From: Denitrificimonas caeni DSM 24390
GTDB taxonomy: Bacteria; Pseudomonadota; Gammaproteobacteria; Pseudomonadales; Pseudomonadaceae
Reading direction: 5' to 3'
NCBI RefSeq assembly: GCF_000421765.1
Contig: NZ_ATXQ01000006.1
Span: 62,001-126,000 of the forward strand
DNA: 64,000 nt
Shown here: positions 1-64,000 of the stretch, piece after piece
Layout of the letters: every line of letters begins with the position of its first letter
How positions within the stretch are numbered: position 1 is the stretch's first letter
Program-made: the position numbers and the translations under genes
Notes under the pieces: model-generated
Databases searched by the model: none
What the model saw: the letters and a program-made list of their open reading frames with translations, nothing else
Told to the model about the DNA's origin: nothing

Positions 1-558
1 AACGCCCATTTCTTCAGTGAAAAACTTAATTACTTTTTTCGCTTCTGGAGTGCCCGCTTGCCACTCAACACCTGCGTAGATGTCTTCTGAGTTTTCACGG
101 AAAATCACCATATCAGTGTCTTGTGGACGCTTAACTGGGCTTGGTACACCAGTGAACCAACGCACTGGGCGCAAGCAGACATACAGGTCTAGCTGCTGAC
201 GTAGAGCAACGTTCAACGAACGAATACCGCCGCCAACTGGCGTTGTCAAAGGACCTTTAATAGAAACAACGTAGTCACGAACTGCGTTCAGAGTTTCTTC
301 TGGCAACCAAGTTTCTGAATCATAAACCTGTGTTGCTTTCTCACCCGCATAAACTTCCATCCAGGAAATTTTGCGCTTACCTGCGTAGGCTTTCTCTACT
401 GCAGCATCAACCACTTTGATCATTACAGGGCTGATATCAACACCAATTCCATCACCCTCGATGTAAGGAATGATTGGATTGTTTGGTACATTTAAAGTCA
501 TATCTGCATTAACGGTGATTTTGTCACCGGCTGGCACTTGGATCTTTTGGTATCCCAT
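1..558 (-). CDS. icd: NADP-dependent isocitrate dehydrogenase, N-terminal 186 residues (runs off the window)
   Basis: TCA-cycle enzyme converting isocitrate to 2-oxoglutarate with NADP+. The frame reads [17 protein letters not shown] onward. It shows the substrate-loop motif [12 protein letters not shown] at residues 109-120, whose Ser114 corresponds to the serine phosphorylated by AceK in E. coli (family knowledge), and then [10 protein letters not shown]. The ATG at 558 is preferred because GGAG lies seven bases upstream and the protein then starts as in Pseudomonas Icd; an in-frame ATG at 573 would add five residues. The 3' end lies outside the window. It faces away from nudJ. Icd competes with isocitrate lyase (aceA, 9088) for the same substrate. 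Confidence 0.95.
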
Positions 559-884
559 GCTGGACTCCGTCATTTACGTGGTCTTTAAAATCTGTCACGC
601 GTGTGGCCTGACAGCAATAATTCTAACTTAAGTGGCATATATGACCCCAGTGTTACTCAAAAAGTCACACATGCTGCTTAACTTCAGCGTTCTTAACGCT
701 TTGGTCCGCTCTTTGCAGGGCGTACTATACACTCTTTAAACGATCATTTAACAGATTACTGCAGCCAAACTATTCATTCGCAGCAGTTTTTTCTGTGTCT
801 AATGTCGCGTATTTTCGAACAAATTGCATGAATATGCAGTCTACAACCGAATATTGCTGACACTTGCACTTGGAAAGGTTTGCC
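559..884. other. Divergent intergenic region between icd and nudJ
   Basis: 326 bases carrying the leaders of both divergent genes. I see the icd ribosome site next to its start and the nudJ site at 872-878, and no RNA gene, no clear operator and no repeat of the families found elsewhere in the window. Promoters must lie here, but I cannot place -35/-10 elements with confidence. Confidence 0.5.
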
Positions 885-1328
885 ATGCCACGCTTCACCC
901 CGCACATCACTGTTGCCACGGTCATCGAAAAGGATGGTCGCTTTTTATTCGTCAAAGAACACGCTGAAGAACGTGTTGTATTAAACCAGCCTGCGGGCCA
1001 CTTAGAAATGGACGAAAGTCTAATTCAGGCTGCAATTCGTGAAACTTTAGAAGAAACCGGCTGGGATATTGAGATTACCCAGCTGATTGGCATCTATCTT
1101 TACACTGCGCCAAGCAATAACGTCACCTACCAGCGTGTGTGCTTTGCCGGTCGAGCTCTAGCGCAGCGTGAAAACCATCAATTGGATGAGGGCATCATTG
1201 CTCCGGTTTGGCTTTCACGTGATGAGCTTATCGAGCAACAGGCGTTATGGCGCAGCCCGATGGTATTACGCTGTATTGATGATTATTTAGCCGGAGAGCG
1301 TTTTTCTCTCGAGCTGTTGAAGGCTTAA
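885..1328 (+). CDS. nudJ: NudJ-type Nudix phosphatase
   Basis: 147-residue Nudix hydrolase. A complete Nudix box GX5EX7REXXEEXG runs from G38 to G59 (GHLEMDE ... RETLEETGW). E. coli NudJ hydrolyses thiamin pyrophosphate precursor and nucleoside di/triphosphates; assignment to NudJ rests on length and on the conserved order nudJ-mnmA-hflD-purB. The ATG at 885 is chosen because GGAAAGG lies at 872-878 and the protein then begins MPRFTPHITVATV; a TTG at 864 would add seven residues without a ribosome site. mnmA follows after 80 bases, so co-transcription is likely. Confidence 0.88.
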   Translation: MPRFTPHITVATVIEKDGRFLFVKEHAEERVVLNQPAGHLEMDESLIQAAIRETLEETGWDIEITQLIGIYLYTAPSNNVTYQRVCFAGRALAQRENHQLDEGIIAPVWLSRDELIEQQALWRSPMVLRCIDDYLAGERFSLELLKA

Positions 1329-1408
1329 CCCTTGTCTATGCTGGATTCTCCAAAACAACTGCTGGATCTGCTAGAATTAACCTCTTTTACTCGCTTATTT
1401 AAATTGCC

Positions 1409-2539
1409 ATGCATACTTCTTCACTTCTTCCTTCTGAAACACGTGTAATCGTCGGCATGTCCGGCGGTGTTGATTCTTCCGTTGCGGCTTTATTGCTGAT
1501 CCAGCAAGGCTATCAAGTGGAAGGCTTGTTTATGAAAAACTGGGAGGAAGATGATGGCACTGAATATTGCACTGCCAAAGAAGACCTCGCAGACGCACAA
1601 GCCGTTTGCAACACTTTAGGCATTAAGCTGCATACCGCGAACTTTGCTGCTGAGTATTGGGACAATGTCTTCGAGCATTTCCTAGAAGAATACAAAGCTG
1701 GCCGCACGCCCAACCCTGATATTCTGTGTAACCGCGAAATCAAGTTTAAAGCCTTTTTAGATTACGCTGAGCAGTTAGGTGCGCATCTGATCGCCACCGG
1801 CCACTATGTGCATCGTCGTGATAGCAATGGCGTGAGCGAGTTACTTAAAGGCGTGGATGCCAATAAAGACCAAAGCTACTTTTTGCATGCAGTGGGCGGT
1901 GAGCAAATTCATAAGTCATTGTTCCCGGTTGGCGAATATGAAAAACCTTTTGTACGCGAACTAGCGGAGCAGCACGGTTTAATTACTGCGAAGAAAAAAG
2001 ATTCCACCGGTATTTGTTTTATTGGTGAGCGACGCTTTACTGATTTCCTCAAGCAGTACCTGCCTGCGCAACCTGGCGTGATCGAAACTGTTGATGGCGT
2101 CGAGCTTGGTCAACACAGCGGCTTGATGTATCACACCATTGGTCAGCGCCAAGGTTTGGGTATTGGCGGCTTAAAAAATGCCAGCGAAGAAGCTTGGTAT
2201 GTTTTAGCTAAAGATTTGCAGCGTAACGTGCTAATCGTCGGGCAAGGCAATCAGCACCCTTGGTTATTCTCACGCACCCTACTCACTCGTGAGGTGAATT
2301 GGATTAACCCTGTTGACCTTAACGCATTAGAGAGTCTCACTGCCAAGGTACGTTACCGCCAAAGAGATCAGGCTTGCAGCATCGAACACACTGAAGACGG
2401 CTATTTAGTGACCTTCGAACAACCTCAGCGCGCGGTTACTTTAGGCCAGTCCATTGTTTTCTATAACGGTGACGTCTGCCTGGGTGGCGGCGTGATTGAA
2501 GCCTGCAGCCCTTGGGATGAGAGCATTCAACGACCATGA
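1409..2539 (+). CDS. mnmA: tRNA-uridine 2-sulfurtransferase MnmA
   Basis: Installs the 2-thio group on U34 of tRNA Lys, Glu and Gln, taking sulfur from the Tus relay. The PP-loop SGGVDS lies at residues 18-23. The two family cysteines are visible: Cys107 in [11 protein letters not shown] and Cys203 in [10 protein letters not shown]. At 376 residues it is a little longer than the E. coli enzyme because of an N-terminal stretch before the PP-loop. There is no strong ribosome site before 1409, so the start is slightly uncertain. Its TGA overlaps the hflD ATG by four bases, indicating coupled translation. Confidence 0.95.
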
Positions 2540-3149
2540 CCCCACTTCAAGAACAAATCACCGCATTAGGCGGCGTTTTCCAAGCCGCAGCACTGGTGGA
2601 CAAACTCGCGCATAGCGGCCAAGTCAGCGATGCGGCGCTCGCTTACATGCTAAAAACTTTATTAGTGCGCAACCCGGAAACCACGCTGGATGTGTATGGC
2701 GGCGATGATTTGGGTTTGCGTGACGGCTACAAGCTGTTACTGGCGGTACTGGAGCGCGAAACAGACAACTTACCGCGCGAAAGCTTGCGCTATGTGGTGT
2801 CTATGCTGAGTTTGGAGCGACAGTTTTCTCGTCGCGATGATTTACTGGAAATCGCTGGCAAGCGCATCCCGAAAATTGAGCAGCAAGTTGAGTTGTACGG
2901 TATTTCCAGCGATAACATTGCTTCATCTTTTGGCGGCCTCTATCAAGACACCATCAGTACTTTTAAGCAGCGTATTCAAGTGCATGGTGATATGCGCTTT
3001 CTGCAGCAAGAGGCCACTGCCGCAAAAGTACGCGCCTTGCTTTTTGCTGGCATTCGCTCTGCTCGTCTCTGGCGTCAACTTGGCGGACGCCGCTGGCACC
3101 TGCTGACCAAGCGCGGCAGCATGCTCAATGAGTTACGCGCCCGCAATCT

Positions 3150-3153
<4 letters not shown>
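2536..3153 (+). CDS. hflD: HflD-like lysogenization regulator homologue
   Basis: 205-residue, mostly helical protein of the HflD (YcfC) family. In E. coli HflD is a peripheral membrane protein that binds phage lambda CII; its housekeeping role is unclear. Assignment rests on sequence character ([30 protein letters not shown]) and on its fixed place between mnmA and purB. It overlaps mnmA by four bases and the next gene by four bases, so three genes look translationally coupled. No signal peptide or membrane segment is seen. Confidence 0.85.
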
Positions 3154-5443
<2,290 letters not shown>

Positions 5444-5462
5444 CTCGATTTGAGTGTTTTAG

Positions 5463-5490
5463 CGCCCGGCTTACCCCGGGCGTTTTATTA
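5463..5490 (+). terminator. Rho-independent terminator after purB
   Basis: Perfect 7-bp stem CGCCCGG / CCGGGCG (5463-5469 with 5476-5482), six-base loop, then TTTTATTA. It ends the nudJ-to-purB transcription unit 20 bases past the purB stop. Confidence 0.88.
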
Positions 5491-5516
5491 TCAGCGTTTA
5501 TTTTGGAATCAATCAC

Positions 5517-6701
5517 TTGTCTAACACAATTGATACACCACTTGAGATTCTAGGTGGCATTAGCGCCGAAGTTTTTTTACGTGATTACTGGCAAAAAAAG
5601 CCACTACTAATCCGTCAAGCCATCCCTGATTTTGTCAGCCCTCTAGATGGCAACGATTTAGCTGGGCTGTCACTGGAAGACATGGTTGAGTCACGCATCG
5701 TTCTTGAGCATGGCGAAACGCCTTGGCAACTCAAGCATGGTCCTTTTGATGATGAAACCTATAACACCCTGCCTGAGCGTGACTGGACACTGCTTGTGCA
5801 AGCGGTTGATCAATTCAGCCCTGATGTTGCTGAAGTACTTGAGCATTTCAAGTTTCTACCGAACTGGCGCATTGATGATGTGATGATCAGCTTTGCGGTG
5901 CCAGGTGGCAGCGTTGGCCCGCACTATGACAATTACGATGTATTTCTCCTGCAGGCTGAAGGCCAAAGACAGTGGAAAATCGGCCAAATGTGTGACAACG
6001 AAAGCTTGCTGTTAAAACACCCAGACTTGCGTATTTTAGACAGCTTTGAACAGACCGATGAGTGGACGTTAGAGCCTGGCGATATGCTGTACCTGCCGCC
6101 GCGCTTAGCGCATTGGGGCATCGCACAAACCGACTGCATGACTTGGTCTGTGGGTTTTCGCGCACCTTCCACTGCTGAAGTAGTCACCCATTACGCTGAT
6201 TTTGTCGCGCGCTTCTTGCCTGATGAACAGCGTTATAGTGATGCAGGTATGTCACCTGTGAGCAATCCTAGTTATATCCGCACTGAAGATATTCAGCGTT
6301 TGCGTGCCTTGCTCAATGAGCAACTCAATGATGACCGCATGCTGTTGACTTGGTTTGGCCAGTACATGACCGAGCCACGCTACCCTGATTTATTAGTGGG
6401 CAGTGAACTCTCGACAGAAGAGCTCATTCAATCGCTAGAAGATGGCGCGCTGTTTACCCGTAACCCCACAGCACGCTTGGCTTGGAGCCATATCCAACTT
6501 GATCAAGAATCAGCTGTAGTGTTTTTTGTCAGTGGTAACAGTCGTATTCTCAGTGAGCATTTAGTGGTATTGCTTGATCTAGTCTGTTGCGCAGATGCTC
6601 TGCACTTAGATAATTTACAAGCATGGTTCAGCGATGCAGAGGCGATGACCTTGCTCTGTGAGCTGATTAAACAAGGCAGTTTGGAGAGTCTCGATGAATG
6701 A
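5517..6701 (+). CDS. roxA: Ribosomal protein uL16 arginine hydroxylase (JmjC/cupin, RoxA/YcfD type)
   Basis: 394-residue Fe(II)/2-oxoglutarate-dependent oxygenase of the YcfD/RoxA family, which hydroxylates an arginine of uL16. The metal triad is visible as H136-x-D138 (GPHYDNYDVF) and H199 (LPPRLAHWG). After the JmjC domain come a dimerisation helix region and a C-terminal winged-helix-like part. The start is a TTG at 5517 with a GGA-containing ribosome site about eight bases before; no ATG precedes the conserved N-terminus. The gene shares its last eight bases with the start of the following acetyltransferase. Confidence 0.9.
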   Translation: MSNTIDTPLEILGGISAEVFLRDYWQKKPLLIRQAIPDFVSPLDGNDLAGLSLEDMVESRIVLEHGETPWQLKHGPFDDETYNTLPERDWTLLVQAVDQFSPDVAEVLEHFKFLPNWRIDDVMISFAVPGGSVGPHYDNYDVFLLQAEGQRQWKIGQMCDNESLLLKHPDLRILDSFEQTDEWTLEPGDMLYLPPRLAHWGIAQTDCMTWSVGFRAPSTAEVVTHYADFVARFLPDEQRYSDAGMSPVSNPSYIRTEDIQRLRALLNEQLNDDRMLLTWFGQYMTEPRYPDLLVGSELSTEELIQSLEDGALFTRNPTARLAWSHIQLDQESAVVFFVSGNSRILSEHLVVLLDLVCCADALHLDNLQAWFSDAEAMTLLCELIKQGSLESLDE

Positions 6702-7119
6702 CTTGCAAGTTCGCATTGCCGACTGGCATAAAGATAACGCTGATTTGCGTCGTATTCGTGAAAGCGTTTTTATCCAAGAGCAAGGCGTGACGCCAGAGCA
6801 AGAATGGGACAGTGACGATGCGAGCGCTACGCACTTCCTCGCTTATGAAGGTGATTTTGCTATCGGTACCGCACGCCTACTAGCTGATGGTTGCATTGGT
6901 CGCGTATCAGTATTAAAAGACTGGCGCGGCCTCAATGTTGGCGAGCACTTAATGCGTGCAGTGATCCATGAAGCTGAGCGACTGGGTCTTAAGCAGCAAA
7001 TTCTCACCGCGCAAATACATGCTGCTGGTTTTTATGAGCGCTTAGGTTTTACTGCAGTCAGTGACGAGTTTCTCGAAGCTGGTATCCCACATATTGATAT
7101 GCTACGTAACAGTGAATAA
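6694..7119 (+). CDS. GNAT-family N-acetyltransferase
   Basis: 141-residue single-domain GNAT protein. The acetyl-CoA-binding segment is visible as RVSVLKDWRGLNVGEHLMRAV (about residues 70-90), followed by the typical HAAGFYERLGF strand-helix near the C-terminus. Similar proteins sit next to the uL16 hydroxylase gene in Pseudomonas. Substrate is unknown. It overlaps the upstream gene by eight bases, and the next gene starts 19 bases after its stop, so all four genes from 5517 to 8592 look like one operon. Confidence 0.85.
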   Translation: MNDLQVRIADWHKDNADLRRIRESVFIQEQGVTPEQEWDSDDASATHFLAYEGDFAIGTARLLADGCIGRVSVLKDWRGLNVGEHLMRAVIHEAERLGLKQQILTAQIHAAGFYERLGFTAVSDEFLEAGIPHIDMLRNSE

Positions 7120-7138
7120 CTTTTAAGTAGGATTTATT

Positions 7139-7780
7139 ATGGATAAGCCCAGCGCACCAGACAACAAAGCAGTTGATGATAAATATCTTGAGTTGCCTGA
7201 TATTGAGTTTGTTACGCAGGGCACCTTCAGCATCCATAACCCTGAGACCAGCAGTGCGCCCATCACTTGGGCTGCTGCAGAGTTCAAGCTCGGCGGCGAA
7301 CAGCGCGAGTTGATAAAAGCTGAAGATATCGATGCCGTACGCAGTCATACCCTGTCACTGCTACAGCAAGCACAGGGTAGCTTATGCATTTACTCCCCTG
7401 ACTTAGAGCCGTGGCTTTATAACCATTCTTGCATCCAGAAAGCGTGCAGCGCGTTTCTTTTGGCCCATCCGAAAAACACTTTACGCATTCTGCTACGTGA
7501 CACCACGCGCATCGCTCGTGATGGCCACGCCCTACTCGCTCTCAGTCGCCGCTTGAGCAGTCGCTGCAGTATCCGCAAGGTGAATACTGAGCATGACTAC
7601 GCCGAAGACGCTTGGCTGATTGCCGATGACTGCGGTTTATTAGTACGTAAAGCACAACAACTGCACAAAGCTGTGGTCTATTACCATGACCCTGCCCGCG
7701 TACAGCAAAGCCAGCGCGCTTTTAATGCCATGTGGGATGTGAGCCAAACTGATGTCAATTTACGGAGCATGCCAATATGA
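7139..7780 (+). CDS. Uncharacterised protein, possibly phospholipase-D-like fold (DUF7931-like)
   Basis: 213 residues, no signal peptide or membrane segment. The C-terminal half (about 80-205) contains HDYAEDAWLIADDCGLLVRK followed by HKAVVYYHDPARV, which recalls the half-site of PLD-like proteins, although the canonical HxKxxxxD motif is not intact. I do not recognise a characterised homologue; the DUF assignment is from memory of this neighbourhood and is tentative. AAGTAGGA at 7125-7132 is a good ribosome site. Its stop overlaps the next start by four bases, tying it to the exported protein encoded there. Confidence 0.6.
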   Translation: MDKPSAPDNKAVDDKYLELPDIEFVTQGTFSIHNPETSSAPITWAAAEFKLGGEQRELIKAEDIDAVRSHTLSLLQQAQGSLCIYSPDLEPWLYNHSCIQKACSAFLLAHPKNTLRILLRDTTRIARDGHALLALSRRLSSRCSIRKVNTEHDYAEDAWLIADDCGLLVRKAQQLHKAVVYYHDPARVQQSQRAFNAMWDVSQTDVNLRSMPI

Positions 7781-8592
7781 ATACGTTAAGCCGTTTCTGC
7801 ACTGTGCTTGCTCTAGCGCTGAGTTGCTCGCTTGCGCAAGCCGCCAGTGAAGTGATTCAACTTAACTTTCGTATGGCGCAAGATGTTTTGCCACTAGCAG
7901 AGTCTGTACTTGGCCAAGAAGGCCGCGCAACAGCTTACGGCAATCAACTTATTGTCAACGCCAGCACCGATAAAATTGCTGAACTGCGCTCAGTGCTTGA
8001 GCAAATTGATACGCAGCCACGACGCCTATTGATCACCGTCGACACGCAAGGCAATCAGTACAACCGTGAGCGTGGTTATCAAGCCGACGGCACTATTGGC
8101 GGACGCCACGGCGAAATCGTGATTGGTCAAGGTGAGCAGCAAGGCCGCGATCAGGTGCGCATTATCCGTAACAACACACAGAGCCGCGATGGCTCACTGC
8201 GCACGGTACAAGCCTTAGAAGGCTCTGCCGCACTAGTGCAAGTTGGTCAGAGTGTGCCGCAGCGCTCGACCACGATTGGCCCCTACGGCCAAGTACAAGA
8301 GCGCACTGAATACCGCTCGGTTAACCAAGGTTTCTATGTTACCGCTACCGTGCATGGCGACATTGTGCAGTTGGAAGTAAACAGTCAAAACGATCGACGC
8401 AGCCAGCAATATGGCAATGTGATTGATACGCAAAGCACATCCAGTCGTGTCAGTGGTCGCCTGGGCGAATGGATTAATGTTAGTGGCACCAGCCAAGACA
8501 GCAATCAACGCCAAGATGGCTTTTTACAAAGGCGCTATAGCACCGGACAAGAAGACAGCCAGTTGCAGATTAAAGTTGAAGTGTTGGATTAA
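7777..8592 (+). CDS. Exported protein with secretin-N-like domain
   Basis: 271 residues beginning with a clear Sec signal peptide (hydrophobic to about residue 20, cleavage near LAQA|ASEV). Residues 24-88 resemble the NolW/secretin N-terminal fold: IQLNFRMAQDVLPLAESVLG, then LIVNASTDKIAELRSVLEQID and RRLLITVDT. This is the ring-building unit of type II/III secretion and pilus secretins. No secretin pore domain follows; the rest is Gln/Ser/Arg-rich with many beta-type repeats. It is translationally coupled to the gene before it. A periplasmic partner for some envelope complex is possible, but no function is established. Confidence 0.65.
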   Translation: MNTLSRFCTVLALALSCSLAQAASEVIQLNFRMAQDVLPLAESVLGQEGRATAYGNQLIVNASTDKIAELRSVLEQIDTQPRRLLITVDTQGNQYNRERGYQADGTIGGRHGEIVIGQGEQQGRDQVRIIRNNTQSRDGSLRTVQALEGSAALVQVGQSVPQRSTTIGPYGQVQERTEYRSVNQGFYVTATVHGDIVQLEVNSQNDRRSQQYGNVIDTQSTSSRVSGRLGEWINVSGTSQDSNQRQDGFLQRRYSTGQEDSQLQIKVEVLD

Positions 8593-9087
8593 CTGCAACC
8601 ACTGCAAGCCACAGAAATCATGTAGTGGAATTAAAACTTCACTACAAAACATTTGACGAATGCGTCACTAAAGCGCATCATAGCTCCCGCTCCCGCTAGC
8701 CAGAACGCTTTAATTAGTGTTCCAAAGCCTACTTAAGAGTATTTCCTAAGAGGTTTTGTGTTAACAACATCCAAAAGATGCTGTGACGAGGTTGCGACTG
8801 GTACGTTGTTGTCCTGAGGGACGGGGAAGCAGTATGCATCATTGATGCATCAGATAGCTCACTACAGTGGGATGCGTTTGCGGATTTTAAGTTGTCGATA
8901 TCACAGCTTAATGTAGCAGCCTTATTTATCTGATCGCTCTCCCTCTCAGTAAGATTCTAACGTTCTAGTCAATTACCGGCACTCCAGCGGAAGCTAACCC
9001 GCAATTAATACTTCCAGCGATAGCAGGTTGTGTGTGGGCAGTCGGTGCTCAAACTCACTCTACTCTTTACTCTTTGAAGGATTGACC
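8593..9087. other. Long aceA leader region
   Basis: 495 bases without a gene. It holds the candidate RccR-type operator at 8621-8646, a 15-base palindrome TGCATCATTGATGCA at 8834-8848, and the aceA ribosome site GAAGGA just before 9088. The stretch 8850-9080 is featureless to my eye. The length suggests a distal promoter or a long untranslated leader. Confidence 0.55.
8621..8646. promoter_or_regulatory. Candidate RccR-type operator upstream of aceA
   Basis: TGTAGT (8621-8626), 14 bases, ACTACA (8641-8646): a perfect 6-bp inverted repeat that extends to TGTAGTG/CACTACA. In Pseudomonas fluorescens RccR, a KDPG-responsive RpiR-family repressor, binds pseudo-palindromes of this type, with a long-spacer form (about 28 bp) at aceA. 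Here the span is 26 bp, or 28 counting one flanking base each side. It sits 29 bases after the upstream stop and 440 bases before aceA. No T-run follows, so it is not a terminator. Confidence 0.55.
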
Positions 9088-10692
9088 ATGTCAACTTATC
9101 AAAACGAAATTAAGGCAATTGCCGCTCTTAAAGAACAAGCCGGAAATGGCTGGAGCGCGATTAACCCCGAGTCTGCCGCTCGTATGCGCATCCAAAACCG
9201 TTTCAAAACAGGTCTGGACATCGCTAAGTACACTGCAGCCATCATGCGTAAAGACATGGCTGAGTACGATGCCGACTCATCTGTTTACACCCAGTCGCTG
9301 GGTTGCTGGCACGGTTTCATCGGTCAGCAAAAACTGATCGCTATCAAAAAGCACTTGAAAACCACTAACAAGCGTTACCTCTACTTGTCAGGTTGGATGG
9401 TTGCTGCTCTGCGTTCTGAGTTCGGCCCACTGCCTGACCAGTCAATGCACGAGAAGAACTCTGTTGCTCACTTGATCGAAGAGCTGTACACGTTCTTACG
9501 TCAAGCTGACACCCGTGAACTAGACCTTCTGTTCACTGCTGTAGACAAAGCACGTAAAGCTGGCAACGCTGCTGAAGAAAAAGCTCTGTTAGAGCAGATC
9601 GAAAACTTCGAAACTCACGTTGTACCAATCATTGCTGACATCGACGCTGGTTTCGGTAACGAAGAAGCCACTTACTTGATGGCTAAGCAAATGATCGAAG
9701 CAGGTGCTGCAGCGATTCAGATCGAGAACCAAGTATCTGATGAAAAGCAGTGCGGTCACCAGGACGGTAAAGTAACCGTTCCACACGCTGACTTCCTAGC
9801 TAAAATCAACGCTGTACGTTACGCGTTCCTAGAATTAGGCGTTGACGACGGTGTTATCGTTGCACGTACTGACTCCTTGGGTGCTGGCTTAACTAAGCAA
9901 ATCGCAGTAACTAACGAGCCAGGCGACTTGGGCGACCAGTACAACAGCTTCCTTGATGGTACTTACATCAACGATGCAAGCGAAATCGAAAACGGTGACG
10001 TTGTTGTTAAATCAAACGGTAAACTGCTGAAGCCAGCACGTTTAGCGAGCGGTCTGTTCCAGTTCCGTGAGAACACTGGTGTTGAGCGTGTAGTTCTTGA
10101 CTGCATCACTTCACTACAGAACGGTGCTGACTTACTGTGGATCGAAACTGAGAAGCCACACGTTGGTCAGATCGCTGAAATGGTTAACGAGATCCGTAAA
10201 GTTGTTCCTGATGCGAAACTGGTTTACAACAACAGCCCATCATTCAACTGGACTCTAAACTTCCGTCAGCAGACGTTTGACGATTGGGCAGCAGCTGGTA
10301 AAGACGTTTCTAAATACGATCGTGATCGTTTGATGAGCGCTGACTACGATGGTACTGATCTGTGTAACGAAGCTGATGCTCGCATCCAGAGCTTCCAGAA
10401 AGATGCATCGCGTGAAGCGGGTATCTTCCACCACTTGATCACTCTGCCTACCTACCACACTGCTGCGTTGTCTACTGACAACCTGGCTAAAGGTTACTTC
10501 GGTGAGCAAGGTATGCTGGCTTACGTTGAAGGCGTTCAGCGTAAAGAAATTCGTCAAGGTATTGCGTGCGTTCGTCACCAAAACATGGCGGGTTCTGACA
10601 TCGGTGATACTCATAAAGAGTACTTCTCTGGTGACGCTGCTCTGAAAGCAAGCGGTGAAGACAACACTATGAGCCAGTTCGATAACGTTTAA
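9088..10692 (+). CDS. aceA: Isocitrate lyase
   Basis: First enzyme of the glyoxylate shunt: isocitrate to glyoxylate plus succinate. 534 residues, matching the large Pseudomonas form rather than the shorter E. coli enzyme. The catalytic cysteine motif reads DEKQCGHQDGKV with Cys222, preceded by the metal-binding PIIADIDAGFGN segment. The ATG at 9088 is preferred over a GTG at 9028 because GAAGGA stands seven bases before it and the protein then starts MSTYQNEIKAI. It is monocistronic, ending at a strong terminator. Codon use looks highly optimised, consistent with strong expression. Confidence 0.96.
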   Translation: MSTYQNEIKAIAALKEQAGNGWSAINPESAARMRIQNRFKTGLDIAKYTAAIMRKDMAEYDADSSVYTQSLGCWHGFIGQQKLIAIKKHLKTTNKRYLYLSGWMVAALRSEFGPLPDQSMHEKNSVAHLIEELYTFLRQADTRELDLLFTAVDKARKAGNAAEEKALLEQIENFETHVVPIIADIDAGFGNEEATYLMAKQMIEAGAAAIQIENQVSDEKQCGHQDGKVTVPHADFLAKINAVRYAFLELGVDDGVIVARTDSLGAGLTKQIAVTNEPGDLGDQYNSFLDGTYINDASEIENGDVVVKSNGKLLKPARLASGLFQFRENTGVERVVLDCITSLQNGADLLWIETEKPHVGQIAEMVNEIRKVVPDAKLVYNNSPSFNWTLNFRQQTFDDWAAAGKDVSKYDRDRLMSADYDGTDLCNEADARIQSFQKDASREAGIFHHLITLPTYHTAALSTDNLAKGYFGEQGMLAYVEGVQRKEIRQGIACVRHQNMAGSDIGDTHKEYFSGDAALKASGEDNTMSQFDNV

Positions 10693-10738
10693 TCGTTAAC
10701 ATGGCTTAGCAGTCTTAGGACTGTGTGTTGCACAAAAA

Positions 10739-10765
10739 CCCCAGCCGAGGCTGGGGTTTTTTATT
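10739..10765 (+). terminator. Rho-independent terminator after aceA
   Basis: CCCCAGCC / GGCTGGGG (10739-10746 with 10749-10756) followed by TTTTTTATT; an A-run before the stem makes it usable from both sides. Confidence 0.9.
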
Positions 10766-10786
10766 GCTAACGCATTTCTCTTTTGA

Positions 10787-10808
10787 GAGCGAGGGCCGCT
10801 GGCCCGCA
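10787..10808 (+). repeat. REP element 1
   Basis: Core GGGCC-GCT-GGCCC inside GAGCGAGGGCCGCTGGCCCG. Same family as the REPs around the RAYT gene at 24777, with a slightly degenerate left arm. Confidence 0.75.
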
Positions 10809-10822
10809 GTTTTCTTATCGCC

Positions 10823-10847
10823 GGGAGCGCGGGCCGCTGGCCCGCAA
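10823..10847 (+). repeat. REP element 2
   Basis: GGGAGCGCGGGCC-GCT-GGCCCGCAA; perfect GCGGGCC/GGCCCGC stem. Direct repeat of REP 1, same orientation as the one at 24372. Confidence 0.85.
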
Positions 10848-11258
10848 AGTCATGCTCGCAACGGGTAAATAAAGCGCTTCAAAGTCTGCATGCTTCTGCA
10901 ATGCGCTCTGAAACCTGTCGACGAGTAATAGATTGAACCAAACCAGACGCTCTTGCGGCAAAGCTATGCTCAAAACACGTTACGCTAAACTTTTGTAGCT
11001 TGCTGCATCAGCTCTAGCTACGTAAAGACGCCGCAAGTACGTCCCTGTAGGCTCCACACCACCGTCCATGGCGGTGAAGGCTTTACTACGCTACAGCTGA
11101 TCAGCAGTCTAGGATTTGTGTGCTCTACAAGATTCTATTTTAGTTTTGCTCGGCTGGAATCTAAGTCGATCTGCAGCTTAAAAATGTAGGTCGGTCTTTA
11201 GGCCATCAACACAACACTCTAGCCGCTAAACCAGCAAACAGCGTTATTGTTCAAAGCA
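10848..11258. other. Non-coding stretch with imperfect palindromes
   Basis: About 410 bases with no supportable gene. An imperfect inverted repeat brackets roughly 11010-11095 (CTACGTAAAG on the left, CTTTACTACG on the right) around a CACCGTCCATGGCGGTG hairpin at about 11051-11067. It looks like another extragenic palindromic element, but I see only one copy in this window. Confidence 0.4.
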
Positions 11259-11356
11259 CGCTGCGCTGGGTTCATGACAAGTGCAGCCAGAGATGGCGTA
11301 GCGCCCGAATCGAGCTTTGATGGCTCGTTGAGGGATAAAACACATTCAGCGCAGTG
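11259..11356 (+). repeat. 98-nt palindromic repeat, copy A
   Basis: Outer stem CGCTGCGCTG / CAGCGCAGTG (11259-11268 with 11347-11356, one G-T pair). Inner stem CGAGC / GCTCG sits around a TTTGATG loop. The middle (11287-11355) matches 42361-42428 closely (CCAGAGATGGCG, AGCGCCCGAATCGAG, CTCGTTGAGGGA). Total length equals the copy at 42333, and the stem sequences differ in a paired way. Confidence 0.75.
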
Positions 11357-11424
11357 GACTTGCACGCTAAGCTAACTTGGAAATTACCTCTGCAGCTTTT
11401 GCATGCTGGCTTTTTACAATCGAC

Positions 11425-12525
11425 TCATTTTCTAGCCAGTTGATTGCTGTGCTTCTGCTCAAGCGCCAAACGGCTTTGCGCCCAATCACGCCAAGCGCGG
11501 ACTTGCTGTGGATTAGCTCCAGCTTTCTCGGCGGCAGTCAGCGCTTGTAATCCTGCATCCCAGCGGCCTTGTTGGATTTCTAATTGCGCGAGATTCAGCC
11601 AGTGCTGGCCTTTACCTGTCTGCTTGGCGAGTTGTGCATACTGCCGAGCAGCGTTTGGATAATCACGTGCTTGCCAATGCAACTGTGCCAGACGCTCTTG
11701 ACTCGTAGCGTTACGCGCTAACATGCCATGTTTTAGCATGCCTTCTAACAATCGCGCAGCTTGCCAAGGTTGCTCCGATGCAGAGGCAAGGTTAATCAGA
11801 CTATCCAGATCAGACGATTTGAAAGTAATGCCTTTACTGTAAGCGGTGCGCAGCGTCGCCAAAGCCTTAGCGTGTTGACCGGCCATCTGCTGTAGCGCTG
11901 CCAATTGTTTCCAAGCATTGAGTTGATCAGGACTACGCTGTAAAAGTTGCTTCTGCCACTGCTCAGCCTGCGCATAGCGTTTTAATTCAGCATTGGCGCC
12001 GACCATAAACTGCAGCCAATTATCACTGATGGTTTTTTTACCTTTTAAATACTGGTCTGCTAAAGGCAAAGCTTTATCTAAACGGCCTAAACCTTGCCAA
12101 GACTGAATGCGTATTTCTAAGATTTCATCGGTTGCGGTGACGCCTTGTAAGTACTGCAGTGCTTGCTGGTAGTTTTTTACCGAAAAACTCAGTTTGGCTA
12201 AATTAAGACGGTCTTCTGCTGCTTGCTCTGCGCTGAGTTGATTGCTGCGCAAGGCTTTGTCGAGAAGACTGATGGCATGTTTGCTATGCCCTTGCGCCCA
12301 GACTAAGTAGCCTTGGCTGCGCCACACTAGCGCTTGCTCTAAGCTGTCTGGCTTGGTTTTTACCGCGCTTAATGCCTGCTCTGCTTCTGTGTACTTACCC
12401 GCTTGCTGCGCGGCTTGGGCATTTTGCAGGGCGCGAAACACATCAGGTGCAATGCTCTGTGCAGCAGCAGAGGCTGTTTGTGCCGATAACGCCAAGACAC
12501 ATACCGCTAAAATTAATCGTCGCAT
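11425..12525 (-). CDS. Periplasmic TPR protein of the TonB2 operon
   Basis: 366 residues with an N-terminal signal peptide (MRRLILAVCVLALSAQTASA) and a run of tetratricopeptide-type helix pairs from about 30 to 350 (ALQNAQAAQQAGKYTEAEQA, YPNAARQYAQLAKQ). It is the last gene of the operon, one base after tonB. Vibrio and Shewanella TonB2/TtpC clusters also end with a TPR gene; what it does for energy transduction is not settled. Probably periplasmic, interacting with TonB or its outer-membrane clients. Confidence 0.8.
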   Translation of the reverse strand: MRRLILAVCVLALSAQTASAAAQSIAPDVFRALQNAQAAQQAGKYTEAEQALSAVKTKPDSLEQALVWRSQGYLVWAQGHSKHAISLLDKALRSNQLSAEQAAEDRLNLAKLSFSVKNYQQALQYLQGVTATDEILEIRIQSWQGLGRLDKALPLADQYLKGKKTISDNWLQFMVGANAELKRYAQAEQWQKQLLQRSPDQLNAWKQLAALQQMAGQHAKALATLRTAYSKGITFKSSDLDSLINLASASEQPWQAARLLEGMLKHGMLARNATSQERLAQLHWQARDYPNAARQYAQLAKQTGKGQHWLNLAQLEIQQGRWDAGLQALTAAEKAGANPQQVRAWRDWAQSRLALEQKHSNQLARK

Positions 12526-12526
12526 C

Positions 12527-13219
12527 TTATCGGCCTCTTTTTTCGAGACGAAATTGCAAAGTTTTTACCGCTTCACGCGCCACCGAACGACCATCTTCTG
12601 TACGCGGCGCAAAACGCCAGCGCACCGCAGCTTTACGTGCTTCACGATCAAAGACATTGGCCGGTGACGATTCAACAACGCGGACATTCTCTACCTTGCC
12701 GTCAGGGGTGATAGTAAAGGCCAACTTCACGTAGCCTTCAATGCCGCGTCGCCGGGCGCTATCAGGGTAAATAGGCAAGACTTCATTTAGCGGAATAACT
12801 TCAGCATCATTACTCGGAGCGCTTGCTGCAGCAGTTGCTGCGGGCGCTGCAGGAGCAGTCGGCACGACTGCTTGCGCGGTCAGGCCTTGCAAACTTGGCG
12901 CGGCGGCGGCATTGATGCTGATATTACTGGAGAGCTGCGGTACGGCTAAATCTAAAGCAGCCATTTGTGGTGTACGCGGTGGTTGCGGCGCTTGCTGTGT
13001 TGGCGGTGTTTCCGGTTGTGGCTCCACAGGCTTCTCTGGCATCTGCTGACGCGAGCGACTTGGGTCACTGGACTCTTGCTGCAATTTCGGCATAAAGCGG
13101 CCGATTTGTAAGGCTGACTCTTCTACTTTGCTTTTGGGTGGAAAGATCATCACCAACATCAATACAAAGCTGCCCAAGACAATCGCCAGCGCTGCTAAAA
13201 AAGACCACAACCAACGCAT
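12527..13219 (-). CDS. tonB2: TonB-type energy transducer
   Basis: 230 residues: one N-terminal membrane anchor (about 5-25), a Pro/Gln-rich periplasmic spacer (about 55-85, with PQPETPPTQQAPQPPRTPQ), and a C-terminal TonB domain from about 150 (YPDSARRRGIEGYVKLAFTI, then RWRFAPRTEDGR). It carries force from ExbB/ExbD to outer-membrane receptors. The stop/start overlap with exbD is one base. The symbol follows the Vibrio TonB2 layout and is by analogy. Confidence 0.88.
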   Translation of the reverse strand: MRWLWSFLAALAIVLGSFVLMLVMIFPPKSKVEESALQIGRFMPKLQQESSDPSRSRQQMPEKPVEPQPETPPTQQAPQPPRTPQMAALDLAVPQLSSNISINAAAAPSLQGLTAQAVVPTAPAAPAATAAASAPSNDAEVIPLNEVLPIYPDSARRRGIEGYVKLAFTITPDGKVENVRVVESSPANVFDREARKAAVRWRFAPRTEDGRSVAREAVKTLQFRLEKRGR

Positions 13220-13632
13220 TAACGCGACTCCGTAGAAGCAGCCAAGACCACATCATCCACACCGGCAAGGCGCGCCTGATCCATCACTTGCACCACTAAG
13301 CCGGTGCGAGCATCTTGATCCGCTTGCACCACCACTACACCTTCCGGCTGCTCTTGGCGCATGCGCTCAACATGGGCGCGCACACTGCGCACATCGACCA
13401 CCTGCTTATCCAGCCAAACTTGGCCATCCGCGGTGACCGCAATTAAAATATTGCCTTTATCTTGCGCTGTGGCGGTATCTGCTTGCGGACGATTGACCTC
13501 AATGCCCGACTCTTTAATAAATGAGCTGGTGACAATGAAGAAAATCAGCATGATAAACACCACATCCAACATCGGTGTTAAATCAATGCCCGCTTCCTCT
13601 TCCACTTGCTGACTGTAACGACGCATTCTCAT
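13219..13632 (-). CDS. exbD: ExbD/TolR-family biopolymer transport protein
   Basis: 137 residues. A single membrane helix (about 19-38) contains the conserved proton-path aspartate, Asp23, in IDLTPMLDVVFIMLIFFIV. A periplasmic domain of about 95 residues follows (VNRPQADTATAQDKGNILIA). It partners with the adjacent ExbB and TonB in using proton motive force. Ten bases separate it from exbB. Confidence 0.92.
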   Translation of the reverse strand: MRMRRYSQQVEEEAGIDLTPMLDVVFIMLIFFIVTSSFIKESGIEVNRPQADTATAQDKGNILIAVTADGQVWLDKQVVDVRSVRAHVERMRQEQPEGVVVVQADQDARTGLVVQVMDQARLAGVDDVVLAASTESR

Positions 13633-13642
13633 CGTCTAATCC

Positions 13643-14197
13643 TTATTCGTGACGCAATTGATCGGCCAAGCGGCCCAAAGCCCGTCGAGCGTTTCGCTCT
13701 AAACGGGCCAAACTAAATAATCCACCAATGGCTAAGACCATGCCGGCCAGTGTTGGCAATGTCGCCTGCCAAACCCCACCTGCCATAGCCCGCGGATTGC
13801 CGCTACCGCTGACAGCCAGTACTTCAAATACCGCAACCATGCCAGTGACAGTACCGAGCAAACCCAATAACGGAAACATCGCCACCAGCGTGCGTGTCAC
13901 CGACAGAGGCGTTAGCAATTGCTCACGGGCTTGTGCCAGCCATGCCGCACGTACGGCGTGCTGCCAGCGGCTGTTTTGTCCGGCCTCGGCACAGAGTTGT
14001 TGCCAAGCATTACGGCGCTCTTTCGCCCACTGTGGGAATTGGCATTTTGTGTACCATAGCCGCTCCAGCACTAAGGTCCAGAACAGCACGCACAATGCCG
14101 CGAGCAGCCACATGACAATGCCGCCAGCACTCATCAAGTCGAGTAAGGCATGGCTGCTATCAATCAGCCAAAACCAGGTGCTTTGCCAGTTACTCAC
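13643..14197 (-). CDS. exbB: ExbB-type MotA/TolQ/ExbB proton channel protein
   Basis: 184 residues with three membrane segments (about 18-40, 100-125, 140-165). The hallmark LFPLLGLLGTVTGMV-type stretch (MFPLLGLLGTVTGMVAVFE) lies near residue 105. It forms the motor with ExbD. The start overlaps the end of the upstream TtpC-like gene by eight bases. Confidence 0.92.
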   Translation of the reverse strand: MSNWQSTWFWLIDSSHALLDLMSAGGIVMWLLAALCVLFWTLVLERLWYTKCQFPQWAKERRNAWQQLCAEAGQNSRWQHAVRAAWLAQAREQLLTPLSVTRTLVAMFPLLGLLGTVTGMVAVFEVLAVSGSGNPRAMAGGVWQATLPTLAGMVLAIGGLFSLARLERNARRALGRLADQLRHE

Positions 14198-15533
14198 TGC
14201 GCTTTTTTCCTGACATGTGCAAAGCTAATAAACCCACGCATTGCTGCTCTAACAACTGCACCACCATTTTACTGCGCGCGCTGAGCACACTGTGTAAGAA
14301 CAGCAGTGGAATGGCCACGACTAGACCTTCAACGGTGGTGACCAAGGCTTGTGAAATACCATCGGCCATCAGACGTGAATCACCACCGCCACTTTGGGTA
14401 ATGGCCTGGAAGGTAATAATCATCCCCGTGACCGTACCCAGCAAACCCAGTAAAGGCGCAACCGCAGCCAACAACTTAAGTAATCCTTGACCTTTTTCTA
14501 ACTGCGGCACTTCTAGCATCACCGCTTCATCGAGCTTGAGCTCAAGGGTTTCTAAATCAGACAGTTGCGGGTTCGGACCTAAGACGCTTAGAACGCGTCC
14601 TAGCGGATTATTGCTGTTGGGCTGTGAAAGGTTGCGCATTTGCTCGCGGACACTGCGAATCACCTGCATCAGACCAAACATACGCCACGCGGCCAGAGCA
14701 AAACCAAACAGACCCAGCGCCACAATCACCCAGCCGACTAAACCACCCTGCTTTAAACGGTCGATCAGCGACGGCTGACGTTGCAATTGCTCAACCAGCG
14801 AGCCGCGCGTCGGGTCAACCGGAATTAGGCCAACCGCATCGCTGCTAGCAATCCAGTTTTTTACTTGACCAAGACCTGATGGCTGCTTAGGTAAAGCGCG
14901 ATAGGCGTTATCACCTTCACTGAAGGTTAAAAACGCTTGATCGTTATAAGCAGAGAAAGGCCCAACGCGCAATATATCTTGCGTTTGGCGCTGACCATCT
15001 ACGCCGATCACTGGCGCAGCAACACGCTCAACACGTCCCGTTGCCGTCATATCTTCTAAAACAGTCAGCCAAAAGCTTTCAACCTGTGCTGCGTTCGGTA
15101 ACACGCGGCTTTTAGACAAGCGTTCAAGCTGCTCAATACGCTTTGGAAATTGCACATTTAACAAGCTACTGCGCCACTGTCCGGCTAAATCACCGGCACT
15201 TTGGCGCACCACTGCAAACAGTTCACCCAAATCACCGACTTGCTGCTTCAGTAGTTGCTCTTGATCAGCCAGTTCTTGCTCATTCGCGGTAAAAGTCGAT
15301 TTTAATGCGGCCGCACGTGACTCCTGCTCAGCCAAGGCTTTTTTCGCTTGCGCCAACAACTGGGCTTGCTGATTACGTGTCTGTAAAAAATGTTGCTCAC
15401 GCTCTTGCATCAATTGCTCTTCAGTATTTTTTTCGCTACGAATGCGTTCCAGCAACTGATCAGGACTTAAGACATTCGCTTGCACTGACACACTGAGCAG
15501 TAGGCCGCAGGTTATCCATAACAAGCGTTTCAT
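14190..15533 (-). CDS. ttpC: TtpC-like ExbB homologue with periplasmic extension
   Basis: 447 residues. Signal peptide (to about residue 19), a Gln/Glu-rich coiled-coil periplasmic region (about 30-115), a linker domain to about 265, then a complete MotA/TolQ/ExbB channel domain with LGLLGTVTGMIITFQAITQ. In Vibrio, TtpC is a fourth required part of the TonB2 complex besides ExbB2/ExbD2; the extension is the difference from plain ExbB. It overlaps the DUF3450 gene by four bases and exbB by eight. Confidence 0.85.
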   Translation of the reverse strand: MKRLLWITCGLLLSVSVQANVLSPDQLLERIRSEKNTEEQLMQEREQHFLQTRNQQAQLLAQAKKALAEQESRAAALKSTFTANEQELADQEQLLKQQVGDLGELFAVVRQSAGDLAGQWRSSLLNVQFPKRIEQLERLSKSRVLPNAAQVESFWLTVLEDMTATGRVERVAAPVIGVDGQRQTQDILRVGPFSAYNDQAFLTFSEGDNAYRALPKQPSGLGQVKNWIASSDAVGLIPVDPTRGSLVEQLQRQPSLIDRLKQGGLVGWVIVALGLFGFALAAWRMFGLMQVIRSVREQMRNLSQPNSNNPLGRVLSVLGPNPQLSDLETLELKLDEAVMLEVPQLEKGQGLLKLLAAVAPLLGLLGTVTGMIITFQAITQSGGGDSRLMADGISQALVTTVEGLVVAIPLLFLHSVLSARSKMVVQLLEQQCVGLLALHMSGKKRSE

Positions 15534-16300
15534 GGCTGCACCTCCAGTGCTAAGGTCTTAATCGGCAGCTCTAACCAGTCTGCTGATTTTTGCTGACGGG
15601 CAATGGCAATGGCTTTTTGTAAGGGACGACGCACACTGCTATCGAGTGCTTGCCAGCTTTGCGTTTTAGCATTCCAATAACCGCTTTCTTGGCCATTGGG
15701 GGTTTGGTAATAAAGCATGACGCGACCAAGGCGCAAGAACTCGACACTGCGTTGCTCGGCCCCCTCGCCTAACTCACCGCGCCAAGCTTCCAGGGTATAA
15801 CCGTAATCACTTTCAATTTGATAGGCTTCAAGAATGCGGCGGTATTTTTCCGCCATACTGACATCAGCGCGCGGCATCAGCTCTTGCAGCGCAGCTAAGC
15901 GATCGGCACGCTCCAATGGTAAAAAAGGCACATCGGCTGCAATAAACTCAGCCAGCACTTCAACCATGCGGCGCATTTGCGGCATCACCGCAGCTTCCGT
16001 TTCCAATAATTCATCGAGTTGCTGTTGATAACTGACCAGCTCTTGATGCTGCGCAGCAATCAGCTCACCCACTTGTTGGTTATAGCCTTCAAGCGCTTTG
16101 GCTTTGGCCAAAGTACTGCTGTACTCTTCCAGCATCGCTTGGCTGGCATCATCCAGACTTTCGATACGTTTTTGCGAGCTTTGCGCGGTTTGGCTGAGTT
16201 TCTCGCTTTCACTTAACGCCTGTTCCAGCGTTGCTGCACTGACGACTGGACTCACCACTGCACAACAGAAAAGCAGTGAGCGTAAAGTTGTTGCTCGCAT
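15530..16300 (-). CDS. DUF3450 periplasmic protein, first gene of TonB2 operon
   Basis: 256 residues with a signal peptide (MRATTLRSLLFCCAVVSPVV, cut near VSA|ATL) and a long helical/coiled-coil stretch (about 25-100, EKLSQTAQSSQKRIESLDD). DUF3450 proteins accompany TtpC/ExbB2/ExbD2/TonB2 in marine gammaproteobacteria; their molecular role is undefined. A Fur box lies 36-54 bases upstream, so the six-gene run to 11425 is probably iron-repressed. Confidence 0.82.
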   Translation of the reverse strand: MRATTLRSLLFCCAVVSPVVSAATLEQALSESEKLSQTAQSSQKRIESLDDASQAMLEEYSSTLAKAKALEGYNQQVGELIAAQHQELVSYQQQLDELLETEAAVMPQMRRMVEVLAEFIAADVPFLPLERADRLAALQELMPRADVSMAEKYRRILEAYQIESDYGYTLEAWRGELGEGAEQRSVEFLRLGRVMLYYQTPNGQESGYWNAKTQSWQALDSSVRRPLQKAIAIARQQKSADWLELPIKTLALEVQP

Positions 16301-16335
16301 GAATACGGATTCCTTAATCTGGACGTTTTATTAAT

Positions 16336-16354
16336 AGCAATGATTATCATCTGC
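16336..16354 (-). promoter_or_regulatory. Fur box of the TonB2 operon
   Basis: Read on the minus strand GCAGATGATAATCATTGCT: 13 of 19 positions match the classical consensus, with an unbroken 12-base core ATGATAATCATT. It lies just upstream of the first operon gene. Iron-Fur repression of TonB systems is established in the group; here it is inferred. Confidence 0.8.
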
Positions 16355-16640
16355 ATGCGTTAACAAATCAAGCAGTTAGCTTCAGTTTAAACATCGCAAA
16401 GAGTCATCCAGTCAATAAAACCAAGATGCTCTACATTTTACCTAAGTATAAATAGAAACACTGTTAGCATTGAATAATACGCGACTCAGGGTACATTTGA
16501 GCTTTACTTGCGAGGGTGCAGGACAACATGCCGCACCGTTGCTTATCAAGCCTGTGCGATTATTGAGACATATTCTCGTTTGCTTTGCATCGATGTAAAC
16601 TGCACATCTGTGCGCACATTAACAGAAGGCTATTTATTCA

Positions 16641-18380
16641 GTGGATACGGCTCTGCAAACATCTGAACAACAGCTCAAAAAGACGCTGCGCAAGCAGTTA
16701 AAAGATACGATCGCCCCAGAAACTAAGCGACTGCATCTGGCACTTCTCTTAGCCGTGTTGGGCACTCTAGTGTTTATTGGACAAAGCTGGCTACTGGCTC
16801 ATTTGTTTGCTGGACTCATCAAAAGCACGCAAAACTCCACCGGCCTTGTTGATGTATTCAGTAGCCAAGCGCTGCTGTTGTTAATTCTGTGTTTTATCCT
16901 AAGGCCGAGTTTACAGTTTGTTCGCGAACGCCTCTCACAAGTGGCCAGTTTTCGAGCGCGAGCGACTTTGCGTCAGCGTTTATTGGTCACCTTAGCCAGT
17001 CTGGGTCCAGAGCGGCAGACCTTAGGAGCAGATGGCGCACTAAGCAATCAATTGCTTGAGCAAGTGGATGCACTGGATGGTTATATCAGCCGCTATTACG
17101 TGCAACTGTATTTAGTTTTGATCACTCCGCTACTGATTAGCATCGCCGCTTTTTATTACAGCCCGCTGGCGGCCGGGTTAATGCTGATGACCGCACCGCT
17201 CGTGCCGCTGTTTATGGTTTTGGTAGGTGGCGCTGCCAGTCGCAGTAGCCAACAACAAATGGCAGCAATGAGCCAATTGAGCAGCCGCTTTTTAGATTGG
17301 GTACGCGGCATGTCGACTTTGCAGCACTTAAAAGCTACTGATCAAGCTCAAGAAGATATCGACCGTTCGGCCTCAAAATACCGCGACACCACGATGAAAG
17401 TGCTGCGTTTGGCGTTTTTATCCGGCGCAGTCTTGGAGTTATTTTCTTCCTTAGCCATTGCCTTAGTGGCGCTGTACCTGGGTTTGGGTTTGCTGGGTAT
17501 TTTACCTTGGGCTAAAGACGTGATTCCTGTGCCCTATGCCGGTGCATTGTTTATTTTACTGCTAGCCCCTGAGTTCTATGCACCACTGCGTCAACTTGGC
17601 AGCGACTATCACGCCAAAGCAGAAGCAGAAGGTGCCATTGAAGAATTACTGCCATTATTAGAGCAGCACACATGGCAACACCCAGGACAACAACCGCTGC
17701 AACTCGATGCTGCACCTGCGCTATCGTTAACCGCGGTCAGCATCACTGCGCACAACGGACGCTTACGCTTACCTTGCATTAATCTGCAGATTGCAGCCGG
17801 TGAGCGGATTGGTTTGCATGGCGTCAGTGGCAGTGGAAAATCCAGTTTGCTGTTGGCGTTGCTCGGTTTTGTTCCTTATGAGGGTGAGATTCTCGTCAAT
17901 CAAAGCGCACTATTGCAACTGTTACGCAGTGATTGGCACGGCCAACTTGGCTACTTATCACAACAACCTAATTTTAAGCGCGGCAGCCTTGCGGAGAATT
18001 TACGCTTAGCTAACCCTGCAGCCAGCGAGCAACAATTGTATGAGGTGTTGCGCCAGGTGGACTTGCTGTCATTGATAGAAAAGCTGCCGCAAGGTTTAAA
18101 CACTCAACTCGGCGAGCGCGGACTAGGCTTATCCGGTGGTCAACTGAGCCGCCTGGCGATTGCGCAATTATTGCTACGTGATGCTCATATCTGGTTGCTG
18201 GATGAGCCCACTGCGCACCTTGACCCTGAAACCAGCGCCACCATTCATACCTTGTTAGACAAACTCAGTGTTGGCAAAACCTTGCTACTGGTCAGTCATC
18301 AATGGCAAGGCTTGCAATGGCTTGATCGGCATCTTGACTTAGCTGCCCTGCACACCACAAAGGAGCAGCAACCATGCTAA
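16641..18380 (+). CDS. cydD: CydD subunit of the cysteine/glutathione ABC exporter
   Basis: 579 residues: six-helix ABC transmembrane domain (about 30-330) fused to an ATPase domain. Walker A GVSGSGKSS starts at residue 394 with K400, signature LSGGQ at 497-501, and Walker B WLLDEP with D521. CydDC exports thiols to the periplasm and is needed for cytochrome bd and c maturation. The start is GTG at 16641 with AGAAGGC about ten bases upstream. It overlaps cydC by seven bases. The 340-base upstream gap also holds the Fur box of the divergent operon; no clear Anr/FNR site was seen. Confidence 0.92.
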   Translation: MDTALQTSEQQLKKTLRKQLKDTIAPETKRLHLALLLAVLGTLVFIGQSWLLAHLFAGLIKSTQNSTGLVDVFSSQALLLLILCFILRPSLQFVRERLSQVASFRARATLRQRLLVTLASLGPERQTLGADGALSNQLLEQVDALDGYISRYYVQLYLVLITPLLISIAAFYYSPLAAGLMLMTAPLVPLFMVLVGGAASRSSQQQMAAMSQLSSRFLDWVRGMSTLQHLKATDQAQEDIDRSASKYRDTTMKVLRLAFLSGAVLELFSSLAIALVALYLGLGLLGILPWAKDVIPVPYAGALFILLLAPEFYAPLRQLGSDYHAKAEAEGAIEELLPLLEQHTWQHPGQQPLQLDAAPALSLTAVSITAHNGRLRLPCINLQIAAGERIGLHGVSGSGKSSLLLALLGFVPYEGEILVNQSALLQLLRSDWHGQLGYLSQQPNFKRGSLAENLRLANPAASEQQLYEVLRQVDLLSLIEKLPQGLNTQLGERGLGLSGGQLSRLAIAQLLLRDAHIWLLDEPTAHLDPETSATIHTLLDKLSVGKTLLLVSHQWQGLQWLDRHLDLAALHTTKEQQPC

Positions 18381-20014
18381 AGCCCATTCGTTTACGCAAT
18401 CTATTGCGCAGCCGTCAGGCCAACTGGAGCTTGGCGTTATTGCTTGGCGCGCTGACATTATTTTCAGCAATTGGCTTATTGGCGGTATCAGGCTGGTTTA
18501 TCACTGCCGCAGCGATTGCAGGTTTAACCCTTAGCAGTTCCTTTACCTTTGACTACTTCCGTCCTGCCGCGTTAATTCGTTTGTTCGCCATTGTGCGTAC
18601 GGCAGGTCGCTACGGCGAACGAGTTACCTCACACCACGCTGCCCTGTCCTTGCTAAAAGATTTACGCAGCCAGGTGTTTCGTGCGCTAACGTTAGGCAAA
18701 ACTGCGGCGACACTCGACAGCACCAGTTCGGCAGCAACCATGCACCGCTTGGTCGCCGACATTGATCGCCTTGATCGTTTCCCGCTGCAGTTTGTTGCGC
18801 CATGGTTTTGGGCCAGTTTAATCGTTGTTTGTTACTTAACCTTTGCTTACTGGCTACACCCGCAATTGGCTGCAGCGGCAAGTTTTGGTTTAGTGGCGGC
18901 TTGGCTTCTGGTGCCTGCTGTTGGCTTTTGGCGTGGACGCACACTTGCGCAAGAAGATGTGACTGCCGCAGAGCAGCGCCGTGAGCATTTTTTAGAATCC
19001 CTCTCGCTACTGACCTCGCTGACTCTTTGGCAAGGCTGGCCAAGCCAACAACGCGATACCTTAATCGCTGATCAGCAGTACCAAACCCAGCAGCTTAAAC
19101 AACAGCAACTGATCAGCCTACTGAGCTTATTGCAGCAATGGGCGCTGGCGATCAGTTTGATTTGTGTACTGTGGTTTGGCGTGGATTTAGTCCAAAGCAA
19201 TTTAGTCAGTGTGCCTTGGCTGCTGGCTGCGGCTTTGGCTTTACTGGGTGTGCATGAAGCATTAGTGCCCTTAGCTGGCAGCTTTATTGGTTTAGGCCAA
19301 AGCCAAGCCGCACGCGATCGGATCAACCAGCTGATGCCTATTAATCAAGCTCAACCAATCGAGACTGACGACACAACACGCCCTGCTGCGCCTTTTCATC
19401 TGCAAACCGAGCAGCTTAGCGCGCGTATTGCTGGTGCATTAAATGGCCCTGAAAACATCAACATTGATTTGCGCAGCGGTCAGGTGCTGGTGATTACGGG
19501 CGCGTCCGGCATTGGTAAAACCACATTATTAAAAGTGCTGGCTAATGCGCTGCAGCCAAGCAGTGGCAAGTACTTGATCAACCAACGTCCTGCTGAGCAA
19601 TGGCAACTGGATGAGTGCATTGGTTATTTGCCCCAGCAGTTGGATATTTTTGATAGCAGCTTAGCCAATAATCTGCGTTTGGCTGATCCACAGGCCAGCG
19701 ATGAGCAACTGTGGCAGGTGCTTGCTGATGTAGCTCTGGCTGATTGGGCGCAACAGCAGAATGGCTTGGATACGGCGCTGGGCGAGTACGGTGCGCAAAT
19801 CTCTGGCGGCCAAGCACGTCGTGTGGCTTTAGCACGTCTATTGCTGGCTAAACGGCCGATTCTATTGGTTGATGAGCCTTTTGCCGGGCTCGATAGCCGC
19901 AGTAGCTATCAAGTGATAGCTGCGTTGCGTGAGCGTCAAGCCGATGGTTTGCTGATTATTGTCAGCCACCATGCGATGGATATTCCTGACGTGCAGCGCT
20001 TACATTTGTCTTAG
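18374..20014 (+). CDS. cydC: CydC subunit of the cysteine/glutathione ABC exporter
   Basis: 546 residues, ABC half-transporter partner of CydD. Six membrane helices lie in the first 320 residues. The ATPase domain has Walker A GASGIGKTT from residue 376 (K382), signature ISGGQ and Walker B ILLVDEP. The NQRPAEQW and QQNGLDTALGEYG segments fit CydC. Translationally coupled to cydD. No cydAB genes are in this window, so the cytochrome bd it serves must be elsewhere. Confidence 0.92.
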   Translation: MLKPIRLRNLLRSRQANWSLALLLGALTLFSAIGLLAVSGWFITAAAIAGLTLSSSFTFDYFRPAALIRLFAIVRTAGRYGERVTSHHAALSLLKDLRSQVFRALTLGKTAATLDSTSSAATMHRLVADIDRLDRFPLQFVAPWFWASLIVVCYLTFAYWLHPQLAAAASFGLVAAWLLVPAVGFWRGRTLAQEDVTAAEQRREHFLESLSLLTSLTLWQGWPSQQRDTLIADQQYQTQQLKQQQLISLLSLLQQWALAISLICVLWFGVDLVQSNLVSVPWLLAAALALLGVHEALVPLAGSFIGLGQSQAARDRINQLMPINQAQPIETDDTTRPAAPFHLQTEQLSARIAGALNGPENINIDLRSGQVLVITGASGIGKTTLLKVLANALQPSSGKYLINQRPAEQWQLDECIGYLPQQLDIFDSSLANNLRLADPQASDEQLWQVLADVALADWAQQQNGLDTALGEYGAQISGGQARRVALARLLLAKRPILLVDEPFAGLDSRSSYQVIAALRERQADGLLIIVSHHAMDIPDVQRLHLS

Positions 20015-20043
20015 TGGTGCGTTGCAACATAGCGATGCACGGA

Positions 20044-20298
20044 TTAAAACATATCCGCTTGCTCAGGCTCATCATCTATCGGCAAGCCTGCTTGCAAAGC
20101 AGCTTCTTTAGCTTTTAGGACGCGGGCTTTGCGTTGTAAACATAAACGCACGACTTGTCGCTTATCGGCTTCGCTAAATTTGAGCCAGTACAAGCGTTCC
20201 TCACGCGAACGAAAACAGCCTTTGCAATAGCCTTTATTGTTCGCCTCACAGACCCCAATGCAAGGGCTGGGGATTTCAAAAAACTCAAGCTGTTGCAT
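20044..20298 (-). CDS. DUF1289 cysteine-motif small protein
   Basis: 84 residues. The family pattern SPCIGVCEANNKGYCKGCFR (residues 10-29) gives four cysteines spaced CX3C...CX2C, followed by SREERLYW and a basic helix. DUF1289 proteins are widespread in proteobacteria and have no settled function; metal or Fe-S binding is a reasonable guess only. Convergent with cydC, 29 bases apart. Confidence 0.8.
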   Translation of the reverse strand: MQQLEFFEIPSPCIGVCEANNKGYCKGCFRSREERLYWLKFSEADKRQVVRLCLQRKARVLKAKEAALQAGLPIDDEPEQADMF

Positions 20299-20528
20299 AG
20301 AAAGCGGCCTTCAAAAAATGCCCAAGGTATAAAAGTCAGTCAACCCATCAGGACAATTGATCACTTTTTAAACGACTTCAGTTAGCTTACTGAAAAATTG
20401 CTTAAAATCAAAAATGCAAGAAAATTAATTGTATAAATTTCAATATTCGGCAAGTGCGCACAGTCCCTAGCTTAGAGCTTAAAAGTGATTGATAACCCGC
20501 AAATGAGTGTGTTGATATTACTGAAACC

Positions 20529-20544
20529 ACACAGTATATTGCGT
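20529..20544. promoter_or_regulatory. NrdR box 1 upstream of nrdA
   Basis: ACACAGTATATTGCGT matches the NrdR consensus acaCwAtATaTwGtgt at most positions. Paired with box 2, 32 bases away centre to centre, about three helical turns, the usual NrdR arrangement. The remaining 357-base leader is AT-rich and otherwise plain. Confidence 0.78.
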
Positions 20545-20560
20545 CTCCTATTACGCAAAA

Positions 20561-20576
20561 ACACAATATGCTGTGT
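20561..20576. promoter_or_regulatory. NrdR box 2 upstream of nrdA
   Basis: ACACAATATGCTGTGT, a better match to the NrdR palindrome than box 1. It lies 80 bases before the nrdA start, so it may overlap the promoter. Confidence 0.82.
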
Positions 20577-20655
20577 TTTTAGCAAGCAAGCGCACTACAA
20601 CAGTCATTTTTAATTTTCAAGCACTATTGCGCACAAACACCATAAGGATCTCATT

Positions 20656-22932
20656 ATGACAGACTTTAAAGCCATTAAAGTAACCAAGCGCGATGGTCGC
20701 CAAGAACCGATCGACTTAGACAAGATCCATCGGGTTCTTGATTGGGCTGCTATGGGTTTAAAGAATGTCTCGGTATCGCAAGTTGAGCTGAAATCACACA
20801 TCCAGTTCTACAATGGCATGCGTACCAAAGATATCCACGAAACCATTATTAAAGCCGCTGCGGATTTGATCTCTGAAAGCACTCCAGACTATCAATACCT
20901 TGCTGCGCGCTTGGCGATTTTTCACCTGCGTAAAATCGCTTATGGTGAGTTTGAGCCGCCACATTTGTTTGATCACGTCACCAAGCTGACCAACGAAGAA
21001 CGTTACGACAGCCATATTTTACGTGACTACGATAAAGCTGAGTTTGACGAGCTGAATGAGTACATTGATCACGGCCGTGACATGAGCTTTTCTTACGCTG
21101 CAGTGAAACAGCTGGAAGGCAAGTATTTAGTACAGAATCGCGTCACTAAAGACGTCTACGAAAGCCCGCAGATGCTGTATATCTTGATTGGTATGTGCTT
21201 ATTTGCCGACTATCCAAAAGCCACCCGCTTGAACTACATCAAGCGTTTCTACGATGCCATTTCGTTATTCAAAATCTCTCTGCCCACGCCAATCATGGCG
21301 GGCGTGCGTACGCCATCACGTCAGTTCAGCTCATGCGTGTTGATTGAGTGCGGCGACAGCTTAGATTCAATCAGCGCCACCACTTCAGCGATTGTTAAAT
21401 ATGTCTCACTGCGTGCCGGTATCGGTATCAACGCTGGTCGCATTCGCGCCGTTGGTAGTCCGATTCGTGGTGGTGAAGCACAGCACACTGGTTGTATTCC
21501 GTTTTTCAAGCTGTTCCAAGCGGCGGTTAAATCCTGCTCACAAGGCGGCGTGCGTGGTGGTGCAGCAACGCTGTTCTACCCAATGTGGCACTTGGAAGTT
21601 GAATCTTTATTGGTTCTGAAAAACAACCGTGGCGTGGAAGAAAACCGTGTTCGTCACATGGACTATGGTGTGCAGCTGAACAAGCTGATGTATCAGCGTC
21701 TGATTCAAGGTGGCAATATCACCTTGTTCTCGCCACATGAAGTGCCAGGCCTGTACGAAGCGTTTTTTGCTGATCAAGTAGAATTCGAGCGTCTGTACGT
21801 CAAATACGAGCAAGATGAAAGCATTCGCAAGCGCACCATGACCGCGGTTGAGCTGTTCTCATTGATGATGCAAGAGCGTGCCAGCACCGGTCGTATTTAT
21901 ATTCAGAACGTTGACCACTGCAATACTCACAGTCCGTTTGATCCAAAAGTTGCACCGATTCGTCAGTCCAACCTGTGCCTGGAAATTGCCCTGCCCACCA
22001 GCCCGCTGGAAAACATCAACGAAACGGATAAAGAAATCGCACTATGCACCTTGTCAGCCTTTAACTTAGGCGCCATTGATAGCCTTGATGAGCTTGAAGA
22101 CCTCGCTGATCTTGCTGTGCGCGCACTGGATTCCTTACTGACTTACCAGGACTACCCTCTGGAAGCCGCACGTAACGCAACCATGAAGCGTCGTACGCTC
22201 GGCGTGGGCGTGATCAACTTTGCTTACTACTTGGCTAAAAATGGCTTGAAGTACTCTGATGGTTCAGCCAATGCGCTGACTCACCGTACGTTTGAAGCGA
22301 TGCAATATTACCTGCTGAAAGCATCGAACAATCTGTCGAAAGAATTTGGTCCGTGCACAGCCTTTAATGAAACAACCTATGCGCAAGGCATTTTGCCAAT
22401 CGACACCTACAAGAAAGATTTGGATGTCATTTGTAACGAACCGCTGCATTTAGACTGGGAAACACTGCGTGCTGACATTGTTAAACACGGTCTGCGTAAC
22501 TCTACCCTGTCTTCGCTAATGCCTTCGGAAACCTCCAGCCAGATTTCCAATGCGACCAATGGTATTGAGCCACCGCGTGGTTTGGTGACCATTAAGCAAT
22601 CAAAAGACGGCATCCTCAAACAAGTTGTGCCGGGCTATGACGAGCTCAAAGATAAGTACGAATTACTTTGGAATATGCCCAACAACGAAGGCTATTTACA
22701 CCTGGTTGGCATCATGCAGAAGTTTGTCGACCAAGCCATTTCCGCCAACACCAACTACGATCCACAGCGTTTTGACGCTGGCCGTGTACCGATGCAACAG
22801 CTATTAAAAGACTTACTGACAGCCTACAAATTCGGTCTTAAAACACTGTACTACCAAAACACACGCGATGGCGCTGATGACAGCCAAAGCGATATGGATG
22901 ATGGTTGCGCTGGTGGCGCTTGCAAGATTTAA
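20656..22932 (+). CDS. nrdA: Class Ia ribonucleotide reductase, large subunit
   Basis: 758 residues, close to E. coli NrdA (761) in length and, by eye, in sequence along its whole length. One ATP-cone at the N-terminus (about 5-95, KVTKRDGRQEPIDLDKIHRV). Active-site cysteine segments RQFSSCVLIECG, RQSNLCLEIALP and IALCTLSAFN. C-terminal swivelling pair Cys751/Cys756 in GCAGGACKI. It makes dNDPs aerobically with NrdB. AAGGA stands nine bases before the ATG. Pseudomonas aeruginosa has a much longer, divergent NrdA, so this gene looks like a xenologue of enterobacterial type. Confidence 0.96.
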   Translation: MTDFKAIKVTKRDGRQEPIDLDKIHRVLDWAAMGLKNVSVSQVELKSHIQFYNGMRTKDIHETIIKAAADLISESTPDYQYLAARLAIFHLRKIAYGEFEPPHLFDHVTKLTNEERYDSHILRDYDKAEFDELNEYIDHGRDMSFSYAAVKQLEGKYLVQNRVTKDVYESPQMLYILIGMCLFADYPKATRLNYIKRFYDAISLFKISLPTPIMAGVRTPSRQFSSCVLIECGDSLDSISATTSAIVKYVSLRAGIGINAGRIRAVGSPIRGGEAQHTGCIPFFKLFQAAVKSCSQGGVRGGAATLFYPMWHLEVESLLVLKNNRGVEENRVRHMDYGVQLNKLMYQRLIQGGNITLFSPHEVPGLYEAFFADQVEFERLYVKYEQDESIRKRTMTAVELFSLMMQERASTGRIYIQNVDHCNTHSPFDPKVAPIRQSNLCLEIALPTSPLENINETDKEIALCTLSAFNLGAIDSLDELEDLADLAVRALDSLLTYQDYPLEAARNATMKRRTLGVGVINFAYYLAKNGLKYSDGSANALTHRTFEAMQYYLLKASNNLSKEFGPCTAFNETTYAQGILPIDTYKKDLDVICNEPLHLDWETLRADIVKHGLRNSTLSSLMPSETSSQISNATNGIEPPRGLVTIKQSKDGILKQVVPGYDELKDKYELLWNMPNNEGYLHLVGIMQKFVDQAISANTNYDPQRFDAGRVPMQQLLKDLLTAYKFGLKTLYYQNTRDGADDSQSDMDDGCAGGACKI

Positions 22933-22944
22933 GGGTAAATAAGA

Positions 22945-24078
22945 ATGAAATACAGCACTTTCTCACTGACTGATAACGACCAACTCCAAGAACCTATGTT
23001 CTTTGGCCAACCGGTTAACGTCGCCCGTTACGACCAACAAAAATATCCTATTTTTGAAAAGTTGATTGAAAAACAACTGTCGTTTTTCTGGCGTCCTGAG
23101 GAAGTGGATGTTTCTCAAGATCGGACCGATTACCGCAATCTGCCCGATCATGAAAAGCATATTTTTATCAGCAACTTGAAATATCAAACGCTGTTGGATT
23201 CAATCCAAGGTCGCAGCCCGAACGTTGCTTTCTTGCCACTGGTTTCAATTCCAGAATTAGAAACTTGGATAGAAACTTGGTCATTCTCAGAAACCATTCA
23301 CTCGCGCTCGTACACGCATATTATTCGTAATATCGTTAATGATCCTGCCGTGGTGTTTGACGACATTATGCGCAACCAGCACATCATTGAGCGTGCTGGT
23401 GATATTTCTAAGTACTACGATGACCTGATTCACTACAGCATGCTCTACAACAAGTGCGGCGCGGGTACCCATACTTTGAATGGCAAAACCCACGAAGTCA
23501 GCTTGTTTGAACTTAAGCGCAAGCTGTACCTGTGCATGATGAGTGTTAACGTGCTCGAAGCGATCCGCTTCTATGTCAGCTTTGCTTGCTCCTTTGCCTT
23601 TGCTGAGCGTCGCTTAATGGAAGGCAACGCGAAAATCATTCGCCTGATTGCGCGTGATGAAGCGCTGCACCTGACCGGCACCCAGCACATCATCAATATC
23701 ATGCAAGATGGCCAAGACGACCCAGAGATGGCCGAAGTGGCTCGTTCCTGCCACGCAGAAAGCGTTGAAATTTTTAAGCATGCGGCGCAGCAAGAAAAAG
23801 AATGGGCCAAGTACTTATTTAAAGACGGCTCAATGATTGGTCTGAACCTCGACATTCTTAACCAGTATATTGAATACATCACTAACTTGCGCATGCATGC
23901 AGTGGGACTTGAGCCAGCATTTAGCAATGCCTCGCACAACCCAATCCCATGGATTAACGCTTGGTTGGTATCGGATAACGTACAGGTTGCACCGCAAGAA
24001 GTTGAAGTCAGCTCCTACTTGGTTGGCCAAATAAACTCGACTGTTTCCGCAGAAGACTTAGGCGAATTCGAGCTTTAA
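22945..24078 (+). CDS. nrdB: Class Ia ribonucleotide reductase, small (radical) subunit
   Basis: 377 residues, near E. coli NrdB (376). Diiron ligands and radical residues are in place: D85 (LLDSIQG), E116 and H119 (SETIHSRSY), tyrosyl radical Y123, then VLEAIRFY and [11 protein letters not shown] for the second helix pair. The C-terminal [10 protein letters not shown] tail contacts NrdA. It begins 12 bases after nrdA and abuts yfaE, giving a three-gene operon. Confidence 0.96.
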
Positions 24079-24357
24079 ATGAGCAAGGTTATGCAAGTCA
24101 TTACTGAGGATTTAATTTTTCACTTAGAGGAGTCAGAAACCCTGCTTGAAGGCTTAGAACGCACCGGTCACAAGGTCGAATACCAGTGCCGCAGCGGTTA
24201 CTGCGGCGCCTGCCGCGTGACCCTGCGTTCGGGTAGCGTGGACTACATCAACACCCCGCTAGCCTACCTGCGCCAAGACGAAATCCTACCCTGCTGCTGC
24301 CGCGCGCTTGAGCCGTTGGTGGTGAAGGTGAGCTTGAAGAGTAAGTACAGCGCTTAA
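24079..24357 (+). CDS. yfaE: YfaE-type 2Fe-2S ferredoxin for NrdB cofactor maintenance
   Basis: 92-residue plant-type ferredoxin. Cluster ligands appear as CRSGYCGACR (Cys37, Cys42, Cys45) and a fourth cysteine in PCCCRA (residues 72-74). In E. coli YfaE delivers electrons to repair and assemble the NrdB diferric-tyrosyl radical. Its ATG follows the nrdB stop with no gap, a strong sign of a dedicated role. A REP element begins 15 bases after its stop and may protect the mRNA end. Confidence 0.9.
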   Translation: MSKVMQVITEDLIFHLEESETLLEGLERTGHKVEYQCRSGYCGACRVTLRSGSVDYINTPLAYLRQDEILPCCCRALEPLVVKVSLKSKYSA

Positions 24358-24371
24358 TCCTGACCTGCTTA

Positions 24372-24395
24372 GGAGCGCGGGCCGCTGGCCCGCAA
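24372..24395 (+). repeat. REP element 3
   Basis: GGAGCGCGGGCC-GCT-GGCCCGCAA, just downstream of yfaE; same orientation and nearly the same sequence as REP 2. Confidence 0.88.
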
Positions 24396-24500
24396 TAATT
24401 TCTCACATCCAAGCGCGTAGGTAAGCGCCACCCCTGACGACTCATTACCTCACAATCAATTCAAGCTAATCCTCTATTCGCAGCATCACATGCTCAGCAC

Positions 24501-24645
24501 AATGCGGGCCTGCGGCCCGCGCTCCCAAACAGCAATGCAAGCTCTCGATTGACTCTAGGCTCCACGCAATAAGCACGTCCATAGTCTGCAGGATCACTAC
24601 AATCTCTCAGCACACTCTGGGAGCGCGGGCGGCCCGCCCGCAATA
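24501..24645. repeat. Left REP-pair block (BIME) beside the RAYT gene
   Basis: 145 bases made of REP 4 (24501-24527, inverted) and REP 5 (24617-24645, direct, with a GCGGGCG/CGCCCGC stem) joined by a unique-looking spacer. The whole block recurs at 25464-25609 on the other side of the transposase with about 90% identity, spacer included (AGCAATGCAAG, CGCAATAAGCACGTCCATAG, TCTCAGCACACTCTGGGAG). Confidence 0.88.
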
Positions 24646-24776
24646 CGCTCTTATATCAACACACATCTAAACTTTGCCCGCACGATCCTTCAACAAAAAA
24701 GAAAATCGACTACACTTTCTAGACCATGCTAAGCAATTTCAATATTGCTAAGTAACAATGAAACATGGAGATCACT

Positions 24777-25385
24777 ATGCAAACTCAAGGACGAGTCGCA
24801 GGTAACGTATCAGCAAAAACCACACTTCCAGAAGCTCATAGTCGCGGTTATCTGCCTCACATTGAAGAGGCTGAATTTCAAATGATTACCTATCGGCTTG
24901 GCGACGCACTTCCTACCGAAGTGATGCAACGCTTAGCTCATCTTGGCAGCGAAAAGAGACGTATTGATACTGAGCAGCTATTGGGTGCAGGTTACGGACA
25001 GTGTTGGCTGGCTTACCCTAACATCGCCAAAATCGTAATCGACAACTGGTTGTACTTTGCTGGAAAGCGCTACAGGATTCTGGCCTATGTCGTCATGCCA
25101 AATCACGTGCATCTGTTAATTCATGTGTTCGAAGACAGCTCACTTTCGAAAATTATCCAGAGCTGGAAATCTTACACGGCCAAGAAAATCGCTAAACAAC
25201 TGGACTTAGCTGGACAACAACCGACACTACCCATCTGGCAACCCGACTATTGGGATAGATTTATTCGCAATCAGGCACACCTCGAAGCGGCTATCGCCTA
25301 TATCCATAACAACCCAGTGACTGCTGGTCTTGTGGCTTGCTCGACAGATTGGCGTTGGAGTAGTGATTACAAAAGTCGCTCATAA
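24777..25385 (+). CDS. rayT: REP-associated tyrosine transposase (RAYT, Y1_Tnp/HUH)
   Basis: 202 residues. The HUH motif is visible as VMPNHVHLLIH. The C-terminal block YWDRFIRNQAHLEAA followed by YIHNNPVTAGLV carries the tyrosine region of the IS200-like REP transposase family, and the N-terminus has the family's GYLPHIEEAEFQ. RAYTs cut REP-type single strands and are single-copy, domesticated relatives of IS200/IS605 transposases. The start at 24777 is chosen for the GGAG at 24767-24770; an in-frame ATG at 24765 would add four residues. Bracketed by REP pairs as expected. Confidence 0.93.
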   Translation: MQTQGRVAGNVSAKTTLPEAHSRGYLPHIEEAEFQMITYRLGDALPTEVMQRLAHLGSEKRRIDTEQLLGAGYGQCWLAYPNIAKIVIDNWLYFAGKRYRILAYVVMPNHVHLLIHVFEDSSLSKIIQSWKSYTAKKIAKQLDLAGQQPTLPIWQPDYWDRFIRNQAHLEAAIAYIHNNPVTAGLVACSTDWRWSSDYKSRS

Positions 25386-25463
25386 AATATAATAGCTAGC
25401 TGGATTAAAACGCCATTGAATACAGGCAAATGCACTTAAGTTGCTGTGTACTTAGTAGCCTCT

Positions 25464-25609
25464 AATGCGGGCCAGCGGCCCGCGTTCCCAGACAGCAATG
25501 CAAGTTCTCGATTAACTCTAGGCTTCCCGCAATAAGCACGTCCATAGCCTGCAAACTCACTGAAAATTTCTCAGCACACTCTGGGAGCGCGGGCGGCTCG
25601 CCCGCAATA
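25464..25609. repeat. Right REP-pair block (BIME) beside the RAYT gene
   Basis: 146 bases: REP 6 (25464-25490, inverted) and REP 7 (25581-25609, direct) with the same spacer as the left block. The two blocks are direct repeats 963 bases apart enclosing the transposase and its promoter. Confidence 0.88.
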
Positions 25610-25775
25610 AGAACCTGCATTCTTGTGTCAAAGTCAGTTGAACTCACTCGCGCTTGCCAACCTGATAATAAATTCAATCTAAACCTCGCTCCTAAACACA
25701 GCACGATTAACATACAATACGTCCTCAAAATGGCTCTTCCGAGCAGCCAAGTCGTTATTAAAGAGCTGAACATTG

Positions 25776-25838
25776 ATGAACACAGTAAACCGCCGCTTCT
25801 CTGTCGCCCCGATGATGGATTGGACTTTTAATTTATAA
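25776..25838 (+). pseudogene. dusA': Severed 5' end of the original dusA
   Basis: ATG at 25776 opens MNTVNRRFSVAPMMDWT, then FNL and a stop. The part from Arg to Thr is the conserved N-terminus of DusA and repeats codons 41-51 of the intact dusA at 27696. The bases upstream (25625-25775) are probably the original dusA promoter region. After 25826 the sequence turns AT-rich and unrelated, marking the left end of an insertion. Confidence 0.85.
25794..25826 (+). mobile_element. Left attachment-like direct repeat of the dusA island
   Basis: 33 bases matching 27816-27848 at 30 positions, with a 14-base identical core GCCCCGATGATGGA. Integrative elements that use the dusA 5' end as attachment site are an established class; the position within the gene fits. 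Confidence 0.8.
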
Positions 25839-25946
25839 ATAACTTTAAAATCAATAACTTGCTAAAATTTATTTATTATTGTGACTCTTTTGTGTATCCG
25901 TAAATCTAGCAAACCACTCCAATCGATCAATAGGGAAGGTATTATA

Positions 25947-26441
25947 ATGCGTAAAATTTTAGCAATGGCTCTGATTTATACTGCGCTTGCAGGTTGCGGG
26001 CACTCGCAAATTCAGTACCAACCCTCCGATAGAAACCTTGATTGGAACAAAGCAGTATCGATCATTGAGCAAGGCTTTTATGAAGACTACGGTGCACAAA
26101 AAACACAAGCCGTTGCAGTAACAAGCGAAGCAATCATTTTGTCTGATGGTACGATTTCAAACAGTGTAGGAATTAGCACCGCCAGTCCGATAGCGGGCAG
26201 TGCTTTAATTGTAGGAACTAGCACGACCAAAACAGTCAGCGCTGGCCAGAGAATTTATCTGAACTCTTTAGCCGATAGCATGCTTATGAAGCGCAACGGA
26301 CGCGATCATCGCTATGCTGTCATCATCCGCATAAAGCCCGGAGTAACGGCTCGGAGTGTGTTTTTCAGAACAGAGCATCAAGCAAGAAAATTCTTAGATG
26401 CTCTAGAGTATTTAAAAGTAGCTTACAGTATGGCCAACTAG
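25947..26441 (+). CDS. Island-encoded lipoprotein of unknown function
   Basis: 164 residues starting with a lipoprotein signal, lipobox LAGC with Cys17 (MRKILAMALIYTALAGCGH). The mature part has a hydrophobic Gly/Ser/Thr stretch (about 78-100, SNSVGISTASPIAGSALIVG) and a C-terminal basic half. GGGAAGGT six bases before the ATG at 25947 decides the start over a more upstream in-frame codon. No family recognised. 96 bases separate it from the kinase gene; no terminator is seen between, so they may share a transcript. Confidence 0.75.
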   Translation: MRKILAMALIYTALAGCGHSQIQYQPSDRNLDWNKAVSIIEQGFYEDYGAQKTQAVAVTSEAIILSDGTISNSVGISTASPIAGSALIVGTSTTKTVSAGQRIYLNSLADSMLMKRNGRDHRYAVIIRIKPGVTARSVFFRTEHQARKFLDALEYLKVAYSMAN

Positions 26442-26537
26442 CAATTATAAAACCGTTAACAGCGCAGAAACCAAACGAATGAAACAAACTGTAGCTGCTC
26501 TGTTGTCCCAATCACGGATTAAACTGGTTAAAATTTA

Positions 26538-27272
26538 ATGCAGACAAAAGCTGAACAGCTGATAGCTGAAAAAGCACTCGCTTATGCTAGAAAAACGAAA
26601 AAGCAATTCGCTAAGACTGAAACCAATAAAGATATTTTCTCTCCTGAAGAACATCCTATTACGCTATTAATGGCAGGCTCTCCGGGTGCAGGTAAAACAG
26701 AAACGGCTCAAGAAATGCTTAGTGTCATCGGCCAGGCAATTCACATTGACCCCGACAGGTATCGAGATCACTTTGAAGACTACACTGGGTATAATGCTTA
26801 TCTTTTCCAAGGCGCAACCTCAATACTTGTCAACAAGGTTGTCGATGTCGCTTTAAAAAACGGACAAAGTTTCATACTTGACGGCACCCTTACCAAGTAC
26901 GAAATAGCTAAAAAAAACATCCAAAGGGCACTTGATAAAGGCCGTAATGTCATTATTTTGTATGTATACCAAGACCCTCTCGTAGCTTGGGAGTTTGTGC
27001 TAGCTCGTGAAAAAACAGAAGGACGGCGAATCCACCCTGACACATTTATAGAACAATATTTCGAAGCTCGGAATGTAGTAAACAAGCTGAAAGCTGAGTT
27101 TAAAAGCATGGTCCATCTTGAGATTTTAATAAAAACCATGGCCTACGCTGAGCATAAGAAATCTATACTGCGCTACATTAATGGGGCAACCTCTATTGAT
27201 TCGCACATTCCAGAGCAGTACACTTGCGAGCAGCTCCAAGAGCTAATAAAACGGGAATGCCAAAATGATTAA
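26538..27272 (+). CDS. Zeta-toxin-like P-loop kinase
   Basis: 244 residues. Walker A AGSPGAGKTE lies at residues 46-55 (K53). HIDPDRYRDHF at about 69-79 supplies the Asp/Arg pair found in zeta toxins, and FILDGTLTKYEIAKKNI plus VLAREKTEGRRIHPDTF look like the zeta central and lid segments. Zeta kinases phosphorylate UDP-N-acetylglucosamine and related sugars and kill cells when free of antitoxin; whether this one is toxic is not shown. No epsilon-type antitoxin lies upstream. Its TAA overlaps the start region of a 57-residue gene by eight bases. Weak ribosome site. Confidence 0.78.
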   Translation: MQTKAEQLIAEKALAYARKTKKQFAKTETNKDIFSPEEHPITLLMAGSPGAGKTETAQEMLSVIGQAIHIDPDRYRDHFEDYTGYNAYLFQGATSILVNKVVDVALKNGQSFILDGTLTKYEIAKKNIQRALDKGRNVIILYVYQDPLVAWEFVLAREKTEGRRIHPDTFIEQYFEARNVVNKLKAEFKSMVHLEILIKTMAYAEHKKSILRYINGATSIDSHIPEQYTCEQLQELIKRECQND

Positions 27273-27438
27273 TCGTTTACTAGGTAGAGATGAGAAAGTA
27301 GTCAGCACTGATTTCTCTAATTTTTTTAACAACGCTAAATCAGCAGAGCGTAAAAAAGTTTTTGAACAAGTGTTAACTGGTGCCTGCCGCCGCCAAGAAA
27401 AAGTTCTGGCCGAGCGCTCTCGTAGTATCAATGCGTAA
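27265..27438 (+). CDS. 57-residue partner of the zeta-like kinase
   Basis: Frame from ATG 27265 to TAA 27438 reads MINRLLGRDEKVVSTDFSNF, then a basic helix (AKSAERKKVFEQVL) and a second (CRRQEKVLAERSRS). It overlaps the kinase stop by eight bases, has GGGA about nine bases upstream, and is followed 11 bases later by a terminator, all signs of a real gene. No family recognised. By position it could be an antitoxin placed after the toxin, but this is inference. Confidence 0.65.
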   Translation: MINRLLGRDEKVVSTDFSNFFNNAKSAERKKVFEQVLTGACRRQEKVLAERSRSINA

Positions 27439-27449
27439 AAAAACAAAAG

Positions 27450-27473
27450 AGCCCCTTAAGTGGGGCTTTTTTT
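27450..27473 (+). terminator. Terminator after the island gene pair
   Basis: AGCCCC / GGGGCT stem (27450-27455 with 27462-27467), six-base loop TTAAGT, then seven Ts. Confidence 0.9.
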
Positions 27474-27590
27474 GCCTGCGAATAGATACAATATCCAACC
27501 TCAGCATCACAGATCAGCTACACACGATCTAATTCAGCCACCTCCCTGCCTGTCGTCATTAGCGACCTGCGACTGACCAATTAAGTGAAT

Positions 27591-27602
27591 ATAAGCGCTT
27601 AT
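27591..27602. promoter_or_regulatory. 12-bp palindrome in the new dusA leader
   Basis: ATAAGCGCTTAT is a perfect palindrome about 95 bases before the present dusA start, within the island. It could be an operator of the island-supplied promoter; no regulator is identified. Confidence 0.35.
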
Positions 27603-27695
27603 CGATACTCGATGAAGGTAGTGTCTTCTATGCGATAATAACCATTAATTTTATGCTCACAACCGCAGTGTCACATTTAATTTTACGGGGTCAAA

Positions 27696-28772
27696 ATGTT
27701 ACACCGAGCCGCTCAAAACGTACAAAAACAGCCAATAACAGACAATAACGAACACACAGAAAACACCACAGAATCATGCTTAAACCCAGCAAACCCGCTG
27801 GGTACGGTGTCTAGGCGCTTCTCCGTTGCCCCGATGATGGACTGGACTGACCACCACTGCCGCTACTTTTTGCGGCTGATTTCTAAGCGTGCGTTGCTCT
27901 ATACCGAGATGGTAACCACCGGTGCAATATTGTATGGCGAGAGTGCGCGATTTTTGCGCCATGACCAGTCTGAGCACCCCATAGCGTTGCAGCTAGGTGG
28001 CAGTAATCCTGCAGATTTAGCTGCTTGCACAAAGATGGCGGCTGCGGCAGGTTTCGATGAGGTGAATCTCAATGTTGGCTGTCCGAGCGATCGCGTGCAG
28101 AACAACATGATCGGTGCCTGCTTAATGGCGCATCCGCAGTTGGTCGCTGATTGCGTCAAGCAGATGCAGGATGGCGTAGATATTCCGGTCACGGTCAAGC
28201 ACCGCATTGGCATCAATGGCCGTGACAGCTATGCCAAGCTGTGCGATTTTGTCGGTACGGTACGTGACGCCGGTTGCACAAGTTTTACTGTGCATGCGCG
28301 GATTGCCATTTTGGAAGGCTTGTCACCGAAAGAAAACCGCGATATTCCACCGCTGCGCTATGACATTGCCGCGCAGCTTAAAACTGACTTTCCAGATTTG
28401 GAAATCATCCTCAATGGCGGCATCAAAACCCTTGAGCAATGCACAGAGCAGTTACAAATCTTTGACGGCGTGATGATTGGTCGTGAGGCTTACCACAACC
28501 CTTGGTTGCTCAGTGAGGTTGATCATCAACTGTTTGGCGATGCGCCGCGCGAGATTACCCGTACCGAGATTCTGCAGCAGTTACGCCCTTACCTCGTGGC
28601 GCATATCGCGCAGGGCGGCAAGGCAACCCACATCACTCGACATATTCTCGGTTTAGCACAGGGTTTCACCGGCGCTCGACGTTTTCGCCAGCTGTTATCA
28701 GCAGACATTTACAAAACAGATGAACCCATGCGCATTTATGATCAAGCTGTGGCGGGTCTCGAAGGTCGTTAA
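27696..28772 (+). CDS. dusA: tRNA-dihydrouridine(20/20a) synthase DusA
   Basis: 358 residues, FMN-dependent reductase making dihydrouridine at tRNA positions 20/20a. SVAPMMDWTDHHCR opens the TIM barrel at residue 43; the catalytic cysteine is Cys129 in NLNVGCPSDRVQ; KHRIGINGRDSY and GVMIGREAYHNP follow. The first 40 residues (MLHRAAQNVQKQPITDNNEH onward) do not look like DusA and come from the inserted island, which gave the gene a new start; the original start survives at 25776. GGGG lies about seven bases before this ATG. Confidence 0.93.
   Translation: MLHRAAQNVQKQPITDNNEHTENTTESCLNPANPLGTVSRRFSVAPMMDWTDHHCRYFLRLISKRALLYTEMVTTGAILYGESARFLRHDQSEHPIALQLGGSNPADLAACTKMAAAAGFDEVNLNVGCPSDRVQNNMIGACLMAHPQLVADCVKQMQDGVDIPVTVKHRIGINGRDSYAKLCDFVGTVRDAGCTSFTVHARIAILEGLSPKENRDIPPLRYDIAAQLKTDFPDLEIILNGGIKTLEQCTEQLQIFDGVMIGREAYHNPWLLSEVDHQLFGDAPREITRTEILQQLRPYLVAHIAQGGKATHITRHILGLAQGFTGARRFRQLLSADIYKTDEPMRIYDQAVAGLEGR
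27816..27848 (+). mobile_element. Right attachment-like direct repeat inside dusA
   Basis: Codons 41-51 of dusA; 30 of 33 bases equal 25794-25826. Marks the right boundary of the island. Confidence 0.8.
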
Positions 28773-28854
28773 GCGCATAGAAATTATTGCATCCGCAGCA
28801 GTGCTCAGTTATGTTCTGTGCACTCTTTTTTAGCCCCAGATCGCAGTTCATACT

Positions 28855-29772
28855 ATGACGTCAAAACTAGAACAATTAAAACGTTACACCACAGTGGTTG
28901 CGGATACCGGTGATTTAGATGCCATCGCACGTTTGCAGCCAGTCGATGCCACGACCAACCCATCATTGCTGTTAAAAGCGGCCACTTTTCCTCGCTATGC
29001 ACGGATGATGGCGCAGATTCAGCAAGATTTTTCTGGCAACCCGCAAGCAGCCTGTGAGCAATTTGCGGTTGCTGTCGGCACTGAAATTTTATCCTTGATT
29101 CCTGGTCGTATCTCTACCGAAGTGGACGCACGCTTATCCTTTGATGAGCAAGCCACTTATGAGTACGCATTGCGCTTAATTGATCGCTATGAACAACAAG
29201 GTGTTGATCGCCAGCGGGTGTTGATTAAAATCGCCTCGACCTGGGAAGGCATTCAAGCAGCACGTCGTTTGGAAAAGCTTAATATTCAGACCAACCTCAC
29301 TCTATTATTTTCCTTTGCCCAAGCAGCCGCTTGCGCCGATGCGGGGGTGTTTTTGATTTCCCCTTTCGTTGGCCGTATTTATGACTGGTACAAAAAAGCA
29401 CTCGACCGTGAATACGTAGGCATTGAAGATCCTGGTGTGCAGTCGGTATCGCGGATTTACCGTTATTACAAAGGCAACGATTATCAGACCATTGTGATGG
29501 GTGCGAGTTTTCGTAACCTCGGCCAAATTGAGCAACTAGCAGGCTGTGATCGTCTAACAATCAGCCCTGAACTGCTGGAGCAATTGAGCAATGAGAGTGC
29601 GCCACTGGAGCGTAAACTGCAAAGCAACGGGCAAAGTGAAGGCCGTGCTTTTGTGGATGAGCAGAGCTTCCGCTGGGCGCATAACGAAGATGCGATGGCC
29701 AACGAAAAGCTTGCTGAAGGCATTCGTGCTTTTGCGCGCGACCAAGAGAAGTTAGAGAAACTGTTTCGTTAA
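28855..29772 (+). CDS. tal: Transaldolase
   Basis: 305 residues, TalB-type. Non-oxidative pentose phosphate enzyme exchanging dihydroxyacetone units between sedoheptulose-7-P and glyceraldehyde-3-P. Family signatures [12 protein letters not shown] (residues 31-42) and the Schiff-base lysine Lys125 in [15 protein letters not shown] at 28855 has no strong ribosome site, but no better start exists. Position after dusA matches Pseudomonas order. A REP follows 12 bases after the stop. Confidence 0.95.
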
Positions 29773-29784
29773 GCACTAGGATTG

Positions 29785-29812
29785 TTGCGGGCCGGCGGCC
29801 CGCGCTCCCAAC
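29785..29812 (-). repeat. REP element 8 between tal and the STAS gene
   Basis: TTGCGGGCC-GGC-GGCCCGCGCTCCCAA, inverted orientation. It lies between two convergent genes and may stabilise their mRNA ends. Confidence 0.88.
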
Positions 29813-29819
29813 AGTAAAG

Positions 29820-30308
29820 TTACGTAGTGCTACTTTCTAAAGCGCTGACCAAGTCACGAAAAGCATCACGATTGGATTCATTTAGACTCATCAGAATCTG
29901 GTGTGCTTCTAACACGCGCTCTTTGACCACCGCTTCTGATTGATCCTGCTCTGGCAAGTCATCCAAACATTCAGGGCACGGTGCAGGCGTGTGTACCAGA
30001 TTAAACACTTGGTTAAAGCCCATCGAGTCAAGCACACGACTGACGTCTGGGTTGGTGCTGGCCAAAGTCGGCAGCATGCCAAATTTGCGTTTAGACAAAA
30101 TCGATAACTTAGCCAACAAGCCTAAAGTGGTGCTATCGATACTGATCACCTCGGTTAAATCAATCACAATTGACTTAAAAGAATTGGTTTTCAGAATTTT
30201 CTCTATGGTTTCATTGAGCGCAGAACAAAAGGTTAAGCGCACATCCCCCACACACTTTAAAACAAAGGTTTCGTTGTATTCAGCAAACTGAATTTTACCA
30301 TCACTCAT
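29820..30308 (-). CDS. STAS-domain anti-sigma-factor antagonist
   Basis: 162 residues. The STAS fold spans about 5-105, with the phosphorylatable serine context VIDLTEVISIDSTTLGLLAK (about residues 50-69). A C-terminal tail contains CPECLDDLPEQDQ. These proteins are switched by a kinase and a PP2C phosphatase; the phosphatase is the coupled upstream gene (four-base overlap at 30305-30308). Synteny matches the tal-adjacent STAS gene of Pseudomonas. Acts in the cytoplasm; target sigma or anti-sigma factor not in the window. Confidence 0.85.
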   Translation of the reverse strand: MSDGKIQFAEYNETFVLKCVGDVRLTFCSALNETIEKILKTNSFKSIVIDLTEVISIDSTTLGLLAKLSILSKRKFGMLPTLASTNPDVSRVLDSMGFNQVFNLVHTPAPCPECLDDLPEQDQSEAVVKERVLEAHQILMSLNESNRDAFRDLVSALESSTT

Positions 30309-31114
30309 GCAAGATTCCTGCTCAGCACCAGCATGGCGATATCATCGGGCATATTGCTACAGTTAGCTAGTCCTAGGCGTTCAACGATACCGGCGTACTC
30401 GCCATGCGCCGCAGTGATTAGTTTTGGTAAAGCCGCTTCACGGGTAATCAGATACTTTTCTGGCAGCACTTCTAAGACACCATCAGAAAATAAACTTAAG
30501 CTGAAAGCCGCAGGTAAAGGCATCTGCTCACAGCTGTAAGTGGAATGTTCAAACAGCCCGACCGGCTGACCTTTACCACGCAAAAAATCGGCACGCCCCG
30601 CACTGTATAGCACTGGCGAAGGCAGGTGCCCTGCGACACTCCAGTGCAGCATATTCTGATCGGTATCGACAATGGCGCAGATCAGCGTCACATGTCGGTC
30701 TGCGTTATAGATGAGCAAACGCTGGTTAAGATAGCTCAGGACTGTGGCCGGCGTCAGTGAGCGATCTGCGTGAACGGCATGTGCTCCGAAGATAAACTCA
30801 CGCACAGTATTTTTAACCAACATGCTGATCAGCGCGGATGCCGTGCCGTGTCCAGACACATCTGCCAAGTATAAGAACAGACGGCCATCGGGCAGGACAA
30901 AGTAGTCCAGCGAGTCACCGGTTAAATACAACGCCGGAACCACACAATGCTCAAATGTGATGCCTTGTGTTTCCCAGGGTGTGCTTGGTCGTATGAGTTG
31001 TTGCAGCTGCTGACCAGCACGCTGGTCTTCAAGCAGTAAAGTGTGCTGTTTTTGCAAAAAAAGCAGCTCCTCAGAGGCAGTCATTGGACTGGTCTGTTGC
31101 GAAGTTGAATGCAT
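30305..31114 (-). CDS. SpoIIE/PP2C-type serine phosphatase lacking a receiver domain
   Basis: 269 residues. A short helix (about 15-40) is followed by a SpoIIE phosphatase domain: GDSLDYFVLPDGRLFLYLAD, VSGHGTASALISMLVK, the aspartates of FSDGVLEVLP and MPDDIAMLVL. It should dephosphorylate the STAS protein encoded next. The Pseudomonas gene at this place encodes an N-terminal response-regulator receiver before the same phosphatase; here the protein starts at the linker, and the upstream 361 bases do not read as a receiver. So its input signal is missing or provided by another protein. Confidence 0.82.
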   Translation of the reverse strand: MHSTSQQTSPMTASEELLFLQKQHTLLLEDQRAGQQLQQLIRPSTPWETQGITFEHCVVPALYLTGDSLDYFVLPDGRLFLYLADVSGHGTASALISMLVKNTVREFIFGAHAVHADRSLTPATVLSYLNQRLLIYNADRHVTLICAIVDTDQNMLHWSVAGHLPSPVLYSAGRADFLRGKGQPVGLFEHSTYSCEQMPLPAAFSLSLFSDGVLEVLPEKYLITREAALPKLITAAHGEYAGIVERLGLANCSNMPDDIAMLVLSRNLA

Positions 31115-31475
31115 TACTTATAAATCGTAAAGAGTGTCTAGGCGCAAAAGGTACTCTCATCGTTACCCTCATTCAAGAGGTGTCTGTCACTGCTGCATCT
31201 TACAAGCGTAGGGTGTTATAGGCTCGAGTTCCACCATGCCTGTTAAAAACGGCTTTATCGAATTAGCATTTAGAGTAATTTCTTCTGATGCGCAGCCCTG
31301 TTAGACCGATTTAAAATAAAAACCACCGAAGGTCTCACACTATTCAGTCATAGTTAAATCGCTTACTTTACATTTAAAGCAGTATCAGTGATGTTAAGCA
31401 CTGTGTTTACAGCAGGCGCGGAATAAGATGCTTTTATATCTGCGTCAGAATGGGTAAAGCAACCGGAGCAACAAC
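31115..31475. other. Divergent intergenic region, phosphatase / PilZ
   Basis: 361 bases without a supportable gene; I looked for a decayed receiver domain on the minus strand and saw none. It must hold the promoters of both divergent genes. Confidence 0.5.
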
Positions 31476-31769
31476 ATGAACTACTACAACGAAAAGCGTG
31501 ACTTTATCCGCATGCGCGTTGAAACCGCAATAACATTTGAATACGAAGGTGAAACATTCGATGCAGTCTGTATCGATCTTTCCAGTACAGGCATGCAAAT
31601 TGAAACAGATGCTTCTTTGCCTCTCAGCCAAGGCCAATCAATTCGTGTTTTGATTCCCTCTTCACACCCAGAACTCACTGGCCTGCAAGCGGATACAGAA
31701 ATACAGCGTCTAGAAAAACTCGATAATGGCCGTATATCCATTGGTTTAGCCATTATCTCTATGCAGTAA
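31476..31769 (+). CDS. Single-domain PilZ protein (c-di-GMP binding)
   Basis: 97 residues, one PilZ domain. The c-di-GMP contacts RXXXR (R9-D-F-I-R13) and DXSXXG (DLSSTG, about residues 36-41) are intact, so ligand binding is likely. Good ribosome site GGAGCAAC just before the ATG. Divergent from the phosphatase and convergent with mlaA, the same order as in Pseudomonas. Confidence 0.88.
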   Translation: MNYYNEKRDFIRMRVETAITFEYEGETFDAVCIDLSSTGMQIETDASLPLSQGQSIRVLIPSSHPELTGLQADTEIQRLEKLDNGRISIGLAIISMQ

Positions 31770-31779
31770 AAGCTGTTAT

Positions 31780-32523
31780 TTAAAAATCATCCACCACATT
31801 GCCATCCATCACTCTGAACTCACGGTTCTGCAAATAGGCATTACGAATGAAACGGTACTTGTCACCGCTGATTAACCGCTCAGCTGATAATAGCTTTGCC
31901 CGCGTATCGACAACATTTAAAGCAAATACGCTGTTACGCACGGGAACATCATTAACATAACGATAAGCGCTGACATAACTGTCTGGATACATAGCAAACG
32001 TATCGCGGACTGTGCTGGGACCAAACAACGGTAAGACCACATAAGGACCGCTTTTCACACCCCAAGAACCCAAGGTCTGACCAAAGTCTTCATCGTTACG
32101 CTGCAGGCCCATTTTTGTCGCAACATCAAAAAAGCCCAAGACGCCGAAAGTGCTGTTAAACATAAAGCGAGCGGTATCAACACCGGCATCATGCAGCTTC
32201 AATTGCAGCACATTATTAGCCAGATTTTTCACCTCACCAACGTTACGAAAAACGTTATGAATACCGTCTTCGACAACATCGGGAGTGATTTTCTGATAAC
32301 CCTTGGCTATAGGTTTTAGAGCCCAACGATCGACAGCATCATTGAAACGGAAAATTGCACGGTTGGCATTTTCCCAGGGGTCTTCATTCTCGCCAAACGC
32401 TTCCCAGCTGTCATCGTAATCATCAGCGTCTGCTGCCACAACTGAATGTGAAAGACTCAAGCACCCAGCCATCAGCATTGTGCTTAGCATGCAGCGTACG
32501 GAGGTATTAAAAAAATGCTGCAT
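31780..32523 (-). CDS. mlaA: Outer-membrane lipoprotein MlaA (VacJ)
   Basis: 247 residues. Lipobox LMAGC with Cys21, then ENANRAIFRFNDAVDRW and the hydrophobic ring-forming segments typical of MlaA (FMFNSTFGVLGFFDVATKMG, GPYVVLPLFGPSTVRDTFA). It removes surface-exposed phospholipid from the outer membrane and hands it to MlaC. The start at 32523 is chosen for GGAGAG seven bases upstream and a proper signal peptide; an in-frame start at 32544 would add seven residues ahead of it. The Mla ABC transporter is not in this window. Confidence 0.92.
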   Translation of the reverse strand: MQHFFNTSVRCMLSTMLMAGCLSLSHSVVAADADDYDDSWEAFGENEDPWENANRAIFRFNDAVDRWALKPIAKGYQKITPDVVEDGIHNVFRNVGEVKNLANNVLQLKLHDAGVDTARFMFNSTFGVLGFFDVATKMGLQRNDEDFGQTLGSWGVKSGPYVVLPLFGPSTVRDTFAMYPDSYVSAYRYVNDVPVRNSVFALNVVDTRAKLLSAERLISGDKYRFIRNAYLQNREFRVMDGNVVDDF

Positions 32524-32611
32524 AGTGCTCTCCAATCTTTTCATTTAAATACACAATAAGTCTGTTGATGCTGCACGACAGTATAGATCTCGCGCAACAT
32601 CAACGCAGCAT

Positions 32612-34000
32612 TTATTGATCAGCAAAACGCCAACCTGTGCCGTCTTTGCCATCTTCTAAAACGATGCCCAAAGCCGTCAGTTGGTCACGAATACGATCAG
32701 ATTCAGCCCATTCTTTATTTTGACGCGCGGCCAAACGTGCGGTGATCAATGCTTCAACCTGTGCGGCATCCATGCGTTTTTCTGCACCAGCTTGTAAGAA
32801 GTCATTCGGCTCGAGCTGTAAAATACCCAGCACCGCTGCAAGCTCTTTCATCCGCGCAGCTAAGCCTGCAGCTGCAGCATGATCTTGCTTGTCAAGGCGG
32901 TTCACTTCACGAGCCATCTCAAACAGCACTGAGCAGGCTTCAGGTGCATTAAAGTCATCGTCCATCGCCTTGGTAAAGCGCTCAACAAAGACTTCACCAC
33001 CAACTGCTGGAACGATCTCCAGACCTTTTAACGTCAGGTAAAAACGCTCGAGTGCTGATTTGGCTTCGCGCAAGTTATCTTCAGAATAGTTAATCGCGCT
33101 GCGGTAATGACTGGACACTAAAAGATAGCGCACCACTTCTGGATGATATTTTTCTAGCACATCACGAATGGTGAAGAAGTTACCCAAGGATTTGGACATC
33201 TTCTCGCCATCGACACGCACCGCACCAGCATGCATCCAAGTGGTGGCGTATTGCTTGCCGGTCGCAGCTTCGCTTTGCGCGATTTCATTTTCATGATGCG
33301 GAAAGACCAAGTCTGGACCGCCACCATGGATGTCAAAGCTGTCGCCTAAGCAGCAGGTCGACATCACTGAACATTCAATGTGCCAGCCCGGACGGCCTGC
33401 GCCCCATGGCGACTGCCAGCTTGGCTCGCCAGGTTTAGCCGCTTTCCAAAGGACAAAATCTAAAGGATCTTCTTTGGCTTCATCAACTTCGATGCGTGCA
33501 CCAATTTTTAAATCACTGATATTGCGTCGCGATAATTTGCCGTAACCAACAAACTTAGCCACGCGGTAGTACACATCACCATTGGCAGCAGGATAAGCAA
33601 AACCTTTATCAATCAAGGTTTGGATCATTTTGAACATGCCATCAATATGACCGGTAGCACGTGGCTCCTGATCAGGACGCAGTACATTTAAACGTGCTTC
33701 ATCTTCATGCATGGCTGCAACCATGCGCTCAACTAACTGCTCAAATGGCTCGTTGTTTTCTTGCGCACGGCGAATGATCTTGTCGTCAATGTCGGTAATA
33801 TTGCGCACATAAGTGACTTCGTAGCCACGGTGACGCAACCAGCGCGTCACCACATCAAAAGCCACCATTACTCGTGCATGACCAATATGGCAGTAGTCAT
33901 ACACCGTCATGCCGCAGACATACATGCGCACATGCTTGCCTTCTAACGGCTGCAGCGGCTCTTTACGTTTAGTCAGGGTGTTATAAATCGTTAAACTCAT
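32612..34000 (-). CDS. cysS: Cysteinyl-tRNA synthetase
   Basis: 462 residues, class I synthetase. HIGH motif at 38-41 (YCHIGHAR), KMSKS at 267-271, zinc ligands Cys29, Cys210, His235 and Glu239. The ATG at 34000 overlaps the glnS stop by four bases and has GGGGG close upstream; an in-frame GTG at 34012 is less likely. Co-translated with glnS. Confidence 0.95.
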
Positions 34001-35682
34001 GCTTGCCCCCACGAATCACGCAAAGTCACAGTACGGTTAAATACCAATGCATCCGGCTTGCTGTCACGGCTGTCGAGGCAGAAGTAGCCTTCACGCTCGA
34101 ATTGGAAACTGTCGCCCACTTGCGCTTGCAGTAAGGATGGCTCGGCGCGGCAGCCTTTCAATACCACCAACGACTCTGGATTGACGTTATCAAGGAAAGA
34201 TTCGCTGGCTTCACCGTCATCGCCTTTATCAGGGTTGGGCGTGCTAAATAAGCGGTCGTACAAACGCACTTCGCATTCAACGCTTTGCGCAGCGGGTACC
34301 CAGTGAATCACACCTTTAACTTTACGGCCTTCTGGGTTTTTGCCCAAGGTTTCTGGGTCGTACGAGCAACGCAGTTCAATCACATTACCATCGGCATCGC
34401 GAATCGCTTCGTCGGCACGAATCACATAGCTGCCGCGCAAACGTACTTCACCACCGGGCACTAAACGCTTATAGCCTTTCGGTGGATTTTCTTCGTAATC
34501 GCTGGCGTCAATGTAGATTTCACGCTCGAACGGTAATTCACGCACACCAATATCACGCTTGGGGTGACGTGGCAGTTGCAGCGTGAGCGCTTGATCTGCT
34601 GGATAATTGCTGATCACCACTTTAATTGGCTTAAGTACGCACATGGCGCGTGAGGCATTGGTATCTAAATCTTCACGAATACAAAATTCCAGCATGCCTA
34701 AGTCGACAACACCACCGGCACGGTTCACCCCAATCATGTCGCAGAAGTTGCGAATCGAGGCAGCGGTATAACCACGACGACGGAAACCACTGATGGTCGA
34801 CATGCGTGGATCATCCCAACCGGTGACGTGATTTTCATCGACAAGCTGCTTGAGCTTGCGCTTGCTGGTCACTGTGTAATTAAGATTTAAACGAGCAAAC
34901 TCGTACTGACGCGGCTTGGCCGGCACCGGTAACTGCTCTAAAAACCACTCATACAATGGACGGTGATCTTCAAACTCTAAGGTGCAAATTGAGTGAGTAA
35001 TCTTCTCAATCGCATCGGACTGGCCGTGCGTGAAGTCGTAACTTGGATAGATGCACCATGTGTCACCGGTTTGGTGATGATGGGCGTGACGAATACGGTA
35101 CAAAATCGGATCGCGCAAATTCATATTCGGCGACGCCATATCGATTTTTGCACGCAGCGCACGGGTACCATCGGGGAACTCGCCAGCACGCATACGGGTT
35201 AGCAAGTCTAAGTTCTCGCTGACACTGCGCTCACGAAACGGGCTGTTTTTACCAGACTCAGTCAAGCTGCCACGGTATTCGCGCGCTTGCTCAGGTGATA
35301 AGTCGCAGACATAAGCTTTGCCCTGCTCTACTAAATACACCGCCCAAGCGTACAACTGCTCAAAGTAATCTGAGGCGTAACGCACTTCGCCATCCCATTG
35401 AAAACCAAGCCAGTTCACATCCGACTTAATCGCATCGATGTACTCTTGCTCTTCTTTAGCAGGATTGGTGTCATCAAAGCGCAAGTGGCAGACACCGCCT
35501 AATTCTTTGGCTAAACCAAAGTTTAGACAGATCGATTTAGCGTGGCCAATATGCAAGTAACCGTTAGGTTCAGGTGGAAAGCGCGTAACAATACTGCTGT
35601 GCTTGCCTGACTGTAAATCGGCTTCAAGAATAGGACGAAGGAAGTTCGCGGCGACATTAACGGAAGAATCAGACGTGCTCAT
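33997..35682 (-). CDS. glnS: Glutaminyl-tRNA synthetase
   Basis: 561 residues. Class I motif YLHIGHAKS near residue 44 and the second signature as [11 protein letters not shown] near 275; both catalytic halves and the C-terminal beta-barrel domains (ERE-type EYEGYFCLD region) are present. The presence of GlnRS fits gammaproteobacteria. Divergent from ppiB with a 123-base gap. Confidence 0.95.
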
Positions 35683-35805
35683 GGGCTCTTAAATACTCAT
35701 TACTGCCTATTATGGGTAGGCTGGCTCAAATAAAGTGCTTATCATACCCGAACCTGCCAGCTCACTGACAGGTCTATGACTTTTTAGCTTCTATGGATCA
35801 ACTCA

Positions 35806-36300
35806 ATGATTAAATTACACACTAATCACGGCGTGATTACCTTAAATCTGTTTGCTGACAAAGCGCCAGAAACCGTTGCCAACTTTATTCAGTATGTTAA
35901 AGACGGTCACTACGACAACACCATTTTTCACCGTGTGATCAGCAACTTTATGATCCAAGGTGGTGGTTTTGACAGCAACATGAAACAAAAAAGCACCCGC
36001 GAGACGATTAAAAACGAAGCCAACAACGGCTTGTCTAACAAGCTTGGCACCATCGCGATGGCGCGTACCATGGAGCCACATTCAGCTTCAGCGCAGTTTT
36101 TCATCAACGTCAAAGACAATGACTTCCTTGATCACAGCGCACCAACCACTCAGGGTTGGGGTTACACCGTTTTCGGTGAAGTAGTTGAAGGCATGGATGT
36201 AGTTGACGCCATTAAAAGCGTTGCGACCACCAGCAAAGGCGGTCACCAAGACGTACCACGCGATGATGTAATCATCGAAAAAGCAGAGATCGTCGAGTGA
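35806..36300 (+). CDS. ppiB: Cytoplasmic cyclophilin-type peptidyl-prolyl isomerase
   Basis: 164 residues, no signal peptide, so the cytoplasmic PpiB rather than periplasmic PpiA. Active-site strands [15 protein letters not shown] and [18 protein letters not shown] are clear. The gene ends GTGA, overlapping the GTG start of lpxH by four bases. Confidence 0.95.
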
Positions 36301-37028
36301 TTCTGCTGATTTCTGATTTGCATTTACATGAGGAGCGCCCGGATATCACCGGCGCGTTCCTTGCGTTTCTGCAGCAGCACGCCAAGCACGCACAAGCACT
36401 TTATATTTTAGGTGACTTCTTTGAAGTGTGGATTGGCGACGATGCGATCAGCCCGTTTCAACGCTCAATTGCGCAAGCGCTCAGCGCTGTCGCAGCCAGC
36501 GGTACGCAAATTTATTTAATGCACGGTAACCGTGATTTCTTAATCGGCAATGATTTTTGCAAGTTGGCCGATTGTCAGTTATTAGCAGACCCTAGCCTTA
36601 TCAAACTAGCGGGTGAATCGGTGCTACTGACGCACGGCGACAGTCTCTGCACCAGCGATAAAAGTTACATTCGTTTACGAAGAGTCCTGCGCAACCCTTT
36701 GATTTTACTTATCTTGCGCAACTTACCTTTGCGTACGCGTCAGCGCCTAGCAGGCGATCTACGACAAAAAAGCAAAGCCAGTACACGAATGAAAGCCAGC
36801 GACATTACCGATGTAAATCCTGAAGAAGTGGCGCGTGTGATGGCTCTACACAAAGTGCGCACACTCATTCACGGGCATACCCACCGCCCTGCAGTGCACG
36901 ACCTGGGCAATGAAAAACAGCGTATTGTTCTCGGTGACTGGGATACACAAGGCTGGTATATCGAAGCCAGCGCCTCACAACTCAAGCTGCTAGCACTGCC
37001 TTTCAGTGATACTACTGCGGACTGTTAA
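36297..37028 (+). CDS. lpxH: UDP-2,3-diacylglucosamine pyrophosphatase
   Basis: 243 residues, lipid A pathway enzyme making lipid X. Calcineurin-type metal sites: SDLHL (D7, H9), [11 protein letters not shown] (D40), GNRD (N78), and HGHTH near residue 195. Start is GTG at 36297, coupled to ppiB. It ends four bases into the stop of convergent miaE. Confidence 0.94.
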
Positions 37029-37654
37029 GCCTGCGCTGTCTCAGTCGCCTGCTTCGGCACACCACTGTGAAATCTAAATACTTCGTCTTCGGTGAGAATC
37101 GCCTCGCGCTCAACTTCTGCAAAAAACGCCACGCGCTGATCAATGGGTTGTTTAGCGTACAGCTGCGCCATGCGTAAATACCCTTCAAAATGGCGTGACT
37201 CTGACTTAAGCAGCGATGTATAAAACCGTCCAAGTTCTTCATCTAAAAACGGTGCCAAGCGATAAAAACGCTCGCAGGAACGCGCCTCAATAAAAGCTAA
37301 AATAATCAAACTATCAATCAGCTTTTCCGGCTCTTGTTTGGCCGCATGCTTATGCAAACGCTGCGCATAGCTAGAAGCGGTGATTTGCCGATAACGCATG
37401 CCACGCTTTTTCATGATGGCCGTGACTTGCTCAAAATGACGCAACTCTTCGCGCGCTAAGCGTGACAAGTGCTGCAGCAGCTCTTCACGCTCTGGATAAC
37501 GGAACATCAGCGTCAGTGCAGTACCCGCTGCCTTCTTTTCACAGTTAGCATGATCGAGTAACAACTCTTCTGGGTGATCCAGCGCACAATCAATCCAACT
37601 CTGTGGTGTTTGACACTGTAAAAAAGCTTCAATTTCAGGTATTAACATAGACAT
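37025..37654 (-). CDS. miaE: tRNA hydroxylase MiaE
   Basis: 209 residues. Non-haem diiron enzyme hydroxylating the isopentenyl side chain of ms2i6A37 in tRNA. Ferritin-like ligand motifs [16 protein letters not shown] and ESRHFEGY are in the expected order. Start uncertain: [11 protein letters not shown] at 37654 fits the family; the longer frame to 37684 runs through a GCGCACC/GGTGCGC inverted repeat (about 37676-37696) that more likely belongs to the leader. Confidence 0.88.
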
Positions 37655-37808
37655 GTACTGACAAAGATAAAGAATGCGCACCATTATACGGTGCGCCCAC
37701 AGAACAACCAGCCTTCCGCGTTGATAGATATCAATACCCAGCGCAGGATAGAGCTGGCATGATAGTTACAGATCATCTCTATATTCTAAAATCGCGCAGG
37801 AGATACAC

Positions 37809-38669
37809 ATGCAAGCTATTCGTACCATCTTAGTTGTGATGACCCCGAGCCAACCTGAAGAGCTGGCATTAAAGCGCGCCAAGCTGATTGCTGGAGTGAC
37901 TCAGTCACGCCTACATTTGTTAGTCTGCGATAAGCGTGGCGAGCACGCTAAGTATCTTGCCGACACAGCGCAAGCACTTAAAGAAGATGGCTATGAAGTG
38001 ACCACTCAGCAAGCTTGGCATGAGTCTTTTCATGAAACCATTATTCAAGCACAACAAGCCGAAAGCTGTGGCCTGGTGATTAAACAGCACTTCCCAGAAA
38101 ACCCGCTTAAACGCGCGTTACTGACGCCCGATGACTGGAAACTGCTACGCTACTGCCCTTGCCCAGTGTTGATTGCTAAAACCAACCGCCCTTGGACCGA
38201 AGGCACTATCCTTGCTGCAGTCGACGTAGGTAACAGCAGTGCAGAACATAAAGCCCTGCACGCAAGCTTAATTAGCAATGCTTTTGAAGTAGCATCCATT
38301 GCTAAAGCAACCTTGCATGTCCTGACTGCACACCCATCGCCAATGCTGTCAGCTTCTGACCCAACCTTCCAACTGCGTGAAACCATTGAAGCGCGCTACC
38401 GCGAGCAGTGTGCAACATTCGTTAAAGAGTTTGAGCTGGATGATGAGCAAATGCACATCAAAGAAGGCCCTGCAGATGTTCTAATTCCGCAAATGGCGAA
38501 AGAGTTGGACGCGGTGGTCACTGTTATTGGTACTGTTGCTCGCACAGGTTTATCCGGTGCACTGATCGGCAATACCGCTGAAGTGGTACTCGACGCTGTT
38601 GAAACTGATGTTTTAGTACTTAAGCCACAAGACGTGATGGTGCATTTAGAAACTCAACTCGAGCGCTAG
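37809..38669 (+). CDS. Tandem universal stress protein (UspE-like)
   Basis: 286 residues, two Usp domains (about 1-135 and 145-280). The second ends with the nucleotide-loop pattern VIGTVARTGLSGALIGNTAE, i.e. GX2GX9GS/T-like, typical of ATP-binding Usp. Located just upstream of acnB, as in Pseudomonas. Role in stress survival is inferred from family. Confidence 0.9.
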   Translation: MQAIRTILVVMTPSQPEELALKRAKLIAGVTQSRLHLLVCDKRGEHAKYLADTAQALKEDGYEVTTQQAWHESFHETIIQAQQAESCGLVIKQHFPENPLKRALLTPDDWKLLRYCPCPVLIAKTNRPWTEGTILAAVDVGNSSAEHKALHASLISNAFEVASIAKATLHVLTAHPSPMLSASDPTFQLRETIEARYREQCATFVKEFELDDEQMHIKEGPADVLIPQMAKELDAVVTVIGTVARTGLSGALIGNTAEVVLDAVETDVLVLKPQDVMVHLETQLER

Positions 38670-38697
38670 AGTTAAATTTGCATAGCTAAAACGACCC

Positions 38698-38734
38698 AGC
38701 AGCCGTTTGAAAGCTTTTTTAAACGGCTGCTTTT
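38698..38734 (+). terminator. Terminator after the usp gene
   Basis: 11-bp stem AGCAGCCGTTT / AAACGGCTGCT (38698-38708 with 38721-38731) followed by TTT; A-rich left side is weak, so mainly a plus-strand terminator. Confidence 0.85.
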
Positions 38735-38896
38735 AACCCAGATGCGCCACTAGCCAAGCGTAATAAAGTGCTGCAAAACCATGTTAGCCCAAGGTCTAAC
38801 ATGCATTTCCCTATGCAAAACCATGAATGCCCCTTAACTTTATGACGCGTGTAGCTTAGAATAAGCGCGCCATTTTAGGCGATCACGTCCAACGTT

Positions 38897-39010
38897 GAAG
38901 CTGTTTTCAAAGCGTAGAGCGTTATCTTTTTAGCGTTGTAGTAGCATTTGTACTGATAAATTCGGGCTCATTCTGATTACGCGCGTCTGTAATACTTTGA
39001 AAACAGCTTC
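38897..39010 (+). promoter_or_regulatory. Long inverted repeat in the acnB leader
   Basis: GAAGCTGTTTTCAAAG (38897-38912) is perfectly complementary to CTTTGAAAACAGCTTC (38995-39010), 16 bp with 82 bases between. It ends 51 bases before the acnB start. It could fold as a leader hairpin or be a small transposed palindrome. The rest of the 392-base gap from 38735 holds nothing else I recognise. Confidence 0.55.
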
Positions 39011-39061
39011 TGGATAAGCGCCCCTTCCCTGTTTGGGGGCCAATGATGAGGATAAAATACT

Positions 39062-41671
39062 GTGCTTGAAGCCTACCGCAAACACGTAGCAGAACGCGCT
39101 GAACAGGGCATTGTCCCTCAGCCACTCACTAGCGAACAAACCTCAGGTTTGGTTGAGCTACTGATTAATCCACCTGCTGGTGAAGAAGCTTTCCTGCTGG
39201 AACTGATCACTGATCGCGTTCCTGCCGGTGTTGACGAAGCCGCTTATGTAAAAGCGGGTTTCTTAACTGCAGTCGCTAAAGGTGAAACCACTTCACCGCT
39301 GATTGATAAAGCACACGCTGTTAAGTTGTTGGGCACCATGCAAGGTGGCTACAACATCGAAACATTGGTTGCTCTATTAGACGACGCTGAGTTATCTGGT
39401 TTAGCCGCTGCTGAACTGAAGCACACTCTGCTGATGTTTGATGCATTCCATGACGTTGCTGAAAAAGCTAAAGCCGGCAATGCCAATGCTAAAGCTGTAA
39501 TGCAATCATGGGCTGACGGCGAGTGGTTCAAAGCACGCCCAGCACTAGAAGAAAAAATCACCTTAAGCGTGTTCAAAGTCACTGGCGAAACCAACACTGA
39601 TGACCTGTCACCTGCGCCTGATGCATGGTCACGTCCTGACATTCCTTTGCACGCATTAGCGATGCTGAAAATGGCACGTGATGGTATTAACCCAGACGTT
39701 CCAGGTTCAGTTGGCCCAATCAAGCAAATGGAAGCACTGAAAGCTCAAGGCTTCCCAGTTGCTTACGTTGGTGACGTTGTTGGTACCGGTTCTTCACGTA
39801 AATCAGCGACCAACTCTGTGCTGTGGTTCTTCGGTGACGATATCCCGAACGTACCTAACAAGCGCGCAGGTGGTTTCTGCTTCGGTACTAAAATTGCTCC
39901 AATCTTCTACAACACGATGGAAGATGCCGGCGCACTGCCAATCGAATTTGATTGCACTAACCTGAACATGGGCGACGTGATTGACGTTTACCCATACAAA
40001 GGTGAAGTACGTCGTCACGGTTCTGATGAACTGGTAACGACTTTTGAACTGAAAACTGACGTTCTGCTTGATGAAGTACGCGCCGGCGGCCGTATTCCAT
40101 TGATCATTGGTCGTGGTTTGACTGACAAAGCACGTGCAGAACTTGGCTTAGGCCCAGCAGATTTGTTCAAAAAGCCTGTTGCACCAGCTGATAGCGGCAA
40201 AGGTTTCACCTTAGCGCAGAAAATGGTCGGTCGCGCTTGCGGTTTAGCAGAAGGTCAAGGCGTACGTCCTGGCACTTACTGTGAACCGAAAATGACCACC
40301 GTTGGTTCGCAAGACACCACTGGCCCTATGACCCGTGACGAGTTGAAAGACTTAGCTTGCCTAGGTTTCTCTGCAGACCTAGTCATGCAATCTTTCTGCC
40401 ACACAGCTGCATACCCTAAACCAATTGACGAAATCACGCATCACACATTGCCTGACTTCATCATGAACCGCGGTGGTGTTTCACTGCGTCCAGGCGACGG
40501 TATCATCCACAGCTGGTTGAACCGTATGTTGCTGCCTGACACCGTTGGTACTGGTGGTGACTCACACACCCGTTTCCCAATGGGTATTTCTTTCCCAGCA
40601 GGTTCTGGTCTAGTTGCGTTCGCCGCAGCCACTGGCGTAATGCCATTGGATATGCCTGAATCAGTACTGGTTCGCTTCAAAGGTAAAATGAACCCTGGCA
40701 TCACGTTGCGTGACCTTGTTCATGCGATTCCTTACTATGCGATCCAAGAAGGTCACCTGACCGTTGAGAAGAAAGGCAAGAAGAACATTTTCTCTGGCCG
40801 TATTCTTGAAATCGAAGGTCTAAACGACTTAACCGTTGAGCAAGCGTTTGAATTATCTGACGCATCAGCTGAGCGTTCTGCTGCAGGTTGCACCATTAAG
40901 CTGCCAGAAGACGTAATTGCTGAGTACTTGAAATCCAACATTACTATGTTGCGTTGGATGATCGGCGAAGGTTACGGCGATACGCGTACCATTGAGCGTC
41001 GCGCACAAGCGATGGAAGCATGGTTAGCGAATCCTCAGTTGTTAGCAGCTGACGCAAACGCTGAATACTCAACAGTGATCGAAATCGATCTTGCTGATAT
41101 CAAAGAGCCAATTCTTTGCGCACCAAACGACCCAGACGATGCTCGTTTACTGTCTGACGTTCAAGGCCGTAAGATTGATGAAGTATTCATCGGTTCGTGC
41201 ATGACCAACATTGGTCACTTCCGTGCGGCAGGTAAATTACTACAGAAAGTTGACACTAAAATGCCAACACGTCTGTGGTTAGCACCACCAACGCGTATGG
41301 ATCAGTACCAGTTGACCGAAGAAGGTTACTACGATATTTACAACAAAGCTGGCGCGCGCATGGAAATGCCAGGCTGCTCATTGTGCATGGGTAACCAAGC
41401 ACGTGTTGAGACTGGCGCGACTGTCGTTTCCACTTCAACACGTAACTTCCCGAACCGTTTAGGTGACAACACTGACGTATTCTTGGCCTCTGCTGAGCTT
41501 GCGGCTGTTGCCTCAATCATTGGTAAGTTGCCAACTGTTGAAGAGTACATGGCGTACGCGAAAGACATCGACAGCATGGCTGCAGATGTATATCGCTACC
41601 TCAGCTTCGACCAAATTGCCTCTTACAAAGAAGCCGCTGCGAAAGCAACGATTCCTGTATTAGCAGTGTAA
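39062..41671 (+). CDS. acnB: Aconitate hydratase B
   Basis: 869 residues, main TCA aconitase; also isomerises 2-methylisocitrate in some species. HEAT-like domain first, then the swivelling domain, then the core. 4Fe-4S ligands Cys713 (IGSCMTN), Cys772 and Cys775 (PGCSLCMGN). The start is GTG at 39062, giving [16 protein letters not shown] as in E. coli; GAGGA is upstream. Strong codon bias. Under iron shortage apo-AcnB binds RNA in E. coli. Confidence 0.96.
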
Positions 41672-41694
41672 TTTAGCGTCGCTTGCAAGACCAA

Positions 41695-41721
41695 ATGCCC
41701 CGCCTCGTGCGGGGCATTTTT
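41695..41721 (+). terminator. Terminator after acnB
   Basis: ATGCCCCGC / GCGGGGCAT (41695-41703 with 41709-41717), five-base loop, then a T-run. Confidence 0.9.
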
Positions 41722-41731
41722 GTTTGTACTA

Positions 41732-41833
41732 GCGGGCCATGCGTTCTAGCTCTTGTACGAGCGTGCCATGCGCTCTAGCTCTTGTACGAGCGGGCCATGC
41801 GTTCTAGCTCCTGTACGAGCGGGCCATGCCCGC
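41732..41833 (+). repeat. 29-bp tandem repeat array
   Basis: Three contiguous 29-base units (41732-41760, 41761-41789, 41790-41818) sharing GCCATGCG and CTAGCTC and TGTACGA, plus a partial fourth ending in the perfect palindrome GCGGGC-CAT-GCCCGC (41819-41833). Units differ at three positions or fewer. No open frame of note crosses it. Confidence 0.88.
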
Positions 41834-41897
41834 GACAGTGATCACACACAGCGCTTGAATAGACTTTCCTGCTGTGTTTGGAAAAAGTGCGCCTGCC

Positions 41898-42049
41898 GTA
41901 CTCCGAGGAAAGTGTTCATCCGTCGATGAACCCATCCAGGGTTCAACTCCGGCGCTCGCCATCCATGGCTCACTCACCACACCCTCCTCGAAGCACTCGT
42001 TGATCATCTGCAGTGTTGGCTATGACGCGCACAAGTCACTAAAGCAAAA
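41898..42049 (+). repeat. 152-bp extragenic repeat, copy 1
   Basis: About 95% identical to 42095-42246 over its whole length. Contains the hairpin GTTCATC-CGTC-GATGAAC and arm sequences resembling CGAGGAA ... TTCCTCG. Confidence 0.88.
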
Positions 42050-42094
42050 CAGCACACGTCTAAAACCAAATGTATATCTCTTTCCGCGACTGGC

Positions 42095-42246
42095 GTACTT
42101 CGAGGAAAGTGTTCATCCGTCGATGAATCCATCCAGGGTTCAACTCCGGCGCTCGCCATCCATGGCTCACTCACCACACCTTCCTCGAAGCACTCGTTGA
42201 GCACCTGCAGTGTTGGCTCTGACACGCACAAGTCACTAAAGCAAAA
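42095..42246 (+). repeat. 152-bp extragenic repeat, copy 2
   Basis: Direct copy of the above, offset 197 bases. Its arms CTTCGAGGAA and TTCCTCGAAG are perfectly complementary, so each unit is a palindromic element. Open minus-strand frames crossing both copies owe their likeness to the repeat and are not annotated as genes. Confidence 0.88.
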
Positions 42247-42332
42247 GCAAAGATACTGAATCTCTCTCACCCTCATGCTTTTAGCCTTTGCGTCGTGCGA
42301 CAGACTAACCAGCAGCACCTTTGTTCAAATGA

Positions 42333-42430
42333 GTACCGCGCTAGTGATGTGTCGAGCGAGCCAGGGACGGCGAAGCGCCCGAATCGAGACAGGATGTCTC
42401 GTTGAGGGAAGAACAGCACCAGCGCGGTAC
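42333..42430 (+). repeat. 98-nt palindromic repeat, copy B
   Basis: Outer stem GTACCGCGCT / AGCGCGGTAC (42333-42342 with 42421-42430, perfect). Inner stem CGAGAC / GTCTCG. Same total length and same middle as the copy at 11259. Lies 136 bases before the ZIP gene. Confidence 0.75.
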
Positions 42431-42565
42431 GGCATGCGTATAACCTGCTCGATGCTTTTGATTGTGGCTTTTGCTTTTGCTTACACAGCGCGACATAGGC
42501 TACGCATAATATCAATACAGCCAGCGCATGGCGTACACTCAAGCTCTGTTTGGGAGACGGCAGAT

Positions 42566-43486
42566 ATGCGAAGCAGCGATAAAGCTCATCAAGAACTGAT
42601 AAATGCATGGCGCGCGCAAGCACGTAACAAGCCTTGGCTCACCCTGAGCTTTGCCGGCTGCTTAGTGCTGATTCTGCTCTTACTGCTAATCACCGCCTAT
42701 CAAGGCATGCATCTTGAAAACTTTCATTACGCACTCAGCGGAGGTATGGCGGGATTTATCGCCACTGCTCTAGGTGCTGCGCTGATCTTTTTCACTCGCA
42801 GCATCAGTGTGCGCATCCAAGATGCGCTGCTGGGCTTTGCCGCCGGCATGATGCTGGCGGCCAGCGCTTTTTCATTGATTCTGCCCGGAATTGAAGCCGC
42901 AGAAGAACTGTTCGGACAGCGCACAATCGCCGCCGCCATTGTCGTCTTTGGACTTGGTCTTGGCACTTTGATGATGCTCGGGCTTGATTACTTCACTCCA
43001 CATCAGCAAGCCAGTGAAACACTGTGTGGACCTGAGTGCCAACGCCTTAGTGGGATATGGCTGTTTATTTTTGCCATCGCTTTGCATAACTTGCCAGAAG
43101 GCATGGCCATCGGCATTTCTTTCACCCATGGTGATTTCAAAATTGGCTTACCACTCACCATCGCCATTGCCATTCAAGACGTACCCGAAGGCTTTGCCGT
43201 TGCCTTAGCACTACGCAGTGTAGGCTTGAGCCCAAGTAAAGCTTTTTTGATTGGTGCAGCGACAGGCATGTTAGAGCCTGTAGGTGCTATTTTAGGCTTT
43301 GCCATGTCCAGTAGTTTAGCTTGGGCCTATCCCATGAGTATGGGCTTAGCCGCCGGCGCCATGATCTTTGTGGTATGTCACGAAGTGATTCCAGAAACCC
43401 ACCGCAATGGTTACCAAGGCGCTGCAACAACAGGCTTGATGATAGGCTTTGCGGTGATGATGTTTCTCGATACAGCGCTGGGCTAA
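42566..43486 (+). CDS. ZIP-family divalent metal transporter
   Basis: 306 residues with about eight membrane segments. The ZIP signature helix HNLPEGMAIGISFTHGD and the second metal helix QDVPEGFAVALALR are clear; GufA-like subfamily. Probably imports zinc or other divalent metals; direction and metal are family inference. The ATG at 42566 follows GGGAGACGG and gives MRSSDKAHQELIN; the open frame extends upstream to 42275 only through the repeat region. Confidence 0.9.
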   Translation: MRSSDKAHQELINAWRAQARNKPWLTLSFAGCLVLILLLLLITAYQGMHLENFHYALSGGMAGFIATALGAALIFFTRSISVRIQDALLGFAAGMMLAASAFSLILPGIEAAEELFGQRTIAAAIVVFGLGLGTLMMLGLDYFTPHQQASETLCGPECQRLSGIWLFIFAIALHNLPEGMAIGISFTHGDFKIGLPLTIAIAIQDVPEGFAVALALRSVGLSPSKAFLIGAATGMLEPVGAILGFAMSSSLAWAYPMSMGLAAGAMIFVVCHEVIPETHRNGYQGAATTGLMIGFAVMMFLDTALG

Positions 43487-43507
43487 AACAGACCAGCGCA
43501 GCACAGA

Positions 43508-43825
43508 CTAGTCTTCTTGGTATCTTGCTTGCGGTGCTTCTTTTTTACGAACGATTTTAATTTTATGGGTAAAAGTAGGCTTGCGCGTCACACTGATCGC
43601 GCGACTCGTCACCGTATCCAGAGTGATATTCCAGTAACCGGTACTTGGCACGATAATTTTTGCCGGAAAACGATCAAACGCACCGCCATGATAGGTATGA
43701 CGACCGCCATTTTTAAAACTGCGGAAATTAGGGTCACTCATAAGACGAATATTGCAGGTTTGCGAGCATTGAATAATGACAGTATCGCCTTCTTTTAAAT
43801 ACTCACGCTGGTGAACAAACTTCAT
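43508..43825 (-). CDS. DUF1883 protein
   Basis: 105 residues matching the DUF1883 pattern: MKFVHQREYLKEGDTVIIQC, then FPAKIIVPSTGYWNITLD. A small beta-rich protein of unknown function; the tail is basic (KIKIVRKKE). Start placed at 43825 by family; two further in-frame start codons lie 12 bases upstream and no ribosome site separates them. Convergent with the ZIP gene. Confidence 0.8.
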   Translation of the reverse strand: MKFVHQREYLKEGDTVIIQCSQTCNIRLMSDPNFRSFKNGGRHTYHGGAFDRFPAKIIVPSTGYWNITLDTVTSRAISVTRKPTFTHKIKIVRKKEAPQARYQED

Positions 43826-44067
43826 AAGACACATCACAAAACAGTTATTTGCGCGTAATATACCACGTTGCCTTACGCAGATTTAGATTCTCTTAGCGCA
43901 TTTCCTGCCTTTTCTAGAACTGGCTTCACGGATCCCTCAATACTATGCAACGCCATCACGCCCTAAAACATGCCTGGTTCTTCTGCAGCTTCGATCACGG
44001 CATCCTGCATTTATGGTGAGTGCACTCTTCTAAAAAAACCATTATTTTCTTGAAGAGTTGAATACCG

Positions 44068-45210
44068 ATGTTGTCTATAAAAAATCATGACGATTCACTG
44101 CTATTGGCCATCCTCGCCAGCCGCGTTGGCTTCTTTATCGCTGGATTATGCCTCGCTGTCTGGGCTCCGCTGGTTCCTTATGTACGCCTGAGCATCCCAA
44201 TGAGCGATGCCACGTTTGGCCTGATGCTGCTCTGTATTGGCGTTGGCTCACTGACCTGCATGCCGTTATCGGCAATGCTGACCAACCGCTTTAGCATTCG
44301 CAGCTGCCTGTTTATGGTTACCCTGCTGTTATTGGCTGCTCTATTGACTATGGCAACGGCATCATCACTTTGGCTGCTAGGGGCTGCGCTGTTTACCTTC
44401 GGTGGCAGTATGGGCGTGCTGGATGTCATTCTTAACATTCAAGGCTTGAGTGTTGAGAATCGCGCAAATCGCAGCATGATGTCCAACTTTCACGGCATGT
44501 TTAGCTTGGGCACCATTGCCGGCTCATTACTGATGATTACCCTGTTAACCCTCGGCCTATCGCCCATGTTCAGCACCTTAACGCTGCTCAGCACTGTACT
44601 GTTACTCAGTGTATTTGCCGTACGGGGCTATTTAAACGAGCGCACCCTGAGTAGTAAAGATGCATTTATTTGGCCTAATGGCTGGATTCTGCTGGTCGGA
44701 TTAATGTGTTTTATTGTGTATCTGGCCGAAGGCGTGATGCTCGATTGGAGTGCGTTATATCTGATTGATGACAAGCATATCGCAACCGCTCAAGCCGGTC
44801 TTGGCTATGCCTGCTTCTCAGCGATGGTCGCCACAGGACGTTTTATCGGAGATGGTTTAGTTCAACTGCTCGGGCGCGTACGGGTGATTGTCGGCGGTGG
44901 CCTGCTGGCTGCTGCGGGAGTTACACTGAGTATTCTCAGCACGCACTGGGGACTTGGTTTGGTGGGCTTTGCGCTGTGTGGTTTAGGCTGCGCCAACGTG
45001 TCGCCGGTGTTGATCTCAAGCCTTAGCAAACAAACCCATATGCCGACCCACTTAGCCATTACTGCTGCCACCACCATTGGTTTTGCTGGCGTACTAGCAG
45101 GACCGGCAATGATGGGTGCAGTCGCCCATTACAGTTCACTCAGTGCAGCATTTGCCGTTTTAGCAGTGTTATTACTGGTGGTTGCCGCACTAGGCCATCG
45201 CTTTAAGTAA
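44068..45210 (+). CDS. MFS transporter (YbjJ-like)
   Basis: 380 residues, 12 hydrophobic segments. First-loop region RLSIPMSDATFGLMLLCIGVG, and GGSMGVLDVILNIQGLSVEN near the middle of the N-half. The second family half starts about residue 205. Substrate unknown; relatives include E. coli YbjJ. The 242 bases before it contain nothing recognisable. Confidence 0.85.
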   Translation: MLSIKNHDDSLLLAILASRVGFFIAGLCLAVWAPLVPYVRLSIPMSDATFGLMLLCIGVGSLTCMPLSAMLTNRFSIRSCLFMVTLLLLAALLTMATASSLWLLGAALFTFGGSMGVLDVILNIQGLSVENRANRSMMSNFHGMFSLGTIAGSLLMITLLTLGLSPMFSTLTLLSTVLLLSVFAVRGYLNERTLSSKDAFIWPNGWILLVGLMCFIVYLAEGVMLDWSALYLIDDKHIATAQAGLGYACFSAMVATGRFIGDGLVQLLGRVRVIVGGGLLAAAGVTLSILSTHWGLGLVGFALCGLGCANVSPVLISSLSKQTHMPTHLAITAATTIGFAGVLAGPAMMGAVAHYSSLSAAFAVLAVLLLVVAALGHRFK

Positions 45211-45325
45211 ATTTGTACAGCCTCTACTTGAACTTCATCTGAGTCAGGCGTAGTTTTATGCGCTTGACTCACGCATGAGTCAGCGTCGCTCAGACGGTTC
45301 TGGGCGCTTACGTTTTGAGGTTCAC

Positions 45326-46531
45326 ATGACTGACACCCGTCCACCACGGCGCTTTTCGCGCATCGATCGTTTACCCCCGTATGTTTTCAATATCACTGCT
45401 GAGCTAAAGATGGCAGCACGCCGTCGTGGTGAAGATATTATTGATTTCAGCATGGGCAATCCCGATGGTGCGACGCCGCCACATATTGTCGAAAAGCTGG
45501 TACAAGTCGCACAGCGTGAAGACACGCATGGCTATTCAACCTCTCGTGGCATTCCACGCCTGCGTCGGGCGATTACCAACTGGTACAAAAAACGCTACGA
45601 AGTGGATCTTGATCCAGAAACTGAAGCCATCGTTACCATTGGCTCGAAAGAAGGCCTCGCGCATCTGATGCTGGCGACCTTGGATCAAGGCGATATGGTT
45701 TTGGTGCCTAATCCTAGCTATCCAATTCATATTTATGGTGCGGTGATTGCCGGCGCACAAGTACGTTCCGTGCCACTCATTCCTGGCGTGGACTTCTTTG
45801 TTGAATTAGAAAAAGCCATTCGCGAGTCGATTCCTAAGCCGAAAATGATGATCCTTGGTTTCCCTTCCAACCCAACTGCGCAGTGCGTTGAATTGGACTT
45901 CTTTGAGCGTGTAGTGGCGCTGGCTCGCGAACACAACATCATTGTTATTCACGACTTAGCTTACGCAGACATTGTCTATGACGGCTGGAAAGCGCCCTCG
46001 ATTATGCAGGTGGAAGGTGCCCGTGATGTTGCCGTTGAATTCTTCACTTTATCGAAAAGCTACAACATGGCCGGTTGGCGCATTGGCTTTATGGTCGGTA
46101 ATCAAGAGTTGGTCAGTGCACTGGCGCGGATCAAAAGCTATCACGACTATGGCACCTTCACCCCTCTACAAGTGGCTGCCATTGCCGCTTTGGAAGGTGA
46201 TCAACAATGCGTGCTGGATATAGCGGAGAAATACCGTCAGCGCCGCAATGTTATGGTTAAAGGCCTGCATGAAATCGGCTGGATGGTCGAGAACCCGAAA
46301 GCCTCTATGTACATCTGGGCGAAAATCCCTGAAGCCTATGCGCATTTAGGCTCGCTGGAGTTCTCGAAAAAACTCCTCGCCGAAGCCAAGATCAGTGTCT
46401 CGCCCGGTGTTGGCTTTGGTGATTATGGTGATGATTATGTGCGCTTTGCCTTAATCGAAAATATCGATCGTTCTCGCCAAGCCCTGCGCGGCATCAAGTC
46501 GATGTTCCGCGCCGACGGACTGATTGACTAA
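45326..46531 (+). CDS. alaC: Alanine-forming aminotransferase AlaC
   Basis: 401 residues, class I PLP aminotransferase, strongly AlaC-like from [20 protein letters not shown] onward. The PLP lysine is Lys244 in [25 protein letters not shown] and [10 protein letters not shown] supply cofactor and substrate contacts. It makes alanine from pyruvate with glutamate. Start at 45326 decided by GAGG nearby and by family; the frame is open further upstream to 45275. Confidence 0.93.
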
Positions 46532-46536
46532 GCCGA

Positions 46537-46569
46537 CGAGCAGTGATGGCAAGAATGCCTCACTGCTCG
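46537..46569. terminator. Shared hairpin between convergent alaC and opmB
   Basis: 10-bp perfect stem CGAGCAGTGA / TCACTGCTCG, 13-base loop. The right arm contains the opmB stop. No T-run, so intrinsic termination is uncertain. Confidence 0.45.
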
Positions 46570-47954
46570 CCTGTTTCCATCTGCCAACCACCACCCAGTG
46601 CGCTGATCAATTGCACACTGGCGGTCAGTTGCGTACCGAGTAAATTCAACAAGGTACGTTCGCTATTTAATGCGATGGTTTGTGCGCTGGTGACTGCAAG
46701 ATAATCCACCATTCCGGCTTGATATTGGTTTTCAGTTAAACGCAAGGTGTCTTGCGAAGCGGCCAGCGCCTCACGCTGCACAACAATCTCTTCGGCTAAG
46801 ACATTCAGTTGCACCAAAGCATCTTCCACCTCACCAATAGCCTGCAAGGTCGTCTGACGATAACGCGCCACTTGCTGGTCATAACGCGCTTCTGCTTGTT
46901 CAACCTTAGAACGGCGCAAACCCGCATCAAACAAGGTCATAGCAAACTGAGGGCCGATCGACCAAAAGCGATTGGGCATGCTAATCCAGTCGGCCAAATT
47001 ACTGCCGCGATAGCCGCCGCTTGCACTCAAAGTTAAATCAGGAAAATAGGCGGTCTCAGCCACACCAATCTCCGCATTGGCCGCCATCACTTGCCGTTCG
47101 GCTGCGGCAATATCAGGACGGCGCTCCAGCAGCGCTGAAGGCACATCCATGGGTAACACAGGTAACTGAGGTAAAGTCTCAACCCTGGCAACTTGCACGG
47201 CATTGGGCGTGCTACCCACCAGCACAGCAATCGCATGCTCATAACGGGCACGCTGCCAATCCAAATCCAAACGCTGGGCTTGCGTGTTTTTCAGTTGTGT
47301 GAGCGCCTGGCTGACATCAGCACGGGTCACCACACCGGCTTTATAGCGGTTTTCAGTCAGCTGCAATGAGCGCTGATAGGCTTTCACTGTGGCATCGAGC
47401 AAGCGCATTTGCTCATCAATCACCCGCAACTGCAGATAGTTCTGCACCAACTCCGATTGCTGACTTAGGCGTACACCGGCCCATTCTGCCGCACTGGCCT
47501 GTGCATTGGCTTCACTGGCTTCAACTTGGCGACGCACCTGCCCCCAAATATCCAATTGCCAGCTTAAACCCAAGGCGACCTCGTTGCTTTTATTAACGCC
47601 TTGATCATTACCAGTGCGCGACGTTCCCACCTGGCCTGTAGCGTTTGGATATAAGGCAGAACGACTACCGCCTACCAGCGCCCGCGCCTCACGCCACGCC
47701 GCTTCTGCCGCACGCAGGTTTTGGTTGGAAGCCTCTAACTGTTTGAGTAAATCAGCCAAGGTGGCATCCTGATACAGTGACCACCAGGCCACCGCGCTCG
47801 ATAACTCAGCTGGCTGCGCCACTTTCCAGCCGGGCGTGTGGCGAAACTCAAGCGGCACGCTGCTGTCTGGACGCTGATAATCAGGCCCCAGCACACAGCC
47901 ACTTAACACCACACTGGCCAGAGTAAAGACACTGAGCTTAACGATCGGTTTCAT
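46560..47954 (-). CDS. opmB: Outer-membrane efflux channel OpmB (OprM/NodT family)
   Basis: 464 residues. Lipoprotein signal with Cys20 (VVLSGCVLGPDYQRP), then two OEP repeats giving the beta-barrel and helical tunnel (AAWREARALVGGSRSALYPN; QVMAANAEIGVAETAYFPDL). It is the exit duct of the pump encoded upstream and overlaps muxC by 17 bases. Confidence 0.9.
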   Translation of the reverse strand: MKPIVKLSVFTLASVVLSGCVLGPDYQRPDSSVPLEFRHTPGWKVAQPAELSSAVAWWSLYQDATLADLLKQLEASNQNLRAAEAAWREARALVGGSRSALYPNATGQVGTSRTGNDQGVNKSNEVALGLSWQLDIWGQVRRQVEASEANAQASAAEWAGVRLSQQSELVQNYLQLRVIDEQMRLLDATVKAYQRSLQLTENRYKAGVVTRADVSQALTQLKNTQAQRLDLDWQRARYEHAIAVLVGSTPNAVQVARVETLPQLPVLPMDVPSALLERRPDIAAAERQVMAANAEIGVAETAYFPDLTLSASGGYRGSNLADWISMPNRFWSIGPQFAMTLFDAGLRRSKVEQAEARYDQQVARYRQTTLQAIGEVEDALVQLNVLAEEIVVQREALAASQDTLRLTENQYQAGMVDYLAVTSAQTIALNSERTLLNLLGTQLTASVQLISALGGGWQMETGEQ

Positions 47955-50900
47955 GGGCTACTTCCATCGAGGTTGGCGTTTTTTTACGCCGAACACGGGC
48001 GCTTAAACGATCAAAAAACAAATACACAGCCGGCGTGCTGTACAAGGTTAACAGTTGGCTCAGCAGTAAACCGCCAACAATCGCCAGCCCCAACGGCTGA
48101 CGCGCCTCTGAACCTTCAGCACTACTGATCAAGAGTGGTACAGCACCGAGAATAGCCGCCATAGTGGTCATCATAATCGGACGAAAACGCTGCGCACAGG
48201 CCTGCTGAATCGCTTGCTCAGCGCTCATTTTCATCTCGCGCTGTAACTGCAAGGCCAGATCAATCATTAAAATGGCGTTCTTTTTCACCACACCAATCAG
48301 CAAAAACAACCCCAGCAGTGAAATTAAACTGAATTCACCACCGGTCAACTGAATCGCCAATAAAGCCCCAACACCGGCCGAGGGCAAAGTCGAGAGAATG
48401 GTCAGTGGATGAATATAGCTTTCATACAAAATACCCAAAACCAAATACACAATAGCAATCGAAGCCAACAACATTAAGCCTTGCGCACCTTGGCTTTGCT
48501 GGAAAACTCCAGCTGTACCGCCTAAACGCCCTTGCACTTCATTGGGCAAATTAATCTTCGCCATGGCCTTTTCAATGGCCTGACTGGCTTGTTCTAAACT
48601 CACTCCGGGCGCTAAGGAGAAACCAATACTTTCCACCGCAAACTGGCCATCATGCTGCACACGGTCTTGCTGCAAGCTCGATTCCCACCGGGTAAAAGCG
48701 GATAAGGGAACCCTCTGGCCATCAGCGGTAATCACCTGAACTTGCTCCAATACCTGTGGCGAACCGACAAACTTGGGGTCAATTTCCAACACCACGCTGT
48801 ATTGGTTCAGGCTTTCATAAATGGTAGAGACCTGACGCTGACTAAAGGCGTTATTGAGCAGTGAAGTGACCATCGCCATATCGACCCCCAGCCGCGCGGC
48901 AGTGGCGCGATCCACTTCCAGAGTCACCTGCTGTGCCCCCCGGCCTTCTTTACTGTCGATATCGACCAATTCCGGCAAGGCTTTTAAGGCATCACGCACT
49001 TTAGGCTGCCAGACACGTAAATCATCCAAATCGCTGGCCAGCAGCACATATTCGTTGTCGGTGCTGCCACCTTCACGGCGACCAACGTTGAGGTCCTGAT
49101 CAGGCATTAGAAACAGCCGTGAGCCTGCCACGGGAGGGATTTGGCCACGCAAGCGATCGACAATTTCTTGCGCAGAGTTTTTGCGCTGCGCAATGGGTTT
49201 GAGACGCACAATTAAAAAGGCATTGCTGCCGCCGCCAATAAATCCGGCCACGGTTTGCACGTCTTTATCTTGCAATAGCGCCTGACGATAGACTTCCATT
49301 TTCGGCTGCATGGTGTGATAGGACAAACCATCATCGCTGCGGATAAAGCCCATCAACTGTCCGGTATCTTGTTGCGGCATAAAGGTTTTCGGCACGGCAA
49401 TAAACAGCCAAACATTCGCGCCAATGGTCAGCAACAAGCCCAATAACATCCAGCGTTGATAATTTAAGGTCCAAGCCAATGAGAGTTGATAACCTGCGGC
49501 AACCCGTAAACCAAAGCGTTGAATGAGGTTGGTTTTTTTCTGCTCATCGGCAACGCTCGGTCGTAGCCAGCGTGCGCAGAGCATCGGCGTTAAGGTTAAA
49601 GACACCAGTAACGAAATTAAAATCGCCACGGTTAGAGTAATGGAAAACTCACGAAATAAGCGTTCAATCAAGCCGCCCATAAACAAGATCGAAACAAACA
49701 CCACCACCAACGACAGGTTCATCGACAGCAAGGTAAAACCTACTTCACGAGAACCATCAATCGCTGCCTGCAATGGTTTTTTGCCGTTATTGATATGCCG
49801 AGCAATGTTTTCCAACACCACAATGGCGTCATCCACTACCAAGCCTGTGGCAATAATCAACGCCATCAATGACAGGTTATTTAGCGAGAAATCCAGCATA
49901 TACATGGCAGCAAAACTACCAATCAAGGATACAGGTACCGCCAACGCTGGAATAATCGCTGCACGCCAATGCCCTAAAAATAGCATCACCACAGCAATCA
50001 CCAAGGCCGTGGCAATCAGCAGTGAACGCTCGGCCTCATGCAAGGTGGCGCGAATCACCGAAGAGCGATCCATCGCCACTTCAAGCTTAGCGCTGGCCGG
50101 TAACACCGCTTGCAGCGCCGGCAACTCTGCCTGAATGGCTTCAATAGTGGCAATAATATTGGCGCTGGCTTGGCGGTTGATCACCAGTAACACCGCATCT
50201 TCATCGTTGAAAAAACCACTGTTATAGCGGTTCTCCACGCTATCACTGACCGTTGCCACATCGCGTAAACGCAGGGCTGCGCCATCGTAATAGCGGATGA
50301 TCAGTGGTGCATAATCCTCAGCCTTGTGCAGTTGATCATTGCCCTGAATTTGCCAGTGGCGATTGCCCTGCTCCAGTTGACCTTTAGGCTTTTGCTGATT
50401 GGCATTGGCAATGGTCTGACGCACATCATCTAAAGCAATACCGTACTGCTCTAAACGCCGAGGCTCCAGTTCGACGCGCACTGCCGGTAACGAGCTGCCA
50501 CCAATTTGCACCTCGCCGACGCCCCGCACTTGCGAAAGCTTTTGTGCCACGATGCTTTCCGCTAAGTCATACATTTGGCCTTTTTCCAGCACTTCACTGG
50601 TTAAAGCCAAGACCATAATCGGCGCTTGGGTCGGATTGACTTTGCGATAGGTCGGCATACTGCGCATGCCGCTGGGCAGCAACTCATGCGCCGCATTAAT
50701 CGCTGCTTGCACTTCGCGCGCGGCGGCATTGATATCATGGCCCAAATCAAACTGGATCATAATTCGCGTGCTGCCCTGGGCGCTGCGGCTACTCATTTGA
50801 CTGATACCGGCAATACTACCCAACGAGCGCTCCAGCGGCGTTGCCACAGTAGCCGCCATCACTTGTGGACTGGCACCGGGCAAGCTGGCTTGCACGGTAA

Positions 50901-51033
50901 TCATCGGAAAATCCATGTCCGGCAAAGGTGCCACTGGCAACAGTCGAAAGCCGAGAATACCGAGCAAAATAATGGCCACGCTCAGCAGCATCGTGGCCAC
51001 TGGACGCTGAATAAAAGGTGCCGACAGATTCAC
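47938..51033 (-). CDS. muxC: RND efflux pump subunit MuxC
   Basis: 1031 residues, HAE1/MdtC-like RND protein with 12 membrane helices and two large periplasmic loops. The proton-relay aspartates are in [19 protein letters not shown]; the repeated-half helix [15 protein letters not shown] is present. Forms a heteromultimer with MuxB. In Pseudomonas MuxABC-OpmB exports novobiocin, aztreonam, macrolides and others. Four-base overlap with muxB. Confidence 0.92.
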
Positions 51034-54000
51034 GACTCAGCGTCCAACTTAAAACGTGCTTTAGTGCGCGCACTTAAGCGATCGAAGAACAAGTAGATGA
51101 CTGGCGTGGTGAACAAGGTCAACACTTGGCTGAGCAGTAAACCACCGACCATCACCAAACCGAGCGGCTGACGTAACTCTGCCCCTGAGCCGCTGGCAAA
51201 CATCAACGGCAAAGCCGCAAACAGCGCTGCCAAGGTGGTCATCAGAATCGGGCGGAAACGTAATAGTGCTGCTTGGAAAATCGCCTCTTCTGGACTGAGC
51301 CCTTGATGACGTTCAGCATCCAAAGCAAAGTCGATCATCATAATCGCGTTTTTCTTCACGATACCGATCAGCAAAATAATGCCGATAATGGCAATCAAAC
51401 TCAGGTCGTTACCGGTGATAAACAGCGCGAGCAAGGCTCCAATCGCCGCTGACGGTAAGGTTGAAAGAATCGTCAGCGGATGGATATAGCTTTCATAGAG
51501 CACGCCAAGCACCAGATACATGGTCACCACGGCAGCGAGAATCAGCAGCAGTGTGCTGGACAACGACGCTCGAAAGGCTGCAGCTGCACCTTGGAAGTTG
51601 CTTTGAATCGACGCTGGCATGGCTAAATCCAACTCGGTTTGCTCAATCAGCTCCACCGCCTCACCCAGCGAGACGCCTTCGGCCAGATTAAACGACACTG
51701 TCACCGCCGGAAATTGACCGATGTGATTGAGCAACAAGGCTGCAGATCTTTCTTCGACTTTAACTAAGCTGGCCAAACGTATGGCTTGGCCATCAGCGCC
51801 AGGCACGTGCACATCATGCAAAGCCGCCATGGCATCATCGGGATTACTGATACTTTCCAACACCACACGGTATTGACTGGTCTGAGTAAAAATCGTCGAG
51901 ATTTGGCGCTGGCCAAAAGCGTCGTACAACGCATCGGTCAAAGTGGCGATGCTGATGCCTAAACGTCCGGCTAAATCACGGTCGATATTCAAGTAGTACT
52001 GCAAACCGTTGGCCTGTAAATCGCTGGCCACATCACGCAGTTGCGGCAAGCTTTGCAGTTTCGCCACCAGTTTTGGTACCCAGGCATGCAGTTCTTGTTC
52101 ATCGGCTGACTCAAGGCTGAACTGAAACTGAGTACGACTGACGCGATCTTCAATACTCAGATCTTGCACCGGCTGCATAAACAGCTGAATGCCCAGCACC
52201 TTGTCCAACTCTGGACGCAGGCGATTAATCACCTCGGCGGCAGACACATCACGCTGGGCAAAAGGCTTGAGATTAATCAGCATACGACCGGTATTGAGCG
52301 TGGGGTTATCACCATCCACACCAATTTGTGAGGACACACTCTGCACCGCTTCATCTTGCAATAACACCGCACTTAAACGCTGTTGACGCTCACTCATCGC
52401 AGCGAATGAAATGCTTTGTGGTGCTTCTGAAATGCCTTGAATCACCCCTGTGTCTTGCTCGGGAAAAAAGCCTTTGGGCACCCACATCCACAGCAAGGCA
52501 GTCAGCACAAAAGTGCCCACGGCAAACCACAGCGTCAGCAGCTGATGCTGTAATACCCAGCGCAGACCATTGGCGTAATGATCAATGGTACGACTCAGCC
52601 AATCGTCTTTTTTCTCTTCTTTGCCTGGACGCAATAAACGCGCGCACATCATCGGCGTTAACGTCAGAGAAATCACCAGTGAGATAAGAATAGCCACCGC
52701 CAAGGTGATGGCAAACTCACGAAACAAGCGCCCTACCACATCGGCCATAAACAACAGTGGAATCAATACGGCGATCAACGAGAAGGTTAACGATACCAAG
52801 GTAAAGCTGATTTGCTTTGCGCCCTTGAGCGCCGCATTCATCGGCGTTTCGCCCAGTTCAATATGCCGCGCAATGTTTTCCAACATGACAATGGCGTCAT
52901 CGACAACAAAGCCGGTGGCAATGGTTAACGCCATCAAGGTGAGGTTATTTAACGAAAAGCCAAATAAGTACATCACCGCAAAGGTGCCGATCAGCGACAA
53001 AGGCACCACAATCGACGGAATTAAGGTGGCCGTCATACGTTTCAAGAATAAAAACGTCACCAACACCACCAAGACCACTGCCAACATCAACTCAAATTGC
53101 ACATCGCTGACTGCAGCGCGAATGGTTTGTGTGCGATCGGTGAGCACACTGACTTCAAGACTGGCCGGTAACGTAGCAATAATACTGGGCAATAACGCCT
53201 CAACGTTTTCCACCACTTCAATCACGTTGGCACCGGGTTGGCGCTGGATATTCAGCAATACCGCTTGATTGAGATCAGCCCAAGCGGCTAAGCGATTGTT
53301 TTCTGCGCCTTCAATGATTTGTGCCACATCAGCCAGTTTAAGAACGCGACCATCGTTATGAGCAATAATCAGCTCAGCGTAATCCTCTGCCGAGCGTAGC
53401 TGATCATTGGCATCCAGTTGGGTGATGCGTGACGGTCCATCAATGCTGCCCTTGGGCTGATTGACGTTCGAGCGGGTAATCATGCTACGCACATCGGCCA
53501 AGGTTAAACCCGCTGCGGCTAAGGCTTGCGGGTTGGCACGAATCCGTACAGCCGGGCGCTGACCGCCACCGACACTGACCAAGCCGACCCCGCTGATCTG
53601 CGCAATTTTTTGCGCCATGCGCGTATCGACTAAGTCATTGACCTGCGGCAGCGGCACACTCTTAGAAGTAATAGCGAGCGTCAGCACCGGGCTATCAGCC
53701 GGATTAACTTTGTTATAGACAGGTGGCGCTGGCAAGTCATTAGGCAACAGATTGGTGGCGGCATTAATCGCGGCTTGCACCTCTTGTTCAGCCACATCCA
53801 GTTCAATGTCTAAACTAAAGCGCAGGCTGATCACCGAAGCGCCGCCGGAACTGGTGGATGACATCTGCGCCAAACCTGGCATCTGGCCAAACTGACGTTC
53901 AAGCGGTGCTGTGACGGCACTGTTCATCACTTGTGGACTGGCACCAGGGTACAAGGTCAGCACGCGAATGGTCGGATAATCCACCTGCGGTAACGCCGCC

Positions 54001-54101
54001 ACTGGCAATAATCGGTAGGCCAAAGCGCCCATTAAAAAGATTGCCAGCATCAACAGCGTGGTGGCGACCGGACGCTGAATAAAAATCCGTGAGACGTTCA
54101 T
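51030..54101 (-). CDS. muxB: RND efflux pump subunit MuxB
   Basis: 1023 residues, paralogue of MuxC. Relay helix [19 protein letters not shown], and [20 protein letters not shown] in the second half. The presence of two different RND genes in one operon identifies the Mux/Mdt type rather than a single-pump type like MexB. Four-base overlaps on both sides. Confidence 0.92.
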
Positions 54102-55369
54102 TCTGTTGGCTTCTGCTGAGGCTGCTTGCCTGTGCCTCGGGTTGTTTGCTCAGTATCCGTCACTGGCTGCACACCCAACTCAGTAGAAACAGCAGGCTCG
54201 CTAGCAGCAGGTGCAACCCGCTCCACTTTACTACCACTGCGCAAGCGATCAACACCCTCCACTACCACCCAATCGCCGGCCGCTAAGCCAGAGCGCAACA
54301 TGCTAGACGTGCCATCGCTGGTGATAATTTCAATCGGTTGGATCACTACAGTATCGTCGTCTTTAATCTGCCAAACAAAACGGCCATTGGCACCAAACTG
54401 GATGGCATCTGCTGGTAATAACAACGCCTGCTCATGCACAGTGACCTGCAAATGCACATTAACAAACTGATTGGGAAACAAGACTTGCTGAGGATTATCA
54501 AAGCGCGCCTTCAAGCGCACACTGCCAGTGGTGACATCGACCTGGTTATCAATGCTGTCCAAGACACCTTCGGCCAATAACTCAGTTTCATCGCGGTTCC
54601 ATGCTTGCACTTTTAGTGGCTGCTCTTGCCGATAGGCCTGTAACACGGCCTGCAACTCATGCTCAGGAATAGTGAAATTGACCGCGATCGGATTATCTTG
54701 GGTGATGTTGACCAACTCAGTAGTCGCCGCTGACACATAGTTACCGGCATCCACCGCGCGCAAACCTAAACGCCCTGAAATCGGCGCGGTAATCTGTGTG
54801 TGCTCAACGTCTAAACGGGCCGCATCGCGTTGTGCCTCGCGCACTTTTAGCGTGCCCTTATATTGCGCAACTATGGCTTGTTGCTGCTCAAGGGTTTGTC
54901 TGGCGACTGAGTCTTCTTTAAAGAGGCCTTGATAGCGCTTGAGATCTAACTCCGCACTGGCCAACTGCGCACGGGTTTCTTGTAAAGCACCTTCGGCCTG
55001 TAATAACGCGGCCTGAAAATTGCGCGGATCAATTTGCGCCAGCAAAGTGCCCTGATCAACGAACTGCCCTTCGTCAAATAACACTTTATCCAGCTCACCA
55101 CTGACTTGACTGGTGACACTCACTGCATTCCAAGGCGTTACCGTACCCAAGGCTCGCAGTTGCACGGCAAAACGATCTAGGCGCACTTGCTGTGCATTGA
55201 CTGGCACAGCACCCATAAAACTACCGCCCATCCGCGGGCCGCGCTCAGTTTTCTCCGTGCTGTTTTGCGACCACCACCATGCACCCGCGCCTGCTAAGCA
55301 CACAGCCAGTACGGCAATCACAAACTTTTTTGAGGATTTTTTCGTAGTACGGGTCGATAAATCAGGCAT
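54098..55369 (-). CDS. muxA: Membrane-fusion protein MuxA
   Basis: 423 residues. N-terminal membrane anchor (about 14-33), lipoyl halves [19 protein letters not shown] and [14 protein letters not shown]-type segment ([18 protein letters not shown]), a helical hairpin between ([20 protein letters not shown]), then beta-barrel. The C-terminal 40 residues are Thr/Gln/Pro-rich. First gene of muxABC-opmB; no regulator gene is adjacent. Upstream lies a 7-bp hairpin GGTCTTC/GAAGACC at 55459-55476 of unknown meaning. Confidence 0.9.
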
Positions 55370-55540
55370 ATCAATTAATCACAGTCCTTGGGAGCATGAA
55401 AGATAGCAGCCTTCGGCCTGCTTGGCAGCGTCTTTACCATCAATTTACTTTAGTTTGCGGTCTTCTCGCGAAGACCTGTCGGGTAAAATAAATATTTACT
55501 GAAGTAGAGCTGGCGAGGTCTGCGTTTTTTAAGCAGAATT

Positions 55541-56044
55541 TCAGCTTTCTTCGTAACACGCCTCAGCTAAAAGAACACCACAAACACGATTACGCCCTTC
55601 ATTTTTAGCACGATAAAGCTGCATATCAGCTTGTTTTAATAACTCAGCAACACTGCACTTCGAGCCTTGCGAAGTTGCGACGCCAACACTGACAGTGATC
55701 GGTTGTGGTTTCACTTCTGCGTTATCCAAATGCAAAGCTATCACCGCCAGACGAATCTCTTCGGCAACCTGTAGCGCACCAGACAAATCAGTATCGGGCA
55801 AAATACACACGAACTCCTCACCACCATAACGTGCAGCTAAATCATTCGGCCGAGACATGATTGTATTCAACGCAGCAGCTATTTTTTGTAAATACACATC
55901 ACCAATGGCATGCCCATAGTGATCATTGATGCTTTTAAAAAGATCAATGTCCACCATCAACACTGCTAGAGTTGAACTCCTACGCTGATAGCATGCATGC
56001 TTTAGATCAAAACAACGACGTTTAACTAGCTGAGCAAGCCAAGT
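55541..56044 (-). pseudogene. Beheaded diguanylate cyclase (GGDEF domain remnant)
   Basis: In-frame coding can be read from about 56044 (TWLAQLVKRRCFDL) through LAVLMVDIDLFKSINDHYGH to the active-site motif RYGGEEFVCILP and VSVGVAT, ending at 55541. The D-x-LTG-x-NR start of the GGDEF domain and any sensor domain are missing, and a stop lies at 56078-56080. An internal start (GTG-TTG-ATG near 55969-55963) would give about 140 residues lacking part of the fold. Immediately upstream the sequence becomes AT-rich, so the 5' half was probably lost when that DNA arrived. Confidence 0.75.
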
Positions 56045-56091
56045 ACCGGCACAGTGGCCATAGTTGCATAAGAAAGATTAGTGAGACTTTT

Positions 56092-56649
56092 ATGAAAAAC
56101 AGATATTTAGAAGAATATAAGCCAGATCCTTTAGGTATTTCAGCTGGAGAGATCTTATTAATTATTCTGTTTGCCTTATTGGTATGGCTGATTCCTGTTG
56201 ATTGGCTGAATACGTCAATTGGTAAGATTGCATTCATAATACCGTCAAGAATAAACCCTCTACTTTATGATGTGTCTATCTCTCTTGCCAAAAATAAAGA
56301 ATACTTTATTCATTGTCATGTTATTGCGTTTTGGACTCTTGTTCCTTGGCTTCCTTTTTTTATTTTGGGAAGACAAAAAAATATTGCTCTTTATGCTGAT
56401 TACTTTAAGAGGCGTAGCCTGTTGTTCGGCGGTCGATTTTTTTACTTGATAGCTTTGTATGGATTTTTTATTGGGCTTCCATACTTAATTGCTAATGAGA
56501 AGCTTTTTAGTGGTGGCTTTTCGATTCATGAAGATGCTGAGTCTGTATTTGCAGCGATGTTTGGTATAACTCAAGCAGTTGTTTTCATGATAACTTTTTT
56601 AATTCTGTACCCTTTCTCTATAAAAACGGGTCTTAAAAATAAATTGTGA
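56092..56649 (+). CDS. AT-rich predicted multi-pass membrane protein, unknown
   Basis: 185 residues with four to five hydrophobic segments (about 20-40, 78-98, 115-140, 160-180). No family recognised. Base composition is visibly lower in GC than all neighbours (long A/T runs, Leu as TTA/TTG, Arg as AGA), a sign of recent transfer. No convincing ribosome site beyond GTGAGAC upstream. It abuts the beheaded GGDEF gene, which it faces head to head. Confidence 0.6.
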   Translation: MKNRYLEEYKPDPLGISAGEILLIILFALLVWLIPVDWLNTSIGKIAFIIPSRINPLLYDVSISLAKNKEYFIHCHVIAFWTLVPWLPFFILGRQKNIALYADYFKRRSLLFGGRFFYLIALYGFFIGLPYLIANEKLFSGGFSIHEDAESVFAAMFGITQAVVFMITFLILYPFSIKTGLKNKL

Positions 56650-56977
56650 TATTAATAATAAAGACTTTCTTGACGATATGTCTCGTACGGTATTTGCGGA
56701 GCATCCGTTTCGCTATATTAGTTGCGTATTTAGCTATAAAAAAGTTCGTTACAAAGGCTTGATAAAAATACATAACCATGTGTACCTGCATACGGGACTA
56801 ACCTTCTTTATAATAGATAGGAAAAAATGTGCATGCACCACGCCTCAAAAAGTATTAGGAAATAACCAAGCGCTCTTCTATGTATTGATTTCTATACCGC
56901 TATACGGCTGTTTAAAAAATGCGGGATAAATGTACTGCGGTACAGATGAAGCACTTCCATACCGCAGCCATAGGATT
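56650..56977. other. AT-rich stretch after the foreign gene
   Basis: Continues the low-GC composition to about 56930. One open frame (56678-56929) has no family likeness and no ribosome site. The inverted repeat CTGCGGTA / TACCGCAG (56935-56942 with 56960-56967) lies just downstream of tpx and may serve as its terminator, although no T-run follows. Confidence 0.45.
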
Positions 56978-57478
56978 TTAACCTAACACGTCTAAAGCGG
57001 CATCATAATTTGGTTCATCACCAATTTCAGCGACAAGCTCGCTGTACAGCACTTTATCATTTTCATCTAAAACGATAACTGCACGCGCGCCCAAGCCAGC
57101 CAATGGGCCTTCAGCGATATCAACACCGTAAGCTTGGAAAAAATCAGGGTCACGCATGGTCGACAACATCAGTACGCGGTCTAAACCTTCAGCACCGCAA
57201 AAACGCGCTTGAGCAAACGGCAAGTCGGCAGAAATGCACAGCACACGCGTATTTTTTATGCCTGAAGCTTTTTCATTGAATTTACGTACTGACGTCGCAC
57301 AGGTTGGCGTGTCAATACTTGGGAAAATATTCACAACTTTACGAAAGCCGCTCAGACTCGACAAAGTCACCTCATCGAGCGTGCTGTTCACAAGGCTGAA
57401 TCCAGGAGCTTGCTCGCCTTGTTGTGGAAAATGGCCATCAATACGTACAGGTGTACCTTTAAAATTAACCGTAGTCAT
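56978..57478 (-). CDS. tpx: Thiol peroxidase
   Basis: 166 residues, atypical 2-Cys peroxiredoxin reduced by thioredoxin; removes hydroperoxides. Peroxidatic Cys60 in [11 protein letters not shown], resolving Cys94 in ARFCGAEG. Although named periplasmic in old work it has no signal peptide here. Confidence 0.95.
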
Positions 57479-57658
57479 TTATATTTCCTTTGCATGATTA
57501 AGACAAAATTCAATCAGTCGCTTTACTAAACCATTCTACGTGGAGTCATATAATGATGCGACAACTGCTGCTTGCCGGCATGGCCTGATAAAGCAATTAC
57601 TCTAAGCGCACCATTAACACACAGGCACTGCACTCAATACAGCGCCTGTGCAGTCATC

Positions 57659-58240
57659 TTACAAAGTGATTTTAGTGCCCAGCAGCATCAAGAAACCGGC
57701 TAACCAAGTTGGGTGTGCAGGCCAAGCTGGAGCAGTGACTAAATTGCCTTCAAGGTGCGCGCCCGTCACGTCCAGTTCAACATAGTGACCACCGGCCATC
57801 TCTACATCAGGACCACAGGCTGGATAGGCAGCACATTCACGGTCATCCAAAATACCAGCAGCGGCTAACAATTGAGGGCCGTGGCACACTGCAGCAATTG
57901 GCTTATCAGCCTGATCGAAGGCTTGCACGAGTTCAAGTACCGTGGCATTTAAACGCAAGTACTCTGGTGAGCGGCCGCCTGGTACAACCAAACCGTCGTA
58001 ATCCTCTGCTTTAACCTCGTCAAAATCGAAGTTCAAGACAAAATTGTGGCCCGGCTTTTCGCTGTAAGTTTGATCGCCTTCAAAGTCATGAATCGCGGTA
58101 CGAACAAACTCACCGGCTTTTTTACCTGGGCATACGGCATGCACGGTATGGCCGACCATCTGTAACGCCTGAAATGGCACCATGACTTCGTAATCTTCTA
58201 CGTAATCGCCCACTAACATCAGAATCTTTTTCGCAGCCAT
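57659..58240 (-). CDS. DJ-1/PfpI-family protein
   Basis: 193 residues. Nucleophile elbow AVCHGPQLL with Cys119-His120, and the acidic partner region [17 protein letters not shown] with Glu near residue 15-18. Members act as deglycase or chaperone-type enzymes; the exact activity is uncertain. AGGAGTGCC lies before the ATG. An inverted repeat ACAGGC/GCCTGT at about 57620-57650 follows the stop. Confidence 0.88.
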
Positions 58241-58329
58241 GAGGCACTCCTACAATGAATAAATATGACGCACTAGATTACACGCATAAAGGTGACCTAG
58301 AAATGACAAGGTAAAGCTTCTTGTTCAAT

Positions 58330-58367
58330 AAAAACCACTCAGGCTATAGCAGCCTTGAGTGGTTTTT
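58330..58367 (-). terminator. Bidirectional terminator after the ChaN-like gene
   Basis: AAAACCACTCA-GGC / GCC-TTGAGTGGTTTT with a seven-base loop, one bulge, and A/T runs on both sides. It lies between the ChaN-like gene and the DJ-1 gene. Confidence 0.82.
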
Positions 58368-58419
58368 ATCAGAACACTCTGAACTTCAAGTATGAATGAG
58401 CTCATAGCTCAACGCAGTT

Positions 58420-59343
58420 CTATAGCTCAGCGCAATAATCTTTCGCTTCAACCGCTGGGGTATACCAAACAAAATCCGCACTACCCGCCTCAACATCCTG
58501 ATCGGCTTCGGCAAAAATCAATACACGCTGCTGGTTGGCAACAGGGGCTTGCAAGTCACGAATATGCAAAGGAACACCTAAGTCGTAACGCACATGATAA
58601 GCACCCGCGATCAACAATGCAGGGCGCGGTGCATCCAGCAGAACTGTTGCCATGCTGCGATCGCGTTGTTGCTGCACAGCTAACATCGCAGGCAACTGTG
58701 TTTCTGGCAGCTTATTACAATGCGACTCGCGGATCTGCTCAGATAAACGCAGGGTTACATCCTCTCGGGTGGACTCAGTTCCGATCAGCTCTGGCGGATT
58801 ACGATAAATAGCCATTAATCCCTCACGGTTTAAATTTGCGCCCAGCAACGGGTATGTCTGCTGAACAAGGTGCGTAACAAGTTCATCATACTGTTGCCAG
58901 TCCCAACCTTTGTGCCAATTGAGTGCGGCGGGCAAATCTTCCGGCATCGAGCCTGCGCGCAACTGGCTCTGCACTTGATTGATAGCCTCTTGCTGCGTGA
59001 CCGCAAGCATCTCCATTACCACACTGCCCTGTGTACGCCGTGCCTCTAAGGCCTGTAGCAGCCATAACTGCAAGGCGTGGTGATCCGCGTTATCATGCTT
59101 TTCACCCAACAAAACTAGGGGTGCCTCAGCTAATTCAGTCAGTAATTGACTCAAGGCGATGGTTGCACCGCTGCGCAAGTCAATGATATAGCCCACACGT
59201 GGATTATCGCGTTCACGTGGACTTTGCCATTCGGGTAAAGGCTGCCCTGTTACCACTGTAATGGGCACAGCAGCCGCCTGCTGTTTAGGCATAAGCTGAC
59301 AGGCACTGAGCAAAGCAAACACAGCAAATAAAAACCAACGCAT
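58420..59343 (-). CDS. ChaN-like haem-binding lipoprotein
   Basis: 307 residues. Lipobox LSAC with Cys15. The ChaN/DUF399 domain shows LVLLGEKHDNADHHALQ (about 73-89), VVMEMLAVTQQEAI and a late AGAYHVRYDLGVP with histidine. ChaN homologues bind haem at the membrane surface and are often iron-regulated; I see no Fur box in the 117 bases upstream. Confidence 0.82.
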   Translation of the reverse strand: MRWFLFAVFALLSACQLMPKQQAAAVPITVVTGQPLPEWQSPRERDNPRVGYIIDLRSGATIALSQLLTELAEAPLVLLGEKHDNADHHALQLWLLQALEARRTQGSVVMEMLAVTQQEAINQVQSQLRAGSMPEDLPAALNWHKGWDWQQYDELVTHLVQQTYPLLGANLNREGLMAIYRNPPELIGTESTREDVTLRLSEQIRESHCNKLPETQLPAMLAVQQQRDRSMATVLLDAPRPALLIAGAYHVRYDLGVPLHIRDLQAPVANQQRVLIFAEADQDVEAGSADFVWYTPAVEAKDYCAEL

Positions 59344-59460
59344 TTCATACCTCTATCATTTACAAACTCAAGTGAACAATCATACCGACCGAAATGGATG
59401 ACACCTTATTCAATCTAACGGATAAGCGCTATTGAAGTTGGGTGTGATGCGCTCGCTTCA

Positions 59461-60885
59461 CTACTTTATCGATGCATCCTCATAAGCTTTTGGAAGCTCA
59501 ATCGTGAAAATCATCTGACCCTCTTCACTCTTTGCACAAATACCGCCGCCATGTGCATCAATGATGGATTTCACAATGGCTAAACCTAAACCTGCGCCAT
59601 GACCGGTGCGTTGGCGTGACGGATCGGCGCGGTAAAAACGATCAAACAGCTTTGGTAGGTGCTCAGGACTGACGTTCAAGCCTGGATTTTCTACCTGGAT
59701 CATCACCCTATTATTCAAGCCAAGCGCCCACGTAACGCTGACCGTCTGACCCGCAGCGGTATAACCAATGGCATTGGATAAAAGATTACTCAGAGCGCGG
59801 CGGATCATTAGTCTATCGCCCTGAATAAACACAGCCGGCCCTGTGCAGACTAATGAAACTTGGCGCTCTTCAGCCCATGCTTCAAAGTAATCAAACAGCA
59901 TCTGCACTTCAGTGGCTAAGTTGACGCTAACCCGCTCTGCTTGCAGTTGATGATTATCCGCCTGCGCCAAAAACAGCATATCGCCGACCATTTTGGCCAT
60001 ACGCTCATACTCTTCGAGGTTTGAGTACAAAATTTCTCGGTACTGCTCAATGTCACGCGATTGCGAAAGAGCAACTTCAGTTTGGGTTCTTAGGTTAGTG
60101 ATCGGGGTGCGCAACTCATGGGCGATGTCTGCAGAGAAATTTGAGAGCCTGGAGAAGCCTTCTTCAATCCGATCAAGCATGTCGTTAAAAGAGACAGCAA
60201 GCTCGGTTAACTCCACCGGAACAGTGTTGGGCGCAAGCCGAATCGACAGATGGTCAGATTTGATCCGACGAATTTCAGCGCTGATACGACGCAATGGCGC
60301 ATGCCCTTGATAGACCGCAAACCATGTTGCCAAAATAGCAATCAGGCAAGCAGCCAAAGTCATCAGTCGCAAATAAACACGAAAGCTGTACAAATAGTGC
60401 AAGTGAAAATCAATGTCTGTCGCGACTGTGAGGGTTAATGTGTCACTGCTCAGCCCATTCGCCGATTCAAGTTGTACAACAGCTCCTCGATAGCTTCGCT
60501 CTTTAGCACGCCAGATCTGCACCGTCTCGATAGATATAGCGTCTGTCGCACTCATTTCCTGCTCAAAACCAGCAAACTCAGCAGCAGAAGATGCATAAAT
60601 CAGCTGACCATTGGCGCTAGACAACTTAAATTGAGCATTGTGATGACCTGCAAGCACACCCGCTAAGCGCTGGGCAAGATATTGCTCGGCAGGATCTGGC
60701 TGAGTCTCTGCTAGCGCTTGTGTTACAGCGTCCACTACGGCATTCAGTTCATCCACATCTTGCTGGACAAAATGCCTGTCAATTGAGCGTTCAACGGCAT
60801 AACCAAAACCCAGCAACACCAGAGTAATCACCGCACCGATGGATAGCGTCAGACGCAAGGCTAGCGATATGGAGCGAAACGTCAC
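59461..60885 (-). CDS. copS: Heavy-metal (copper-type) sensor histidine kinase
   Basis: 474 residues: membrane helix (about 10-30), periplasmic sensor (about 31-170), second helix (about 172-192), HAMP, then HisKA with His256 in SADIAHELRTPITNL, and HATPase with NLLSNAIGYT and GHGAGLGLAIVKSI. CusS/CopS/IrlS type. Metal identity is inferred from the divergent cupredoxin gene. Three bases separate it from its regulator gene. Confidence 0.85.
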   Translation of the reverse strand: MTFRSISLALRLTLSIGAVITLVLLGFGYAVERSIDRHFVQQDVDELNAVVDAVTQALAETQPDPAEQYLAQRLAGVLAGHHNAQFKLSSANGQLIYASSAAEFAGFEQEMSATDAISIETVQIWRAKERSYRGAVVQLESANGLSSDTLTLTVATDIDFHLHYLYSFRVYLRLMTLAACLIAILATWFAVYQGHAPLRRISAEIRRIKSDHLSIRLAPNTVPVELTELAVSFNDMLDRIEEGFSRLSNFSADIAHELRTPITNLRTQTEVALSQSRDIEQYREILYSNLEEYERMAKMVGDMLFLAQADNHQLQAERVSVNLATEVQMLFDYFEAWAEERQVSLVCTGPAVFIQGDRLMIRRALSNLLSNAIGYTAAGQTVSVTWALGLNNRVMIQVENPGLNVSPEHLPKLFDRFYRADPSRQRTGHGAGLGLAIVKSIIDAHGGGICAKSEEGQMIFTIELPKAYEDASIK

Positions 60886-60888
60886 TGA

Positions 60889-61572
60889 TCAGCCCTCACT
60901 ATTGAGATCAAGCATATAGCCCATACCACGCACGGTATGAATCAGCTTAGGCTCGAAATCATCGTCAATTTTTGCGCGTAGCCGGCGAATCGCCACATCA
61001 ATCACGTTGGTATCGCTGTCAAAATTCATGTCCCAAACCTGCGAAGCAATCAATGAGCGAGGCAATACCTCGCCTTGACGGCGCACCAGCAACTCCAGCA
61101 GGGCAAATTCTTTATTGGTCAGGTTGATACGCACATCATGACGCTGCGCGCGACGCCGAGGAATGTCCAAGACAAGATCAGCCACCTGCAATTGGTCCTG
61201 AAATGCTGGGACGATCCCACGGCGCAGCAAGGTGCGAACGCGTGCGAGCAATTCTGAAAAAGCAAAAGGCTTAATCAAATAATCGTCGGCACCGAGTTCT
61301 AAGCCTTTAACTCGATCTTCGACGCTGTCGCGAGCGGTCAAGAACAACACTGGAGTGGTCGATTTCGCCTCACGCAGGGCTTGAACAATGCGCCAACCAT
61401 CGACATCGGGCAGCATTACGTCCAACACAATAAGATCATAATGCTCGGTTAGCGCAAGGTGGTGACCATCTAAGCCGGTGCGTGCCAAGTCAACGATAAA
61501 GCCCGCTTCGCTTAAGCCTTGGCGCACATACTCACCCGTTTTTATTTCGTCTTCAACCACCAGCAGTTTCAT
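60889..61572 (-). CDS. copR: Heavy-metal (copper-type) response regulator, OmpR family
   Basis: 227 residues: receiver (1-115) with phospho-acceptor Asp51 in [14 protein letters not shown] and Lys in [11 protein letters not shown], then a winged-helix DNA-binding domain ending [26 protein letters not shown]. CopR/CusR type. Divergent from the cupredoxin gene, with a candidate operator between. Confidence 0.88.
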
Positions 61573-61686
61573 AACATCGCCTTAGGGTTTGCGTATTTCT
61601 CACCTAGGCGCACACGCGCTTAAGCCGTTCGGATCACGTTAACAAGCACTCTACTGCTCGCATGATGTCATAAGCATGACCGGATC

Positions 61687-61702
61687 ATTACAGAAATGTA
61701 AT
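61687..61702. promoter_or_regulatory. Candidate CopR operator
   Basis: ATTACA-GAAA-TGTAAT, a perfect 16-base palindrome lying between copR (115 bases away) and the cupredoxin gene (154 bases away). Its form resembles operators of CopR/CusR-type regulators, but this match is from memory. Confidence 0.55.
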
Positions 61703-61855
61703 CTGCTCGTCACCTGCCCGTCACCCGCACTTGTTTACAGTAGCTCCAACACACTAAAGCACACCCTGCCTGAGCCAGGCCTGTGCCGCTGGCGATAAAA
61801 GTCCGATCCGGTCTTTAGCCAAAGTTATTTAATATTTACTTATGCAGAGCACATC

Positions 61856-62353
61856 ATGATTAAGAAAACTGTAGCAATACTTGCCCTAAGTACTTTACCC
61901 GTATTGGGGTTCGCGGCTGGTGATCATTCTGGCGGTCACCACATGCCTGAGCATGACATGGCTTCGATGTCGCAAGCAGCCTCTTTCTACGGCCAACCTG
62001 GCAAACAAGATCAAGTAAGCCGCAGCATCGAAGTGGAAATGGACGATAACATGCGTTTTACCCCGAGTGAAATCGAAGTTAAAGCCGGTGAAACCATCAA
62101 GTTCGTCATTATAAACAAAGGCAAGATTGCCCATGAAATGGTCATCGGCTCGCTAGACGAACTCAAGGAACATGCCGCTGAGATGCTGGCGATGCCGAAT
62201 ATGCAGCACAGCGAACCGAACATGATTACTCTGGAAGCAGGCCAGCGCGGTGAGCTAATCTGGCAGTTTGCTGAAGCGACAATGGTAGATTTTGCCTGCT
62301 TAATTCCAGGCCACACTGAAGCCGGTATGGTTGGAAAAATTCATGTTGAATAA
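61856..62353 (+). CDS. Periplasmic cupredoxin (CopI-like)
   Basis: 165 residues: signal peptide (cut near GFA|AGD), a His/Met-rich segment (about 23-40, GDHSGGHHMPEHDMASM) that could bind copper, then a cupredoxin fold. Type-1 copper ligands look complete: His93 (IAHEMVIG), Cys148, His153 and Met158 (DFACLIPGHTEAGM). A role in copper tolerance or electron transfer is likely from this and the adjacent two-component genes. Confidence 0.85.
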   Translation: MIKKTVAILALSTLPVLGFAAGDHSGGHHMPEHDMASMSQAASFYGQPGKQDQVSRSIEVEMDDNMRFTPSEIEVKAGETIKFVIINKGKIAHEMVIGSLDELKEHAAEMLAMPNMQHSEPNMITLEAGQRGELIWQFAEATMVDFACLIPGHTEAGMVGKIHVE

Positions 62354-62482
62354 CATCCATTAAGACAGCAGCGCTCTAACACTTCGAGCCTGCCGAGACT
62401 CAGCAAACAACATCTACAGCCGCCGCAATTGCAATTGCACCTACTACAGCATTAAGGCGGCCACTTCGTAAGGATCAATGCA

Positions 62483-62959
62483 TTGACCCGTACTACCAAG
62501 AAAACTGCGGTCATTATCGCCGCGCTCACGCTCTTAGCGGCTGCAACGGCTTTATTGATCTATGGTCCGTCGCTCAGTTCACAATCAAGCTATATTGACC
62601 CAGCCGATAAATCACTGGTGGCCAGTGGCAAGCCCATTTATCTAACGCACTGTGCGTCTTGTCACGGCGCTAACTTAGAAGGTCAAGCAGATTGGCGAAT
62701 ACGTAAGAGCAATGGACGCCTACCAGCACCACCGCATGATGAGTCAGGCCATACTTGGCATCACGCTGATAGCGTATTGATGGAGATTACTCGCAATGGT
62801 CTAGTACCCGGCGTGACAGCACCTGAAGGCTATGTCAGCGATATGCCGGCTTACAGTAAGCTGCTCAACGATCACCAAATCCGAGCGGTGCTCGCCTATA
62901 TCAAAAGTTCTTGGCCTAAACAGGCGCGAGATCGACAGAAACAGATTACTCAGCAGTAG
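62483..62959 (+). CDS. Membrane-anchored c-type cytochrome
   Basis: 158 residues. An N-terminal helix (about 9-29) serves as anchor or uncleaved signal; haem site CASCH with Cys57, Cys60 and His61; the axial Met is probably in YVSDMPAYS. Start is TTG at 62483, with AGGA eight bases upstream; the nearby ATG at 62478 runs into a stop at once. It follows the cupredoxin gene by 129 bases and may exchange electrons with it. Confidence 0.82.
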   Translation: MTRTTKKTAVIIAALTLLAAATALLIYGPSLSSQSSYIDPADKSLVASGKPIYLTHCASCHGANLEGQADWRIRKSNGRLPAPPHDESGHTWHHADSVLMEITRNGLVPGVTAPEGYVSDMPAYSKLLNDHQIRAVLAYIKSSWPKQARDRQKQITQQ

Positions 62960-63076
62960 CAAAACTGGGGTTGCGTCGGAGTGGCTTAGATGTTGGCGGA
63001 ATAATTGGTTTTTTGTGCGATTGCGCATGTATAGCTTGAGCAATTGTTGTCACAGAGTCGGCTGCAATACAGACAT

Positions 63077-63367
63077 CTAACTAAACAACTGGCCGACGGT
63101 TTTCATCGGTAAAAACATACGCACTCGCCCGCCCTGCTCACACAGCACCTGAAATCCAAACTTCTGATAGAAGCCTTGAGCTGAGTCTGTTAAGCAGTCA
63201 ACAACGATCGCGTAGGCTCGCATGTGCGCATTCACAGCCCACAAGTACTCCAGCGCTTTAATCAAGCTCACTTTACCAAGACCGTTGCCATGAAACTCTT
63301 TATGGACAGCTAGCTGTGTCAGTAAAAACACAGGGATGGGATAGTGAGGTAGTTTTTTAGTGGTAAG
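63077..63367 (-). pseudogene. 5'-truncated GNAT acetyltransferase
   Basis: The C-terminal half of a TacT-like GNAT: KKLPHYPIPVFLLTQLAV, then HGNGLGKVSLIKALEYL (acetyl-CoA loop) and AQGFYQKFGF. Full members have about 80 more N-terminal residues; upstream the frame soon loses likeness and meets a stop near 63400. An 84-residue product from a GTG at 63331 could be made, but would lack part of the fold. No DUF1778-type antitoxin gene is seen beside it. Confidence 0.72.
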
Positions 63368-64000
63368 TCTATTTGCAGCAGCAGGATGGGCAGTGGCTTA
63401 CCTACTACCGGGCTGGATGGTCGGTGCAGCGCTTGAACTGCAACCACCAGAGCATTTTTGGCAGCAAACAGCATGGGTCGTCAGTGGTGTTGCTGGCTGT
63501 GCAGTGATCAGCAGTTTCGCCTGCTTGCGGGGCTGGCGCACAGCCAGCGTCGCCAGCGCTTTCGTATCGGGTTTGACCCTTGTTATTTTAATGTTGAACT
63601 GGTCATCTTTAGCGGTATTTGACCAATACCTGCATGATCTTAGCCAATTGCTTCGCAGCGACTGGCTTGATCAAGCCATGGTTGTAGTAACACGCTTGGG
63701 TGATTTTTCCACGCAAATCACTGTGAGCTTTATCCTCTGTGCCCTATTGCTGTTGTTTAAACAGTACCAAGCCCTGTTTTTCACCTGCAGCACGCTGATA
63801 ACCACCGCCGTGAGTAATTACCTGCTCAAGCATTACTTCGAGAGAGCACGCCCATCAATTCTACTGGAACCGCTACAAAGCTTTAGTTTCCCAAGCGGCC
63901 ACAGCGCCTCTGGCTTTGCTTTTTTTCTAGTGCTTGGCGTGCTGGCCAGTCGCCAACAGCCGCAGCGCTGGCGAATTATTTGGCTATTAGCCGCTTTCCT
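63360..64000 (+). CDS. PAP2-family phosphatase, 5'-truncated and cut by the window end
   Basis: Open from 63348 to the edge; GTG at 63360 with GAGGT upstream is a possible start. Segments: AVAYLLPGWMVGAALEL, which resembles the end of a DedA domain, several membrane helices, then PAP2 motifs KHYFERARPS and SFPSGHSASG. Pseudomonads have DedA-PAP2 fusion proteins, so the DedA half seems to be missing. Such enzymes act on undecaprenyl or phosphatidyl phosphates at the membrane. The third PAP2 motif lies beyond the window. Confidence 0.75.
   Translation, partial: MVSLFAAAGWAVAYLLPGWMVGAALELQPPEHFWQQTAWVVSGVAGCAVISSFACLRGWRTASVASAFVSGLTLVILMLNWSSLAVFDQYLHDLSQLLRSDWLDQAMVVVTRLGDFSTQITVSFILCALLLLFKQYQALFFTCSTLITTAVSNYLLKHYFERARPSILLEPLQSFSFPSGHSASGFAFFLVLGVLASRQQPQRWRIIWLLAAF

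What the first reader, a model, noticed from the sequence alone, without database searches (positions are those of the whole stretch)
25776..27848. Integrase-less genomic island inserted into the dusA 5' end
The DusA N-terminus appears twice: a severed copy with its own start at 25776 and the working gene at 27696. They share a 33-base near-identical repeat (30 of 33) at 25794 and 27816 that bounds 2.0 kb of AT-rich DNA. Elements that integrate at the start of dusA are an established class and normally carry a tyrosine recombinase. This one has only three small genes, so it may be a decayed remnant or a cargo unit moved in trans. It also gave dusA a new 40-residue N-terminus.
Basis: partly seen in the sequence, partly recalled or inferred. 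Interest (0 to 1): 0.8.

Follow-up and report, generated by a model that had tools for sequence, protein, structure and literature searches.

The report
Integrase-less mini-island at the dusA gene
A 2-kb piece of foreign DNA carrying a lipoprotein gene and a toxin-like kinase with a small partner sits in the start of the dusA gene between two copies of the known dusA attachment site, but the enzyme that inserts such islands is missing, so it is most likely the eroded remnant of a known kind of mobile island.

Summary
Two cores (25794-25826, 27816-27848; 30/33) bound 1,989 bp of 41% GC DNA. Same-genus genome G007 has the empty site: window 25700-25825 and 27816-28000 meet there through one core. 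The 10 relatives whose dusA was recovered each have one core. The left flank is native; the 150 nt before the right core resemble right arms of islands encoding the dusA-associated integrase, DAI (median z 4.5 against 31 such arms, 0.9 against 10 native arms). So this is a dusA-specific insertion. No DAI or recognisable DAI piece lies in it, and a DAI query found none in this genome or 11 same-genus genomes.

Cargo: a lipoprotein, a zeta-toxin-family kinase, and a 57-residue protein whose homologues follow zeta in 8 of 8 loci at 47% identity or more, window included. A third, decayed core (26493-26525, 24/33; 0 of 1000 shuffles) hints at two accreted units.

Best reading: a CIME-type element (att sites kept, integrase lost), probably eroded in place. 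Insertion in trans by a foreign DAI is possible but unshown. Of nine other segments under 10 kb between cores in family genomes, four keep a truncated DAI and five none.

The parts
25711..25793 (+). native dusA upstream flank and start codon (left arm of the empty site)
   Evidence: Last 40 nt identical in G007 and 39 of 40 in G008, where they run straight into core and dusA; longer matches of 93.7 and 94.0%; median z 10.7 to genus native arms and 0.2 to DAI arms
25776..25832 (+). severed original DusA start, MNTVNRRFSVAPMMDWTF then stop
   Evidence: Read from the sequence; same start as in the genus relatives
25794..25826 (+). left core (attL)
   Evidence: 30/33 identical to the right core; only two such places in the genome
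25947..26441 (+). lipoprotein gene, 164 aa, no named family
   Evidence: Sub-threshold lipoprotein signal LPAM_1 only; matches in six other genomes of 298 searched, three at 45-52% identity
26493..26525 (+). third, decayed core between the lipoprotein and zeta genes
   Evidence: 24/33 identical; 0 of 1000 shuffles reach 24 (best 20); next best in 64 kb on both strands is 20; its flanks give little independent support
26538..27272 (+). zeta-toxin-family kinase, 244 aa
   Evidence: PF06414 at 1.6e-39; weak match to solved PezT, E 1.3e-4
27265..27438 (+). 57-aa partner protein overlapping the end of the zeta gene, candidate antitoxin (inference)
   Evidence: Homologues of 52-59 aa directly follow zeta in 8 of 8 loci at 47% or more, window included; no Pfam family for the window's member
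27666..27815 (+). right arm of DAI-island type, supplying the new 5' end of dusA
   Evidence: Median z 4.5 against 31 DAI-linked arms, 0.9 against 10 genus native arms, 0.2 against 50 others
27816..27848 (+). right core (attR), inside working dusA
27696..28772 (+). working dusA, longest reading; alternative in-frame GTG start at 27807
   Evidence: DusA equivalog NF008774 at 9.3e-154; ORF

Best explanation
A dusA-specific integrative element entered the conserved core near the start of dusA by DAI-type tyrosine recombination. It left the native promoter and start codon on the left (attL) and supplied a replacement 5' end on the right (attR). It then lost its integrase and everything else by deletion except both att sites, the DAI-type right arm, a lipoprotein gene and a zeta-kinase pair. 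It is now a non-autonomous element of CIME type: it cannot excise by itself, but a DAI arriving later could in principle act on its cores. The zeta pair may have favoured retention as an addiction module. Shown: insertion at an empty site, right-arm type, no DAI found in island or genome. Inferred: erosion in place, the role of the pair, and that the decayed internal core marks two accreted units.
For: Empty site in G007 and G008, one core in each of 10 relatives. Right arm of DAI type, left arm native. No DAI relic in the island; no DAI in the own genome or 11 genus genomes by a DAI query. In 4 of 9 small segments between cores an N-terminal DAI piece remains beside the right core, so loss of DAI by deletion is common at this site. 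The zeta pair also lies in an island with an intact DAI at dusA in G158, directly 5' of dusA in G017, and beside an integrase fragment in G006.
Against: No integrase relic at all remains, and no intermediate or parent element with the same ends was found. Five of nine small segments have no DAI either, and one such unit shows signs of having moved as a unit. The internal core is more decayed than the left core, which simple successive insertion does not explain. Two native arms also scored against the right arm in the first run (L009 z 5.2, L005 z 3.9).
Confidence: 0.62

Rival explanations
1. Cargo unit that arrived without its own integrase: a small circle of cargo, arm and core was inserted in trans by the DAI of a co-resident or transient element that has since been lost.
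For: Five of nine small segments between cores lack any DAI. The G265 unit, 2.9 kb with a bacteriocin-like gene and no DAI, is 96.9% identical in G150 and 98.4% in G671, while dusA or its region is 88.7% and 93.4%. In G671 the unit lies about 1.6 Mb from dusA, with both junctions inside the core, in a genome with one intact DAI at its dusA island. The window's ends are compact and its genes intact.
Against: No second copy of the window's unit was found. The G671 case is not clean: no empty ectopic site was found and the copy lies in what looks like a prophage. In G150 the unit adjoins a truncated DAI. The G265-type units carry a near-copy of the left arm at the right end, unlike the window.
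Confidence: 0.28
2. Duplication of the dusA 5' end with capture of foreign DNA by ordinary illegitimate or homologous recombination, with no dusA integrase involved.
For: No integrase is present.
Against: The repeat coincides with the attachment core of the known islands, and the right arm is of the DAI-island type rather than a copy of the native 5' end.
Confidence: 0.05
3. Chance repeat or ancestral arrangement shared by the genus.
For: None found.
Against: Empty site in relatives; best chance match 22 of 33 in 1000 shuffles.
Confidence: 0.01

Closest known systems
dusA-specific genomic islands with a dusA-associated integrase (Farrugia et al. 2015, PMC4482086)
   Same: Same target in the 5' end of dusA, same kind of flanking direct repeats, island supplies a new dusA 5' end (sections 15, 16, 18).
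   Different: The 94 islands there are 4,758 to 184,808 bp and the integrase is the only gene common to all. This one is about 2.0 kb and has none. They were found starting from the integrase, so islands without it could not be listed.
CIME, cis-mobilizable element (definition in passages of PMC5704250)
   Same: att sites kept, integration and transfer genes lost.
   Different: The definition is given for decayed ICEs and IMEs; here the ancestor could equally be a prophage or another island. Cis-mobilization was not shown.
IMEVchUSA3 and related dusA islands of Vibrio (PMC8409611, abstract and passages)
   Different: Those encode an integrase and the excision factor RdfN and are mobilized by IncC plasmids.
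Zeta / PezT toxins
   Same: Zeta_toxin domain PF06414; weak match to PezT.
   Different: The conserved small partner lies downstream of the kinase and the window's member has no Pfam family. That the epsilon and PezA antitoxin genes precede their toxin is recalled, from no call.

Membership tests
dusA-specific island of Farrugia et al. 2015 | insertion in the 5' end of dusA between direct repeats of the core | tested here: met
dusA-specific island of Farrugia et al. 2015 | dusA-associated integrase whose 5' end adjoins that of dusA | tested here: not met
   No DAI or recognisable piece in 25827-27815; none in the genome
dusA-specific island of Farrugia et al. 2015 | island supplies a replacement dusA 5' end | tested here: met
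   Right arm foreign and of DAI type; ORF open through it
dusA-specific island of Farrugia et al. 2015 | excision as a circle | not testable with these tools
   Needs PCR or reads
CIME | attL and attR retained | tested here: met
   Both cores, 30/33, plus DAI-type right arm
CIME | integration and transfer genes lost | tested here: met
   Three genes only, none with an integration or transfer family. Loss, as against never having had them, is inferred
CIME | can be mobilized in cis after accretion of an element with an integrase | not testable with these tools
   Needs an experiment; the third core hints at past accretion
epsilon/zeta-type toxin-antitoxin | zeta-family kinase | tested here: met
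epsilon/zeta-type toxin-antitoxin | antitoxin of epsilon or PezA type beside the kinase | tested here: inconclusive
   Neither other island protein shows a named antitoxin family; a 57-aa unclassified partner is present

The most novel reading that the evidence does not exclude
dusA is a cassette site: integrase-less units made of cargo, arm and core are inserted in trans by dusA integrases and stack up in front of dusA. The window shows two such units, held in place by a zeta kinase with a new kind of downstream partner.
Probability: 0.15. Interest if true: 0.7.

Novelty: new member of a known kind. Interest (0 to 1): 0.38.

Why it matters
The published dusA islands were found through their integrase, so that catalogue cannot contain islands without one. 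This case, with nine further short segments between cores in family genomes, shows that much smaller residents occupy the site. They rewrite the start of a tRNA-modification gene and carry accessory genes. If an incoming dusA integrase can still act on them, they are a hidden, testable pool of mobile cargo. The conserved pairing of zeta kinases with an unclassified downstream protein of 52-59 residues is a separate testable lead.

Tried and rejected
Integrase relic in the island: tblastn with five DAIs against 25827-27815 gave nothing better than E 0.2. The 32 codons before zeta, which I suspected to be an integrase C-terminus, matched nothing convincing outside this genome (best E 1.4). Parent element with the same ends: among the fetched loci the right end had only hits of about 20 nt; the left end had two short AT-rich hits (47 nt in L076, 34 nt in L091) that I did not pursue. 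Close relatives of the zeta kinase in genome contigs and viral contigs by peptide patterns: none; the island in plasmids by DNA: none; zeta in phages by protein: six distant records; the lipoprotein in phages: none. Empty ectopic site for the G671 unit: not found by an exact 22-base pattern. Its left flank holds a stretch of about 90 nt that recurs widely (some match to the 941-bp flank in 135 of 144 genomes, mostly this stretch); I took it for a tRNA gene without running a tRNA search there, and the unit lies in what looks like a prophage, so its history may be more complex than one insertion. Promoter scan: no + strand candidate near dusA and no excess over shuffles. No structure prediction was run. 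The names bacteriocin-like, trb-like, TatD-like and XerC/D-like are my readings of sequences, from no family search.

Limits of the counts. In one search two own-genome rows (L111) were left in the non-DAI group; one search repeats the comparison without them. The nine small segments are those under 10 kb among the listed rows. One search cut its list short, and re-listed 45 genomes with two or more matches that I picked from its table, so nine is not a census. In G150, G397 and G187 the right core of the small segment is followed by another element or a contig break, not directly by dusA. The genus sample is 12 genomes, some incomplete, and G009 gave no dusA.

Full report
Observation. The window holds two copies of the dusA core, 25794-25826 and 27816-27848, identical at 30 of 33 positions. 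They are the only two places in the 3.02-Mb genome within three mismatches of the core pattern. The left copy follows a native dusA start (MNTVNRRFSVAPMMDWTF, then a stop); the right copy is inside the working gene. The 1,989 bp between are 41.3% GC against 49.1% for the window, and 10 of 621 windows of that length are as low.

Empty site. The genus sample is 12 genomes, own included. dusA was recovered in the own genome and in 10 of the 11 others; G009 gave only distant dus matches. Those 10 each have one core. In G007 the window's 25700-25825 (93.7%) and 27816-28000 (84.9%) meet through a single core, and G008 shows the same (94.0%, 80.5%). The 40 bases left of the core are identical in G007 and 39 of 40 in G008.

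Right end. In five family islands from which I took an intact integrase of the dusA-associated type (DAI), that gene begins close to the right core and is read away from dusA. Farrugia et al. describe the same layout (PMC4482086; I saw the abstract, part 2 of the text, sections 15, 16 and 18 and some passages). I compared the 150 nt left of the window's right core with 31 arms next to a DAI or DAI piece, 10 native arms of the genus and 50 other arms. Median z was 4.5, 0.9 and 0.2. Eight DAI arms scored medians of 3.4 to 10.4 against the other DAI arms. The window's left flank scored 0.2 against DAI arms and 10.7 against genus native arms. So the right end is foreign and of the DAI-island kind, and the left flank is native. 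Against this, in the first run two native arms also scored (L009 z 5.2, L005 z 3.9).

Integrase. None of the three island proteins matches an integrase family, and five DAIs find nothing in the island. The genome has nine PF00589 matches. Only two of them resemble the DAIs at E below 0.01, at 25-43% identity, and I read them as XerC/XerD. A DAI query gave the own genome one match of 20 bits; in the 11 other genus genomes matches were absent, weak or distant (best 75 bits, 31%, in G003).

Small relatives. A core search of 398 family genomes, with 45 multi-copy ones listed again, showed many double-core loci. Among the listed rows nine segments between two cores are under 10 kb: G265, G040, G150, G292, G319, G361, G277, G397 and G187. 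None holds an intact DAI. Four (G150, G319, G361, G187) hold an N-terminal piece of a DAI next to the right core; five hold none. Of those five, G265, G277, G292 and G397 carry at the right end a 110-207 bp near-copy of the left arm and core, and G040 a 52-bp one. They are therefore built differently from the window's element, whose right arm is not native.

A unit that may have moved. The G265 segment (a bacteriocin-like gene and a small one, 2.9 kb) is 96.9% identical over 2,984 nt in G150 and 98.4% over 2,882 nt in G671, while dusA is 88.7% and the dusA region 93.4%. In G671 the unit sits about 1.6 Mb from dusA, and both junctions fall inside the core. That genome has one intact DAI, at its dusA island. 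This suggests movement in trans. But no empty ectopic site was found and the surroundings look like a prophage. It bears on the class, not directly on the window.

Cargo. The zeta kinase (PF06414, 1.6e-39) had matches at E up to 1e-30 in 9 of 198 family genomes, own included. In 8 of 8 loci at 47% identity or more, the window among them, a 52-59 aa protein follows directly. The ninth, at 37%, has a distant candidate further on. Three of the nine lie beside dusA: the window; G017, directly 5' of dusA with no second core in the 19 kb read; and G158, about 4 kb from dusA in an island with an intact DAI. In G006 the pair adjoins an integrase fragment away from dusA. I infer that the pair tends to persist in eroded islands; toxicity could not be tested. 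The lipoprotein has matches in six other genomes of 298 searched, three at 45-52% identity.

Third core. 26493-26525 matches the cores at 24 of 33. None of 1000 shuffles of the island reached 24 (best 20), and the next best in the 64 kb on both strands is 20. Its flanks do not support it: z 0.5 for the left and -0.3 for the right against the window's own left junction. The best of 93 arms tried were native arms of G005 and G006 (z 4.2 and 3.6). It may be the scar between two accreted units. Why it is more decayed than the left core is unexplained.

dusA. The long ORF starts at 27696 and puts 40 residues before the core. An in-frame GTG at 27807 would put three. In the five islands with an intact DAI the mechanically listed dusA ORFs start 18 to 23 codons before the core. 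IMEVchUSA3 gives dusA a new promoter and an N-terminus of native length, with reduced expression (passages of PMC8409611). The promoter scan gave no candidate here.

Mechanism. Shown: insertion at an empty dusA core, a DAI-type right end, and no DAI found in island or genome. Inferred: a DAI-bearing element inserted, then lost its integrase and other genes by deletion, a route that the truncated DAIs of four small relatives make likely. The zeta pair may have helped to keep the rest. The alternative, that the unit came in without an integrase and was inserted by another element's DAI, is not excluded.

Placement. By the definition in PMC5704250 (passages) this is a CIME-type element. It fails the one feature common to all 94 published dusA islands, the integrase. 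My searches for papers holding dusA with cis-mobilizable, and dusA with zeta toxin, returned none. A looser search listed 10 of 99 papers, with the two known dusA papers on top, of which I read the passages and sections named above.

Noticed in passing
window 24501-25609: A REP-associated tyrosine transposase gene (24765-25385; NF047646) lies between two near-identical REP-like cassettes of about 145 nt (24501-24645 and 25464-25609), just left of the severed dusA start.
   Followed up: no
L084, L096-L101; window 26538-27438: Zeta kinases of this group are followed by a conserved 52-59 aa protein; of nine members scanned the window's has no Pfam match and no Pfam family matches more than one. 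Candidate antitoxin with reversed gene order.
   Followed up: partly
L103 14476-16567 (reverse strand of the locus, G017): In another genus a zeta gene and its small partner lie directly 5' of dusA, after a TatD-like gene, with no second core in the 19 kb read.
   Followed up: partly
L072, L074, L152-L155 (G265, G150, G671, G348, G309, G528): A bacteriocin-like unit of about 2.9 kb or parts of it recurs between or beside dusA cores in several species and, in G671, away from dusA.
   Followed up: partly
L074 4819-5523 (G150): A DAI gene is truncated where the left part of an att core (CGCTTC) joins its coding sequence; the break falls inside the core, so it may be a recombination product.
   Followed up: partly
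L095 8576-8908 (G006): A C-terminal integrase fragment stands directly before the zeta gene, about 0.2 Mb from dusA in that genome.
   Followed up: no
L081, L087, L088, L091 (G339, G397, G187, G247): Three cores in a row: tandem arrays of dusA-type segments are present in several family genomes.
   Followed up: no
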